Shown one piece after another: positions 1 to 64,000 of a stretch of DNA of 64,000 nt. A model generated the notes under the pieces. The model was not told the origin of the DNA. It worked only from the letters and a program-made list of their open reading frames with translations, and did not search any database. The stretch comes from an uncultured Pelagibacteraceae bacterium (GTDB lineage: Bacteria; Pseudomonadota; Alphaproteobacteria; Pelagibacterales; Pelagibacteraceae), in NCBI GenBank assembly GCA_902604975.1, contig CACLAY010000002.1, forward strand, positions 62,001 to 126,000, written 5' to 3'. The position numbers and the translations under genes are program-made. Within the stretch, counting starts at the first letter, position 1; every line of letters starts with the position of its first letter.

Positions 1-767
1 CTTTAATATCAGGTACTGATGGCACTTGTCTAGATTGCAGAAGAGGTAATGATATGCATGCAGAGGCAGGAGCATTTCCAGGATTGAGTATGAAAGAAGG
101 AGGTTATTCTGAATTGCTAAAAACTAGTGTGAGAAATTTAATTAAAATTCCTAAAATTCTAACCCCAAAAGATGTAGCACCATTTTCAGATGCTGGACTT
201 ACAGCTTATAGAGTTGTTAAAAAAGCAACTAGGCTTTTATTGCCAGGAGATAGTTGTGTAGTTATTGGCGCTGGTGGTTTAGGTCATATTGCAATTCAAT
301 GCCTGAGAGCAATGTGTGCTGCTCATATTATTATCGTTGAGAAATCCCAAAAAGCACTTGATCATGCAATGTCATTAGGTGGAGATCATGGAGTATTAAT
401 TGATGGTAATGAAGTAGAAAAAGTAAAAGAACTTACCAAAGGAAAAGGTGCTGAAGCTGTCATAGATTTTGTTGGTGAGAAAGGATCAACATCAATGGGT
501 TTAAATATGACAAGACCTGGAGGTTACTTTTATATTGTAGGATATGGTGAAGAAATTAAAATTCTTGCAGTAGATGTGATTTTTACTGAGAGAAATATTA
601 TAGGAAATTTAGTAGGAACGTGGTCTGAATTATATGAACTAATGGAGTTGGCTGACAAGGGGTTGGTCAAACTTTCAATGGCTGAATATAGATTAGACGA
701 TGCTAACAAAGCGCTACATGATCTTAATGATGGAAAAGTCAAAGGTCGTGCAGTGTTAGTTCCATAA
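1..767 (+). CDS. Zinc-dependent alcohol dehydrogenase family protein (5' end outside window)
   Basis: The frame is already open at base 3, so the start lies to the left of the window and about 255 C-terminal residues are visible. The first residues, GTCLDCRRGND, are the end of the structural-zinc cysteine cluster of medium-chain dehydrogenases. They are followed by the Rossmann motif GAGGLGHIAIQ near base 270 and a late GRAVLVP ending typical of the family. It probably oxidises an alcohol or polyol with NAD(P). It sits 23 bases upstream of a polyol-type ABC importer, so its substrate may be what that importer brings in; that is inference. The first ATG in the window (base 54) is internal and is not the start. 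The exact substrate cannot be read from the sequence. Confidence 0.85.
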   Translation, partial: LISGTDGTCLDCRRGNDMHAEAGAFPGLSMKEGGYSELLKTSVRNLIKIPKILTPKDVAPFSDAGLTAYRVVKKATRLLLPGDSCVVIGAGGLGHIAIQCLRAMCAAHIIIVEKSQKALDHAMSLGGDHGVLIDGNEVEKVKELTKGKGAEAVIDFVGEKGSTSMGLNMTRPGGYFYIVGYGEEIKILAVDVIFTERNIIGNLVGTWSELYELMELADKGLVKLSMAEYRLDDANKALHDLNDGKVKGRAVLVP

Positions 768-776
768 ATAACAAAA

Positions 777-783
777 GAGAGGA
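777..783 (+). promoter_or_regulatory. Ribosome binding site that favours the 791 start
   Basis: A purine-rich GAGAGGA lies 7 bases before the ATG at 791 but only one base before the alternative ATG at 785. The spacing therefore supports 791 as the start of the binding-protein gene. Confidence 0.55.
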
Positions 784-790
784 AATGAAG

Positions 791-2326
791 ATGAAGACAA
801 TAAAAACTTGCGTAACTGCTCTTATATCAGCTTTGTTGGTATTCAGTCCTGTTGCGTATGCTGATAAGTGGAGTGATCAATTTCCACATATCAAAACTAC
901 TGGGGATATTCCCGGTGAGTGTTCTTACGAGTCAATGTCAAAAAAAGACTACTCTGGTAAAACACTAAAAATAAATACACATGCTGTGCCAGTTATGGGT
1001 GAGCCAACAGCTCTTCATGCTGAACAGTTTGCTAAGTTAACTGGAGCAAAAGTTGATGTAACTCATACACCAGCTGGAGATCTATATGCAAAAGCTATGG
1101 TTCCTTTCCAAGCAGGTCAAGCTCCATATGATATCGTATTTGGATTTTCTAATTTCATTAATGATTGGAGAAGATACTTAGAACCAGTTCCAAAAAAATA
1201 TGTTGAGATGAAACAAATGCAAGACGTTACCCCATCTCACATTGGTGTAGCTTCTTGGGATGGTGTCATGTATCAGTTTCCAGTTGATGGTGATAGACAC
1301 TATCTTAAATATAGAAAAGATGTCATTGACAATCCTGAATATCAAAAAAAATATAAAGCCGACACTGGTAAAGAGTTAAGAGTTCCACAAACTTGGAAAG
1401 AGTATGGAGAAATGGCTGCTTACTTTAATGATTGGGACTGGGATGGTGATGGTGAGAAAGAATATGGATCAGCAGAGGTAATGAAAAAAGATGACCTTAT
1501 GTATGCTGCTTTCTATTCTAGATCAGCTGCTTATTCTAAAAACCCTAAAACACCAGGTGGTTTTTTCTTTGATCTAGAGACTATGACTCCACTAATTAAT
1601 AATCCTGGTTTTGTAGAAGCTCTAACTGACTGGGTTGCTGCTACTAAATACGTTCCACCAGGAGGGATTAACTTCGGTTTAGGTGATGAAATTGGATCAT
1701 TTGGTGGTGGACAAACTTTATTTAGTTTTTCATGGGATGATGCATTTGTTGCAGCTATGCAACCTGACAGCCCAATTAACAATAAAGTTGGTGCTGCACA
1801 ATTACCAGGTGCTATGAAAGTTTGGAATAGAAAATCTAATTCTTGGGATGAAGGTTTTAACCAAGCTCCTTTCTTCGTATGGGGATGGGCAGTTGGTGTT
1901 GCTAAGAAAAGTAAAGAGAAAGAAATGGCATTTGACTATTTGTGTTTCTTTGCTAACGAGGCAAATCACCAAGCTGATATAGGAATTGGTAGATTTGGAG
2001 TAAATCCATTTAGAAATGACGACTTTAAAGCTGAAGTTTGGACGCAGATCGGTTGGGACAAAGATATTGCTGAGTCTTATGTAGATACTCTTGCAAAAAT
2101 GGAAGAAAGTAAAAATAGAGTTTTTCCATTAAGAGTTCCAGGCACATTTGAGTTTAATGCTGCATTAGCAACTGCTGCAGCTAAAGCTTTAGCCGGACAA
2201 TTATCACCACAAGCTGCTTTAGATGAAGCTGCTAAACAGTGGAATGATATACTTAATAGAGTAGGAAAAGATAACGTAAGAAAAGCTTACTCTGTTGGTG
2301 TAGCAATGGAAGATAATAAGCTTTAA
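791..2326 (+). CDS. ABC transporter substrate-binding protein (polyol/sugar type, family 1)
   Basis: This is a periplasmic extracellular solute-binding protein of about 511 residues. The N-terminus is a Sec signal peptide (basic start, hydrophobic core, cleavage near AYA-DKW). The body has the layout of family 1 binding proteins (QFPVDGD, FSWDDAF, FFVWGWAVGVAKKSKEKEMAFDYL). A DWDWDGDGEKE loop at about residues 214-224 resembles a calcium-binding loop. It is the first gene of a set with two MalF/MalG-type permeases and two ATPases of GlpS/GlpT type, which points to glycerol or another polyol as ligand; that is inference. ATG 785 is an alternative start, but the ribosome binding site favours 791. 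A strong hairpin follows the stop codon. Confidence 0.9.
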   Translation: MKTIKTCVTALISALLVFSPVAYADKWSDQFPHIKTTGDIPGECSYESMSKKDYSGKTLKINTHAVPVMGEPTALHAEQFAKLTGAKVDVTHTPAGDLYAKAMVPFQAGQAPYDIVFGFSNFINDWRRYLEPVPKKYVEMKQMQDVTPSHIGVASWDGVMYQFPVDGDRHYLKYRKDVIDNPEYQKKYKADTGKELRVPQTWKEYGEMAAYFNDWDWDGDGEKEYGSAEVMKKDDLMYAAFYSRSAAYSKNPKTPGGFFFDLETMTPLINNPGFVEALTDWVAATKYVPPGGINFGLGDEIGSFGGGQTLFSFSWDDAFVAAMQPDSPINNKVGAAQLPGAMKVWNRKSNSWDEGFNQAPFFVWGWAVGVAKKSKEKEMAFDYLCFFANEANHQADIGIGRFGVNPFRNDDFKAEVWTQIGWDKDIAESYVDTLAKMEESKNRVFPLRVPGTFEFNAALATAAAKALAGQLSPQAALDEAAKQWNDILNRVGKDNVRKAYSVGVAMEDNKL

Positions 2327-2335
2327 AAATACTTA

Positions 2336-2362
2336 TTGTGGCCGTCAACTCGACGGCCACAA
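2336..2362 (+). other. Intercistronic stem-loop after binding-protein gene
   Basis: A perfect 11-bp stem (TTGTGGCCGTC / GACGGCCACAA) with a 5-base loop AACTC lies 10 bases after the stop codon. It is followed by AT-rich sequence without a run of T, so it does not look like an intrinsic terminator. In binding-protein transport operons such hairpins commonly protect the 3' end of the abundant binding-protein mRNA; that role is inferred here. Confidence 0.75.
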
Positions 2363-2389
2363 ATTAAATAAATCCAAAAAATTATATTT

Positions 2390-3256
2390 ATGAATTTTAA
2401 GCACAAGTTTGTTTTTTTATTTCCAGGTTTATTTGTGCTAATAGGAATACTAATATTCCCTATCATTTTTACTATAAGATTAAGTTTATCAGGATGGAAT
2501 AGTTATACGCCTGAAATGAATTTTATAGGAATTACAAACTATATAAGACTGTTTACAGATGATCCAAGATTTTGGGAGTCTTTTTTCAGGTTAAGTTTTT
2601 TATCAGTTACAACGGTTATTCTTCAATACGTAATAGGTTTCGCATTAGCACTTATGGTTTGGAGAGAAATCAAATTTAAAAGGTTTTTTAGAGTAATTTT
2701 CTTAATTCCAATGATGACTACGCCTGTTATTATGACAGTTATCTGGAGAACTTTTTTTCATGAGTCTCTTGGACCAGTTAATGACCTTTTAGGAAATATC
2801 GGAATTAAACCAATTTTATGGCTCAGCGATCCAGTAATAGCTAAATTTACAGTTATTATAGTTGAGGTATGGCAATGGACGCCATTTATGTTTTTATTAC
2901 TACTTGCTGGTCTATTGTCTCTTCCTAAGGAACCTTTCTTAGCTGCTGCAATTGATGGAGCAAGTCCTTTTAGAAAGTTTGTTTATGTTACATTTCCATT
3001 AATGGCTCCTATTTCAATTGGTGCAATTATCATAAGATTAATTGAGGCCTCAAAAATAATGGATACTGTTTTTGTTTTGACATCTGGAGGACCTGGAACC
3101 GCAACAGAAACTTCAAGTTTTTATATTTATATTAAAGGATTGAGAGAGTTTCAAATGGGTTATGCTGCAACTCTATCATTTACATATTTAGTAATAATGA
3201 TCATAAGTCTAACTATTATAGCAAAAGTTTTAACTAAATTGATGATTAAGGAATAA
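2390..3256 (+). CDS. ABC transporter permease, MalF/UgpA type (GlpP-like)
   Basis: An inner-membrane permease of 288 residues with about six hydrophobic segments. The first runs through residues 8-30 (FVFLFPGLFVLIGILIFPII). The EAA loop that contacts the ATPase is seen as EPFLAAAIDGASPFRKFVYVTFPLM, about residues 182-206. It forms the translocation pore together with the next gene. The stop and the next start share one base (TAATG at 3256), so the two are probably translationally coupled. The substrate is inferred only from the whole five-gene set, which resembles the rhizobial glycerol importer. Confidence 0.9.
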   Translation: MNFKHKFVFLFPGLFVLIGILIFPIIFTIRLSLSGWNSYTPEMNFIGITNYIRLFTDDPRFWESFFRLSFLSVTTVILQYVIGFALALMVWREIKFKRFFRVIFLIPMMTTPVIMTVIWRTFFHESLGPVNDLLGNIGIKPILWLSDPVIAKFTVIIVEVWQWTPFMFLLLLAGLLSLPKEPFLAAAIDGASPFRKFVYVTFPLMAPISIGAIIIRLIEASKIMDTVFVLTSGGPGTATETSSFYIYIKGLREFQMGYAATLSFTYLVIMIISLTIIAKVLTKLMIKE

Positions 3257-4104
3257 TGCATAAACTTTATACATTTTTAAAATATACATTTATTACATTA
3301 TGGACTGTATTTATAGTTGCACCTTTTTTGTGGGCTATTTCTACATCTTTTAAAGATTTTCAATCTGTAAATAGTAAGGTTACTTATATTCCATGGTTAG
3401 ATTTTGAACCAACTTTAGAAGGATGGCGTGTATTAGTTAAATCGCCAGCTAGAGGAGGAGTTGATATCGTTGAACCGTACTTTAATAGTATTTTTGTTAC
3501 GTGCACTGCTAGTTTAATTAGTATTATTCTAGGAACGCTTGCTGCATATGCTCTTTCAAGATTTACTTTTAAAGCAGGATTTGTCAGAAATAATGATATT
3601 ACATTCTTCTTTATATCTCAAAGAATTATGCCACCAATTGTTTTATCGATACCCTTCTTTATATTTTTAAGTACTATTGGATTATTAGATAGCTTATTTG
3701 GTTTAGTAGTAGTTTACATTGTGTTGCTAATGCCCATTGCTGTTTGGATAATGGTCGACTTTTTTAATAGGGTACCAAAAGAGTTAGATGAGACTGCATT
3801 GATTGATGGATGCAACCCCTATCAGGCATTTTATAAAGTTGTGCTTCCAAACTCAATTCCAGGATTAATTGTTGCTGGGATGTTTTGTATTATTTTTGGT
3901 TGGATAGACTTTTTCTTTGCTTTTATTTTAACATTTACCGAAGTACAGTTGCTACCAGTAAAAGTTGTAGCATTAAACTCATCAATTACTCCATGGTGGA
4001 GTTTGTCAGCCTCAGCATTAATTTCAGTTGCACCTTTGATCATTGTTGCTTTTGTTGTTGAAAGATATTTATCTAAAGGGAATTTATCTGGAGCATTAAA
4101 ATAA
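3256..4104 (+). CDS. ABC transporter permease, MalG/UgpE type (GlpQ-like)
   Basis: A second membrane permease of 282 residues. It has the N-terminal hydrophobic helix and the ISTSFKDF motif common in MalG-type proteins. The EAA loop is seen as ELDETALIDGCNPYQAFYKVVLPNS, about residues 176-200. About six membrane spans are expected. It pairs with the preceding permease. Its start overlaps the upstream stop by one base, and its stop overlaps the next start by one base (TAATG at 4104), so it is embedded in a tightly coupled operon. The central segment has the long periplasmic loop usual after helix 1 in this family. Confidence 0.9.
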   Translation: MHKLYTFLKYTFITLWTVFIVAPFLWAISTSFKDFQSVNSKVTYIPWLDFEPTLEGWRVLVKSPARGGVDIVEPYFNSIFVTCTASLISIILGTLAAYALSRFTFKAGFVRNNDITFFFISQRIMPPIVLSIPFFIFLSTIGLLDSLFGLVVVYIVLLMPIAVWIMVDFFNRVPKELDETALIDGCNPYQAFYKVVLPNSIPGLIVAGMFCIIFGWIDFFFAFILTFTEVQLLPVKVVALNSSITPWWSLSASALISVAPLIIVAFVVERYLSKGNLSGALK

Positions 4105-5183
4105 TGAATTTAATCGGAAAAAATATAACTTACAAACCAGATAACCAGTTCCACTTGAATGATGTATCATTCGATTTCAAAAAAGGAAATCTTTATACCA
4201 TTTTAGGGAGAACTTTATCTGGAAAAACGACATTTTTAAAAACAATCGCAGGCTTGCTTAACCCAGATACTGGAGAATTATTTTTTGAGGATAAAGATTT
4301 TAGCAAAATTCCTGTTTGGGAAAGAAATGTGGCAATGGTTTATCAACAATTTATTAATTACCCTCATCTTAATGTTTATGAGAACATAATTTTTCCCCTT
4401 AAACAAAGAAAACTAAGCGAAGAGCAAATTAAAATGGATGTAGAAGATGCACTTAAGACTGTAGGATTAGTTGGTTTTGAAAATCGTAAAATTCAAGAAT
4501 TATCAGGTGGTCAACAACAAAGAGTAGCCTTAGCCAGGTCTCTTGCAAAGAAGGCAAAGATACTTCTTCTCGATGAACCATTGGTTAACCTTGATTATAA
4601 GTTAAGAGAGCAATTAAGAGAGGAATTTAAAAGAATATTCTCTGAGGGCCTGTCTCAAGATACAATTTTAATATACTCAACAACTGATCCTCAGGAAGTA
4701 ATGGAGTTAAATGGTGAAGTAATAGTATTACATGAGGGCAAAGTTTTACAAAAAGGAGATGCTAAAGAAATATTTGAAAATCCAAAAAACCTTAAAGTAG
4801 CAGAAATCTCAAACGATCCGCCAATGAATATTTTAACAGGCAGTAAAGGTTTGGATAAGTTAAACTTTGAAAATATTTCAATAAAATTGCCACCATATTT
4901 AAAAGATTTAAAGAGCCAAAATTATTATTTTGGAATTAGAGCTTCAGAAATAAAACTTGATAAGGAAGGAGAAGAGTTTGAAATAGAACTTGCAGAAATA
5001 AGTGGTTCAGAAACTTTACTTCATTTAAAAAAAGGAAACTCAAAAGTTATAGCTTTAATTGAAGAAGTAATGAATTTCAAAATTCATGAGAAAGTAAAAG
5101 TGAAATTCAATGAAAATAAATTCTATGTATTCAATAATAATGAAGAACTAGTTTCTTCGCCCTATGGAGTTCATAATGGCTAA
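4104..5183 (+). CDS. ABC transporter ATP-binding protein, GlpS-like (lacks switch histidine)
   Basis: A cytoplasmic ATPase of 359 residues: nucleotide-binding domain plus a C-terminal TOBE-like regulatory domain. Walker A is the unusual GRTLSGKTT (residues 35-43). The Q-loop is QQFINYP, the signature LSGGQ (133-137) is perfect, and Walker B ends LLLDEP (155-159). The switch (H-loop) position reads YSTTD where YVTHD is usual, so the catalytic histidine is replaced by Thr194. The GxTLSGKT Walker A and QQFINYP are, from memory, typical of rhizobial GlpS. It likely pairs with the next gene as a heterodimer in which only one ATP site is complete. It overlaps the next gene by 8 bases. Confidence 0.9.
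   Translation: MNLIGKNITYKPDNQFHLNDVSFDFKKGNLYTILGRTLSGKTTFLKTIAGLLNPDTGELFFEDKDFSKIPVWERNVAMVYQQFINYPHLNVYENIIFPLKQRKLSEEQIKMDVEDALKTVGLVGFENRKIQELSGGQQQRVALARSLAKKAKILLLDEPLVNLDYKLREQLREEFKRIFSEGLSQDTILIYSTTDPQEVMELNGEVIVLHEGKVLQKGDAKEIFENPKNLKVAEISNDPPMNILTGSKGLDKLNFENISIKLPPYLKDLKSQNYYFGIRASEIKLDKEGEEFEIELAEISGSETLLHLKKGNSKVIALIEEVMNFKIHEKVKVKFNENKFYVFNNNEELVSSPYGVHNG
5166..5169 (+). promoter_or_regulatory. Ribosome binding site favouring the 5176 start
   Basis: GGAG lies 6 bases before the ATG at 5176, inside the end of the upstream gene. The alternative ATG at 5164 would overlap this element, so 5176 is the better start. Confidence 0.6.
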
Positions 5184-6249
5184 AATAGAATTATCAAATA
5201 TATCTCACACTTATAATCCTAGTGATCCCAATCCAACATATGCACTTAATCCATTTTCTATGACTTGGGAAAATGGAAAGAGATATGCAATTTTAGGACC
5301 ATCAGGATGTGGAAAAACAACAATGTTAAATATAGTGTCAGGACTGGTTAGACCATCTAAAGGAAAAATTTTATTTGACGAAAATGATGTAACTAATCTT
5401 ATAACAGAGGAGAGAAATATAGCTCAAGTTTTCCAATTTCCGGTTATTTATAATACTATGACCGTTTATGACAACTTAGCTTTTCCATTAAAGTGTAGAG
5501 ATTTTTCAAAAGAAAAAATAGAGGAAAGAGTTAAATCAGTTTCAGACACCCTTAGACTTTCATCTTTTTTAAATTTACCAGCAAGAAAGCTTACAGCAGA
5601 TCAAAAACAACTTATTTCACTTGGAAGGGGACTAGTAAGAGAAGATGTTGCAGGTGTATTAATGGACGAACCCTTAACAGTAATTGACCCTGATTTAAAA
5701 TTTAGACTTAGGAGAAACTTAAAAGAAATTAATGAGCAATATAAAACGACTTTAGTCTATGTCACTCATGATCAAAATGAAGCTATGACATTTGCAGATA
5801 ATATTATTGTTATGGATCAGGGAGAAATAGTTCAAGTGGGACTTCCAAAAGATCTTTTTGAAAGACCAAAAACAACATTTGTAGGTTATTTCATCGGATC
5901 TCCAGCCATGAATATTTTTGAAAGTGAGGTATCCTCCGACTATTCAGTAAAAATTAATAACATTGAAATTAAAACAAACTCTAACCTTTCAAAAATTAAA
6001 GATAAAAATGTAAAGCTTGGAATAAGGTCAGAGTTTATAAATGTTGCTGAAAAAGAGGGACAAAATACAATTAAAGCATTACTTAAAAGAGTAGAAGATT
6101 TTGGAAATTTCAAACTTTTGACTGCAAGTATGGGCGATTTTGTTATCAAATCTAAGGTAAATAGAGAGATGCCAATTCCAAATGGAGATATCAATCTTTA
6201 TATCCCACCTGAAAAATGCTGTGTTTATATCAATGAAAAGTTAATTTAA
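5176..6249 (+). CDS. ABC transporter ATP-binding protein, GlpT-like (degenerate signature)
   Basis: An ATPase of about 357 residues. Walker A GPSGCGKTT (41-49), Q-loop QFPVIYNTMTVYDN, Walker B VLMDEP (161-166) and switch histidine YVTHD (His198) are intact. The ABC signature is not: LTADQKQ (139-145) stands where LSGGQ is expected. This is complementary to the preceding ATPase, which has a good signature but no switch histidine. Together they form one complete ATP site and one degenerate site. The LTADQKQ variant is, as I recall, also found in rhizobial GlpT, so it is a family trait. A C-terminal TOBE-like domain follows. An ATG at 5164 would add four residues. Confidence 0.9.
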   Translation: MAKIELSNISHTYNPSDPNPTYALNPFSMTWENGKRYAILGPSGCGKTTMLNIVSGLVRPSKGKILFDENDVTNLITEERNIAQVFQFPVIYNTMTVYDNLAFPLKCRDFSKEKIEERVKSVSDTLRLSSFLNLPARKLTADQKQLISLGRGLVREDVAGVLMDEPLTVIDPDLKFRLRRNLKEINEQYKTTLVYVTHDQNEAMTFADNIIVMDQGEIVQVGLPKDLFERPKTTFVGYFIGSPAMNIFESEVSSDYSVKINNIEIKTNSNLSKIKDKNVKLGIRSEFINVAEKEGQNTIKALLKRVEDFGNFKLLTASMGDFVIKSKVNREMPIPNGDINLYIPPEKCCVYINEKLI

Positions 6250-6268
6250 TACAATCTAAGATTGTATT
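6248..6268. other. 21-base perfect inverted repeat after the ABC operon
   Basis: AATACAATC-TAA-GATTGTATT is a perfect palindrome overlapping the last two bases of the stop codon. As RNA it gives a 9-bp stem with a 3-base loop followed by only three T, so it is a weak terminator at best. As DNA it could be an operator for the downstream TRAP operon. The same gap (6250-6356) also holds TGTCGACA (6323-6330) and GTTAATTAAC (6331-6340). I see no convincing -35/-10 pair. Confidence 0.5.
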
Positions 6269-6356
6269 TAGTCGATTAGTCCTAAATTTTTAAAATGACT
6301 CTAAGTTACATTTGTGTTTAATTGTCGACAGTTAATTAACTATAGAGGAGAAATAA

Positions 6357-7487
6357 ATGATTAAAGACAAAAAGTTGAAAGGTAAAAAATTACCTTCAAG
6401 ACGTAAGTTCTTTAAAGCTGCTGCTGCGACGGGTGTTGCTGCTGTAGCTGCATCATCTTTAGCTGCTCCAGCTGTTGCTGCTGAAAGAATAGAAGCATCA
6501 ATGGTTGCTACTTGGGGAAGAGATTTTCCAGGTCTAGGAACTGGGGCTCAAAGATTTGCACAAAGAATTGCAGATATAAGTGATGGTAGAATACAAGTTA
6601 CTTACTATGCAGCAAATGAAAGAGTTAAAGCATTTGACTCTTTTGATGAAGTTGCATCTGGTAACTCACAAATGTATCATGCTGCTGACTACTACTGGGT
6701 TAAAAAAGATCCAGCTTGGGGTTACTTTACAGCTGTACCATTTGGTTTTACTTACACTGAAATGAATGCATGGATTAGATTTGCAGGTGGTCAACAGTTA
6801 TGGGATGAACTAGCTGACAAATTTGGTCTTAAAAACTTTATGTGTGGAAGCACAGGAGTTCAAATGGGTGGATGGTTTAACAAAAAGATTAGAAGCCCTA
6901 ATGACTTCAAAGGTTTAAAAATGCGTATGCCTGGTTTAGGTGGACAAGTAATTGGTAAACTTGGAGGATCTCCAGTTTCATTACCTGGTGGACAAATCTA
7001 CGAAAACCTTGTGTCTGGTGCTATTGATGCAACAGAATGGGTAGGTCCATGGAATGATGAAGCTATGAAATTCCAAGAAGCTGCTAAATACTATTACTAT
7101 CCTGGTATGCACGAGCCTGGATCAATGTTAGCATGTGGAACAAATAAATCTTGGTTCACAAGCTTAAACAAATCAGATCAGTTATTGATTGAAGCTGCTG
7201 CAGCAATGGAAAACGACGTTATGATGTCTGAGTACAATGCTAAAAACGGTGCTGCTTTAGCAAGATTGATCAATGATCATGGTGTTAAACTAGAGAAGTT
7301 TAGCGACAAGGTTTATGATGGCTTTGCTGGTGCTGCTAATGAAGTGTTTGAAGAAACAAGAGCTAGCAGTGGTCTTGCTGAAAGAGTTCACTCGAGCTTC
7401 TTAAAAGCAAGAAAAGATATTGGATCTTGGACTAACTTGTCTGATTCACCTTACATTTCGCAAAGAAACAGAGCTTTAGGAATGTAA
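6357..7487 (+). CDS. TRAP transporter substrate-binding protein, DctP/TakP-like, Tat-exported
   Basis: A 376-residue periplasmic binding protein. It has a twin-arginine signal (SRRKFFKAA, residues 14-22) followed by an alanine-rich core ending PAVAAER, so it is exported folded. The middle has GVQMGGWFNKKI, LKMRMPGLGG (the conserved arginine that usually clamps a carboxylate) and DATEWVGPW. These are close, from memory, to Rhodobacter TakP, which binds 2-oxo acids. The ligand is therefore probably an organic acid, though the related family also includes polyol binders. AGAGGAG lies 8 bases before the ATG, a strong ribosome binding site. The gene is followed by a strong hairpin and T run before the membrane subunits. 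Confidence 0.93.
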   Translation: MIKDKKLKGKKLPSRRKFFKAAAATGVAAVAASSLAAPAVAAERIEASMVATWGRDFPGLGTGAQRFAQRIADISDGRIQVTYYAANERVKAFDSFDEVASGNSQMYHAADYYWVKKDPAWGYFTAVPFGFTYTEMNAWIRFAGGQQLWDELADKFGLKNFMCGSTGVQMGGWFNKKIRSPNDFKGLKMRMPGLGGQVIGKLGGSPVSLPGGQIYENLVSGAIDATEWVGPWNDEAMKFQEAAKYYYYPGMHEPGSMLACGTNKSWFTSLNKSDQLLIEAAAAMENDVMMSEYNAKNGAALARLINDHGVKLEKFSDKVYDGFAGAANEVFEETRASSGLAERVHSSFLKARKDIGSWTNLSDSPYISQRNRALGM

Positions 7488-7507
7488 TTGAGCTTAATTT
7501 AATAATT

Positions 7508-7536
7508 AAAAGGGCCCTTTTTGGGCCCTTTTTTTT
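7508..7536 (+). terminator. Intrinsic terminator/attenuator between TRAP binding protein and permease genes
   Basis: AAAAGGGCCC - TTTTT - GGGCCCTTTT forms a 10-bp stem with a 5-base loop and is followed at once by a run of T. It sits between the binding-protein gene and the two membrane-subunit genes. It probably stops most transcripts, so that the binding protein is made in excess. Confidence 0.85.
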
Positions 7537-7577
7537 ATTTTAAAATTAAGTATTACTTTTAAAAAATTTAAAATCAT

Positions 7578-8624
7578 ATGGGTCCAGAAAATAGTAAATT
7601 GTCAACTTATTTGAGAGTTTTAAGCTATTCAGTCTTAGCATTTACTCTGGCATTTTTAATTAATAACTTATTTACAGTTTGGGGCGGTTGGCCAGGTATT
7701 AAAAAGGTTTTTTCTCATTATGATTTGTTTGGTTATAAGCAAAAGTCTTTAGAGTCATCTGATTTAACTTATGGTTATATTCAAATTTTAATATATGTAG
7801 TTTGTATTCTCTCAGTTATTTTTTATGTCTTCAAGACATACTCACAAACTTTAGTTGACGATTCAAAAATATTATCAAAATTTTCAGCGTATTTAATTAG
7901 AGGATCTTTTTGGGCTGTATTTTTAGTTGGTTTAGCTGATTTCATAATTTCATTTATGGTTGTTGAAAGATTGTGGGAAGCTATATTTAGTCCTGAGGTA
8001 AAAGCTTTCATGGTAAAAGCCCCAGAAAGAATAACGTACATACATTTTCCAATAATATTAGTTTCATTTATTATAGGTTACTTTACAAAATCTGTTGGTT
8101 TTATATGGCTAGCAGTATTGGTAGTTTTAAGTGAATTTGTGATTGTTTTATCTAGATTTGTTTTCTCTTATGAACAAGCTTTTCAAGGAGATTTAGTTAG
8201 ATTTTGGTATGCGGCTTTATATTTATTTGCAAGTGCTTATGCTTTAATTCACGAGGGCCATGTTAGAGTTGATGTACTTTATTCATCTTTTAGTGAGAAA
8301 AAAAAGGCTTGGACCAATATGGTTGGTTCAGCGTTATTAGGGGTTCCTCTTTGTTTAATAGTTTTATTTTTAGGTTTAAATGGTAAAGCAAGTATTATTA
8401 ATGGACCTGTAGTTGCCTTTGAAGTTACACAACAAGGTTCTAATGGATTATACCTTCTTTATTTGATGGCGGTTTATTTAGCAGTTTTTGCCGTCACAAT
8501 GCTATTACAATTTACTAGCTATTTTATGTCTAGTAGCCATAAAATTATTTTTAATAATATTGAAGATCAAACTCAATCAGACAATTCAGATCAAGTCAGA
8601 TTAGAAAAAGTAGAGAGTAATTAA
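7578..8624 (+). CDS. TRAP transporter small permease, DctQ-like, with long N-terminal extension
   Basis: A 348-residue membrane protein with about eight or nine hydrophobic segments. DctQ proteins are usually near 160-200 residues with four helices. Here the DctQ-like part is the C-terminal half (FWYAALYLFASAYALIHEGHVRVDVLYS, about residues 211-238, then GPVVAFEVTQQGSNGLYLLYLMAV). The first 140 or so residues add extra membrane segments. It should form the membrane complex with the following DctM. The stop and next start share one base (TAATG at 8624). The last 40 residues are charged and cytoplasmic-looking. No strong ribosome binding site is seen before the ATG. Confidence 0.85.
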   Translation: MGPENSKLSTYLRVLSYSVLAFTLAFLINNLFTVWGGWPGIKKVFSHYDLFGYKQKSLESSDLTYGYIQILIYVVCILSVIFYVFKTYSQTLVDDSKILSKFSAYLIRGSFWAVFLVGLADFIISFMVVERLWEAIFSPEVKAFMVKAPERITYIHFPIILVSFIIGYFTKSVGFIWLAVLVVLSEFVIVLSRFVFSYEQAFQGDLVRFWYAALYLFASAYALIHEGHVRVDVLYSSFSEKKKAWTNMVGSALLGVPLCLIVLFLGLNGKASIINGPVVAFEVTQQGSNGLYLLYLMAVYLAVFAVTMLLQFTSYFMSSSHKIIFNNIEDQTQSDNSDQVRLEKVESN

Positions 8625-11275
8625 TGGAGTTATTATTTTTAGCTATTCTGGTTTTAATTATGATTGCAGCACTTGCTTCAGGTTATCCAGTGGCTTTTGC
8701 TCTTCCCGGTTCTGCAATAATTTCCATTGGTTTAGCTGCATTTTTTGGAGCAATATTTGAGGGAGACTCAAGCGCTTATTTCACAGTTGATGGACCTATA
8801 GAATGGTTAGTAGCTGGAATTACTAATTTTAGAAGTAACTATTGGGATGTTGAAACAGACACTTTAATTGCAATTCCTTTGTTTATTTTTATGGGGATAA
8901 TGCTTCAGAAATCTAAAATAGCTGAGGACTTACTAATTACTATGGGCCAACTATTTGGTCCTATTCCTGGTGGATTGGGTATTTCGGTAATTTTTGTAGG
9001 AGCCTTACTTGCTGCAACTACAGGAATAGTTGGTGCTACCGTTATCGCAATGGGACTAATTTCTTTACCAACAATGTTAAATAATAATTATGATCGTAAA
9101 CTTGCGAGTGGTATTGTTTGTTCATCTGGAACTCTTGGACAGATAATCCCTCCTTCAATTGTTTTAATTATTATTGCTGACCAATTAGCTAGTGCCTCAG
9201 ATGTTGCAAATAATATTAGACAAAATGATTACAAAGCAATCACCGGTGAATTCAATATGCCAGGTGAGTTTAGAGTTGGATCTTCTAGTGCTGGAGATAT
9301 GTTCTTGGGCGCTTTGTTACCAGGACTAGTTCTAGTAGCATTGTATATGATATATGTCTTCATTTATGCAAGAATTAAAAAGGGAGTTGCACCCCCTGTT
9401 CCATTTAAAGGAACTTTTGATTTTAAATTTTGGTTGAGAGTTATAGTTATTATCATCCCTCCTCTTGCACTTATATTTGCTGTATTAGGATCAATATTAA
9501 TGGGTATTGCAACTGTTAACCAAGCTGGTTCTATTGGAGCAATTGGCGCAACTTTAATGGCTGGATATAGGTTGTTTGAAGGTAAGAAAAGTGCATTTTA
9601 TCCTTTAATACTAATTATAGGATCAATAATACCTATTACTTTTCTGGCTTCAACTTATGAACTCAATGTAAAAAATTTAGAAGAAAGAGATTTGGGTGCA
9701 ATTTACATTACAGCATTTTTTGTAATTATACTTGTTTATGGAATAGCATGGAGCTTCTGGAGAAGTTATAAAACAGACAACGTACTAAAAGAAGTTGTTA
9801 CAGAAACTTGTATTACCACTTCAATGGTTTTCATAATTCTATTAGGTGCTGCAATGCTTACATCAGGATTTAGAGCATTTGGTGGAGAAGAGTTAGTAAG
9901 AGATTTTCTTCAAGATCTACCTGGGGGTTTCTGGACACAGTTTATTGTCGTTATGGTTGTAATTTTCCTTCTAGGCTTCTTTTTGGACTTTATAGAAATA
10001 GCTGTTGTAGTGGTTCCGATTATTGCACCAATATTACTTGCTGAAACAGGTGCGAACGTTACAGCAGTATGGCTTGGAGTAATGATAGGTGTAAATCTAC
10101 AGACATCATTCTTAACTCCACCATTTGGGTTTGCTTTATTTTATTTAAAAGGAGTAGCTCCAAAAATAATTCAGACATTGGATATATGGAAAGGTGTTGT
10201 GCCTTTCATAGCGCTACAGCTAATTGGCCTTGGTATTGTAGGTTTTTATCCAAGTCTTGTTAATTATCTGCCTAACAGAGTTTATTTAACCTCTAATGTT
10301 GCTCCACCTCCAATGAACCCTAAACTTCAATACTGTTTGCAAGAATACAAATTTGCAAACTTTGAAACTAACGGAGATCAAATTAAAACTAGTATCAATG
10401 AATTTGATGATATCATTTTAGCAAATTTACCCTCAGATAAATTAAGTTACTTCCAACGTCATGTTGATAATTCTAAATATTCTTTTGAATTGGTAGATGA
10501 AGTTAAGAGTGCTCAGTCAATCTATGATGACTATGCGGTTGATTATAGAGATTTACATTTTAAAACAAGAAAAAAACAAAAGAAAATTATGAAATTAAAT
10601 AAAAAGATAGATAAGTTTAAAGCTGAAATAAGAAATCTTGATGATGAGGATGTATCAGATAAAAATAAAATTTTGCAAAAAATTGAAAATGTTAAGCTAG
10701 AGATAGAAGAAATTCAAAATACAATTCCTCAGGAGTGGAAAGCTAAAAATGATGAGTTTAATAAAATTAATAAAGCAAAAAATTTAGCTGTAAAAAAATA
10801 TAAAAAGACTGTGGATAATGCATATGAAGATTTATTATTAATTAAGGAATTTATAAATGATGGGGAAAAATTTGAAGAATTAAGTCAAGATATGAAACTT
10901 CTTAAGTCAAAAATAGATAATAGAGGTTATATTGATGCGATAGAATTTATTGATAATATTTTTGAAAAAGTTGGAGAAATTTCAGGATCAGATGAATTTG
11001 CTGATAAGCTAGATTATTTAATTACCCTTATGGATGAAGATGAAGTTGATTTCGAAAAACTCCAAAGTTCAGCAAATGATACTTATGTTCTATTCCAGCA
11101 AGAGATTGACTGGAGAAAAAATTTTAAGAAAAAGCACATGGATAAAATAACTACTCATGATAAAGTTATTAGTGAAACTATTGGATTACGTCTGCAATCA
11201 AAACTTACAAAAGAGCAAGCGATTTATGTCTCAAAATGTAATTCAATACATAGAGACATTTCTCTAAACTTTTAA
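8624..11275 (+). CDS. TRAP transporter large permease, DctM-like, with long charged C-terminal tail
   Basis: An 883-residue protein; ordinary DctM subunits are about 430. Residues 1-550 are membrane-embedded. They include FIFMGIMLQKS, GATVIAMGLISLPTML, SGTLGQIIPPSIVLIIIADQ and the second DctM repeat ending NLQTSFLTPPFGFALFYLKG. Extra helices lie between the two halves (about residues 230-400). After PNRVYL (residue 549) comes a tail of about 330 residues that is hydrophilic and Lys/Glu-rich, with heptad-like stretches such as KIMKLNKKIDKFKAEIRNL, so much of it is probably coiled coil. The tail is in frame and AT-rich like its surroundings. The stop codon abuts the stop of the convergent gene with no spacer. 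Confidence 0.88.
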   Translation: MELLFLAILVLIMIAALASGYPVAFALPGSAIISIGLAAFFGAIFEGDSSAYFTVDGPIEWLVAGITNFRSNYWDVETDTLIAIPLFIFMGIMLQKSKIAEDLLITMGQLFGPIPGGLGISVIFVGALLAATTGIVGATVIAMGLISLPTMLNNNYDRKLASGIVCSSGTLGQIIPPSIVLIIIADQLASASDVANNIRQNDYKAITGEFNMPGEFRVGSSSAGDMFLGALLPGLVLVALYMIYVFIYARIKKGVAPPVPFKGTFDFKFWLRVIVIIIPPLALIFAVLGSILMGIATVNQAGSIGAIGATLMAGYRLFEGKKSAFYPLILIIGSIIPITFLASTYELNVKNLEERDLGAIYITAFFVIILVYGIAWSFWRSYKTDNVLKEVVTETCITTSMVFIILLGAAMLTSGFRAFGGEELVRDFLQDLPGGFWTQFIVVMVVIFLLGFFLDFIEIAVVVVPIIAPILLAETGANVTAVWLGVMIGVNLQTSFLTPPFGFALFYLKGVAPKIIQTLDIWKGVVPFIALQLIGLGIVGFYPSLVNYLPNRVYLTSNVAPPPMNPKLQYCLQEYKFANFETNGDQIKTSINEFDDIILANLPSDKLSYFQRHVDNSKYSFELVDEVKSAQSIYDDYAVDYRDLHFKTRKKQKKIMKLNKKIDKFKAEIRNLDDEDVSDKNKILQKIENVKLEIEEIQNTIPQEWKAKNDEFNKINKAKNLAVKKYKKTVDNAYEDLLLIKEFINDGEKFEELSQDMKLLKSKIDNRGYIDAIEFIDNIFEKVGEISGSDEFADKLDYLITLMDEDEVDFEKLQSSANDTYVLFQQEIDWRKNFKKKHMDKITTHDKVISETIGLRLQSKLTKEQAIYVSKCNSIHRDISLNF

Positions 11276-12292
11276 TTAATTCGTAATCTGATCAATTATT
11301 TTCGATCTTTTATATAATCCTAAGCCTTCAGCTTTTTGTTTTAACTTGTTATATTCAGACTTTAAATTTTCTGTATTAACATTAATTTTATTTCCAATTT
11401 CAATTATTGATCCAATGATTGGATCAATTTCTAGAGGACGTTTTGCATGTAAATCTTGAGTAGTTGATGGTTTATGCCCTTTTATTGAAATTGCTGCCTT
11501 AATTCTATGATCTATAGAAACATTAAATTTAACGCCAATTTTTTCTCCAACTGACTGACATTCTTCCATCAATTTTTTCACTATGTTCAATAGTTCTGGG
11601 TCGTTACCAATTTCATCTAAAGATTTATCGTGCAGTGCACTCACAATATTAAACGAACAATTACCCCAGAGCTTTATCCATATTTCATCTCTTAGATTAC
11701 TTTTTTGTGGAGCTTTTAAGCCTCCTGCAATTAATAAGTCTGCAATAATTTTAAGTCTTTCTGATTTTGACCCATCTGGTTCGCCTAGTGTAAATCTTTC
11801 ACCACCATTGTGTTTAACAACACCAGGTTCAGTAATTTCGGCTGCTGGATAAACCACACATCCAAGAGCTCTTGAAGGCTTCAAAGAATTCCAAATTTTA
11901 CCATTAGGATCAACACTATCTATATGTTTCTCATCTAAGTTTGTGCCCGTGTTAGCTTTATGAAAATACCACCAAGGTAAGCCATTCACAGCAGATATTA
12001 TAGTTGTATTTTCTCCAATTAAGCTTTGAAGAGAGTCTACTATATTAGAAATTGCATGAGCTTTTACTGAAATAAAAATATAATCTTGAATTCCAAGTTC
12101 TTTGGGATCATCTGTTACTTTCAATTTAAAGTTTTCTGTTTTATCTTTTTTAATTAACGTTAAGCCATTCTCTTGTATAGCTCTTTTGTGCGGACCTCTG
12201 GCTATAAGTGATAAATCAATATTATTTTTACTCAAACATGCAGCTAAATATCCACCAATTGATCCTGCACCAAATATACAAACTTTTATCAT
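11276..12292 (-). CDS. Ketopantoate reductase-like protein (PanE/ApbA family)
   Basis: A 338-residue NAD(P)-dependent reductase. The N-terminus has the Rossmann motif FGAGSIGGYLAA (residues 7-18). IFISVKAHA and KLWGNCSFN are the substrate-side motifs of the 2-dehydropantoate 2-reductase family. It is somewhat longer than classical PanE (about 300), with an insertion near WWYFHKANTGTNLDEKH. Panothenate synthesis is one possible role, but it is the last gene of a run with a CoA ligase and a gamma-glutamyltransferase-like protein, so it may reduce another 2-oxo acid. Its start overlaps the stop of the upstream ligase gene by one base. Confidence 0.8.
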   Translation of the reverse strand: MIKVCIFGAGSIGGYLAACLSKNNIDLSLIARGPHKRAIQENGLTLIKKDKTENFKLKVTDDPKELGIQDYIFISVKAHAISNIVDSLQSLIGENTTIISAVNGLPWWYFHKANTGTNLDEKHIDSVDPNGKIWNSLKPSRALGCVVYPAAEITEPGVVKHNGGERFTLGEPDGSKSERLKIIADLLIAGGLKAPQKSNLRDEIWIKLWGNCSFNIVSALHDKSLDEIGNDPELLNIVKKLMEECQSVGEKIGVKFNVSIDHRIKAAISIKGHKPSTTQDLHAKRPLEIDPIIGSIIEIGNKINVNTENLKSEYNKLKQKAEGLGLYKRSKIIDQITN

Positions 12293-13800
12293 TAATTATT
12301 TAAACCAAATTTTTTTGCTAAAACATTTCTTTGTAATTTTCCTGTTGCTCCTTTTGGAATTTCTTCAACAAAAAAAATTTTTTTTGGTATTTTAAACTTA
12401 GCAAGTTTTTCTTTAGCATATTCTAAAACATCATTTTCTGAACATATCTCACCATTTTTTATTATAATTGCACTAGCAATATTTTCTCCAAGCATTTTAT
12501 CTTCATAGCCAAAACAAACTGCTTGATCTATTAATGGATGGTCCATTAATACATTATCAACTTCTAATGGAGATATTTTTTCTCCACCTTTATTAATTAT
12601 TTCTTTTAATCTTCCTGAAATCTTTAAATAACCCTCATTATCGAAATAACCTTGATCACCAGTTCTAAACCAACCATTGGTAAAACTTGTTTTGTTTGCT
12701 TCTTCATTATTATCGTATCCAAGAGTTACATTTTCACCTTTTATACACACTTCTCCCTCATCACCTTGATTTAGCACTTCCCCATTTTCATTCATAATGC
12801 ATACCTCTGGACCTGCTGGAAGGCCTACAAATCCTGCTTTTTGTTGCATAGGTGGCAATGGATTAGAAGTCATTTGGTGAGTAGCTTCTGTCATACCGTA
12901 TGCCTCAATCACTGGGCAACTAAAAACATCATTTAAATCATTAAATACTGCTGGTGGTAAAGATGCAGATGATGATCTAATTAATCTTAGTTTTAATGCC
13001 TTAGCAATTTCTAAATTTCTACGTGCTCTTAACAAAATAGCTTGATGCATTGTAGGTACTCCTGAGTACCAAGTTATTTTTTCTGATTTAGCTATGTCTA
13101 AAAACTTGATAGCATTAAAACCATTTGATGCACATACAGATGCACCAGCTTTCATTGATGAAGCTAAAATAGCTATTAGACCATGTATATGAAAAAGTGG
13201 CATAATATTAAGACAATGGTCATTTTTAGAAAGATTTAAACTTTTAGAAATATTTTCTGCAGAAGAAAAAATATTTTTATTTGTTAAAGGAACAATTTTT
13301 GGTCTTGATGTAGTGCCAGAGGTGTGTAGCACTAATGCTTCATCATTTTCATTGGGTAAAGAAAATTCACTTTCTTTTTCGTAAATATTAAATATTCCTG
13401 AAGGTCCATCCTTTTCAGGATTAATTTCACATAATTCTATTTTTAATTTTTTTGCTACATCTACAACTGGATTTTCAGAATTTTTCTCAACCAAAACAAT
13501 TTTTGGATTTAAATCTTTTAAATAAAATTCATACTCCTCAGATTTATATGATGGATTTAAAGGGGCAGCAGACATATAGCTTGAAATAGCCAAAAAACTT
13601 GAAGCCATGTACGGTCCATTCGGTAAAACTATCGCTGCTCTATCTTTGTTTGATAATCCATTTCCAGCCAGTTGTTTAGAAATTTTATCTATAAATGATT
13701 TTAAATCTTTGTAATTTAGTTTTGTACTGATTTCAGAGGTTAGAGCAATATTTTCATCATTCACATTTTCAAAAATGTTTCTAACAATTCTTTTTGACAT
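12292..13800 (-). CDS. AMP-forming acyl-CoA synthetase, oxalate-CoA ligase (AAE3)-like
   Basis: A 502-residue adenylate-forming ligase. The P-loop is LHTSGTTSRPKIVPLT (about residues 152-167). Further motifs are MPLFHIHGLIA, SSSASLPPAV, EAYGMTEATHQMTSNPLPP, the WFRTGDQGYFD hinge region and the terminal PKGATGKLQRN with the catalytic lysine. The TSRPKxVPLT and TEATHxMxSNPLP strings are, from memory, closer to plant and fungal oxalyl-CoA synthetase (AAE3) than to fatty-acid ligases. No oxalyl-CoA decarboxylase or formyl-CoA transferase is visible nearby, so the substrate is uncertain. The gene lies 3 bases downstream of the ggt-like gene in the same operon. Confidence 0.82.
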   Translation of the reverse strand: MSKRIVRNIFENVNDENIALTSEISTKLNYKDLKSFIDKISKQLAGNGLSNKDRAAIVLPNGPYMASSFLAISSYMSAAPLNPSYKSEEYEFYLKDLNPKIVLVEKNSENPVVDVAKKLKIELCEINPEKDGPSGIFNIYEKESEFSLPNENDEALVLHTSGTTSRPKIVPLTNKNIFSSAENISKSLNLSKNDHCLNIMPLFHIHGLIAILASSMKAGASVCASNGFNAIKFLDIAKSEKITWYSGVPTMHQAILLRARRNLEIAKALKLRLIRSSSASLPPAVFNDLNDVFSCPVIEAYGMTEATHQMTSNPLPPMQQKAGFVGLPAGPEVCIMNENGEVLNQGDEGEVCIKGENVTLGYDNNEEANKTSFTNGWFRTGDQGYFDNEGYLKISGRLKEIINKGGEKISPLEVDNVLMDHPLIDQAVCFGYEDKMLGENIASAIIIKNGEICSENDVLEYAKEKLAKFKIPKKIFFVEEIPKGATGKLQRNVLAKKFGLNN

Positions 13801-13803
13801 TAT

Positions 13804-15387
13804 TTAGTACCCTTTTGCGTAACCATCTTTTCTAGGATCAGATCCTCCTAAAAGATCCCCTTCTGTACGATTTATTTTAATAGCTTGACCTCCACCATGA
13901 GTGCCATCAATATACTCAACATTATGACCGATTTCTTTCAATTCGTTAAAAATTTGATTATCAACTGATTTTTCAAGCTTATAAATATTGTTAAAATGAA
14001 AGGCTCTTGGAAAACTTAAAGCCTCTTGAGGACCCATGCCGTAATCAATGATATTATTTAAAACATGCACCTGTCCTACTGGTTGATATTGCCCTCCCAT
14101 AACTCCATAGCTCAAAGTTGTATTGTTATCTTTGTCAATGACCATACCTGGAATTATAGTGTGTAATGGTCTTTTTAAGCCCTCAATACAGTTTGGATGT
14201 CCATGCTCTACTCTGAAATTTGTACCCCTGTTATGTAAAAGTATTCCACTTTTATTTGTAGTGATACCTGATCCAAATACGTAACAAACTGAATTAATGA
14301 TGGACACACTATTTAAGTCTTTATCTACAACTGTTAGATAAATAGTTTCTGGGTGAGCTGGAATATTTAAGTCACCAACATCACTGCATGAATTGAGCTT
14401 AATTTTATTAAAAATATCCTCAATATTTTTATCACTTAAAATTTCATCTAAATCAAAATTTACAAAATTTGGATCGCCTAAGCTTGTTTCTTTAACTTTA
14501 TAAGCTTGTTTTGTAACTTCGGCTTCAAGATGAAATCTTTCAGTACTATTGAATTTATAGTTATGAATATTTAGTTTTTCTAACAATTTCATCATAATCA
14601 AAACAGTTACGCCAGGTCCATTTGGAGGACATTGATGAATAAAATCACCCTTATAACTAGATTTTATTGTTTCTGATCTTATTGTGTTCTGTTTAGAAAA
14701 ATCCTCAAAAGTGTGCACACCCCCTAATTCACTTAAACTTTCAATTATATCTTTTGCAGTTTCACCTTCATAAAATTCTTTACTTCCTTTTTTACTAATT
14801 GCCTCTAATGTTTTTCCTAATGGAATATTTTTCATTAATTCATTTTCTTGATAAGTACGACCTTCTTTCAAAAAAATTTTTTTAGAATTTTCATTTCCAT
14901 TAATTTTATTTAAGCTATTATGCCAAGCATTTGACACTACTTTAGAAATCTTGTGACCATTTTTTGCAATCTCAATTGCACCTGTAAATAATTGTTCAAA
15001 ATCTAATTTTCCAAATTCTTTATGAATAGTTTCCCAAGCATGAACAGCACCAGGAATCGTTACTGAATGAGGACTTGTTAATCCAATTTTATCTATATTT
15101 TTTTCCTTGAAGAAATCATAACTTAATTTCTCTGGTGCTAACCCAGATCCATTAAAAGATACTGCATCCTTATTATTCATTTTGACAATTGCAAAACAGT
15201 CTCCACCAATACTTGTTGCATTAGGCTCAACCACAGATAAAACAATTGAAGCTGCTATAGAAGCATCTACTGCATTTCCACCCATTTTTAGTATTTTTAA
15301 GGCCTCTTCGGTCGCTAATGGATGAGAAGTTGCAGCCATAGCATTTGATGAGCGTGCATCTTTATCTTTTGTTGATTGATTATTCAT
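13804..15387 (-). CDS. Gamma-glutamyltransferase family protein, no signal peptide
   Basis: A 527-residue Ntn-hydrolase of the gamma-glutamyltranspeptidase family. It matures by self-cleavage: the likely nucleophile is Thr348 in HPETIYLTVVDKD, matching the TTHYSVVD site of E. coli GGT. Downstream are GVMGGQYQPVGQ and GMGPQEALSFPRAFHF, normal for the small subunit. The N-terminus (MNNQSTKDKDARSSNAMAATS) is not a signal peptide, so it acts in the cytoplasm, unlike typical periplasmic GGT. The lid-loop region is short (HGHPNCIEGLKRPL). It may act on glutathione, a gamma-glutamyl amide or a related acyl amide. It heads a minus-strand operon with only 29 bases to the divergent MFS gene. Confidence 0.88.
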   Translation of the reverse strand: MNNQSTKDKDARSSNAMAATSHPLATEEALKILKMGGNAVDASIAASIVLSVVEPNATSIGGDCFAIVKMNNKDAVSFNGSGLAPEKLSYDFFKEKNIDKIGLTSPHSVTIPGAVHAWETIHKEFGKLDFEQLFTGAIEIAKNGHKISKVVSNAWHNSLNKINGNENSKKIFLKEGRTYQENELMKNIPLGKTLEAISKKGSKEFYEGETAKDIIESLSELGGVHTFEDFSKQNTIRSETIKSSYKGDFIHQCPPNGPGVTVLIMMKLLEKLNIHNYKFNSTERFHLEAEVTKQAYKVKETSLGDPNFVNFDLDEILSDKNIEDIFNKIKLNSCSDVGDLNIPAHPETIYLTVVDKDLNSVSIINSVCYVFGSGITTNKSGILLHNRGTNFRVEHGHPNCIEGLKRPLHTIIPGMVIDKDNNTTLSYGVMGGQYQPVGQVHVLNNIIDYGMGPQEALSFPRAFHFNNIYKLEKSVDNQIFNELKEIGHNVEYIDGTHGGGQAIKINRTEGDLLGGSDPRKDGYAKGY

Positions 15388-15416
15388 AGTACAGATTAAA
15401 TCTCAAAAATTTATAA

Positions 15417-16628
15417 ATGATTACTAAAGTAAATAAAAGCATTATCATATTTTGTATTTTTGCCTTTGGTTTTTTATTATCAAATCTTGTTAGATCTATT
15501 ACTGCAACATTAACACCAGTCCTGACATATGAATTCGATTTAACAGCAGGAAATTTAGGACTGTTAGCAGGAGGCTATTTTATTGGCTTTTCAATTATGC
15601 AAGTCCCAATAGGACTACTACTTGATAAATTTGGACCAAAAAAGGTTGTTGGGTATTTTTTAATAATTGCATTGGTAGGAACCGTATCATTTGCATTAGC
15701 AAAAAGTTTTTCTGGGCTGCTTATTTCAAGAATATTTATTGGGATCGGAGTGAGTGCTTGTATGATGGGACCTCTAACAGGATACAGAGTTTGGTTTGCT
15801 GAAAAATATCAACAGCGCGCTAATTCATGGATGTTAATGGTAGCAAATATAGGTTTTGTATCATCTACTTTACCTGTACAGATTTTATTACCGTACATAG
15901 GATGGAGATGGATTTTCATTTTAATAGCTATACTTATTTTAATAAGTATTATTTTAATTTTCTTATTCACTCCTAATTGGGAACAGAAAGAAAACTTCAC
16001 TGTTGATGAAGAAAAAAAAGGTTTAGCACAAATTTGGAAGAATAAGTTTTTTATCAGTATGGTACCATTAGCATTTATTAATTATGGTGGTATACAGGCA
16101 ATCCAAACGCTTTGGGCTGGTCCTTGGATGCTAAATATTACAGGTTATTCTCCATTTCAAAGTGCTACAGGCTTGTTTTGGATCAATGTAACTATGTTAG
16201 CATCATACTTTTTATGGGGATATATTCTCCCCAAACTCTCTGATTATGGAATAAGTAGTGTTAAACTAATTAAATTTGGACTCCCAATAAGTTACTTTGT
16301 TTTTTTTCTAATAATCTTTTTTGGTCCTAAAGCTGGAGCTTTTTTATTTGCAATATACATTATGACTTCAATTGTAATTTCTCTAACTCAACCAGCTATA
16401 GCTTTAAACTTTTCACAAAATTTAGCAGGCAAGTCACTTACTTCATATAATGTATTCATTCATTCAGGAACATTCTTTATGCAATGGGGTATTGGATTAT
16501 TTATAGACTTATTTAATTCTAAAGGATTTGATATTGTAAGTAGTTATAGAATTTCTTTTTCAATTTTTTTAATTTTTTGTATATTAAGTTATATTTTTTT
16601 CATTTATCTAAATAGAAATAATGATTAA
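15417..16628 (+). CDS. Major facilitator superfamily transporter
   Basis: A 403-residue inner-membrane carrier with about twelve hydrophobic segments. MFS motif A is visible between helices 2 and 3 as GLLLDKFGPKKVVG (about residues 66-79). VRSITATLTPVL in helix 1 and GIGVSACMMGP in helix 4 resemble the anion:cation symporter branch. The gene is divergent from the ggt-like operon across 29 bases. It therefore probably shares its regulatory region and may carry the substrate or product of that pathway; that is inference. Its stop overlaps the next gene by 8 bases. The substrate cannot be told from the sequence. Confidence 0.88.
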   Translation: MITKVNKSIIIFCIFAFGFLLSNLVRSITATLTPVLTYEFDLTAGNLGLLAGGYFIGFSIMQVPIGLLLDKFGPKKVVGYFLIIALVGTVSFALAKSFSGLLISRIFIGIGVSACMMGPLTGYRVWFAEKYQQRANSWMLMVANIGFVSSTLPVQILLPYIGWRWIFILIAILILISIILIFLFTPNWEQKENFTVDEEKKGLAQIWKNKFFISMVPLAFINYGGIQAIQTLWAGPWMLNITGYSPFQSATGLFWINVTMLASYFLWGYILPKLSDYGISSVKLIKFGLPISYFVFFLIIFFGPKAGAFLFAIYIMTSIVISLTQPAIALNFSQNLAGKSLTSYNVFIHSGTFFMQWGIGLFIDLFNSKGFDIVSSYRISFSIFLIFCILSYIFFIYLNRNND

Positions 16629-17430
16629 TAAAAAAATGACACTAACAAATATATTATTATTAATATTAATAATTTATATGTTTATTTGCATTTTTATTTT
16701 TTTTTATCAAAGAAATCTTCTGTACCATCCAGGAGAAAATAATTATTTAGATGAAGGACCTTTGAATCACAAAATAGAAAAGGTATTTATTAACTCTGAA
16801 AGTAGTTTGGTTGGATGGCACTTTCAAAAGAACGAAAATTATAAGACTATATTACTTTTTCATGGCAATGCTGGCAAACTTGATAATCGTATTTATAAGT
16901 TAAATGAATTCTCAAAAATGAATGTTAACTATTTGATATTCGCTTATAGGGGATTTAGTGGAAATGATGGAAAACCTTCAGAAATAGGCCTTTATGAAGA
17001 TGCTTTGGCAGCAAAGAAATGGCTAAATTCCAAGAAAATTGAAGATAAAAATATAATCTTGTACGGGGAGTCGTTGGGTACAGCAATTGCATTAAATCTA
17101 GCACAAGATTATTCTTTTAGTGGTGTGATATTAGAGTCACCGTTCACATCTATGGAAACACTAGCAAAAAGTTATTATCCATATTTGCCAGTTAAATATT
17201 TGTTAAAAGATAAATACAATTCGATTAGCAAATTGAATAAAAATACATCTCCAATTCTGGTAATGCATGGTATGAAAGATAAAATTGTACCATTTAAAAT
17301 GGGAAAAGAAATTTATGATAAATTTAATGGAAAAAAATCAAGTTTTTTTGTTGAAAATGATGATCATATGATGGATTTTAACGAAAATCTCATAAACTCA
17401 ATTGAGTTATTTATTACAGAATTAAATTAA
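16621..17430 (+). CDS. Membrane-anchored alpha/beta hydrolase (BEM46/ABHD13-like)
   Basis: A 269-residue hydrolase. A hydrophobic helix (about residues 10-28) anchors it in the membrane. It is followed by FFYQRNLLYHPGE, which is common in this family. The fold shows LLFHGNAGKLDNR (oxyanion region), the nucleophile elbow GESLG (serine near residue 151), the acid in HGMKDKIVPF and the catalytic histidine in NDDHMMDF. The active site is probably on the periplasmic side if the helix is an uncleaved signal anchor. The substrate is unknown. The start overlaps the end of the MFS gene by 8 bases, so the two are probably co-transcribed. Confidence 0.85.
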   Translation: MINKKMTLTNILLLILIIYMFICIFIFFYQRNLLYHPGENNYLDEGPLNHKIEKVFINSESSLVGWHFQKNENYKTILLFHGNAGKLDNRIYKLNEFSKMNVNYLIFAYRGFSGNDGKPSEIGLYEDALAAKKWLNSKKIEDKNIILYGESLGTAIALNLAQDYSFSGVILESPFTSMETLAKSYYPYLPVKYLLKDKYNSISKLNKNTSPILVMHGMKDKIVPFKMGKEIYDKFNGKKSSFFVENDDHMMDFNENLINSIELFITELN

Positions 17431-17479
17431 GACACAATTCAAACAAATATTAAGCAACTTTATATTTTTAAAGTCATAT

Positions 17480-18040
17480 ATGGCAAGAATTTTATCTATA
17501 TTAATTGTAATTTTTTTTTCAAATTTTTCTTACGCTGAAATTAGCAACGAAACTAGGAATAAATATTTTTATGTTGGTAAAATGAAATCATATAATAGTC
17601 AATTTACATTATATTTCAAAACAAGAGACAAAGCCATTTTAGCTAGAGGAGAAGATGCAAACTATATTAATGATTATCCACAAGATCTATATATTTATAA
17701 TCATAATTCAAAAGAGGATTTCCCTTTACTAACATATGAATGGTTTCCTAAAAAAGTTAAAAAACTTGTAAAAAATTATACCTATCCAGTTTTTCCTGAG
17801 GACTTTGCATATTATTTAATGAAAGATAATAATACTTTAATTTTAGTAAGTGGTAAAAAAAATTTTCATCAAAATCTAGAATATAATATTCAGTCTAAAA
17901 AATTAAAAAATTTCGAGAATGACGGGAAACTAAATTTCATTATTTCAAGTTATGCAAAAGTTTGTGGATATGAAACAAATAAGAATAATTTTGAATGTTC
18001 TATTGAAAAACCTTTAATTTCTAAAAATCTAATTAATTAA
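17480..18040 (+). CDS. Hypothetical exported protein
   Basis: I do not recognise this 186-residue protein. The N-terminus is a clear Sec signal peptide (MARILSILIVIFFSNFSYAE, cleavage after SYA). The mature part of about 165 residues is rich in Asn, Lys, Tyr and Phe. It has no transmembrane helix and two cysteines near the C-terminus (VCGYETNKNNFECS, about residues 161-174) that could form a disulfide in the periplasm. It lies 49 bases after the hydrolase gene. Its last 8 bases overlap the end of convergent ftsY. Composition is like its neighbours, with no sign of recent transfer. Confidence 0.7.
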   Translation: MARILSILIVIFFSNFSYAEISNETRNKYFYVGKMKSYNSQFTLYFKTRDKAILARGEDANYINDYPQDLYIYNHNSKEDFPLLTYEWFPKKVKKLVKNYTYPVFPEDFAYYLMKDNNTLILVSGKKNFHQNLEYNIQSKKLKNFENDGKLNFIISSYAKVCGYETNKNNFECSIEKPLISKNLIN

Positions 18041-18950
18041 ATTGAGTAAATGCATCTGCAAATTGTTCAGCATTGAAAATTTGTAAATCGTCTTCTTTTT
18101 CTCCAAGTCCAAGGCCTAAAATTGGAACCTTATATTTTTTTGAAATTGCAATTAGTACTCCTCCTTTTGCTGTCCCATCAAGTTTTGTCATAATTAAACC
18201 GGTAATTTTTATAATTTTATCAAATTCTTCAAGTTGATTTATTATATTTTGCCCGGAGGTTGCATCTAGAACTAAAACAACATCATGAGGTGCACTTTCA
18301 TCTGTTTTTTTTATAACATTTGCAATTTTTTTGAATTCATCCATTAAATTTTTCTTATTTTGCAATCTGCCAGCGGTATCAATTAGTACCCGTTTAATAT
18401 TGTTGTTTTTTGCATGTTCTATCGCTTTGTATGCTACTGAAGCAGGGTCAGACCCTGGATTTGATTTGATAATTGACGCTCCAATCTTATCAGACCAAGA
18501 CTCTAATTGCTCTATTGCTGCTGCCCTAAAGGTATCACAAGCAGAAAATATTACTTCTGAGCCGTTATCTTTAAATATTTTACCAATTTTACCGATAGTG
18601 GTCGTCTTACCTACCCCATTTACACCAGAAATTAATGTTACGTTTAAATTTTCTTTATTTTCAAAAAAATCTTTTCTTTCTAAGGGTACCATTAACTCTA
18701 AAATATATTCTTTTAAAATAGCATTTATTTCCTCAACCGCATTTTTCTTAGGATCAATTTTTTTCTGAGAGATAATATTTTTTATTTCAGCTGAAGCGTC
18801 AATGCCAACATCAGAACTAATCAAAAATTCCTCTATTTTGCTTAATGTTTCATCATCAATTTCCTTTTTTACTATTATATCTCTAAGCCCTGAGGAAATA
18901 TTATCAGCACTTTTTTTAAAACCTAATTTAAACTTTTCGAAAATACCCAT
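18033..18950 (-). CDS. ftsY: Signal recognition particle receptor FtsY
   Basis: A 305-residue SRP GTPase that docks ribosome-Ffh complexes at the membrane. It shows the N domain followed by the G domain: P-loop GVNGVGKTTTIGKIG (about residues 105-119), DTFRAAAIEQL, DTAGRLQNKKNLM and TKLDGTAKGG, ending GLGEKEDDLQIFNAEQF. There is no long acidic A domain; only a short amphipathic N-terminus (MGIFEKFKLGFKKS) is present, which is enough for membrane contact in many short FtsY proteins. It overlaps the dapF stop by one base. It faces ffh across the dapF gene, so both SRP proteins lie within 3.3 kb. Confidence 0.96.
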   Translation of the reverse strand: MGIFEKFKLGFKKSADNISSGLRDIIVKKEIDDETLSKIEEFLISSDVGIDASAEIKNIISQKKIDPKKNAVEEINAILKEYILELMVPLERKDFFENKENLNVTLISGVNGVGKTTTIGKIGKIFKDNGSEVIFSACDTFRAAAIEQLESWSDKIGASIIKSNPGSDPASVAYKAIEHAKNNNIKRVLIDTAGRLQNKKNLMDEFKKIANVIKKTDESAPHDVVLVLDATSGQNIINQLEEFDKIIKITGLIMTKLDGTAKGGVLIAISKKYKVPILGLGLGEKEDDLQIFNAEQFADAFTQFN

Positions 18951-19774
18951 TAGATATTTATATCTATTTCTCTGATACTAGATACAGGTCCTTTCATATG
19001 AATTTGTTGACTTTCATCAATAGAAATTATTAATTTTCCTAAACTGAATTCAATTTCAGTTCTAGAATTTTCTAATTTTTGTAAATTTGCAGCCACTGCT
19101 GTTGCGCACGCAGCAGTTCCACATGCTTTTGTTAAACCTGCACCTCTTTCCCAAACTTTAACTTTATAATGATTTTCATTTAATTTTTGAGCAAGGGTGA
19201 AATTACATTTTTCCGGAAAAAATTCATGATTTTCGATCTCAGGTCCAATTTTTTCTAAATTGAAATTTTCTACATCATTTACAAAAAAAATAGCATGAGG
19301 ATTACCTACGTTAATAGCTATACCGCCACTCACTGCTTGGTTATTGTTATCTTCTATAATAATTCCTAAATTTTTAGTGTTTAGTTTTTTAGATAAAGGA
19401 ATTTCATTCCAATTAGTTTTTGGTACACCGATTATTGTTTCAACTTGACCATCATCAAGTAACTTTGAATTCAACTGTTTTGATGCTACTTGAACACTTA
19501 TATTTTTTGTATTTTTTTCTTTTGATAATAAAAAGGCTACACATCTTGTACCGTTTCCACATGCGTCAGCTGCCGAACCATCAGAATTATAAAACTCTAG
19601 ATCAGCATCAGCATTATCACTGTTGTTAATATAGACTAGTTGGTCACAACCAATAAAGTTTCGATCGCAAATTTTAATAATTTGATCCTTGTTTAATTCC
19701 ACATTATTTGACCTATTATCAATAATTACAAAATCATTTCCAAGACCATCCATTTTAAAAGCTTTAAATTCCAT
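18950..19774 (-). CDS. dapF: Diaminopimelate epimerase
   Basis: A 274-residue enzyme that converts LL- to meso-diaminopimelate for lysine and peptidoglycan. The two active-site cysteines are seen in ACGNGTRC (about residues 72-79) and ACGTAACAT (about 217-225). The N-terminal FKMDGLGNDFVIID and the GNPHAIFFV motif are diagnostic. Length is normal. It starts the minus-strand pair dapF-ftsY and is divergent from ffh across the 160-base gap that holds the ffh leader RNA. Confidence 0.96.
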   Translation of the reverse strand: MEFKAFKMDGLGNDFVIIDNRSNNVELNKDQIIKICDRNFIGCDQLVYINNSDNADADLEFYNSDGSAADACGNGTRCVAFLLSKEKNTKNISVQVASKQLNSKLLDDGQVETIIGVPKTNWNEIPLSKKLNTKNLGIIIEDNNNQAVSGGIAINVGNPHAIFFVNDVENFNLEKIGPEIENHEFFPEKCNFTLAQKLNENHYKVKVWERGAGLTKACGTAACATAVAANLQKLENSRTEIEFSLGKLIISIDESQQIHMKGPVSSIREIDINI

Positions 19775-19798
19775 ATACTTCAGTATTTAACTTATTTA

Positions 19799-19826
19799 TT
19801 GACATTTTGAACCTCTATTATAGTTT
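19799..19826 (+). promoter_or_regulatory. Candidate ffh promoter
   Basis: TTGACA (19799-19804) is a perfect -35 box and TAGTTT (19821-19826) lies 16 bases later; TATAGT at 19819 is an alternative -10. Transcription would begin near 19832, just before the first hairpin of the ffh leader. Confidence 0.5.
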
Positions 19827-19831
19827 ATCGC

Positions 19832-19925
19832 CGTTTCCGCAAAATACAGCAATTTGCGGTGTCTTTGGTAACAAAGAGATCGACACCAGTCAGCGAGAGT
19901 TCGCCCACTGGTGCGATACTTGCTG
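19832..19925 (+). ncRNA. Structured leader RNA of ffh (ffh motif-like)
   Basis: This GC-rich stretch in the dapF/ffh gap folds by eye into three hairpins. Hairpin 1 is CCGCAAA (19837-19843) with TTTGCGG (19853-19859). Hairpin 2 is TCTTTG (19862-19867) with CAAAGA (19872-19877), closed by a GUAA tetraloop. Hairpin 3 is ATCG-a-CACCAGT (19879-19890) with ACTGGTG-CGAT (19907-19917), holding an inner GCGA/TCGC helix. It ends about 10-17 bases before the ffh ATG. From memory, a conserved RNA called the ffh motif was reported upstream of this gene in Pelagibacter, and this is probably it. It lacks the conserved SRP RNA loop, so it is not 4.5S RNA. Confidence 0.75.
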
Positions 19926-19934
19926 GATGTGATT

Positions 19935-21293
19935 ATGTTTGAAAATTTAACAAATAAATTTGAAGAAATATTTTCTTCTTTAAAAAAGGCGCCTTCGCTT
20001 GATGAAAAGCAAGTAGATGAGGGTTTAAGAGAGATTAGGCTTGCTCTTTTAGAAGCGGATGTATCTTTAGAAGTTGTAAAAGAATTTATTAATAGAGTGA
20101 AACCCAAAGCTCTTGGTCAAGAGATCATTAGGTCTACTTCACCAGGACAGATGGTAGTTAAAGTTGTTAACGATGAGTTAATTTCTTTCTTAGGGGATAA
20201 AAATTCTGATATTGAATTAAATGCAGTACCTCCTGTTCCAGTGATGTTAGTTGGGTTACAGGGTTCTGGAAAAACTACAACTACAGCTAAGTTAGCAAGA
20301 TTTTTAGAGGCTAACAAAAAGAAAAAAGTTATGATGGCTAGTCTAGACGTTTACAGACCTGCTGCACAAGAGCAACTAAGACTTTTGGGTGAGCAAAATA
20401 ATATAATAACGCTTCCAGTCATCAAAGATCAACTTCCTGCAGATATTTGTAGAAGAGCGATTAGTGCTGCTAATCTTAATGGAGCAGATGTAATTCTATT
20501 TGATACAGCCGGAAGAACTCAGATTGATTTACAAATGATGAGTGAGATTAAACAAATTGAAAGTATTATAAATCCTTCAGAAACAATTCTTGTCGCAGAT
20601 TCTTTGACTGGCCAAGTAGCAGCTAATGTTGCTAAAGAATTTAAAAGTACTGTTAATCTGACAGGTATTATTCTTACAAGATCAGATGGCGATGGAAGAG
20701 GTGGAGCAGCATTAAGTATGAAATATGTTGCAGATGTTCCAATTAAATTTTTAGGAGTTGGTGAAAAGATAGAAAATTTTGAAGTTTTTCACCCAGACAG
20801 AATTGCCAATAGAATTTTAGGTATGGGAGATATTGTTTCCCTTGTTGAAAAGGCTGCAGAAGATCTAGATGAAGAAAAATTAAAAAAAACAGAGGAAAAA
20901 TTAAAAAAAGGTCAGTTCTCGTTAGAGGATTATCTTACTCAGCTAAGACAAATGAAAAAAATGGGTGGTATTGAAGGTATAATGTCTTTTTTGCCTGGTG
21001 TTTCAAAAGTTAAATCTCAAATGGATCAAGCTGGAGTGGATGAAAAAATAATTACTCAAAACGAGGCGGTAATATTATCTATGACTAAAAAAGAGCGTGA
21101 AAACCCTAGGATTATAGATGGTTCTAGAAAAAAAAGAATTGCTAATGGCTCAGGAACAGACGTAGCCACTATCAATAAATTGCTTAAGCAATTTAAGATG
21201 ATGTCAGAAATGATGAAAAAAATGTCCAAAGGAAATACAAAAGGGATGATGGATAAAGGCATACCACCAGAACTTTTTAATCAATTAAAATAA
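19935..21293 (+). CDS. ffh: Signal recognition particle protein Ffh
   Basis: A 452-residue SRP54 GTPase that binds 4.5S RNA and signal sequences of nascent membrane proteins. It has the N domain (MFENLTNKFEEIF), the G domain with P-loop GLQGSGKTTTTAKLA, DVYRPAAQEQL, DTAGRTQ and RSDGDGRGGAAL, and the methionine-rich M domain with KMGGIEGIMSFLPG near residue 345 and MMSEMMKKMSKGN near the end. The start MFENLT at 19935 matches the family. A further upstream in-frame ATG at 19911 lies inside the leader hairpin and is unlikely to be used. The 5' structured RNA suggests translational or transcriptional control. Confidence 0.96.
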   Translation: MFENLTNKFEEIFSSLKKAPSLDEKQVDEGLREIRLALLEADVSLEVVKEFINRVKPKALGQEIIRSTSPGQMVVKVVNDELISFLGDKNSDIELNAVPPVPVMLVGLQGSGKTTTTAKLARFLEANKKKKVMMASLDVYRPAAQEQLRLLGEQNNIITLPVIKDQLPADICRRAISAANLNGADVILFDTAGRTQIDLQMMSEIKQIESIINPSETILVADSLTGQVAANVAKEFKSTVNLTGIILTRSDGDGRGGAALSMKYVADVPIKFLGVGEKIENFEVFHPDRIANRILGMGDIVSLVEKAAEDLDEEKLKKTEEKLKKGQFSLEDYLTQLRQMKKMGGIEGIMSFLPGVSKVKSQMDQAGVDEKIITQNEAVILSMTKKERENPRIIDGSRKKRIANGSGTDVATINKLLKQFKMMSEMMKKMSKGNTKGMMDKGIPPELFNQLK

Positions 21294-21305
21294 ATAGGAG
21301 AACAA

Positions 21306-21800
21306 ATGTTAAAAATGCGTTTATCAATGGGAGGAACTAAGAAGAGACCAGTTTATAAGATAGTGGTTGCTGATAGTAGATTTCCAAGAGATGGAAGATT
21401 TATAGAAAAATTAGGTTTTTTTAATCCTCTAATTCCGAGAGAAAAAAAAGAAAGAATGGGATTAGATGTTGAGAGAGTTAAGTATTGGCTGGGTCAAGGG
21501 GCACAACCAACAACTAGAGTTGCAAGATTATTAGGAGAAAATGAGATTATGCCTATGCCAGCAAAAGGTAATAATCCTCAAAAAGCAATTCCAAAAAAAG
21601 ATAGAAAGAAAACTGATGAGGGTGGCGAAGCTAAAGCAGATGCTCCTAAAACAGAAGCTCCGAAGGAAGAAGCTAAAACAGAAGCTCCGAAGGAAGAAGC
21701 TAAAACAGAAGCTAAAACAGAAGCTTCAAAGGAAGAAGCTAAAACAGAAGCTCCAAAGGAAGAAGCTAAAACAGAAGCTCCGAAGGAAGAAGCTAAATAG
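21306..21800 (+). CDS. rpsP: 30S ribosomal protein bS16 with repeat tail
   Basis: The first 80 or so residues are ordinary bS16 ([21 protein letters not shown], then [13 protein letters not shown] and [12 protein letters not shown]). Usual bS16 length is 80-120, but this protein has 164 residues. The rest is a low-complexity tail of five copies of the nine-residue unit TEAPKEEAK (two bases vary) plus a short partial copy. The tail is alternately Lys/Glu charged and likely disordered. AGGAG five bases before the ATG is a good ribosome binding site. The gene is followed after 4 bases by trmD; rimM, which usually sits between them, is absent. rplS three genes on has the same kind of tail. Confidence 0.95.
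21651..21797 (+). repeat. 27-base in-frame tandem repeat in rpsP
   Basis: Five copies of a 27-base unit beginning ACAGAAGCTCCGAAGGAAG lie at 21651-21677, 21678-21704, 21717-21743, 21744-21770 and 21771-21797, with a 12-base partial copy at 21705-21716. All encode TEA(P/S)KEEAK. Such direct repeats can gain or lose units by slippage without breaking the frame. Confidence 0.9.
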
Positions 21801-21804
21801 AATA

Positions 21805-22488
21805 ATGTTTTTGTCTAGAGTATTTACGTTGTATCCTGAATATTTTCCTGGTTATTTGAGTAAAGGCCTTTTTGGAAAGTCAAAAGGAAAAGAATGGGAT
21901 TTAGAAACAGTAAACATAAGAGATTATGCTTTAGATAAACATAAAACTGTTGATGATACTCCTTATGGTGGAGGGAATGGAATGATTATGAAAGCAGATG
22001 TTTTGGCAAATTCATTAGATGCAAATATCAAGGCTAAAGAAAAGACCCTTTATTTAAGTCCAAGAGGAAAAGTTTTTAATTCTAAACTTGCAAGAGAGTT
22101 TTCGAGTGAAAAAACAATCAATTTAATTTGTGGACACTTCGAAGGAGTAGATGAGAGAATACTAGAAAGTAGAGATATTGAAGAGATTAGCATTGGTGAC
22201 TTTATATTGTCAGGGGGTGAGGTTGCTGCATTTGTTGTAACAGACTCTATTTTAAGATTTATTCCAGGAATTCTAGGTAATATTAATTCCTCAAGAGATG
22301 AGAGTTTTGAGAATGGCCTTCTTGAATATCCACAATTCACAAAACCTCAAGTTTGGGAGGAAAAAAAGGTCCCAAATGTGCTAATTTCAGGTGATCACGC
22401 CAAAATTAAAGACTGGCGTTTATCCCAATCTGAGGCTATAACACGCGACCGAAGACCAGACTTGTGGCAAAAATATAAGAAAAATTAA
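21805..22488 (+). CDS. trmD: tRNA (guanine-N1)-methyltransferase TrmD
   Basis: A 227-residue SPOUT methyltransferase that makes m1G37 in tRNAs and prevents frameshifting. It starts [14 protein letters not shown]. It contains [35 protein letters not shown], the knot [16 protein letters not shown], and RRPDLW near the end. An upstream open frame runs back to 21541 through the rpsP repeat, but it encodes only Lys/Arg-rich low-complexity sequence and is not part of the protein. The gene lies 4 bases after rpsP and 1 base before rplS. Confidence 0.96.
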
Positions 22489-22489
22489 A

Positions 22490-23032
22490 ATGAAAAATAT
22501 TGAAGAAATAAACAGATCAAATTTAAACAAGATTATTTCTGAGAGAAAACATCCTGATTTTTTTCCTGGAGACATCGTTAAAGTTGGGGTTAGGATAACA
22601 GAGGGTAAAAGAGACAGAATTCAATATTTTGAAGGTGTATGTATCGCAAAAAAGAGTAGAGATATCAATTCATCTTTTACTGTTAGAAAAATTTCTTTTG
22701 GTGAGGGAGTAGAAAGAACTTTTGCATTATATAGCCCAATTGTTGATACAATAAAAGTTGTAAGATCAGGAAAAGTAAGAAGAGCAAAATTATACTATCT
22801 AAGAGATAGAACTGGTAAATCTGCTAGAATAGCTGAAAAAATTAAGAAGACGATTGGTATTGATTTAGAAACTAAAATTAATGAGGTTACTGAGGAAAAC
22901 GTAATGCCATCAACTGATCCTCAAACAGAAGCTCCTAAAGAAGAAGTTAAAGCAGAAGCTCCTAAAGAAGAAGTTAAAGCAGAGCCTGTAAAAACAGAAG
23001 AACCGAAAGAAAATCAAGAACAGAAAAAATAA
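22490..23032 (+). CDS. rplS: 50S ribosomal protein bL19 with repeat tail
   Basis: A 180-residue protein; normal bL19 is about 115-130. The core shows [58 protein letters not shown]. The last 45 or so residues are a disordered-looking tail with two exact copies of EAPKEEVKA followed by [14 protein letters not shown]. This closely resembles the tail on bS16 in the same operon. It is the last gene of ffh-rpsP-trmD-rplS, with 11 bases to leuC. Confidence 0.96.
22925..22978 (+). repeat. 27-base tandem repeat in rplS
   Basis: Two adjacent 27-base units (22925-22951 and 22952-22978) differ only in their first base and encode (T/A)EAPKEEVK. They are similar in sequence and length to the rpsP repeat. 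Confidence 0.85.
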
Positions 23033-23043
23033 TTTTTTTCTAA

Positions 23044-24447
23044 ATGCCTTTTACAACTTACGATAAAATTTGGAACGATCATCTAGTTGATGAACAACCT
23101 GATGGTACATCACTTTTGTTTGTAGATAGACATTTGATTCATGAAGTTACAAGCCCTCAAGCATTTGAAGGCTTAAGAAATTCAAACAGAAAAGTAAGAC
23201 ACCCTAAACTAACTCTTGCTGTTGCAGATCATAACGTTCCAACAACTGACAGGTCAAAAGGTATCGCAGATGAAGACTCGAGAATTCAAGTTGAAACTTT
23301 GAACAAAAACTGTAAGGAATTTGGAGTAGAGATTTTTGGAATGGATGATAAAAGACAAGGCATTGTCCATATCATAGGGCCTGAACAAGGTTTTACACAG
23401 CCTGGAAATATTATTGTTTGTGGTGATAGTCATACTGCAACTCATGGAGCATTTGGAGCTTTAGCTTTTGGTATTGGAACTTCAGAAGTAGAACACGTTT
23501 TAGCAACACAAACTTTAGTTCAAAAAAAATCAAAAAACTTTAGAATTAGCGTAAATGGTTCATTACCTATTGGTGTAACATCAAAGGATGTCATCTTGCA
23601 GATAATTGGAAAAATAGGAACAGCTGGTGGTACTGGTTATGTGATTGAGTATGCCGGTAACCTTATATCTAATCTAAGTGTTGAACAAAGAATGACGATT
23701 TGCAACATGACGATTGAAGGTGGGGCAAGAGCAGGATTAATTCAACCAGATGAAAAGATTTTCCAATATTTAAAAGGTAAACCAATGTCACCAAAAGGAG
23801 AAAACTGGGAAAAAGCTTTAGAATATTGGCATACATTAAAATCTGATAAGGATGCAAACTTTGATAAAGAATTAACGTTAGATGGATCTCAAATTAAGCC
23901 AATGGTAACTTGGGGAACATCTCCCCAGGATGTGGTTGAAATAGACGGTAAAGTTCCCAATCCTGAAAGTGAAACTGACCCAGATAGAAAAAATTCAATT
24001 AACAGATCATTAAATTATATGGGATTAAAACCAAATACAAATATTCAAGATATTAAGATTGATAAAGTTTTTATAGGAAGCTGCACTAACGGGAGAATAG
24101 AAGATATAAGAGAGGCAGCTAAAATATTAAAAGATAAAAAAGTTGCATCACATGTACATGCAATGATTGTTCCAGGTTCTGGTTTAGTTAAAGAACAAGC
24201 TGAGCAAGAGGGTCTGGATAAAATATTTTTAGAATCAGGCTTTGAATGGAGAGAGCCAGGCTGTTCAATGTGTCTAGCAATGAATGCGGATAAGCTTAAA
24301 CCTGAAGAAAGATGTGCATCTACCTCTAATAGAAATTTTGAGGGTAGACAGGGAAGAGGTGGTAGAACACATTTAGTTAGTCCAGCAATGGCTGCAGCAG
24401 CTGCAATTTCTGGAAACTTAGATGATGTTAGAAAATACCAAAATTAA
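23044..24447 (+). CDS. leuC: 3-isopropylmalate dehydratase large subunit
   Basis: A 467-residue aconitase-family subunit that isomerises 2- to 3-isopropylmalate in leucine synthesis, with a 4Fe-4S cluster. Cluster cysteines are visible in [12 protein letters not shown] (about residue 347) and CSMCLAMN (about 407-414). The usual [11 protein letters not shown] and [31 protein letters not shown] are present, as is the terminal [21 protein letters not shown]. It runs straight into leuD with no spacer, forming leuCDB. Confidence 0.97.
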
Positions 24448-25053
24448 ATGAATAAATTTATCTCAATAAAAAGTATTCCAGCTTATCTACCTATCGTCAA
24501 TATAGATACAGACATGATAATTCCTAAACAGTTTTTAAAAACCATAAAAAGAACTGGACTAGGAAAAAATTTATTTTTTGAAATGAGATATGATCAAAGT
24601 GGTAAAGAGATAGATGACTTTATTTTAAATAATAGTCCGTATAATAATTCTAAAATTTTAATTGCAGGAAAGAATTTTGGATGTGGCTCTTCTAGAGAAC
24701 ATGCTCCTTGGGCTTTAATGGATTTTGGAATAACTTGTGTAATTAGTTCAAGTTATGCAGATATATTTTATAATAACTGTTTTAAGAATGGGATTCTCCC
24801 AATTACAATTTCAGAGGATCAAATCAAAGAAATTTCAGAGTACTCGAATAGAAAAGAGGAAATTTCTGTAAATTTGCCTGAGCAAACAATAAGTTTTGGT
24901 AATAAAGAAATAAAATTTGAAATAGATCAATTTAAGAAAAAATGTCTAATAGAGGGATTAGATGATATTGCGTTATCTCTAGAAAAATCTGAAAAAATAG
25001 TTTCATACGAAAATAAAATTAAAGAGGCAAAACCTTGGATATTTAATGATTAA
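24448..25053 (+). CDS. leuD: 3-isopropylmalate dehydratase small subunit
   Basis: A 201-residue partner of LeuC. It has the swivel-domain motifs [18 protein letters not shown] (about residues 18-35), [17 protein letters not shown] (about 74-90) and [13 protein letters not shown]. Length is normal. The ATG follows the leuC stop directly, and the end overlaps leuB by 8 bases, so the three genes are probably translated in a coupled way. Confidence 0.97.
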
Positions 25054-26152
25054 AATTAAAAAAAGAAAAATTTTATTATTACCAGGAGATGGTATCGGAC
25101 CAGAGGTAATTGCTGAAGTCAAAAAAATAATTGAATGGTTTAACTCAAATAAATCCTTGGATTTTGAAATTGACCAAGATTTGGTTGGTGGTGCTGCTTA
25201 TGACAAACATGGAACCCCAATAACTGATGAAGCATTTTATAAGGCACAAGAAAGTGCTGCAGTAATACTAGGTGCTGTTGGTGGACCAAAATGGGATAAT
25301 ATTGATTTTTCAAAAAAACCAGAGAGAGCTCTATTAAAATTAAGAAAAGAATTAAAATTATTTGCAAATTTGAGACCTGCAATTTGTTTTAAACAACTCG
25401 TTGATGCCTCAAGTTTAAAGCCTGAATTTGTTTCTAATTTAGATATTCTTTTTGTTAGGGAATTAACGGGTGGGATTTACTTTGGTGAACCTAGAGGGAT
25501 AAAACCAATTGATAATGGTGAAAGAAAAGGAATTAATACTCATGTCTATACTACTAGTGAAATCGAGAGAGTAGCCCGTGTTGCATTTGATCTAGCCAGA
25601 AAAAGGAATAATAAAGTTACTTCCTGTGAAAAGTCGAATGTCATGGAGGCAGGTCAATTATGGAAAGAAGAAGTGCAAGCAATTCATGAAAAAGAATATA
25701 GTGATGTAGAATTAAAACATATGCTAGCAGATAACTGTGCAATGCAGTTAGTTAGAAATCCTAAACAATTTGATGTGATAGTAACAGATAATCTTTTTGG
25801 CGACATGTTATCAGATGAAGCTGCAATGTTGACTGGTTCTCTTGGGCTCTTGCCATCTGCGTCCCTTGGAGCCAAAGATAAAAACGGTAATATGAGATCT
25901 TTATATGAGCCAGTTCATGGATCAGCACCCGATATAGCAGGTCAAGGTATTGCTAATCCAATAGCAACAATACTGAGTTTTGCAATGGCTTTAAGATATT
26001 CTTTAGATCTAGTTAAAGAGGCAGATAGTTTAGAAAAAGCTGTTCAAGGTGTGCTTGATGAGGGTCTTAGAACTAAAGACATTATTTCTAAGGGAATGAA
26101 AGAAGTATCAACATCAGTGATGGGAGATGCGATAATTTCAAAATTGCAATAA
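25046..26152 (+). CDS. leuB: 3-isopropylmalate dehydrogenase
   Basis: A 368-residue NAD-dependent decarboxylating dehydrogenase, the third leucine step in this cluster. It begins [15 protein letters not shown] and has the substrate arginines in [18 protein letters not shown]. It carries [16 protein letters not shown], the metal site [15 protein letters not shown] and the NAD site [20 protein letters not shown]. The ATG at 25046 overlaps leuD by 8 bases. A 26-base gap separates it from the DMSP genes, with no terminator visible, so read-through into dmdC is possible. Confidence 0.97.
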
Positions 26153-26178
26153 TTAAACATTTATTCTAAAGTATACTT

Positions 26179-27942
26179 ATGCCAACTTACAACGCACCAG
26201 TAGATGATATGATGTTTCTCTTTGATAAATTGAGGAACAATAAAAAATATAATGAAATTGAAAAATATAAAGAAGTTAATACAGAATTAGTTAAAGATAT
26301 TTTAGAAGAAGCAGCAAAAATTACTCAAAACTTAATCTTACCTCTTGCAAAAAGTGGAGATGAAACTCCAGCTGTTTTAGAAAATGGCGTGGTTAGAACA
26401 CCGCCAGGATATAAGGAAGCTTATCAAAAATTTATAGAAGATGGATGGATTTCCTTATCTTGTGATCCGAAATATGGTGGTCAAGGAATGCCTAAAACAG
26501 TAAGCACTTTCTTTGATGAGATGTTATCATCTACAAGTTTATCTTTTAAACTTTACAGTGAATTGACTATAGGAGCATATAACTGTTTGTTAAGGCATGC
26601 TGATGATGAAATAAAAAATACTTATTTACCTAAAATGGTTGAGGGTAAATGGAGCGGCACAATGTGTTTAACAGAACCAGTATGCGGAACAGACTTAGGT
26701 CTTCTAAAAACTAAAGCAGTAGATCAAAATGATGGAACTTACAAAATTAGTGGTCAAAAAATTTTTATTACTTCAGGTGATCAAGATTTAACAGAAAATA
26801 TTATTCATTTAGTATTAGCTCGATCAACAGACTCACCAGCAGGAACAAAAGGTATCAGTTTATTTTTAGTTCCAAAATTCGTTTTAAATAAAGATGGATC
26901 AGTTGGGCCAAGAAACGGAGTTTCAACAGGATCAATAGAAAACAAAATGGGCATTAAGGGATCTGCAACATGTGTATTAAATTTTGATGATGCTGTTGGT
27001 TATATGATTGGACCAAAAAACAAAGGACTTAACTCTATGTTCACAATGATGAATTTGGAGAGAATTATTGTTGGGATTCAAGGGTTAGGTATTTCTGAAA
27101 TTGCATACCAAAATTCCCTTACTTACGCCAAAGAAAGAAAACAAGGTAAGGCATTTAATTCAAAATCAAATAATGGTGCAGATTTTATTATTGATCACGT
27201 TGATATTAGACGGTCACTTTTGAGTATGAAGTCTATGATAGAGGGACAAAGAGCCTTGAGTTTCTGGCTGTCTCAACAAATTGAAGTTAGCTTAAATCAT
27301 TCTGATGAAAAAATAAAACAAGAAGCATCAGATCTTGTTTCATTAATGACTCCAGTTGTTAAATCGCTTTTCACCGATAATGCAATGGAAATAACAAGTG
27401 AAGCAATGCAAATTCATGGAGGATACGGATTTACTAAAGATCAAGGTATTGAACAATTCTACAGAGACAATAGAATTACACCTATTTATGAGGGAACAAA
27501 TTCAGTTCAGGCTGCTGACTTAGTCTTCAGAAAATTAATCAATAAAAATGGTGATATTATTGAAAACTATCTAAATTTGGTTAAAGACGAGATTAAAATT
27601 ACTGACAAAAGAGCCGAGCCTTTTGTAAAACAACTTAACTATCATCTTGATATTTTGTCAAAATTTACTGATTGGATGAAGGAAAAAATAAAAAATTCTC
27701 CAGAAGATGCAAGTGGAGCATGTAACGATTATTTAAAAGTTCTTGGTTTAGTTGCAACCGGACATGCTTGGTTAAAAGTTCTAGAAGTTTCCTTCAAAGA
27801 ATATGAGAGTAATAAAGATTTTTATGAGGACAAAATCCAAACTGCCAACTTTTTCTTTAATAGAGTACTTCCTAGGATAGAAAGCAGTTATATTACTGCA
27901 ACTACTGGAAGTAATTATATTATGAATTACAAATTTAATTAG
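26179..27942 (+). CDS. dmdC: Methylmercaptopropionyl-CoA dehydrogenase (DmdC-type acyl-CoA dehydrogenase)
   Basis: A 587-residue flavin acyl-CoA dehydrogenase of the long subfamily. It has CLTEPVCGTDLGLLKTKA (about residues 158-175), ISGQKIFITSGDQDL, GFTKDQGIEQFYRDNRI and the catalytic-base region IYEGTNSVQAADL (glutamate near residue 436). The extra C-terminal domain of about 130 residues is typical of DmdC and relatives. The call as DmdC rests on the operon: the next genes encode a matching CoA ligase and DmdA. DmdC oxidises methylmercaptopropionyl-CoA to methylthioacryloyl-CoA in DMSP breakdown. dmdD or acuH, which would act next, is not in the window. Confidence 0.88.
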   Translation: MPTYNAPVDDMMFLFDKLRNNKKYNEIEKYKEVNTELVKDILEEAAKITQNLILPLAKSGDETPAVLENGVVRTPPGYKEAYQKFIEDGWISLSCDPKYGGQGMPKTVSTFFDEMLSSTSLSFKLYSELTIGAYNCLLRHADDEIKNTYLPKMVEGKWSGTMCLTEPVCGTDLGLLKTKAVDQNDGTYKISGQKIFITSGDQDLTENIIHLVLARSTDSPAGTKGISLFLVPKFVLNKDGSVGPRNGVSTGSIENKMGIKGSATCVLNFDDAVGYMIGPKNKGLNSMFTMMNLERIIVGIQGLGISEIAYQNSLTYAKERKQGKAFNSKSNNGADFIIDHVDIRRSLLSMKSMIEGQRALSFWLSQQIEVSLNHSDEKIKQEASDLVSLMTPVVKSLFTDNAMEITSEAMQIHGGYGFTKDQGIEQFYRDNRITPIYEGTNSVQAADLVFRKLINKNGDIIENYLNLVKDEIKITDKRAEPFVKQLNYHLDILSKFTDWMKEKIKNSPEDASGACNDYLKVLGLVATGHAWLKVLEVSFKEYESNKDFYEDKIQTANFFFNRVLPRIESSYITATTGSNYIMNYKFN

Positions 27943-27943
27943 A

Positions 27944-29572
27944 ATGAACCCTTATGAAACAAATTTGGATAAAAACGAAGCCAATTATGTTCCATTAACC
28001 CCTTTATCATTTCTAGAAAGAGCAAAAGATATTTATCCAAACTACGAAGCAGTAGTTTATGAAAGTAGGAAATACACTTGGAGTGAAGTTTACAAAAGAT
28101 GTATTAAGTTTGCTAGTGCATTAGATAAATTGGGAATTAAAACAGGTGATACGGTATCTGTCTTGGCTTTTAACACACCTGAAATATTTGAAGCGCATTA
28201 TTCCATTCCTATGGTTGGAGCAGTTATAAATGCCATTAATACAAGACTAGACTCAAAAACAATTAGTTATATTTTAAATCACAGTGAAGCGAAGGTGCTA
28301 ATTGTAGATAGACAATTTCATGATGTAGTAAAAAAAGCTTTAGAAGAAGTTAATTCAAAAATTACTATAATTGATATAGATGATAAAGATGCAAAGCTAA
28401 CCGACTCAAAAAATATAGGATCTTTGGAATATGAGGAGTTTTTAAATTCTGGAGATGAAAATTTTAAATGGAAAATGCCAAAAGATGAGTGGCAAGCTAT
28501 AGCATTAGGTTATACTTCTGGAACAACTGGTAATCCAAAAGGAGTTGTTTATCATCATAGAGGATCATATTTAATGGCAACAGGAAGTGCAGTTGCATGG
28601 AATATGCCTAATCAGTTAAATTTTTTATACACAGTACCAATGTTTCATTGTAATGGCTGGTGTTATCCTTGGACAATGTCAATGATTCATGGTCGAGTAA
28701 TTTGTTTGAGAAATATTGATGTAAAAAAGATATTTGAATTAATTGATAAATATGAAGTTACTCATTTTGGTGGAGCACCAATAGTTTTAAACATGTTAGC
28801 TAATGCACCTGAGGATCAGCAAAAGGAATTAAAAAGGAAGGTATATGTATTAACAGCAGGTGCTCCTCCTCCTAGTATAATTTTTGAAAAAATGCAAAAG
28901 TTAGGCTTTGAAGTAATGCATGTATATGGTCTTACAGAAACCTATGGTCATATTTTGCAGTGTGCATGGAATCAAGAATGGGATGAATTAGATCAAAATA
29001 ACCAAAACGAAATAAGAGCAAGACAAGGCGTAAGGTATCCCAATACAGAAGGCGTCATTGTAATGGACCCTGAAACCATGAAGCCAGTTCCTCATGATGG
29101 AAAAACAATGGGTGAAATTATGATTAGAGGAAATGTGGTGATGAAGGGTTATTTCAAAGATAAAGAAGCGACAGAAAAATCAATGGATGGAGGATGGTTT
29201 CATTCTGGCGACTTAGCTGTAACTCATCCAAGTGGTTACATAAAAATACAAGACCGATCAAAAGATATTATAATTTCAGGAGGAGAAAATATTTCATCTA
29301 TCGAAATTGAAAATACGATTTCAAAACATCCTGCTGTATCACTGGCAGCTGTTGTAGCAAAACCAGATGAAAAATGGGGTGAAACACCTTGTGCTTTTGT
29401 TGAATTAATCGAAGGAAAATCAAGTTCGGAGGAAGAAATTATTAAATTTTGTCGAGAAACTCTTGCTGGATTTAAACTTCCTAAGAAGGTTGTGTTTACT
29501 CCGCTACCAAAGACATCCACTGGAAAGATTCAAAAGTTTGAACTGAGAAAACAAGCTAAGGAATTAAACTAA
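27944..29572 (+). CDS. dmdB: Methylmercaptopropionate-CoA ligase (DmdB-type)
   Basis: A 542-residue adenylate-forming ligase. The P-loop is YTSGTTGNPKGVVYHHRG (about residues 190-207). It is followed by MFHCNGWCYPW, HVYGLTETYGH, GWFHSGDLAV and the terminal PKTSTGKIQKFELR with the catalytic lysine. The HHRGSYL and FHCNGWCYPWTM strings match the medium/short-chain group that includes DmdB. It begins one base after dmdC and is followed by dmdA, so it most likely activates methylmercaptopropionate, the product of DmdA. Confidence 0.88.
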   Translation: MNPYETNLDKNEANYVPLTPLSFLERAKDIYPNYEAVVYESRKYTWSEVYKRCIKFASALDKLGIKTGDTVSVLAFNTPEIFEAHYSIPMVGAVINAINTRLDSKTISYILNHSEAKVLIVDRQFHDVVKKALEEVNSKITIIDIDDKDAKLTDSKNIGSLEYEEFLNSGDENFKWKMPKDEWQAIALGYTSGTTGNPKGVVYHHRGSYLMATGSAVAWNMPNQLNFLYTVPMFHCNGWCYPWTMSMIHGRVICLRNIDVKKIFELIDKYEVTHFGGAPIVLNMLANAPEDQQKELKRKVYVLTAGAPPPSIIFEKMQKLGFEVMHVYGLTETYGHILQCAWNQEWDELDQNNQNEIRARQGVRYPNTEGVIVMDPETMKPVPHDGKTMGEIMIRGNVVMKGYFKDKEATEKSMDGGWFHSGDLAVTHPSGYIKIQDRSKDIIISGGENISSIEIENTISKHPAVSLAAVVAKPDEKWGETPCAFVELIEGKSSSEEEIIKFCRETLAGFKLPKKVVFTPLPKTSTGKIQKFELRKQAKELN

Positions 29573-29600
29573 TATAGTTTCTTTACAAAAATCAAATAAG

Positions 29601-29627
29601 ATGGCAGTAATGCTCAAAAAAAAATGA
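29601..29627 (+). CDS. Possible 8-codon upstream ORF overlapping the dmdA start
   Basis: ATG at 29601 opens an 8-codon frame (MAVMLKKK) whose TGA stop overlaps the dmdA ATG as ATGA. It contains a run of nine A (29616-29624). It could couple translation to dmdA, or one base of slippage in the A run could extend DmdA at its N-terminus. No ribosome binding site is obvious, so this may be chance. Confidence 0.25.
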
Positions 29628-30733
29628 AAACTTTTTTAATAGCAAAATCAAGAAGGCTTAGAGGTACACCGTACACCTCTAGAATTGAAAAACAAGGTGT
29701 AACTGCTTATACTATATATAATCATATGTTGCTGCCAGCAGCATTTGGTTCTGTGGAAGATGCTTATCATCACTTGAAAGAGCATGTTCAGATTTGGGAT
29801 GTTGCCGCTGAAAGACAAGTTGAAATTTCTGGAAAAGACTCAGCAAAATTGGTTCAATTGATGACTTGCAGAGATTTATCAAAATCCAAAGATGGAAGAT
29901 GTTATTACTGCCCAATCATTGATGACAATGCAGGTTTAATTAATGATCCTGTAGTTCTAAGATTAAATGAAAATAGGTGGTGGGTCTCTTTAGCTGACTC
30001 AGATGTAATTCTATTTGCCAAAGGATTAGCGATTGGAAACAAATTTGATGTAAAAATTTCTGAACCTGATGTTGATATAATGGCAGTTCAAGGACCAAAA
30101 TCATTTCAATTAATGGAAAAAGTTTTTGGAGAAAAAATTGTAAATTTAAAATTTTTTGGTTTTGATTATTTTGAATTTGGTGGCGATAAACACCTTATTG
30201 CAAAGTCTGGATGGTCTAAACAAGGTGGCTATGAAATTTATATGGAACACAACGAGTCAGGTTTAAAACTATACGATCATCTTTTTGAAATTGGAAAGGA
30301 ATTCAATATTAGACCAGGTGGACCAAACCTTATCGAACGTATTGAGAGTGGTTTACTTTCCCATGGTAACGATATGGACAATGGAGATAATCCATATGAG
30401 TGTGGTTTTGACAAGTATGTAAATATAGATAGTGATGTTGATTTCTTAGGTAAAGAAAAACTAAAAAAAATAAAAGCTGAAGGAATTAAAAAAAAACTTA
30501 TGGGAGTAAAAATTGATGCCAAGGAAATAAGTGTTAATGGCTCAATGGATCTAGTAGATGAAGATAATAATGTAATTGGAGAATTAAGATCTGGTTGTTA
30601 CAATCCAACTTTTAAACAAGTCATTGGGATTGCAATGATTAACAAACCACACTTTGAGACTTCGAAATCCTTTAAAATCAATATAAATGGCTCTGATTTT
30701 CATGGAAAAGTTTGTGATTTACCTTTCATTTAG
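29624..30733 (+). CDS. dmdA: Dimethylsulfoniopropionate demethylase DmdA
   Basis: A 369-residue GcvT-fold enzyme that moves a methyl group from DMSP to tetrahydrofolate, giving methylmercaptopropionate. The sequence ([70 protein letters not shown]) and the length agree with Pelagibacter DmdA as I remember it, and not with the GcvT aminomethyltransferase. The start at 29624 is the only ATG in this frame near the N-terminus. It is preceded by a poly-A run and a possible short upstream ORF. With dmdB and dmdC upstream it makes a DMSP demethylation cassette. Confidence 0.93.
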
Positions 30734-30752
30734 TATAAAACTTTAAAATATC

Positions 30753-31763
30753 ATGAATATAGCAATAGTAGGAGCGACAGGAAACGTAGGTCGAAAATTA
30801 ATAGAAGTTTTGGAAAAAAAAAACTTTCCAATAACAGAGGCGTACTTAGTTGCGTCTTCAAATAGCGAAGGAAAAAAAATTAATTTTTTAGGAAAAGAGC
30901 ATACTGTTAGTAATTTAGAACAATTTGATTTCTCAAAAGTAAAAATTGCTTTTTTTGCAGCTGGTTCTTCAATTGCTGAAAAATGGGCACCGATCGCAGC
31001 AGAAAAAACAATTGTAATAGATAATTCAAAATTCTTTAGAAAAGATCCAGAAATTCCTTTAATTGTTCCAGAGGTAAATTCCAAAGAATTACCTAAATTT
31101 AAAAATAAGAATATTATAGCAAATGCCAATTGTTCAGTAATACCAATAGTTGTAGCTCTCAAACCATTACATGATTTGTATAATGTAAAAAGAATAGTTG
31201 CATCAACTTATCAATCTGTATCAGGAGCAGGCAAGGCAGGAATGGATGAACTTATATCCCAAACTAAAGAAGTCTTGGAAAATAAAGATGTTGAGTCAAA
31301 AAATTTTACTAAGCAAATTGCTTTTAATGCTATACCACATATTGATAGTTTTCTTGAAAATGGAAGCACAAAAGAAGAGCAAAAAAATCATGATGAGGTA
31401 AAAAAAATTTTAGATAGTAAAATTAATATAACATCTACTTGTGTAAGAATCCCTGTTCTTGTTTCTCACTCCATAAGTGTGAATGTTGAATTTAACAAAA
31501 AACATGACTTAGAAGAAATAAGAAATGTCTTATCATCATCACCTGGATGCAAGGTAGTTGATGAGCAAAAAGATGGAGGATACATTACGCCTGTTGAAGC
31601 CGAAGACAAATTTGAAACATTCATATCAAGAATTCGTGAGGACTCTTCTCAACCAAATTCAATTAATTTGTGGGTTGTGTCTGATAACTTATTAAAAGGT
31701 GCTGCACTTAATGCAGTTGAAATTGCTGAGGCTTTAGTAGAAAAAGATTTTTATGGAAAATAA
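30753..31763 (+). CDS. asd: Aspartate-semialdehyde dehydrogenase
   Basis: A 336-residue NADP enzyme of the lysine, threonine and methionine pathway. The N-terminus has the Rossmann motif VGATGNVGRKLIEVL. The catalytic cysteine is in NANCSVIPIVVAL (about residue 130). QSVSGAGKAGMDEL and CVRIPVLVSHSISVNVEF follow, with the terminal NLLKGAALNAVEIAE. It lies 19 bases after dmdA and overlaps sdhC by 11 bases, so it is probably read together with the respiratory genes. Confidence 0.96.
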   Translation: MNIAIVGATGNVGRKLIEVLEKKNFPITEAYLVASSNSEGKKINFLGKEHTVSNLEQFDFSKVKIAFFAAGSSIAEKWAPIAAEKTIVIDNSKFFRKDPEIPLIVPEVNSKELPKFKNKNIIANANCSVIPIVVALKPLHDLYNVKRIVASTYQSVSGAGKAGMDELISQTKEVLENKDVESKNFTKQIAFNAIPHIDSFLENGSTKEEQKNHDEVKKILDSKINITSTCVRIPVLVSHSISVNVEFNKKHDLEEIRNVLSSSPGCKVVDEQKDGGYITPVEAEDKFETFISRIREDSSQPNSINLWVVSDNLLKGAALNAVEIAEALVEKDFYGK

Positions 31764-32136
31764 AAATCCAATATCGCCACATATACAAATTTATAATTGG
31801 CACATTTCCTCACTGGTTTCAATTTCACACAGAATAACTGGTATAATAAACTTTTTCACTATAACTTTTATAGGTATATGGATAGCCTCTTTATTGTTGG
31901 GTGAACAGAGTTATCAGAATATTAATTTGTTCTTATCATCTTTTTTAGGCAAATTTTTTTGTCTTGGAATTATTTGGTCTTTTTCATTTCAAATGCTTAG
32001 TGAAATAAGACATTTGTTTATGGATTTAGGTTATGGTTTTGAGCAAAAAACTACAAAAATAACAGGATTAATTGTGCTAATCGGATCATTTCCACTTACT
32101 GTAATAATCTTTATTATTGGAAGAGTTTTAATTTAA
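31753..32136 (+). CDS. sdhC: Succinate dehydrogenase cytochrome b556 subunit SdhC (heme ligand replaced)
   Basis: A 127-residue membrane anchor of complex II with three hydrophobic helices. It begins with the usual ISPHIQIYNWHISSLVSISHR, keeping the quinone-site Ser23, His26 and Arg27. IRHLFMDLGYGFE at about residues 85-97 is diagnostic. The heme b ligand of the family (His84 in E. coli, seven residues before the His of IRHxxxD) is Gln80 here (FQMLSEIRH), and the following Gly is Glu. It overlaps asd by 11 bases and shares one base with sdhD. Confidence 0.9.
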   Translation: MENKNPISPHIQIYNWHISSLVSISHRITGIINFFTITFIGIWIASLLLGEQSYQNINLFLSSFLGKFFCLGIIWSFSFQMLSEIRHLFMDLGYGFEQKTTKITGLIVLIGSFPLTVIIFIIGRVLI

Positions 32137-32459
32137 TGGGATCAGTTACAAAAAAATGGTTGTTCTTAAAAGTAAGTTCTGCAATATTAGTGCCATTAAT
32201 GCTATGGTTTGCGATTAATCTAGCTTCTATTTACGACAAAGGCTTTGAACAGATATTACTGTTTGTGTCTTCTCAACCTTCAAAGTTTTTGTTAAGTCTT
32301 TTTTTGATTTTTGCATATTTTTTCTCTGCACTAAGTATTAGTGAGGTTTTTGAGGACTATATCGAAGATCAAAAAATCAAAAATGCCGCAAATAAATCTT
32401 TAAATATCTTTGCTATAGTATTTCCATTATTAATCATTATCTTAATATTTAGTTTATAG
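32136..32459 (+). CDS. sdhD: Succinate dehydrogenase membrane anchor SdhD (heme ligand replaced)
   Basis: A 107-residue protein with three hydrophobic helices, called from its place between sdhC and sdhA and from the EDYI motif (residues 73-76) whose tyrosine belongs to the quinone site. In alphaproteobacterial SdhD the heme b histidine lies 12 residues before that tyrosine (HxMLGMRVVIEDY). Here the position is Phe63 and the conserved Gly is Ser67. The N-terminal [13 protein letters not shown] corresponds to the usual HHWLLQRVTGIIL. It starts on the last base of sdhC. Confidence 0.88.
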
Positions 32460-32461
32460 TT

Positions 32462-34237
32462 ATGAGTGCATACAAAATTATTGATCATGAATATGATGTT
32501 GTTGTTCTAGGTGCAGGTGGTTCTGGGCTAAGAGCAGCTGTAGGATTAAGTGAAGCTGGATTAAAAACTGCATGTGTCTCTAAAGTGTTCCCAACTAGAA
32601 GCCACACCTCCGCAGCACAAGGTGGTATTTCAGCAGCACTTGGAAATATGGGTGAAGATGATTGGAGATGGCATATGTACGACACTGTTAAAGGTGCTGA
32701 TTGGTTGGGAGACCAAGACTCTATAGAATATTTATGTAAGGAAGCACCAGCTGCTGTTCTAGAATTAGAAAAGTATGGAGTTCCATTTAGTAGAACAGAT
32801 GATGGCAAAATTTATCAAAGACCTTTTGGTGGCATGACAAAAAACTATGGAAATGAGACTGTACAAAGAACTTGTGCAGCAGCAGATAGAACTGGACATG
32901 CAATACTTCACACATTGTATGGACAAGCTTTAAAACATAATACCGAATTTTTTATTGAATACTTTGCGCTAGATTTAATAATGAAAGATGGAGCATGCAA
33001 AGGTATAATTGCTTGGAACCTCAATGATGGAACAATTCACAGATTTAGATCCCACACAACTATTATAGCAACAGGGGGTTATGGAAAAGTGTATTACTCA
33101 GCTACTTCAGCTCATACTTGCACTGGAGATGGTAATGCCATGGCTCTTAGAGCTGGATTACCTTTACAAGACATGGAATTTGTACAATTTCATCCAACGG
33201 GAATATATGGTCATGGAACATTAATTTCTGAAGGTGTAAGAGGAGAAGGTGGTTATTTAGTAAATTCAAAAGGAGAAAGATTTATGGAGCGTTATGCTCC
33301 TAAAGCAAAAGATTTAGCATCTAGAGATGTTGTAAGTAGATCAATTGCTGTAGAAATTAATGAGGGTAGAGGTATTGGAAAAGAACAGGATCATGTTCAT
33401 CTTCATATTGATCATTTGGATCCAAAAGTTATAGATGAGAGACTTCCAGGAATATCAGAGGCTTCAAAATTATTTGCAAATGTTGATGTAACTAAGGAAC
33501 CTATACCAGTAGTACCTACAGTGCATTATAATATGGGTGGAATACCAACAAATTATAAAGCTGAAGTTTTAACATTAAATGGATCTGAAAAAACTGTACC
33601 TGGGTTAATGGCTATTGGAGAAGCAGCATGTGTTTCTGTTCATGGCGCAAATAGATTAGGTTCAAACTCATTAATAGATTTAGTAGTTTTTGGAAGAGCG
33701 GCAGCGAAAAGAGCTGCAGAGTTAGTAAAGCCTGGAATGAAGCATGATGAAATTGATAAAAATGAAACGGATAGATGTTTAGATAGATTTGACAAATTAA
33801 GAAACTCAGAGGGTTCGAATCCAACATCTGAACTGAGACTTTCAATGCAAAAAACGATGCAATCAAAATGTGCTGTATTTAGAACTGAGAAAACATTAAA
33901 GGAGGGCGTTGATGAAATTAGAAAACCTTATGATGGAATGGACTCTCTTTCTGTAAAAGATAAGTCATTAATCTTTAATACTGATTTAGTTGAAACACTA
34001 GAATTTGACAACTTAATAAGACAAGCAATAACTACAATGGACTCTGCGTATCATAGAAAAGAAAGCAGAGGAGCTCATGCAAGAGAAGATTTTCCAAAAA
34101 GAGATGATGAGAATTATATGCAACATACTCTTTCTTGGTGTAATGGTTCAAAAACTAAAATTAATTATAGACCTGTTCATAGATCAACACTTACAAATGA
34201 TGTACAATATTTTCCTCCACAGGAAAGAGTGTATTAA
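32462..34237 (+). CDS. sdhA: Succinate dehydrogenase flavoprotein subunit
   Basis: A 591-residue FAD protein that oxidises succinate. It has the dinucleotide motif [16 protein letters not shown], the flavin-attachment histidine in [12 protein letters not shown] (about residues 45-56) and the active-site [35 protein letters not shown] and [17 protein letters not shown] follow. Length matches the family. It is two bases after sdhD and shares one base with sdhB, giving sdhCDAB. Confidence 0.97.
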
Positions 34238-35007
34238 TGGTTCAACTAAATTTACCTGCAAACTCAAAGGTAGAAAAAGGTCAATATTATAAAGATAAAA
34301 CAGGTTCAAAAAATATTAGAAAAATAAATATTTATAGATGGGATCCATCTAAAAATGAAAATCCAAGACTTGATACTTATGAAGTTGATATGGATAATTG
34401 TTCATCTAAAGTCCTTGATGTTTTAAACAAAATAAAAAATGAAATAGATCCTTCTATAGCTTACAGAAGATCTTGTGCCCATGGAGTTTGTGGATCTTGT
34501 GCGATGAATATGAATGGAAAAAATGGTTTAGCATGCACGAAGTCCCATTCTGAACTGGATGGAGATATTGATATTTATCCCTTACCACATCTAAAAGTCT
34601 TAAAAGATTTAATCGGTGATTTAAGCACATTATATAAACAATATGAGTCTGTTGAACCTTGGTTAAAAACCTCAAAAGTAAATGATAAAGAGAATATCCA
34701 ATCTAAAGACGATAGAGCAAAATTAGATGGATTATATGAATGTATTATGTGTGCATGTTGTTCAACGTCTTGTCCAAGTTATTGGTGGAACGGTGAAAAA
34801 TATTTAGGTCCCGCAGTTTTACTTCAAGCTTACAGATGGATAATTGATAGTAGAGACGAGGACAGAAAAGAAAGACTGAAAAAGGTTGCTGACGAACTTA
34901 AGCTTTATAGATGTCATACTATCTTGAATTGCACAAATGCTTGTCCCAAGGGCTTAAATCCTGCAAAAGCTATTGCAGAGATAAAGAAAATGCTTGCAAC
35001 AGCTTAA
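34237..35007 (+). CDS. sdhB: Succinate dehydrogenase iron-sulfur subunit
   Basis: A 256-residue electron-transfer subunit with three Fe-S clusters. The 2Fe-2S cysteines are in [18 protein letters not shown] and the 4Fe-4S and 3Fe-4S cysteines in [17 protein letters not shown] and [17 protein letters not shown]. The quinone-site Trp (PSYWW) and His (RCHTI) are kept, so electrons can still pass from the 3Fe-4S cluster to ubiquinone, even though the anchors lack heme ligands. It starts on the last base of sdhA. Confidence 0.97.
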
Positions 35008-35031
35008 TTACTTAATTAAATAATTTCAATC

Positions 35032-37492
<2,461 letters not shown>

Positions 37493-38653
37493 ATGAATAT
37501 CCACGAGCACCAGGCAAAAGAAATACTTAAAAAGTATGGCGCGGTTGTACCCGAAGGCGTTTATGCTCTTAATGTAAATGAATTAATTGAAAAAGTAAAA
37601 AATCTCAAAGCCGATAAGTATGTATTAAAAGCTCAAATTCATGCAGGAGGTAGAGGAAAGGCTGGAGGAGTAAAAATTGTTGATAATATTGCTATTTTGG
37701 AAGAGGAGGCGAAAAAATTGTTTGGTAAAACATTAGTTACTCATCAAACTGGACCCTCAGGAAGAGAAGTGAAAAGATTGTATGTTGAAAATGCATCAGA
37801 AATAGAAAAAGAATTCTATCTGTCTTGTCTTGTTGACAGGGCATCTGCTAAAATTGCATTTATTTCCAGTGATCAGGGGGGAATGAATATTGAGGAAGTT
37901 GCTGTAAAATCACCAGAGAAAATAATCACTACTAAAGTAGATTTTAATGAAAGTATTTCAGAGGAAGACTGTAACAAAATTATTAAAATTTTTGATTTAG
38001 ACAAAGATGCAAGTAAACAAGCAATAAATTTAATAAAATCAATTTACAAAATGTTCATTGATACAGATGCAAATTTAGTAGAGATAAATCCTCTCATTTT
38101 AACCAAAAAAAACAAAATTGTATGTTTGGATGCAAAGATGACTTTTGACGAAAATGCATTATTTAAACATCCAGAAATTCAAAAACTTAGAGACTTAAAT
38201 GAAGAAGAAGAAACTGAAATTGAAGCAAGCAAATATGATCTTGCATACATTAAATTGGATGGAAATATAGGATGTATGGTAAATGGTGCTGGATTAGCAA
38301 TGGCTACTATGGATATTATTAAATTATATGGGGAAGTGCCTGCAAATTTTTTAGATGTAGGTGGTGGTGCCTCTAAAGAAAAAGTTTCAGCAGCATTTAA
38401 AATTATCTTATCTGACAAAAATGTAAAAGGAATACTAATAAATATTTTTGGAGGAATAATGAGATGTGACGTACTCGCACAAGGTGTTGTAGATGCAGCA
38501 AAAGAAATTAAAATTAAAGTTCCTTTAGTAGTGAGACTAGCAGGTACAAATTTCAAAGAGGGAAAAGAAATTTTAGATAATTCAGGATTAGATATTATTT
38601 CTGCAAATGATTTATCCGATGCAGCAAAAAAAATTGTTGAGGCAATTAAATAA
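37493..38653 (+). CDS. sucC: Succinyl-CoA synthetase beta subunit
   Basis: A 386-residue ATP-grasp subunit that makes ATP or GTP from succinyl-CoA. It begins [16 protein letters not shown]. It shows [26 protein letters not shown] and [18 protein letters not shown]. The ATG follows the mdh stop with no spacer and the stop shares one base with sucD (TAATG at 38653). Length is normal. Confidence 0.97.
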
Positions 38654-39528
38654 TGTCAGTTTTAATTAACAAGGATACAAAAGTAATTTGTCAAGGTTTC
38701 ACTGGCGCTCATGGAACTTTTCATTCTGAACAATCTATTAAGTATGGAACTAACTTAGTTGGTGGAGTTACTCCTAAAAAAGGAGGTCAAATTCATTTGG
38801 AAAGACCAGTATTTAATACTGTTAAAGAAGCTAAAGATCAGACAGGTGCAAATGCAACAATGATTTATGTTCCTGCAAAGTTTGCAGCTTCAGCAATTAT
38901 AGAGGCAATTGATTCATCTATAGAATTGATTGTATGTATAAGTGAGGGAATTCCAGTTTTAGACATGCTTAAAGTAAAAAGAAGACTTTTTAACTCTAAA
39001 TCGAGACTTATTGGTCCCAACTGTCCAGGTATAATAACTCCTGATGAATGTAAAATTGGAATAATGCCTGGAAATATTCATAAAAAAGGAACAGTAGGAA
39101 TTGTTTCTAGGTCAGGAACATTAACTTACGAGGCTGTAGCCCAAACCTCAGAAAATGGCCTTGGTCAATCTACATGTATAGGAATAGGTGGAGATCCAAT
39201 ACATGGTACAAATTTTATTGATTGTCTAGATCTGTTTTTAAATGATGAAAAAACTGAGTCTATAGTAATGATTGGTGAGATCGGAGGGACTGCTGAAGAA
39301 GAAGCTGCTGAATTTATAAAAAATCATAAGATAAAAAAACCAATGGTTGGATTTGTAGCTGGAATTACAGCACCACCTGGCAGACGAATGGGTCATGCTG
39401 GTGCAATAATATCAGGGGGAAAAGGTAACGCTGATGAAAAAATTAAAATTATGGAAAAATCTGGTATTACAATGGCAAAATCTCCATCTGAAATTGGAAT
39501 AACTCTATTGAATAAATTGTCTAATTGA
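38653..39528 (+). CDS. sucD: Succinyl-CoA synthetase alpha subunit
   Basis: A 291-residue subunit that binds CoA and carries the phosphohistidine. It starts [20 protein letters not shown], has [12 protein letters not shown] and the phosphorylated histidine in [17 protein letters not shown] (His near residue 248). Length is normal. A 33-base gap with a possible -10 box follows before sucA, the only break inside the mdh-sucCDAB-lpd run. Confidence 0.97.
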
Positions 39529-39550
39529 TAACACCTTATTCGTGTATAAT
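39525..39550 (+). promoter_or_regulatory. Weak candidate promoter before sucA
   Basis: TATAAT at 39545-39550 is a perfect -10 box and TTGATA at 39525-39530 could be a -35, but the 14-base spacing is short. A start near 39557 would leave a leader of only about five bases before the sucA ATG. Confidence 0.25.
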
Positions 39551-39561
39551 TATATTTAAAA

Positions 39562-42456
39562 ATGTCATCATCTAAAAATTTAGAATACAAAAAAACTTCA
39601 TTTCTTAATAAATCAAATAGTGCATTTATAGAACAAATGTATGTGAAGTATGTAAATAATGATCCAAATTTACCTGAGAGTTGGAAAAAATATTTTATAG
39701 ATATTGGTGATGATATTAATTCAATTGTTAAAGAGGTTAATGGACCATCTTGGAGTCCAAGTAAAAATAAAATTGATGAGAGTAAAATACTTGAAAATGA
39801 AATTGAGATTCTAGAAAGTCAAAATAAAGAAATAGATCAAAACGATATAGTTGCAAGTAACAGTAATTCTATTAAAGCAGTCTCTTTGATTAGAGCTTAT
39901 AGACAGCGTGGTCATTTATTATCAAAAGTTGATCCATTAGAAATGAGAGAAAGTGAGTATCTTGACGAACTACATCCTGAAAATTATGGATTTAAAAAAG
40001 ATGATTATAGTAAAAAAATTTACTTAGATGGTGTCTTAAATAAAGAATATTCTAACATAAAAGAAATTCTCTCCGTTTTAAGAAAAATTTATTGTGGAAA
40101 TATTGGTTACGAATATATGCATATTTCAAATCCAACAGAGAGAAAATGGTTTCGTGATAGAGTTGAAAAAGATGAAAATGCATTGAAATTTACAGTAAAT
40201 GGTAAAAGTGCAATTTTAAACAAATTAATACAAGCTGAGGGATTTGAGAAATTTTTGCATACTAAATATGTGGGATCAAAAAGATTTGGTCTTGATGGTG
40301 GTGAAAGTTTGATACCTGCGTTAGAGCAAATAATTAAAATTGGCGGTCAGTCAAATATTAAAGAAGTTAAAATTGGAATGTCTCACAGAGGTAGACTAAA
40401 TGTTTTAGCTAACGTTTTGCAAAAATCTTATAAAAGAATATTTAATGAATTTGCTGGTGAATTAAATAATACCGATGAAGACAGTGCTGGCGATGTGAAA
40501 TATCATTTGGGAGCTTCATCTGATAGAGAATTTGACGGAAATTCTGTTCATGTAAGTCTAACAGATAATCCTTCGCATTTGGAAGCAGTTAATCCAGTAG
40601 TATTGGGTCAGACTAGAGCCAAACAATTTTTTCATAAAGATACTGAGAGAAACAAAGTAATTCCGATTTTAATTCATGGTGATGCTGCTTTTGCAGGACA
40701 AGGTGTTGTTGCTGAATGTTTTGCAATGTCGGGTTTACCTGGACACAATACAGGTGGAACTATTCATATAATAGTTAATAATCAAATAGGATTTACAACA
40801 AGTCCAAGGTTTGCAAGATCTTCACCTCACCCATCAGATATTGCAAAAATGGTAGATGCGCCTATCATCCATGTTAATGGAGATGACCCAGAAGCTGTTG
40901 TTTATGGCTCAAGAATTGCAACTGAATTTAGATTAAAGTTTAATAGAGATGTAGTCATCGACTTAGTTTGTTACAGACGATTTGGACATAATGAGGGAGA
41001 TGAGCCATCATTCACTCAACCATTGATGTATAAAAAAATTAGATCACATCAATCAACAGCAAATATATATGGATCTAAGCTTATTAATGAAAATTTAATA
41101 TCTAAAGAAGGTTTAAATGATCAAATAAAAAAATTTAAAGATCTTTTAAATGATCAATTTAAGACAGCTAAAGATTATAATCCTAAAATTGAATGGTTTG
41201 AGGGAGCATGGTCCAGCTATAAACCTAAAAAGGGGAAAGATAAAAGAGGAATTACTGGAGCAGATGAAAAAATACTTAAAAATATTTCAAATAAAATAAA
41301 TGTCGTTCCATCCGAAATAAGTATTCACAAAACTATTAGCAAAATCTTGCAAACTAGAAAAAAATCTGTCGATGATGGTTTAAATATTGACTGGTCTACT
41401 GCTGAATCATTAGCTTTTGGTTCATTATTAGATGAAGGTTTTCCAGTTCGATTTGTAGGACAGGACTCTGGTAGAGGTACTTTTAGTCAGAGACATTCAG
41501 TTTTAAGAGATCAGATGGATAACTCTAGATATATTCCGTTAAATAATATTTCAAAAAACCAAAAAAAATTTGAAATAGTAGATAGTTTTTTATCTGAACT
41601 TGCAGTTTTAGGATTTGAATATGGGTATAGTTTAGTAGAACCAAATACTCTTACTATTTGGGAAGCTCAATTTGGTGATTTTGCCAATGGTGCACAAGTT
41701 ATAATTGATCAATTTATCTCTTCAGGTGAAAGAAAATGGCAAAGAGCCTCAGGTTTAGTCATGTTATTACCTCACGGCTATGAAGGTCAAGGACCAGAAC
41801 ATTCATCAGCTAGACTTGAAAGATTTCTACAATTGTGTGCAAATGATAATCTTCAAGTTATGAATTGTACAACGCCAGCAAATTATTTTCACGCTTTACG
41901 TAGACAAATACATCGTGATTTTAGAAAACCACTTGTAATTATGACACCTAAATCTTTGTTAAGAAATAAGTTTTGTGTATCAACCATTGATGATTTTGGT
42001 AAGCAAACATCATTTCACAGAATAATGTGGGATCATGCATTAAGTGATCAATCAAAAAATTTTATTAAATTAAAAAAATCTAGTGAAATTAAAAAAGTTA
42101 TAATCTGTTCAGGAAAAGTATACTTCGATCTTTTAAATGCTAGAGAAAAGCTAAAAAGAGATGATGTGGTAATGTTTAGAATAGAACAACTTTATCCTTT
42201 TCCAGTTAAAAGTTTAGTAAAAGAACTTAAACCATACGCGAAAAATGCTAATTTCTATTGGTGTCAAGAAGAGCCAAAAAATATGGGTGCATGGTTTTCA
42301 GTGAGAGATTATATACAATGGACATTGGATACCATTAAAGCTAAAAATAACAAAGTTTCTTATATTGGAAGAAGTCCTGATGCATCACCAGCCACTGGAT
42401 ATGCTAAAAGGCATCAACTTGAGCAACAAGAAATTATAAATGAAGTATTTAATTAA
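39562..42456 (+). CDS. sucA: 2-oxoglutarate dehydrogenase E1 component
   Basis: A 964-residue thiamine-diphosphate enzyme, the first component of the 2-oxoglutarate dehydrogenase complex. It has the N-terminal [65 protein letters not shown] with the metal site following, [18 protein letters not shown] and the C-terminal RIEQLYPFP. Length is close to other SucA proteins. It shares one base with sucB, so it is coupled to the E2 gene. Confidence 0.97.
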
Positions 42457-43778
42457 TGAGTGAAAAAATTTTAGTACCTACTTTAGGTGAAAGTATTACA
42501 GAAGCAACAGTTTCTAAATGGTTGAAAAAAGAAGGTGAAACAGTTCATGCGGATGAAGCAATAGTTGAACTGGAAACTGATAAAGTAAATTTAGAAGTTC
42601 CTTCCCCTATTAGTGGGACATTATCAGAGATTAGTTTTAGAGATGGAGATACAGTTGAAGTTGGAGCTGTTTTGGGCTCAATTTCTGAGGGGAATGTTGA
42701 TATTAAAAATGAACCCGAAAGCAAAAAGCAACTTGAGGATAATGAAGAGAAAGAATTTAAAGATGAGAAAAGCAATGTAATTAATTTAGATATAGAAAAA
42801 AAACCTCAAACTAAGTTAGAAGAACCATTAGTATTAACTGAAGATAAATCAATGGAGCTATTAGAAGAAGAGCCTTTACTTTTAACTGAAGAAGTAGAAA
42901 CAGAGGAAACCTCACAACAACCAATTATTCTTTCACCTGCAGTTAGAAAAATGGTTGCAGAAAAAAACATCAACCTAGATAATGTAAAGGGAACAGGTAA
43001 AGCAGGAAGAATTTTAAAAGGTGATCTAATTACTATGATGGGAGCCAACCCACAACCCAACCAGAGAAGAATTCAATATGGTGAAGAAGAAAGAATTAAA
43101 ATGACCCGTTTAAGACAAACAATTGCAAAAAGATTAAAACAAGCTCAAGAAAATGCAGCAATGTTAACTACTTTTAACGAGGTAGATATGTCTGGGATTA
43201 TGTCAATGAGAAAAGATAACCAAGAAGATTTTAAAAACAGATACGGAATAAAGCTCGGTCTAATGTCATTTTTTGTTAAAGCTTGTGTCGTTGGGCTAAA
43301 ATTATTTCCAGCAATTAACGCTGAGATCGAAGATCAAGACATAATTTATAAGAATTATTATAATATTAGTTTCGCTGTTGGAACTGAAAGGGGTTTAGTA
43401 GTTCCAGTGCTTAGAAATGCAGATGAGATGTCATTTGCTGAAATAGAAAAAGAAATAAAAAAATTATCTGAAAAAGCAAATACAGGTAGTTTAACAATTG
43501 AGGACTTACAAGGAGGTACGTTTACAATTAGCAATGGAGGTGTATATGGTTCCATGCTTTCAACACCAATATTGAACCCTCCTCAATCAGGTGTATTAGG
43601 TATGCATAACATTGTTGAAAGACCAGTAAATGATAATGGTGATATAAAAATAAAACCAATAATGTACTTGGCCTTGTCATATGATCATAGAATTATTGAT
43701 GGAAAGGAATCCGTGTCGTTCTTAAAAACTGTTAAAGAAAATTTAGAAGACCCTAGAAGATTATTTTTAAATATTTAA
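42456..43778 (+). CDS. sucB: Dihydrolipoamide succinyltransferase (2-oxoglutarate dehydrogenase E2)
   Basis: A 440-residue E2 protein. Residues 1-75 are one lipoyl domain with the lipoylated lysine in [14 protein letters not shown]. An acidic linker follows with the near-repeat [12 protein letters not shown] / [12 protein letters not shown]. The E3-binding domain ([20 protein letters not shown]) comes next. The C-terminal catalytic domain ends with [15 protein letters not shown] (catalytic His). It lies between sucA and lpdA and shares one base with each. Confidence 0.97.
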
Positions 43779-45172
43779 TGGCTGAAAAATTTGATGTCAC
43801 TGTAATTGGAGGAGGACCTGCAGGATATGTATGTGCAATTAGATTATCTCAATTAGGCTTAAAAACTGCATGTATAGAGTCTAGAGGATCTTTGGGAGGC
43901 ACTTGCCTTAATATAGGGTGTATTCCTTCTAAAAGTCTTTTAAATATGTCAGAAAGTTTTCATAGAGCAAAGAACTTCTCAAATATCGGTATTGAAACTG
44001 GAGAAATTAAGCTAAATCTTGAAAAAATGATGAGTAATAAAGACAGCTCGGTTGCAACACTTACAAAAGGAGTGGAGTTCTTATTTAAAAAAAATAAGGT
44101 CACTTATATTAAAGGGTTTGGATCTTTTAACGAAAAAAACGAAATTTTAGTCAAAAATGATAAATCAGAAATAAAAATTAAAACTGATAAAACCATAATA
44201 AGTACTGGATCAGAGCCTTTATCTCTTCCAGGAATAGATTTTGATGAAAAAATAATTCTTTCATCAACAGGAGCTCTTAACATTTCAAAACTTCCAAAAA
44301 AAATGGTTGTTGTTGGAGGTGGGTATATTGGATTAGAGATGGGTTCTGTGTGGTCAAGACTAGGAACTGAGGTTCATGTTATAGAATATTTAGACCACAT
44401 AACACCAGGACTTGATAAAGAAATTTCAAATGAATTTATGAAAATATTAAAAAAACAGGGTATTCAATTTGAATTAAATACTAAAGTTGAAAAAATTGCT
44501 AAAAATGATCAAGGAGTAATAATAGAAACCTCTAATAAAGACGCAAAAAATAAAATTGAAGCTGATGTAGTTTTAATTTCTGTTGGAAGAAAACCTTACA
44601 CTGATAAATTAAATTTAGAAAAAATTGGTGTAAATCTCGATAAAAAAGGAAAAATTATAGTTAATAAAAATTTTGAGACTAATGTTAAAAATGTTTATGC
44701 GATAGGAGATGTCATAGATGGTCCAATGTTGGCTCATAAAGCTGAGGAGGAAGGAATAGCAGTAGCAGAGTTAATTGCTGGACAGTCTGGTCATGTAAAT
44801 TATGATATTATACCTGGAGTAATTTATACTTCACCTGAGGTAGCCTATGTTGGTAAAAATGAGGAAGAATTAAAAGAAAAAAAAGTAAACTACAAAGTAG
44901 GTAAATTTCCATTTATGGCAAACTCAAGAGCTAAAGCAATAAATGAGCCAGAGGGATTCGTTAAAATATTAGCCGAAAGTACAACAGACAGAGTGTTGGG
45001 AGTACATATAATCGGACCTCATGCTGGAGAAATGATTGCAGAAATGTCCGTAGCAATGGAATTTGGCGCTAGTTCCGAAGATATTGCAAGAACATGTCAT
45101 GCTCATCCTACTTTTTCAGAAGCGATAAAAGAAGCTGCTTTATCTGTAGATAAAAGACAAATTCACTCTTAA
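43778..45172 (+). CDS. lpdA: Dihydrolipoyl dehydrogenase (E3)
   Basis: A 464-residue FAD disulfide reductase that reoxidises lipoamide. It has the N-terminal VIGGGPAGYVCAIR and the redox disulfide in GGTCLNIGCIPSKSLL (about residues 41-56). The NAD motif is VVGGGYIGLEMG and the dimer-interface HAHPTFSEAIKEA carries the catalytic His-Glu. It is the last gene of the TCA run and 19 bases before priA. It may also serve pyruvate dehydrogenase or glycine cleavage if no other E3 is present. Confidence 0.96.
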   Translation: MAEKFDVTVIGGGPAGYVCAIRLSQLGLKTACIESRGSLGGTCLNIGCIPSKSLLNMSESFHRAKNFSNIGIETGEIKLNLEKMMSNKDSSVATLTKGVEFLFKKNKVTYIKGFGSFNEKNEILVKNDKSEIKIKTDKTIISTGSEPLSLPGIDFDEKIILSSTGALNISKLPKKMVVVGGGYIGLEMGSVWSRLGTEVHVIEYLDHITPGLDKEISNEFMKILKKQGIQFELNTKVEKIAKNDQGVIIETSNKDAKNKIEADVVLISVGRKPYTDKLNLEKIGVNLDKKGKIIVNKNFETNVKNVYAIGDVIDGPMLAHKAEEEGIAVAELIAGQSGHVNYDIIPGVIYTSPEVAYVGKNEEELKEKKVNYKVGKFPFMANSRAKAINEPEGFVKILAESTTDRVLGVHIIGPHAGEMIAEMSVAMEFGASSEDIARTCHAHPTFSEAIKEAALSVDKRQIHS

Positions 45173-45191
45173 TATATTTCATAATTTATTT

Positions 45192-47147
45192 ATGAAATAT
45201 CCTGTCCTAATACCTAATATATTTAACTTCCCTTTTACATATGAAAGTGACTTGGATCTTAAAGTTGGAGATTATGTTTATGTTCCCTTTGGAAAATCAA
45301 AAATAACAGGAGTCGTATGGAATGAATTTGAAAAAAAAAATAAAAAAAATTTCCAGATAAAAAAAATTCTTAAAAAAATAGAAATTGAACCACTTAAAAA
45401 AGAAATTATTACTTTTTTGAATTGGTTTTCAGAATACAACTTAGTGCCAAAAGGAATGTGTTTAAAACTACATTTACTTAGTGGAGAAGCAATCACTAAT
45501 TATGAAGACGAAAATTATCTACCCTATATTAAACAAAAGTTTGTAAATAAGTTTACCCTATCTTCAGATCAAAGAGAAATATTTGAGGAAATGTCAAAAA
45601 AAAATAATAAATTTAGAGTCCATCTTTTACAAGGGACTACAGGTTCAGGAAAAACAATTGTTTATTTTAAGCATATAAAACAATTGTTAGAAAAAGGGCA
45701 TCAAGCGATGATTCTACTACCTGAAATTGGTTTAACTGCAGAATTTGAAAATAAATTTAAAGAATTTTTCGGTTTCAGTGCTGCAGTATGGCACTCTGGA
45801 ATAACGCCTAAAAAAAAGAAAATAATCTGGAGTGGAGTATCATCAGGAAAAATTAACGTAATTATTGGAGCTCGTTCCTCATTATTTTTACCATTTAAAA
45901 ATCTTGGAATTATAGTTGTAGACGAAGAACACGATCAATCATTCAAACAAGACGAAGGAGTAATTTACAATGCAAGAGACATGGCAATTGCTAGAGCTAA
46001 TTTTGAAAATATCCCTATCAATCTTGTTACTGCTGTACCCTCAATAGAAACATATGCAAATATTAAGAAAAAGAAATACTCTGTTTCACGTTTAAATAAA
46101 AGATATAAAAATGCAAACTTACCTTTATATGAAATAATAGACTTAAATAAAAATAAGTTAGATAAACAGTCATGGATTGCTAATAAAACTTTGGAAAAAG
46201 TAAATAATCACTTAAAAAAAAATGACCAAGTATTATTTTTTATTAATAGAAGAGGATTTGCTCCATATGCTCTTTGTAAGAAATGTTTAAATGTTTATTC
46301 CTGTCCAAATTGTTCAATAAATTTAGTATATCACAAACATAAAAATAAATTACTTTGTCATTATTGTGGTTTTCAATCTCAGTTAAGCAGGAATTGTAAG
46401 AAAGGTGAAGTATGTGATTTTGTTTTTAGTGGCCCTGGGGTAGAGAGAATTTCTGAAGAGGTTAAACTCAAATTCCCAAATAATAAAATATCAATTTTTT
46501 CAAGTGATACCATGAATAAAAAATCATCTAAAAAAAAATTAGAAGATATAGTTAAAGGAAAAATAAATATACTTATTGGAACACAACTAATTTCTAAAGG
46601 TTTTCATTTTCCAAAATTAAACTGCATTGTTATTTTAGATATTGATCTTAATTCAAATGGACATGATTTAAGAACTGCAGAAAAAAACTTACAACTCTAT
46701 CACCAATTATCTGGACGGGCTGGTAGAACTGGTAAACCAGCTACAGTATATTTTCAAACATACAACTCAAACCAAAGTATTATAAATCAAATAACAAATC
46801 CCGATCCTTTTATTTTTTTAGAAAATGAATTAAAATTAAGAGAGAAAAATAATCTACCACCTTATGAAAGATTTGTTTCATTAATACTCACCTCTTCAAA
46901 TGAAAGAAGTTTAGAAAAAGAGTCAATGAACATAAAAAAAATGTTATCAGAATCCTTAAATGACAAAATTTTGGGACCTGTTAATGCACCTATATATCGA
47001 GTAAGACGAAAGTATAGGCAGAGACTTTTGATAAGATCTAAAAAGGGTTCTAATATTCAAAAAAGATTGAGTGAAATCTTAATTACATACAAATTACCTA
47101 AAGAAATAAAACTAACAGTTGATGTTGACCCAATAACCTTTAATTAA
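45192..47147 (+). CDS. priA: Primosomal replication restart helicase PriA
   Basis: A 651-residue 3'-5' helicase that reloads the replisome at stalled forks, shorter than E. coli PriA (732). It has the N-terminal DNA-binding domain, Walker A QGTTGSGKT (about residues 152-160), DEEH in VVDEEHDQSFKQ, and helicase motifs GTQLISKGFHFP and LSGRAGRTGKP. Zinc cysteines are in CKKCLNVYSCPNC and CHYCGF. The last pair is spaced unusually (NCKKGEVCDF) compared with the usual CxxC. PriA next to the atp operon is common in alphaproteobacteria. Confidence 0.95.
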   Translation: MKYPVLIPNIFNFPFTYESDLDLKVGDYVYVPFGKSKITGVVWNEFEKKNKKNFQIKKILKKIEIEPLKKEIITFLNWFSEYNLVPKGMCLKLHLLSGEAITNYEDENYLPYIKQKFVNKFTLSSDQREIFEEMSKKNNKFRVHLLQGTTGSGKTIVYFKHIKQLLEKGHQAMILLPEIGLTAEFENKFKEFFGFSAAVWHSGITPKKKKIIWSGVSSGKINVIIGARSSLFLPFKNLGIIVVDEEHDQSFKQDEGVIYNARDMAIARANFENIPINLVTAVPSIETYANIKKKKYSVSRLNKRYKNANLPLYEIIDLNKNKLDKQSWIANKTLEKVNNHLKKNDQVLFFINRRGFAPYALCKKCLNVYSCPNCSINLVYHKHKNKLLCHYCGFQSQLSRNCKKGEVCDFVFSGPGVERISEEVKLKFPNNKISIFSSDTMNKKSSKKKLEDIVKGKINILIGTQLISKGFHFPKLNCIVILDIDLNSNGHDLRTAEKNLQLYHQLSGRAGRTGKPATVYFQTYNSNQSIINQITNPDPFIFLENELKLREKNNLPPYERFVSLILTSSNERSLEKESMNIKKMLSESLNDKILGPVNAPIYRVRRKYRQRLLIRSKKGSNIQKRLSEILITYKLPKEIKLTVDVDPITFN

Positions 47148-47182
47148 TTGACAAATTTTGCACTATTTAGTCAATCTGTTAC

Positions 47183-47211
47183 TTGAAGACACCAAACTCA
47201 TATGCTACTTA
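47183..47211 (+). promoter_or_regulatory. Candidate promoter of the atp operon
   Basis: TTGAAG (47183-47188) and TACTTA (47206-47211) are 17 bases apart in the 99-base gap between priA and atpH. A perfect TTGACA at 47148 has no -10 at the right distance. This is a guess from spacing only. Confidence 0.35.
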
Positions 47212-47246
47212 ATCCAAAAAAAATCTTCTAAAATAAAGAGTTAAAA

Positions 47247-47804
47247 TTGAGCAAAAATAACAGTTTTTCAGCAACTACAGCAAGCAGGTATTCTTTAGCA
47301 CTATATGAACTGGCTGATGAAAATAAATCAATAGATGAGGTTGAAAAACAGTCAATATCTTTTTTAAGATTAATAGATGAAAGCAAAGATTTTAGTTCAT
47401 TAATAAAAAATCCAACTAACTCTGTAAATGAACTTCAGGATGTAATTAACAAAATTGCTGAGAATTATAAATTAAACTCTTTAATGTCAAAATTTTTAGG
47501 TTTTCTAATATCTAAAAGAAGATTTTTTTATGTAAGAACAATTCTTCAAGATTTTGTAGATACTTGTTCGAAAAAAAGAGGAGAAGTAAAAGCTGAACTA
47601 ATTTCCTCTAAAGAATTATCAGAAGAACAAGTAATTAAAATAAAAGACGAACTATCTCAAAATTTTAACTCAAAAATAAAATTAGACTATAAATATGACA
47701 AAAGTTTAATTGGAGGTTTAGTAATACAAGTTGGTAGTATTATGGTAGACACCTCTATTAAAAATAAATTACAACAAATCGAAAATACAATGATAGAGGC
47801 TTAA
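47247..47804 (+). CDS. atpH: ATP synthase F1 delta subunit
   Basis: A 185-residue stator subunit linking F1 to the b subunits. The start codon is TTG (TTGAGCAAAAATAAC). The family's ATTASRYSLALYELA at the N-terminus and GGLVIQVGSIMVDTSIKNKLQQI at the C-terminus support this frame and start. It directly joins atpA and begins the atpHAGDC order found in alphaproteobacteria. The F0 genes are elsewhere. Confidence 0.94.
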   Translation: MSKNNSFSATTASRYSLALYELADENKSIDEVEKQSISFLRLIDESKDFSSLIKNPTNSVNELQDVINKIAENYKLNSLMSKFLGFLISKRRFFYVRTILQDFVDTCSKKRGEVKAELISSKELSEEQVIKIKDELSQNFNSKIKLDYKYDKSLIGGLVIQVGSIMVDTSIKNKLQQIENTMIEA

Positions 47805-49340
47805 ATGGAAATAAATCCTTCAGAAGTAACAAAAATATTAAAAGAACAAATTAAAAAGTTTGGAGATAAAGCTGAGGTTACAGAGGTTGGTCAAGTTTTA
47901 TCAGTAGGTGATGGTATAGCAAGAATATATGGATTAGATAATGTTCAAGCCGGAGAAATGGTGGAATTTTCTGACGGCTCAAAAGGAATGGCATTAAACC
48001 TAGAGAGTGAAAATGTAGGTGTAGTAATTTTTGGTGATGATAAAGCAGTTAAAGAAGGTGATACTGTAAAAAGAACTGGTGCAATTGTTGATACACCAGT
48101 TGGAAAAGAATTACTTGGGAGAGTAGTTGATGGTTTAGGAAACCCAATTGATGGAAAAGGTGCGTTAGACAAAAGTTTAAAAAGAAGTAGGGTTGAGGTT
48201 AAAGCTCCTGGCATAATTCCACGTAAATCTGTGAGTGAACCAATGCAGACTGGTCTTAAATCAATTGATAGTTTAGTTCCAATTGGAAGAGGACAAAGAG
48301 AATTAATTATTGGTGACAGACAAACAGGCAAAACAGCAGTCGCAATTGATGCTATAATAAACCAGAAAAAAATTAACGAGTCAGGTGATGAGAAGAAAAA
48401 ATTATATTGTATTTATGTGGCCGTAGGCCAAAAGAGATCTACAGTAAGACAGATTGAAAAAACACTTGAAGAAGCTGGTGCGATGGAATACACAACAATA
48501 GTTGCAGCAACTGCATCAGATGCAGCACCTTTACAATTTTTAGCCCCTTATACTGGATGTACTATGGGTGAGTATTTTAGAGATAATGGGATGCATGCCT
48601 TGATTATATATGATGATTTATCAAAACAAGCTGTTGCATATAGACAAATGTCACTTCTATTAAGAAGACCTCCCGGAAGAGAAGCATATCCTGGAGATGT
48701 ATTTTACTTACATAGTAGATTACTTGAAAGAGCTGCAAAATTAAGTGATGAGCATGGTGGAGGATCATTAACCGCTCTTCCAATAATCGAAACCCAAGGT
48801 GGTGATGTCTCTGCATTTATACCAACAAATGTTATTTCAATTACTGATGGTCAAATATTTCTTGAAACTGAACTTTTTAACCAAGGTATAAGACCTGCCA
48901 TAAATGTTGGATTATCCGTATCAAGAGTTGGATCATCTGCTCAAACTAAAGCGATGAAGAAAGTTTCAGGGTCCATGAAATTGGAGCTCGCGCAATATCG
49001 TGAAATGGCTGCGTTTGCACAATTTGGTTCAGACCTTGATGCGTCTACTCAGAAATTACTTAATAGAGGATCAAAGTTAACTGAACTTTTAAAGCAAAAT
49101 CAATATTCTCCCATGACAGTTGCAGAACAAGTTATTTCTGTATTTTGTGGAGTTAGAGGACATCTTGATGATATTGAACAAAAGGATATTTCAAGTTTTG
49201 AGAGTAAAATTATTGAAAGATGTAAATCTGAAAAGCCAGACATTATTGAGTCAATAACAGCTTCAGGAAAACTTGAAGATGATAAAGAAAAAGAATTGAA
49301 TGAAATTATTTTACAACTTAAGAAAGATTTTAACTCATAA
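47805..49340 (+). CDS. atpA: ATP synthase F1 alpha subunit
   Basis: A 511-residue noncatalytic nucleotide-binding subunit. It starts [16 protein letters not shown], has the P-loop [17 protein letters not shown] (about residues 168-184), the visible [19 protein letters not shown], and the signature [17 protein letters not shown]. Length is normal. It follows atpH without a spacer and is 6 bases before atpG. Confidence 0.98.
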
Positions 49341-49346
49341 AAAATA

Positions 49347-51642
<2,296 letters not shown>

Positions 51643-51643
<1 letters not shown>

Positions 51644-52035
51644 TGAGCGAAGAATATTCTGTAGAAATAGTAAATCCTGAAAAATCATTTTTATCAAAAA
51701 ATGATGTCACTGAGGTAGTTGTTCCCGCTTTTGAAGGTGAGATAGGAATTTTAAAAGACCATATTTCTATTATTTCTTTTTTAAAACCAGGAATAATTAA
51801 AATATTTTCAAAGTCTGGCGAGGAAAGTTTTTATGTCAATGATGGAATAATTGAATTTAAAGATAATAATCTTTCTATACTTACAAGTCTTATTTTAAAT
51901 ATAAAAGACATTGATAAAGAAAAAATTTCAGAAATCAAAAAATCTGCTGAGGAAGAACTTAATAAGTCTGATATAAATGATCAGGAAAAATATTTGCTTG
52001 ATCAAAAACTTGAAGTATTAAAATCAATTAACTAA
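51643..52035 (+). CDS. atpC: ATP synthase F1 epsilon subunit
   Basis: A 130-residue regulatory subunit. The N-terminal beta-barrel domain is visible (VEIVNPEKSFLSKNDVTEVVVPAFEGEIGILKDHISIISFLKPG). The C-terminal helical part follows (about residues 85-130). Its last 12 bases overlap the end of the convergent rppH gene, so no terminator can lie between the two operons without being inside coding sequence. Confidence 0.95.
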
Positions 52036-52503
52036 AATTTTTTTTACCTCTTCTTGAATTTTCTCGTATACGTGTAGTTTAAATTCTACCACAAGTTCAG
52101 TAATTTTATCTGGATCTACCCATTTCCATTCAAGAAATTCTGGATGTTTTGTTTTAATATTAATTTCTTTTTCATCACCATTAAATCTCATTACATACCA
52201 TTGTTGTTTTTGACCTTTAAATTTACCTTTCCAAATAATTCCTAATAATTCATTTGGTAAAAGGTAAGTAAGTAAGCCGTCTATTTTTTTTATTAAACTT
52301 ACTGATTTAATACTAGTTTCTTCTTTTAATTCTCTAATTGCAGCTTCATAAAAGTCTTCACCCTTATCAACACCACCTTGTGGCATTTGCCAAAAGTTTT
52401 TTTTATTATCTATTCTTTTTGCAACAAAAATTTTATTTTCTTTATTTAAAACAACTATTCCAACACCACTTCTAAGTGGTAAATTTTTATATTTTTCTTT
52501 CAT
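52024..52503 (-). CDS. rppH: RNA pyrophosphohydrolase RppH (Nudix)
   Basis: A 159-residue Nudix hydrolase that removes pyrophosphate from mRNA 5' ends and starts decay. The complete Nudix box GGVDKGEDFYEAAIRELKEET is at about residues 42-62, preceded by FWQMPQGG, which is typical of RppH/NudH. The start RSGVGIVVLNKENKIFVAKR fits. It is the last gene of the minus-strand rplU-to-rppH run and overlaps the end of atpC by 12 bases. Confidence 0.93.
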   Translation of the reverse strand: MKEKYKNLPLRSGVGIVVLNKENKIFVAKRIDNKKNFWQMPQGGVDKGEDFYEAAIRELKEETSIKSVSLIKKIDGLLTYLLPNELLGIIWKGKFKGQKQQWYVMRFNGDEKEINIKTKHPEFLEWKWVDPDKITELVVEFKLHVYEKIQEEVKKILVN

Positions 52504-52504
52504 T

Positions 52505-53647
52505 TTAGCCGTTTAAAAGCTCTAGAGCAAATTGAAGTTGATTGTCTGTATCAGTATTAAACCTAAAGTCGTCAGATCCTTCAGCTATCTCAATATCGGG
52601 AGAGACACCTATTTCTGAAATAGATTTTCCAGATGGAAGATAATATTTTGATACAGTCAATCTTATTGCACCTTTATTTTTGAGAGGTATGATTGATTGC
52701 ACAGAACCTTTGCCATAGCTATTTTCTCCAATTATTATTGCTCTTTTGTGATCCTTAAGTGCGCCTGCAACAATTTCAGATGCAGATGCTGAACCATAAT
52801 TTATTAAGACAACAATTGTATTTCCATCTAATATATCACCTTTTCTTGCAAAGAATTTTCTACTTTCATATTTTCTTTTACTTTTTGTTGAAACAATTTC
52901 TCCACTATCTATAAAAAAATCTGTAATTTTAATTGCCTGAGAAAGTAGTCCACCAGGATTATTTCTTAAATCTAAAATATAATTTTTAACATTTTCATTT
53001 TTTTTAAACTCTCTAATTTTATCTTTAATTTGATCACTGCTGTTTTCATTAAAAGAGGTAAGTCTTAAATAACCAGTTTGATTATCTAATATCTCAGATT
53101 TTACTGATGATACTTTAATTTTTTCTCTAGTAATATTAAAAACTAATGCTTTTCGTTCACCCCTTCTTCTAACTGTTATTTCAATATCTGATCCAACTGG
53201 ACCCCTCATTATGTCAACTGCTTCACTTAAAGATTTGCCTTGAACCTGAATATCATTAATTCTAACAATGTAATCACCAGCTTTAACTCCTGCTTCAGCA
53301 GCAGGTGAATCGTCCATAGGTGTTATTACCTTTATTACCCCAGCTTCCATACTTACTTCAATTCCAAGCCCTCCGAATTCTCCACTCGTTTCTGTTTGCA
53401 TACTTTGATACGAATCCGGTGACATATAAGCAGAATAAGGATCTAAGGATTGAAGAACACCATTGATTGCAGCATCCATTGCATCACTTTGGTTCACCTC
53501 ATCAACAAATTCTTTATTAATTTTATCTAAGACTTCTGAAAAAACATCTATTTTTTTATAAATATCATTCTCTTCTGATGCGCTAACAATATTATTAACG
53601 AAAAAAAAAATAAATAATGATGAAAAAAATGTTTTAAGTTTTTTCAT
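52505..53647 (-). CDS. ctpA: C-terminal processing peptidase CtpA (S41)
   Basis: A 380-residue periplasmic serine protease. Residues 1-23 are a Sec signal (KKLKTFFSSLFIFFFVNNIVSA). A PDZ domain (GGLGIEVSMEAGVIKVITPMDDSPAAEAGVKAGD, about residues 92-126) follows. The catalytic domain has the nucleophile in INYGSASASEIVAGAL and the lysine in GENSYGKGSVQ (about 25 residues on). It is shorter than some alphaproteobacterial CtpA (about 440). It shares one base with rsfS; rlmH and the EnvC-like gene that often lie between are missing. Confidence 0.93.
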   Translation of the reverse strand: MKKLKTFFSSLFIFFFVNNIVSASEENDIYKKIDVFSEVLDKINKEFVDEVNQSDAMDAAINGVLQSLDPYSAYMSPDSYQSMQTETSGEFGGLGIEVSMEAGVIKVITPMDDSPAAEAGVKAGDYIVRINDIQVQGKSLSEAVDIMRGPVGSDIEITVRRRGERKALVFNITREKIKVSSVKSEILDNQTGYLRLTSFNENSSDQIKDKIREFKKNENVKNYILDLRNNPGGLLSQAIKITDFFIDSGEIVSTKSKRKYESRKFFARKGDILDGNTIVVLINYGSASASEIVAGALKDHKRAIIIGENSYGKGSVQSIIPLKNKGAIRLTVSKYYLPSGKSISEIGVSPDIEIAEGSDDFRFNTDTDNQLQFALELLNG

Positions 53648-53997
53648 TATATAATTACTTTTTCTTTAGGAATTAATTCAGACCATATTTTTTCTAATTC
53701 ATAAAATTTTCTTTTTTCAGGATTGAAAATATGAATAATAAGGTCTATTCCATCGACAAGTTTCCAATCGCTACTTTCTCTTCCTTCAATTTTACAATTG
53801 TTTACACCATTTTTTTTTAAGTATTCATATACTTGTTCTGATAAAGCCTGGATATGTCTAGAGGATGTTCCACTAGCAATTATCATTTGATCTGCTATTG
53901 ATGATTTTCCATCTAAATCTATTGAAACAATATCTAAGGCTTTATTTGCATCTAAAAGATTGACTACATCTTTGTGAAGAGAAGAGATTTTGTCCAT
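53647..53997 (-). CDS. rsfS: Ribosomal silencing factor RsfS
   Basis: A 116-residue protein that binds L14 and blocks subunit joining when nutrients are short. The core DIVSIDLDGKSSIADQMIIASGTSSRHIQAL and the C-terminal GRESSDWKLVDGIDLIIHIF are diagnostic. It lies 17 bases after nadD, the usual neighbour, and shares one base with ctpA. Confidence 0.95.
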   Translation of the reverse strand: MDKISSLHKDVVNLLDANKALDIVSIDLDGKSSIADQMIIASGTSSRHIQALSEQVYEYLKKNGVNNCKIEGRESSDWKLVDGIDLIIHIFNPEKRKFYELEKIWSELIPKEKVII

Positions 53998-54014
53998 TAA
54001 TTATGAAAAGAGTA

Positions 54015-54551
54015 TCAAATTTTTCTTAATTTAGAAGATGAAATATTGACCTTATTAAATTTTATAAATTTTAAGCTTTTTTTGCTGTATTTTTTAAAGG
54101 TTCTAGAACTTAATGATTTAGACTTATATCTGTCTCTATCAAATACAAGAATATTACAAATTGATGAAATTAAATCAGAATTTTTCCATTTATGAAAATT
54201 AATCAAACTATCCGCTCCCATTATGAAATAAATGTCAGTATTTTTATTATTTTTTTTTATATATTTTATCAGGTCAACTGTCCTATTAGATTTAATTTTA
54301 TCCTCAAAATATTTTACTTTTATAAATGGATATACTTGAGTAAATTTTTTTGCAAAATTTATTCTTTTATTTAAACTTAAACTACTTTCATCTTTAAATG
54401 GATTTTTTTTGGTAACTGCCCAAATAATCTTGTCAATACCAAATCTTTTTTTAGCCTCTTTAGAGATACTTAAATGACCTTTATGCGCTGGATCAAAGGT
54501 TCCTCCAAGAATACCAATTTTTTTTTTATTTTCTCGTTTGTCCAGATCCAT
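54015..54551 (-). CDS. nadD: Nicotinate-nucleotide adenylyltransferase
   Basis: A 178-residue enzyme that makes deamido-NAD. The nucleotidyltransferase motif GGTFDPAHKGHLS (HxGH) is near the N-terminus, IIWAVTKKNPFK follows, and ISSSKLR is the late ISSTxIR-like motif. The protein stops two residues after that motif, a little earlier than usual. The frame is open back to an ATG at 54575 (8 more residues, also at 54560); I chose 54551 because family members begin close to the GGTFDP strand. All choices overlap the end of proA. Confidence 0.88.
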   Translation of the reverse strand: MDLDKRENKKKIGILGGTFDPAHKGHLSISKEAKKRFGIDKIIWAVTKKNPFKDESSLSLNKRINFAKKFTQVYPFIKVKYFEDKIKSNRTVDLIKYIKKNNKNTDIYFIMGADSLINFHKWKNSDLISSICNILVFDRDRYKSKSLSSRTFKKYSKKSLKFIKFNKVNISSSKLRKI

Positions 54552-55769
54552 ATATCTCATATTTATAACTGACAAGCTGGTTTAGACCAACTGGACCTCT
54601 TGGTGGAAGTTTATTTGTTGAAATTCCAACTTCCCCTCCAAAACCAAATTCTCCTCCATCAGCATACTGTGTTGAAGAATTGTGAATAGCAATCGAACTT
54701 TTAATATTTTTTATAAAAAATTTTGCAGAAATTTTATTATTTGTAATTATCGCATCAGTATGCATTGTTCCATATTTATTAATATGATTTACTGCTTCAT
54801 TAATATTATTTACTAGTTTTACAGAAATTTTTGCAGATAAATGTTCCTTCGACCATGTTTTATTATTTGCTAATCTTGAATTTCCGTTAAACAATTTATA
54901 AATTTTTCTATCAGCATAAATAGAACAACCTCTCTTAGTGAGTTCATTTAATATCTCATCTACATTTTTAGATTTATTTTTATGTATTAAAAGTGTCTCG
55001 GTAGCTCCACAAATACTAGAATTACGCAATTTGGCATTGATTAATATTTTTTTTGCCATTGAAAGATTTGCATCTTTATCAATATAAGTATGACACATAC
55101 CTTCAAGGTGTCCAATGACAGGAACAGAGGACAAATCTTGAACTTTTTTTACAAGACTTTTTCCACCTCTTGGAATAATAACATCTATATATTTTGACAT
55201 TTTTGACAGCATGTAGTCGACCAATTTTCTATTTTTATTCTCTATAAACTGAACAAAATTCTTATTTATTTTGTATTTTTCTAATGATTTTCTAAAAAGA
55301 TTAGCTAAAATTTTATTACTAAAGTAAGCCTCTGATCCTCCTCTTAATATTACGCAGTTCCCAGATTTAAAACATAGTGTAGATACATCCGAAGTAACAT
55401 TTGGTCTACTTTCATAAATTACACCAATAATACCTATTGGAATTGATACTTTCTTGAGTTTTAAACCGTTTGGTCTTTTCCAGGTTTCTATATCAACATC
55501 TACTGGATCCTTAAATTTTGCAATAGTTTCAATTGATTTAATAATTGAGCTTATTTTGTAATTATTAAGAGCAAGTCTTTTAATTAAATTTTCTTTAAGT
55601 TTTTTAGATTTGGCTATTTTTATATCTTTTGTGTTTTCGACTAAAATTTTATTTTGGTTTTTTTTAATAAGTTTAATGTAATAATTTAATACTTTATTTT
55701 TTTTTTTACTACTTATTTTGTTTTGAAAAGCAATTTTCGCATTTGTACCAATTTTTTCTAAGTTTTTAC

Positions 55770-55773
<4 letters not shown>
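54526..55773 (-). CDS. proA: Glutamate-5-semialdehyde dehydrogenase (gamma-glutamyl phosphate reductase)
   Basis: A 415-residue NADP enzyme of proline synthesis. It has IGVIYESRPNVTSDVSTLCFKSGNCVILRGGSEA, the catalytic cysteine in SSICGATETLLIH (about residue 254) and the C-terminal TMHTDAIITN and GEFGFGGEVGISTNKLPPRGPVGL. It overlaps proB by 4 bases and the nadD start region by tens of bases. The middle is unusually Lys/Asn-rich, as expected for this base composition. Confidence 0.96.
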
Positions 55774-57864
<2,091 letters not shown>

Positions 57865-57879
57865 TTAATTAGCTGTTTA

Positions 57880-58134
57880 CTAATTAGGCTTTACTGATAC
57901 GTAAGTTCTGTCTGATTTACTTTTTTTAAAAACTACTTTTCCTTTAACAACAGAAAAAATTGAGTGGTCTTTACCCATTCCAACATTTTCCCCAGGAAAA
58001 ATTTTAGTGCCTCGTTGTCTTACAATAATATTTCCAGGTATTACTAATTCACCACCATATTTTTTCACACCTAGTCTTCGGCCTGCACTATCTCTTCCGT
58101 TTCTCGATGATCCACCTGCTTTTTTTGTTGCCAT
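57880..58134 (-). CDS. rpmA: 50S ribosomal protein bL27
   Basis: An 84-residue protein starting [20 protein letters not shown], then [22 protein letters not shown] and [13 protein letters not shown]. It is full length. It begins directly at MATKKAGG, so no N-terminal processing peptide is present. It is 11 bases after rplU. Confidence 0.98.
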
Positions 58135-58145
58135 AAATTACCTAT

Positions 58146-58556
58146 TTATTTTGAAGCCTCAGTTTTTTCTTTTTTAGCTTCTTTAACTACAACTTCGCTT
58201 TTTTTCATCTTTTCAGCCTCTGATAAAACTTTACCATCTTTTGAAAAAATTTTGTTAATTCTAATTAGTGAATACTGTTGTCTGTGCCCGTTTTTACGTC
58301 TTGAATTTTTTCTTCTTCTTTTTTTAAAAATTAGAACAGTTCTTTCTTTGCCATTTTTTAATAGTTCAGCTTCAACTTTCGCACCATCTACAGTTGGTGC
58401 ACCTAATTCAATGCTCTTATCATCTCCATAAGCTAAAATTTCTTTAAATTCAACTTTAGTGGATGGATTTGACTCAGCTAATTTTTCTATTTTAATTATT
58501 TCACCAGCTGAGACTTTGTACTGTTTTCCACCTGTTTCTATAACTGCGTATGACAT
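58146..58556 (-). CDS. rplU: 50S ribosomal protein bL21
   Basis: A 136-residue protein; the core is about 103. It starts MSYAVIETGGKQYKVSAGEII and has KKRRRKNSRRKNGHRQQYSLIRI. The last 30 or so residues (SEAEKMKKSEVVVKEAKKEKTEASK) form a charged Lys/Glu/Ala tail, a milder version of the tails on bS16 and bL19. It is the first gene of the rplU-rpmA-obgE-proBA-nadD-rsfS-ctpA-rppH run, with a good promoter upstream. Confidence 0.97.
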   Translation of the reverse strand: MSYAVIETGGKQYKVSAGEIIKIEKLAESNPSTKVEFKEILAYGDDKSIELGAPTVDGAKVEAELLKNGKERTVLIFKKRRRKNSRRKNGHRQQYSLIRINKIFSKDGKVLSEAEKMKKSEVVVKEAKKEKTEASK

Positions 58557-58583
58557 TAATGATCCTAATTTTTAATTATCAGC

Positions 58584-58611
58584 AATATAGTCAGGGCCTT
58601 ATTTTAGTCAA
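58584..58611 (-). promoter_or_regulatory. Promoter of the rplU operon
   Basis: On the minus strand TTGACT (58606-58611) and TATATT (58584-58589) are 16 bases apart, 28 bases before the rplU start. This is one of the best sigma-70-like pairs in the window. It lies in the 65-base gap between gloB and rplU. Confidence 0.6.
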
Positions 58612-58621
58612 GCTGAATAAG

Positions 58622-59341
58622 CTAGAAATTATCCTTTAAATCTCTCAATTTTGAAAAGTTTTCAACATTTTTTGATCTTAAAAAAATATTAGTTTGAAGC
58701 TCCTCTTCAAGTGTCGATGGAATAGTTGGCTGACCTTTGGCCAGTCTATTTTTTATAAACTCAATTTTCGAAATTAAAGCTTTATTCTCTGGATCGTGTT
58801 TTAGGCAAAAATCTGAATTTTTTAATGTATATTCATGTCCACAATAAATTTCTGTCTCAATTGGCAAATTCTTTAACAACTGCAAAGAATTAAACATCTG
58901 TTCATGAGTGCCCTCAAACACTCTTCCACAACCTAATGAAAATAATGTATCTCCAGAAAATAATGCATTTTCATTAAAAAAATAGAAACATATATGGCCT
59001 AAAGTATGTCCTGGAATATGAAAAACTTTTGCTTCAAATATACCGTCTTTCCAAGTTTCATCATTTTTTAAAGATATATCTATTTCAGGTATTCTATGCT
59101 TATCTTCATTAAAACCTATAACCTTAGCATTATATAATTTCTTGAGCTCTTTATTGCCTCCAACGTGATCATAATGATGGTGAGTGTTCATTATAAATTT
59201 TAATTTTAGATTAAGACTTTCAATTTTATTTATAATAGGCTTTGCTTCACTAGGATCTATTACAATGCTAGACTTTGTTAACTCATCAATTAATAAATAT
59301 GAAAAATTATCTTCTAAACATTTTATAATTTCTATTTTCAT
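58622..59341 (-). CDS. gloB: Hydroxyacylglutathione hydrolase (glyoxalase II)
   Basis: A 239-residue metallo-beta-lactamase-fold enzyme that hydrolyses S-lactoylglutathione. The metal motif THHHYDHVGG is at about residues 53-62, then HIPGHTLGHICF, FSGDTLFSLGCGRVFEGT and YCGHEYT. The C-terminal substrate domain ends EEELQTNIFLRS. It lies one base after metW and is probably read from the same SAM-controlled transcript. Confidence 0.95.
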   Translation of the reverse strand: MKIEIIKCLEDNFSYLLIDELTKSSIVIDPSEAKPIINKIESLNLKLKFIMNTHHHYDHVGGNKELKKLYNAKVIGFNEDKHRIPEIDISLKNDETWKDGIFEAKVFHIPGHTLGHICFYFFNENALFSGDTLFSLGCGRVFEGTHEQMFNSLQLLKNLPIETEIYCGHEYTLKNSDFCLKHDPENKALISKIEFIKNRLAKGQPTIPSTLEEELQTNIFLRSKNVENFSKLRDLKDNF

Positions 59342-59342
59342 T

Positions 59343-59939
59343 TTACTTTTCTAATAAAAAAATACCTAATTCAGATATTAGGTTTTTATATTTTAAATTT
59401 GAAGTTGTAATATTTGAAATTTTCTCTCCATTTAAAGAAATTGATTTATAAATATTAACTCTTTTGTTGTTACAAAAATTATAAAAATCTTGAATTGTAC
59501 ACATATGTAGGTTGGGAGTATTATACCATTGATAAGGTAAATTATTTGTAACTGGCATTTCTCCTTTTAATAGTAAATCTAGTCTAACTTTCCAATGTCC
59601 GAAATTTGGAATTGTAACAATTACCTTTTTTCCCACTCGCAATAAATTTTCAATGACGTTTTCTGGGCTCATAAATGCTTGAAGAGTTTGACTTAGTATT
59701 ACGTAATCAAATGATAAATCTGGAAATTGCTTTAAATCATTCTCTGCGTCACCTTCAATAACAGCTAAACCATTAGATAAACATTTTTTTACTTTTTCTT
59801 TAGAAATTTCAAGTCCTCTAACATCTACCACTTTATTTTTTGATAGATATTCCATCAAAATTCCATCACCACATCCAACGTCCAAGACTCTTGATTTTTC
59901 CTGAATAAACTTGGAAATAACCTTAAATTCTTCTTTCAT
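59343..59939 (-). CDS. metW: Methionine biosynthesis protein MetW
   Basis: A 198-residue methyltransferase-fold protein. VLDVGCGDGILMEYLSKNKVVDVRGLEI is the SAM-binding glycine loop, and LQAFMSPENVIENLLRVGKKVIVTIPNFGHWKVRLDLLLKGEMPV is diagnostic of MetW. It works together with MetX in homoserine acylation in many proteobacteria. Its start overlaps the end of metX by 17 bases. Confidence 0.95.
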   Translation of the reverse strand: MKEEFKVISKFIQEKSRVLDVGCGDGILMEYLSKNKVVDVRGLEISKEKVKKCLSNGLAVIEGDAENDLKQFPDLSFDYVILSQTLQAFMSPENVIENLLRVGKKVIVTIPNFGHWKVRLDLLLKGEMPVTNNLPYQWYNTPNLHMCTIQDFYNFCNNKRVNIYKSISLNGEKISNITTSNLKYKNLISELGIFLLEK

Positions 59940-61056
59940 TAATATTAGAATAAGTTGTATTTAAATAATTTTTAATAGTACTTAAAAAATCTGGTACGTC
60001 TAACAAAAAGGAATCGTGGCCTTTGTCAGTTTTAATTTCTACAAAACCAACATCGGCACCAATTGCATTAAGCGCTATTACAATATCTTTATTCTCAGAG
60101 GTTGGGTATAACCAATCAGAAGTAAAGGAAATAATGAAAAATTTTGTTTTGGTATCTTTAAATGCTTTGGAAAGGTTTCCTCCAAATTGTTTAGTTAAAT
60201 CAAAATAATCCATTGCTCTAGTGATATATAAATAACTATTTGCATCGAATCTATCTACAAATACAGAACCTTGATATCTCAAATAACTCTCAATTTGAAA
60301 GTCAGCATCAAATCCAAATTTTAAATCAGATCTTTCTTGAAGATTCCTTCCAAACTTTTCTTGTAAACCTTGTTTTGATAAATAAGTGATATGAGCAGCC
60401 ATCCTAGCAACAGCCAAACCTTTATCTGGATTTGTTGATTTTTCATCATACGATCCCTCTTTCCAATTGCTATCAGACATTATTGCTTGTCTTCCAAGTT
60501 CATTAAAAGCAATATTTTGAGCTGAATGACTAGATGTACAAGCAATTGGTAAAGCTACTCTAGCCTTATTTGGAAAGTTTGATACGAATTGTAAAACTTG
60601 CATTCCACCCATGGAGCCGCCAGCAACTGCAAATAATTTTTCTATTTTTAAGTAATCTAATAGATTGTATTGAGCGTTAACCATATCGTTAATTGTAATT
60701 ACAGGAAAATTTGTACCTATAGGTTTATTGGTCAAAGGATCAATAGTTCCTGGTCCGTAGGATCCCATACATCCACCAATGACATTCGCACATATAACAA
60801 AAAATTTATCTGTATCGAATGACTTGCCTGGACCAACTGCATAGTTCCACCAACCCTCTTTTTTTGTAATTGGATTGATGCCTGAAGCATACTGGTCGCC
60901 AGTTAGCGCATGAAAAATTAATATAGCATTATCTTTCTTCTCATTAAGATTTCCATATGTCTCATAAGCTAAAGGAAAGTTAGATATTTCTTTGCCACAA
61001 TCAAGTTTAAGAGTTTTCTCAATAATTATATTTTTCATTTTATTTAAATCGCTCAT
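59923..61056 (-). CDS. metX: Homoserine O-acyltransferase MetX
   Basis: A 377-residue alpha/beta-hydrolase-fold enzyme that acylates homoserine, the first committed step to methionine. It has ALTGDQYASG, NVIGGCMGSYGPGTIDP, the nucleophile elbow AVAGGSMGGMQVLQF (Ser near residue 146), the acid in SFTSDWLYPT and the His in DKGHDSFLLD. A second in-frame ATG at 61038 would remove six residues. There is no clear ribosome binding site. A SAM-II riboswitch and a promoter lie upstream on the minus strand. Confidence 0.96.
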   Translation of the reverse strand: MSDLNKMKNIIIEKTLKLDCGKEISNFPLAYETYGNLNEKKDNAILIFHALTGDQYASGINPITKKEGWWNYAVGPGKSFDTDKFFVICANVIGGCMGSYGPGTIDPLTNKPIGTNFPVITINDMVNAQYNLLDYLKIEKLFAVAGGSMGGMQVLQFVSNFPNKARVALPIACTSSHSAQNIAFNELGRQAIMSDSNWKEGSYDEKSTNPDKGLAVARMAAHITYLSKQGLQEKFGRNLQERSDLKFGFDADFQIESYLRYQGSVFVDRFDANSYLYITRAMDYFDLTKQFGGNLSKAFKDTKTKFFIISFTSDWLYPTSENKDIVIALNAIGADVGFVEIKTDKGHDSFLLDVPDFLSTIKNYLNTTYSNINERRI

Positions 61057-61089
61057 AAAAATTTTGCTGAAATGAATTGTGAGAAAAAA

Positions 61090-61142
61090 AACTTATTTAG
61101 CAGGTTTTTTAAAGCGCTCGCAATTCAGTTAAATCAGCGCAA
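61090..61142 (-). promoter_or_regulatory. SAM-II riboswitch upstream of metX
   Basis: Read on the minus strand from 61140, GCGCTGATTTAACTGAATTG, then CGAGCGC, an A-rich linker, and GCTAAATAAG ending at 61092. Helix P1 is GCGCT with AGCGC. The GATTTAAC, ATTGC and GCTAAA elements that form the SAM-binding pseudoknot match the metX SAM-II RNA known from Sargasso Sea metagenomic DNA, as I remember it. It lies about 35 bases before the metX ATG. A run of eight U follows the pseudoknot at once (61084-61091). Confidence 0.93.
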
Positions 61143-61148
61143 AAAGCT

Positions 61149-61175
61149 TTTATAAGATAGCTTTTTAGATGTCAA
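61149..61175 (-). promoter_or_regulatory. Candidate metX promoter
   Basis: On the minus strand TTGACA (61170-61175) is a perfect -35 and TATAAA (61149-61154) a -10, but the 15-base spacing is short. It would start transcription near 61142, at the first base of the riboswitch, which supports it. The region also forms an AAAAAGC/GCTTTTT hairpin. Confidence 0.45.
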
Positions 61176-61239
61176 TTTTTTTTGAATTATTGATTGTATT
61201 ATCTAATTATCTGACTATTTATTAATAAAACTAAGCAAC

Positions 61240-62325
61240 ATGAATACTCCATTATTTAGAAAATTAAACCTAGAGGCCTACAAGCCTGGAAGATCATTCT
61301 TAAATAAAAAAAAAAGTATTATAAAACTATCAGCTAATGAATCAGCCTTAGGCATGAGTAAAAATGCTAATAAAGCAATAATAAAATTCAAAAATAATAT
61401 ATCAAAGTATCCGGATGGGAAATTTAAGGAATTAACATTCACAATTTCAAAAAAATACAATTGCAAGCAAAATCAGATTATCTGTGGATCTGGATCTGAC
61501 GAAATTATTCAAATGCTTTGTCAGTTATTTTTGAACAAAGGAGACGAAGTAGTCGTACCTGAGTACAGTTTTTTAATGTACAGAATTTATGCAAAAATAG
61601 TAGGAGCAAAAGTTATATTTTCTAAAGAAAAAAATTTTAAAGTATCAAATGATGAAATTATAAAAAAAACAACTAATAGAACTAAGATTGTATTTATAGC
61701 TAATCCAAATAATCCTACAGGTACATATATTTCTAAAAATCAACTGTTAGAGCTAAGGAAGCGATTAAATAAAAAAATTTTATTGGTAGTTGATGATGCA
61801 TATTTTGAATATATGTTAAATAAAGATTATAGATCAGGCCTGGAACTTTTTAAAAATCAAAATAACGTATTTATATTAAGAACTTTTTCAAAAATTTATG
61901 GTCTTGCATCTCTAAGAGTTGGATGGGGTTATGGAAGTAAGAAAATTGTAGATGCTTTATATAAAATTAAACCACCATTTAATGTAAATAAGATAGCACA
62001 GGAATGTGCAGTTGAGTCTCTTAAAGATAAAAGTTTTATAAAAAAATCTGTAAAACATAATTTAGATTGGGCTATTAAAATAAAAAAAATAATGAATTCT
62101 TATAGCATTCAAACAAATGAAATTGGACCAAATTTTTTTCTTTTAGATTTTAAACGTTGTGAATTAAATGCAAGCTTTGTTGAAAAAAATCTTGAAAAAT
62201 CAGGAATTATTCTTAGAGAGATGAATTCGTATGGTATTAAAAATTGCTTAAGGCTTACAATTGGAAATGTGAAAGAAAATATACTTTTTATTAAACAGAT
62301 GAAAAAAATTTTTAAAAATGTTTAA
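61240..62325 (+). CDS. hisC: Histidinol-phosphate/aromatic aminotransferase
   Basis: A 361-residue pyridoxal-phosphate enzyme. It begins with the usual YKPGRS and KLSANESALG, has KYPDG, CGSGSDEIIQMLCQ, IANPNNPTGTYI and the PLP lysine in RTFSKIYGLASLRVGWG (about residue 219). It is followed by tyrA with an 8-base overlap, an arrangement in which such HisC homologues often serve as aromatic aminotransferases. Whether it also makes histidine cannot be told here. Confidence 0.92.
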   Translation: MNTPLFRKLNLEAYKPGRSFLNKKKSIIKLSANESALGMSKNANKAIIKFKNNISKYPDGKFKELTFTISKKYNCKQNQIICGSGSDEIIQMLCQLFLNKGDEVVVPEYSFLMYRIYAKIVGAKVIFSKEKNFKVSNDEIIKKTTNRTKIVFIANPNNPTGTYISKNQLLELRKRLNKKILLVVDDAYFEYMLNKDYRSGLELFKNQNNVFILRTFSKIYGLASLRVGWGYGSKKIVDALYKIKPPFNVNKIAQECAVESLKDKSFIKKSVKHNLDWAIKIKKIMNSYSIQTNEIGPNFFLLDFKRCELNASFVEKNLEKSGIILREMNSYGIKNCLRLTIGNVKENILFIKQMKKIFKNV

Positions 62326-63217
62326 AAATATATTAATCATTGGTTGTGGATTAATTGGATCTTCAATTTTAAGAGCATCTATAAATAAAAAAACTTCTAA
62401 AAACTTTTTTGTCTTCGAAAAATCAAAAAAAAATATTAGAGAAATCAAAAAAATAAATAAAAAAATAATTATTTTAAAGAAATTAGATAATAAAATCTCA
62501 GATAGTGATCTTATTATACTTGCAACTCCGATGAGTCAGTATGAAAGAGTTATCCCCTATTTAAATAAGTATTTAAGTAAAAAATCTTTAATTACCGATG
62601 TAGGCTCCACAAAGGAAAATATTAGAAAATTAAAAAATAATTTCCTCTCAAAGTCACTTGACTGGATTATGAGTCATCCGATATCTGGATCAGAGGTAAG
62701 TGGACCAAAGTTTGGAAGTGAAAGTCTATTTATTAATAAATGGTGTATAGTTTTTAGTGACAAAAACAAAATTAAACAAAAAAAATTGGTAAATTTTTGG
62801 AAAAAGATTGGTTCTAAAGTAATAATTATGGATGAGAAAGTTCACGATAAGATATTTTCAATTACAAGCCATTTACCCCACTTAATAGCTTACAATTTAA
62901 TAAAGACCGCCCAAGATTTTCAAAAAACTCAAAAAAAAGATGTAATTAAATTTAGTGCGGGAGGGTTAAGAGATTTTTCAAGGATAGCTGCATCAAATGA
63001 AATAATGTGGAGAGATATTTTTTTTAATAACAAAAAAAATGTTGTTAGTGCAATAAACTTATTTATCAAAAATTTAAAATCTTTTAAAAAAAATATTGAA
63101 AATTTAGATGACAATACATTGAGAAAAAAATTAGTAAATTCAAAAAAAGTAAGACAGCAAATATTGAATTTAAAACAAGATGTAGCGAAACCAGATTTTG
63201 GAAGAGATCAAAACTAA
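62318..63217 (+). CDS. tyrA: Prephenate/arogenate dehydrogenase TyrA
   Basis: A 299-residue NAD(P) dehydrogenase of tyrosine synthesis. It has the dinucleotide motif IIGCGLIGSSILRAS, LATPMSQYERVI, TDVGSTKENI, HPISGSEVSGPKFG, and the catalytic-region HDKIFSITSHLPHLIAYNL. It has no fused chorismate mutase. It overlaps hisC by 8 bases and the end of the convergent peptidase gene by 4 bases. Very Lys/Asn-rich. Confidence 0.92.
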   Translation: MFKNILIIGCGLIGSSILRASINKKTSKNFFVFEKSKKNIREIKKINKKIIILKKLDNKISDSDLIILATPMSQYERVIPYLNKYLSKKSLITDVGSTKENIRKLKNNFLSKSLDWIMSHPISGSEVSGPKFGSESLFINKWCIVFSDKNKIKQKKLVNFWKKIGSKVIIMDEKVHDKIFSITSHLPHLIAYNLIKTAQDFQKTQKKDVIKFSAGGLRDFSRIAASNEIMWRDIFFNNKKNVVSAINLFIKNLKSFKKNIENLDDNTLRKKLVNSKKVRQQILNLKQDVAKPDFGRDQN

Positions 63218-63969
63218 ATCGATATAATTTTAATTACTTTTAAATTTGTAGTCTTTTCAATTAATTTAATAGTTTTTATTATTGGCATTATTATTACTTT
63301 TCTTTTTGGACCATATGCATGAATTAATTCTTTTGTATTTAAACAAACTGCAACATGTCCTTTCCAAAAAATAATATCTCCTTTCTTAAATACTCTTTTA
63401 TTCCTAACACCTTTCTTGATTTTAACTTGATCTTTTGTATCTCTAGGAAAGAACTTATGGTTATATTTGTAAAAAATTTGGAGTAATGCCGAACAATCAA
63501 TACCTTCAAAAGTTTTGCCACCCCATTTATATTTAATATTCAAAAAAAGTTTTAATATTTTACTAAAATTATAATTTCTTTTATTTAATCTTTGTAATTC
63601 ATTTAATTTTATCCATTTATTCTTTTCAAACATCACAAAGTTATTTTTTTTATTTAAAATCTGAATTTCAGATGAAAATGGAAGGTATTTTTTTGTTAAA
63701 AATTTAATATTTTTTTTTGGTTTATTATAAATCTTTGATTTTAATATACTGACTTTGTGGGTTTTGTTTAAAACTTTATTAAATTTTTTGATTTTTATAA
63801 AACCTAAGTAATCGTCAAAATCAGTTCTGATCTTAAAAAAATCTTTCTTTTTTCCAATTATCCTAAATTTTTCACCATAAATTAATTGTGTACTTATATT
63901 TGATTTCTTTGAGGCCAGCTCATAAACATTTAAATAGGAATTCTTACAGAAATAGCTATTTTGAAACAA
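63214..63969 (-). CDS. NlpC/P60 family peptidase with N-terminal SH3-like domain
   Basis: A 251-residue cell-wall peptidase of the C40 family. The N-terminal part (residues 1-110) is SH3-like (QLIYGEKFRIIGKKKDFFKIRTDFDDYLGFI). The C-terminal domain has YKWGGKTFEGIDCSALLQ with the catalytic Cys, GHVAV with the His and HAYGP with the third residue. It lacks a signal peptide. It starts with a TTG at 63969 just inside the window; the frame is closed by a stop at 63985-63987, so no longer start is possible apart from a rare codon. In related genomes such genes lie by aminopeptidases. Confidence 0.85.
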   Translation of the reverse strand: MFQNSYFCKNSYLNVYELASKKSNISTQLIYGEKFRIIGKKKDFFKIRTDFDDYLGFIKIKKFNKVLNKTHKVSILKSKIYNKPKKNIKFLTKKYLPFSSEIQILNKKNNFVMFEKNKWIKLNELQRLNKRNYNFSKILKLFLNIKYKWGGKTFEGIDCSALLQIFYKYNHKFFPRDTKDQVKIKKGVRNKRVFKKGDIIFWKGHVAVCLNTKELIHAYGPKRKVIIMPIIKTIKLIEKTTNLKVIKIISI

Positions 63970-64000
63970 TTTTAATTTTATTCCTTATAAACCAAAGACA

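What the first reader, a model, noticed from the sequence alone, without database searches (positions are those of the whole stretch)
31990..32324. Succinate dehydrogenase membrane anchors lack both heme b ligands
Aligned by eye to alphaproteobacterial and E. coli proteins, the SdhC heme histidine (seven residues before the His of IRHxxxD) is Gln80 (codon 31990-31992) and the SdhD heme histidine (12 residues before the Tyr of EDY) is Phe63 (codon 32322-32324). The adjacent conserved glycines are also changed (to Glu84 and Ser67). The quinone-site residues (SdhC Ser23, His26, Arg27; SdhD Tyr75; SdhB Trp and His) are kept. So this looks like a working complex II that has lost heme b. Heme removal is tolerated in E. 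coli mutants, but a natural heme-free type C enzyme would be notable and fits iron saving in the open ocean.
Basis: partly seen in the sequence, partly recalled or inferred. Interest (0 to 1): 0.8.

Follow-up and report, generated by a model that had tools for sequence, protein, structure and literature searches.

The report
Ocean bacterium's heme-free respiratory complex II
The membrane part of succinate dehydrogenase in this SAR11-type bacterium has lost both residues that normally hold its heme and carries a replacement like one in yeast's heme-free enzyme, so it probably works without heme, as most of its close relatives sampled here probably do.

Summary
SdhC Gln80 (31990-31992) and SdhD Phe63 (32322-32324) sit at the heme b ligand positions, E. 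coli His84 and His71, by sequence and by a gapless structural match. Both +4 glycines are gone (Glu84, Ser67), quinone-site residues are kept, and SdhD has no histidine. It is a lineage trait: in SAR11 family f1, 154 of 164 loci lack one or both histidines and all 154 carry Glu at SdhC +4; the 10 loci with both have Gly. Intermediates suggest SdhD His went first, with SdhC Gly to Glu; SdhC His to Gln followed, probably three or more times. A sister SAR11 family and five other alphaproteobacterial families also lost a ligand; four of the five have Glu at SdhD +4, the place of yeast Glu112, which replaces a heme-propionate contact in heme-free yeast complex II (PMC13066397 passages). Best reading: a working, heme-free complex II of type C descent, with Glu84 standing in for the propionate. 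Eukaryotic precedents exist; nine searches showed no bacterial one. Iron saving is not shown. Heme content itself was not measured.

The parts
31753..32136 (+). sdhC, complex II large membrane anchor, 127 aa, lacks the heme ligand His
   Evidence: TIGR02970 118.7 bits, PF01127 99.8 bits; three long helices predicted, mean pLDDT 88.1
31990..31992 (+). SdhC Gln80, position of E. coli heme ligand His84
32002..32004 (+). SdhC Glu84, replaces the conserved Gly at ligand +4; proposed stand-in for the heme propionate
   Evidence: Glu in 154 of 154 SAR11 f1 ligand-lost loci, Gly in 10 of 10 f1 loci with both His
31828..31833 (+). SdhC His26-Arg27 (E. coli His30-Arg31), kept
   Evidence: Arg 145 of 145, His 142 of 145 distinct f1 ligand-lost pairs
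32136..32459 (+). sdhD, complex II small membrane anchor, 107 aa, no histidine
   Evidence: TIGR02968 45.3 bits; matches E. coli SdhD 2wdq_D with Z 14.1, rmsd 1.8, 105 aligned; His list empty
32169..32171 (+). SdhD Lys12, position of E. coli Arg20 (propionate side, recalled)
   Evidence: K 141, R 4 of 145 distinct f1 ligand-lost pairs; R 73, K 8 of 81 loci with both His
32199..32201 (+). SdhD Met22, gained in the ligand-lost clade; pocket filler or, less likely, a new ligand
   Evidence: Met in 150 of 154 ligand-lost f1 loci, 2 of 81 loci with both His
32322..32324 (+). SdhD Phe63, position of E. coli heme ligand His71
32334..32336 (+). SdhD Ser67, replaces the conserved Gly at ligand +4
32358..32360 (+). 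SdhD Tyr75 (E. coli Tyr83), quinone site, kept
   Evidence: Tyr in 145 of 145 distinct f1 ligand-lost pairs
32462..34237 (+). sdhA flavoprotein, intact
   Evidence: TIGR01816 950 bits; 53% identical to E. coli SdhA
34237..35007 (+). sdhB iron-sulfur subunit, intact, quinone-site Trp and His kept
   Evidence: 50% identical to E. coli SdhB over 231 aligned positions

Best explanation
sdhCDAB here encodes a functional succinate:ubiquinone oxidoreductase that descends from the one-heme type C enzyme but no longer binds heme b. Electrons run from FAD through three Fe-S clusters to quinone, a route that does not need the heme. Shown by sequence: both axial ligands are absent, both pocket glycines are replaced, SdhD has no histidine, quinone-site residues are kept, and the anchor genes are under purifying selection. 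Inferred: the emptied pocket is closed by Phe63, Gln80, Ser67 and Met22, and Glu84 of SdhC takes over the charge of a heme propionate, holding Arg27 (and perhaps Lys12 of SdhD) in place beside the quinone site, as Glu112 of Sdh4 does with Arg97 of Sdh3 in heme-free yeast complex II, here from the opposite subunit. Also inferred, from the intermediates: SdhD His and the SdhC glycine went in the stem of one SAR11 clade; the SdhC His, now free of its task, later became Gln several times.
For: Ligand columns. Within SAR11 f1, Glu at SdhC +4 in 154 of 154 ligand-lost loci against Gly in 10 of 10 with both His. Over the 253 loci counted, each of the 172 ligand-lost loci has lost at least one +4 Gly, while the 81 loci with both His have Gly at SdhC +4 in 81 and at SdhD +4 in 79. 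In a further set of 24 loci chosen for weak anchor scores, 23 could be read and all 23 are His/His. Intermediates (SdhC His with SdhD Phe or Asn) in g5, g6, one g1 locus and named loci. Losses also in f2 (SdhC Tyr or Asn) and in families f64, f87, f112, f137, f140, four of these five with Glu at SdhD +4. Yeast precedent with Tyr108, Glu112 and Arg97. An E. coli heme-free variant keeps significant activity and supports growth on succinate (PMC3290573 introduction). Median pairwise dN/dS 0.166 for sdhC (1024 pairs) and 0.214 for sdhD (1622 pairs) among SdhC-Gln loci (pairs not independent). The same genome has a cytochrome b with two His-x13-His pairs at 100/114 and 201/215, the usual heme b ligands as I recall them, so heme b is not generally abandoned.
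Against: No heme measurement exists here. E. coli axial-ligand mutants can retain heme (title of a 2001 paper in the reference list seen), so ligand loss alone is not proof, most of all for one-ligand lineages. SdhC His26 and His87 remain. SdhD Met22 was gained in the same clade. Three g1 loci (L215, L218, L224) carry His at the SdhD position with Gln in SdhC, and one g1 locus (L217) carries SdhC His. The pair test of ligand loss against acid at +4 had 6 independent pairs on well-supported branches, 4 the same way, 0 opposite, 2 without difference, p 0.0625 to 0.125; against loss of a +4 Gly, 5 the same way, 0 opposite, median p 0.0625; too few to reach 0.05. f2 genera g7 and g9 and locus L242 lost a ligand without an acid at +4. 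SAR11 loci with both His have lower medians of dN/dS (0.09 from 3 sdhC pairs, 0.16 from 9 sdhD pairs), which would fit some relaxation.
Confidence: 0.87

Rival explanations
1. Heme b is still bound, through other ligands (SdhC His26 or His87, or the newly conserved SdhD Met22), as in E. coli ligand mutants that retain heme.
For: E. coli axial-ligand mutants can retain heme (reference title seen). Met22 is Met in 150 of 154 ligand-lost f1 loci and in 2 of 81 loci with both His. His26 and His87 are His in 142 and 144 of 145 distinct ligand-lost f1 pairs, somewhat more often than the same positions in the (more diverse) loci with both ligands, 76 and 74 of 81.
Against: His26 and His87 equal E. 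coli His30 and His91 and are mostly present where the usual ligands exist too, so they need no new role. A Glu and a bulkier residue replace the +4 glycines. Met22 lies 10 residues along the first helix from the residue at E. coli Arg20, by helix geometry nearer the far edge of a heme than its iron (inference). The old ligand positions vary freely.
Confidence: 0.08
2. The loss is an adaptation that saves iron in the open ocean.
For: The ligand-lost clade includes many single-cell genomes titled AG-..., which I recall to be ocean samples. SAR11 responded to added iron in the California Current (PMC11069385 passages).
Against: About 1 of 10 iron atoms per complex would be saved (9 in the Fe-S clusters; established knowledge). 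Among 23 loci from non-SAR11 genomes of 1.5 Mb or less, 18 keep both histidines (habitats unknown to me). The f1 loss looks like one event, so habitat and descent cannot be told apart. I could not tie the His/His SAR11 loci to a habitat: the title of L176 names a deep cast, not a place.
Confidence: 0.2
3. Neutral replacement: heme b in type C complex II is a dispensable structural plug, and lineages with reduced genomes drift to protein-only packing without benefit.
For: Non-SAR11 losses lie mostly in small genomes: 5 of 23 loci from genomes of 1.5 Mb or less against 1 of 30 from larger ones (L237, 2.0 Mb), taking the 30 loci and the 23 readable loci (states). Catalytic activity in E. coli is not a function of heme redox potential (PMC3290573 abstract).
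Against: Glu84 is stricter than drift alone would leave it (154 of 154). The two sets were picked by hand from the sample and not matched for kinship; 12 of 45 and 4 of 28 genomes gave no SdhA match, and 3 more of the 45 matched but were given no locus.
Confidence: 0.5
4. The anchors are decaying, or the residues are assembly errors.
For: The window is from a draft genome 77% complete.
Against: The same states occur in many genomes, single-contig ones included (L007, L053, L196, L207), and in the named single-cell genome AG-457-O03, 99% (SdhC) and 98% (SdhD) identical; dN/dS is well under 1.
Confidence: 0.01

Closest known systems
S. cerevisiae complex II (Sdh1-4), heme-free type C
   Same: Type C fold and quinone site; SDHD ligand His replaced; a +4 Gly replaced by Glu; no heme in the map (PMC13066397 passages). 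The SAR11 models match yeast chains 9qdl_D (Z 10.1, rmsd 1.9, 91 aligned) and 9qdm_C (Z 9.9, rmsd 7.2, 119 aligned).
   Different: Yeast keeps the Sdh3 His and its Glu is in Sdh4. In SAR11 f1 the Glu is in SdhC, and 124 of 154 ligand-lost loci have lost both His. Eukaryotic, not bacterial.
E. coli succinate dehydrogenase SdhCDAB (type C, one heme b)
   Same: Operon order, subunits, quinone-site residues, fold
   Different: E. coli has His84 and His71, Gly at both +4 positions and Arg20; the window has Gln, Phe, Glu, Ser and Lys.
E. coli fumarate reductase FrdABCD (type D, no heme)
   Same: Two anchors without heme (PMC10238741 passages)
   Different: SdhC scores below the Fumarate_red_D cut-off (20.5 vs 25 bits) and far above that of Sdh_cyt (99.8 vs 25.8).

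Membership tests
Type C succinate:quinone oxidoreductase | SdhC and SdhD anchors of three transmembrane helices each, with SdhA and SdhB | tested here: met
Type C succinate:quinone oxidoreductase | Quinone-site residues SdhC Ser27, Arg31; SdhD Asp82, Tyr83; SdhB Trp, His (E. coli numbers) | tested here: met
Type C succinate:quinone oxidoreductase | One axial heme ligand from each anchor (His/His) | tested here: not met
   Gln80 and Phe63. Filed as a variant derived from type C.
Type C succinate:quinone oxidoreductase | One bound heme b | not testable with these tools
   needs spectroscopy or a structure
Heme-free type C subgroup (yeast-like) | At least one axial His replaced | tested here: met
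Heme-free type C subgroup (yeast-like) | Glu at +4 of the SDHD ligand position | tested here: not met
   SdhD has Ser67; the Glu is at the matching place in SdhC. The SdhD Glu is present in the f64, f87, f112 and f137 loci.
Heme-free type C subgroup (yeast-like) | No heme in the purified enzyme | not testable with these tools
   no enzyme at hand
Type D quinol:fumarate reductase (FrdCD) | FrdC/FrdD-type anchors | tested here: not met
   PF02313 20.5 bits for SdhC, below its cut-off of 25; no match for SdhD at E 0.001

The most novel reading that the evidence does not exclude
Most of the SAR11 family runs its respiratory chain on a heme-free complex II, and replacing the heme by a buried Glu at the +4 position of one anchor (a propionate mimic that holds the quinone-site Arg) is a recurrent solution, reached separately in several alphaproteobacterial lineages and in yeast, in either anchor subunit.
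Probability: 0.6. Interest if true: 0.8.

Novelty: new variant of a known kind. Interest (0 to 1): 0.72.

Why it matters
What heme b does in complex II is a long-standing question. SAR11 is among the most abundant bacterial groups in the sea (established knowledge). Here nature supplies a graded series inside one family: both ligands, one ligand, none, with a fixed compensating Glu. That makes the role of the heme testable by comparing close relatives, and it would change the heme and iron budget assumed for these cells. The +4 Gly to Glu change also gives a sequence test for finding heme-free complex II elsewhere.

Tried and rejected
Assembly error or pseudogene: rejected. Type D membership: rejected. 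A second sdh copy carrying the heme: Sdh_cyt matched only this pair in the window's 77% complete genome, and the 25 SdhA matches over the cut-off come from 25 different genomes; an unsequenced copy in the missing part is not excluded. General loss of b hemes: not so in this genome, cytochrome b and COX1 are present. Iron saving as a general rule of small genomes: not supported.

L146 (AG-439-C13), a His/His SAR11 locus, first fell inside the ligand-lost clade on the quick tree. Holding the ligand-lost f1 rows together gave a better likelihood (15.67 higher, p-AU 0.685), so I read it as an outside lineage. That tree has weak forks (47 of 134 inner branches drawn open) and joined long branches.

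Bias told. From the 197 genomes I read only part: 29 new loci from its own list and 60 taken, not all of them g1. The 30 class-level loci L082-L111 were the best matches to an SdhD profile, so they favour intact anchors. The sets were picked by hand for small size or weak or missing anchor score. In one search the ligand-lost set was defined partly by Glu at +4, which is circular for that column; one search recounted by ligands alone and gave the same 154. The SdhC structural alignment has high rmsd (6.2 against 1nek_C), so its register rests on sequence. My notebook entries call L176 a Lake Baikal locus; its title does not say so, and I withdraw that; the odds for iron saving were lowered for it.

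Paper searches: in the held open-access library, listings only (one search found no paper). None lists a heme-free type C complex II in bacteria or in SAR11; most subscription papers are not held. Seen: PMC13066397 (passages), PMC3290573 (abstract, introduction, one results section), PMC10238741, PMC11069385 and PMC10060162 (passages).

Full report
Observation. The window lies in a draft genome of 1.03 Mb, 77% complete. The genes from 31753 to 35007 are sdhC, sdhD, sdhA and sdhB, each over an NCBIfam cut-off and overlapping or nearly so. Named relatives are uncultured Pelagibacteraceae (SAR11), for example AG-457-O03, 99% (SdhC) and 98% (SdhD) identical. SdhC Gln80 aligns without a gap to E. 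coli His84. SdhD finds no related chain in a sequence search of the PDB, but its AlphaFold2 model (mean pLDDT 91.0) aligns with E. coli SdhD 2wdq_D over 105 residues at rmsd 1.8, Z 14.1, with a constant offset of 8, so Phe63 equals His71, Ser67 equals Gly75, Lys12 equals Arg20 and Tyr75 equals Tyr83. SdhD has no histidine; SdhC has His10, 17, 26 and 87. Quinone-site residues are kept in SdhC, SdhD and SdhB.

How general. I gathered 262 loci. Of these, 255 gave both anchors and 7 did not. With two repeats of the window dropped, 253 remain: 164 SAR11 family f1, 16 SAR11 family f2, 72 others and E. coli. The f and g codes are the tool's anonymous family and genus codes; loci with named titles were put in f1 or f2 by title, and L185 and L186 in f2 by their sequence. 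In f1, 124 loci lack both ligands, 30 lack one and 10 keep both. Genus g1, the window's own, has 75 rows, the window counted three times: 71 are Gln with Phe or Tyr, 3 Gln with His, 1 His with Phe. g5 has 12 His/Phe and 4 Gln/Phe, g6 one His/Phe; g2, g3 and g4 are His/His (2, 2 and 4 loci). In f2, g8 is His/His (4 of 4), g7 and g9 have SdhC Tyr with SdhD His (6 and 3), g10 has Asn with His (1). Of the 72 others, 6 have lost a ligand, from alphaproteobacterial families f64, f87, f112 (two loci), f137 and f140; in f140 the loss looks recent, since a genome of the same genus keeps both. A further set of 24 loci from genomes of 1.8 Mb or more, chosen for weak or missing anchor scores, gave 23 readable pairs, all His/His.

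The pocket changed with the ligands. In the 81 loci with both histidines, SdhC +4 is Gly in 81 and SdhD +4 is Gly in 79. In the 172 loci that lack at least one, at least one of these glycines is replaced in all 172. In f1 the SdhC replacement is Glu in 154 of 154. In four of the five non-SAR11 families Glu stands in SdhD, and in f112 in both subunits. Among 145 distinct f1 ligand-lost pairs, SdhC Arg31 is Arg in 145, SdhD Tyr83 is Tyr in 145, and SdhD Arg20 is Lys in 141 and Arg in 4, whereas the former ligand positions vary: SdhC Q 119, H 25, F 1; SdhD F 117, Y 23, N 2, H 3. So the Glu is held more strictly than the residues at the old ligand positions. SdhD Met22 also marks the clade: 150 of 154 against 2 of 81.

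Order of events (inference). On an SdhA tree of 141 rows (quick search, many weak forks, long outgroup branches) the ligand-lost f1 rows form one group once L146 is set aside; holding them together raised the likelihood. All of them have SdhC Glu, and all but L215, L218 and L224 lack SdhD His. SdhC Gln appears in g1 (with L217 as a His exception), in a g5 subset (L060, L080, L081, L231) and in L137, L138, L148, L162, with Phe in L140. The simplest account is that heme went first and the second ligand then lost its constraint; losses followed by regains cannot be excluded. Parsimony needs 12 changes for the SdhC ligand and 6 for the SdhD ligand over the whole tree, gains and misplacements included. 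A test on independent pairs had only 6 pairs: acid at +4 went with ligand loss in 4, against it in 0 (p 0.0625 to 0.125), so the link outside f1 is suggestive, not proven.

Mechanism. In E. coli, quinone is reduced directly from the [3Fe-4S] cluster; the heme is off the path, and a heme-free variant keeps significant activity and supports growth on succinate, though at lower rates (PMC3290573 introduction). In yeast complex II, found heme-free by cryo-EM in 2026, the SDHD His is Tyr108, the Gly four residues on is Glu112, and this Glu bridges Arg97 of Sdh3 in place of a heme propionate (PMC13066397 passages). Glu84 of SAR11 SdhC is the same +4 position on the other anchor, which makes the same role likely: shown for the position, inferred for the contact. 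The lineages with SdhD +4 Glu and SdhC Tyr have the yeast Glu exactly, with the Tyr on the other subunit. Purifying selection (median dN/dS 0.166 and 0.214 among SdhC-Gln loci; pairs are not independent and synonymous sites are partly saturated; His/His SAR11 gave 0.09 and 0.16 from 3 and 9 pairs) and intact SdhA and SdhB argue for a working enzyme. The same genome has a cytochrome b with two His-x13-His pairs, so the loss is specific to complex II.

Cause. Iron saving fits what I recall of the habitat but looks like one event in f1, and 18 of 23 loci from non-SAR11 genomes of 1.5 Mb or less keep both histidines. Losses outside SAR11 are more common in small genomes (5 of 23) than in larger ones (1 of 30), in hand-picked sets. 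A neutral swap of a structural plug for packed side chains fits equally or better.

Known or new. Heme-free type C complex II is known in S. cerevisiae and, by the same paper, Tetrahymena and Perkinsus. I found no report of one in bacteria in nine searches of the held library. I therefore file it as a new variant of a known kind. By strict definition it is not a type C enzyme, because the His/His ligands were tested and are not met; it most likely works like one without the heme. The open point is direct proof that heme is absent.

Noticed in passing
L242 and L245 (genus g150), anchors upstream of sdhA: Two genomes of one genus differ: one has SdhD Tyr/Ser with SdhC His/Gly, the other His/Gly in both. 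A recent ligand loss resembling the yeast state.
   Followed up: partly
L234, L237, L243, L244, L247: Unnamed alphaproteobacterial genomes of 1.2 to 2.0 Mb with SdhC Tyr and SdhD +4 Glu; their identity and habitat are not known here.
   Followed up: partly
window 32199-32201: SdhD Met22 is nearly fixed in the ligand-lost SAR11 clade and rare elsewhere; pocket filler or new function.
   Followed up: partly
window 21306-21800 and 22490-23032: The proteins that look like ribosomal S16 and L19 (named from memory) both end in similar repeats of the type EAPKEE(A/V)K.
   Followed up: no
window 8624-11275: An 883-aa transporter-like ORF with a long charged C-terminal tail of about 250 residues after the membrane part (read by eye).
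   Followed up: no
L215, L218, L224: SdhD His stands at the old ligand position in a Gln/Glu background (HSALTISE and HSSLSISE), possibly drift from Tyr.
   Followed up: partly
L062, L064, L069, L071 against L038, L041, L060, L076: In the four f2 loci printed the gene before sdhC is not the semialdehyde-dehydrogenase-like gene seen there in most f1 loci printed; L033 (g2, f1) has yet another neighbour.
   Followed up: no
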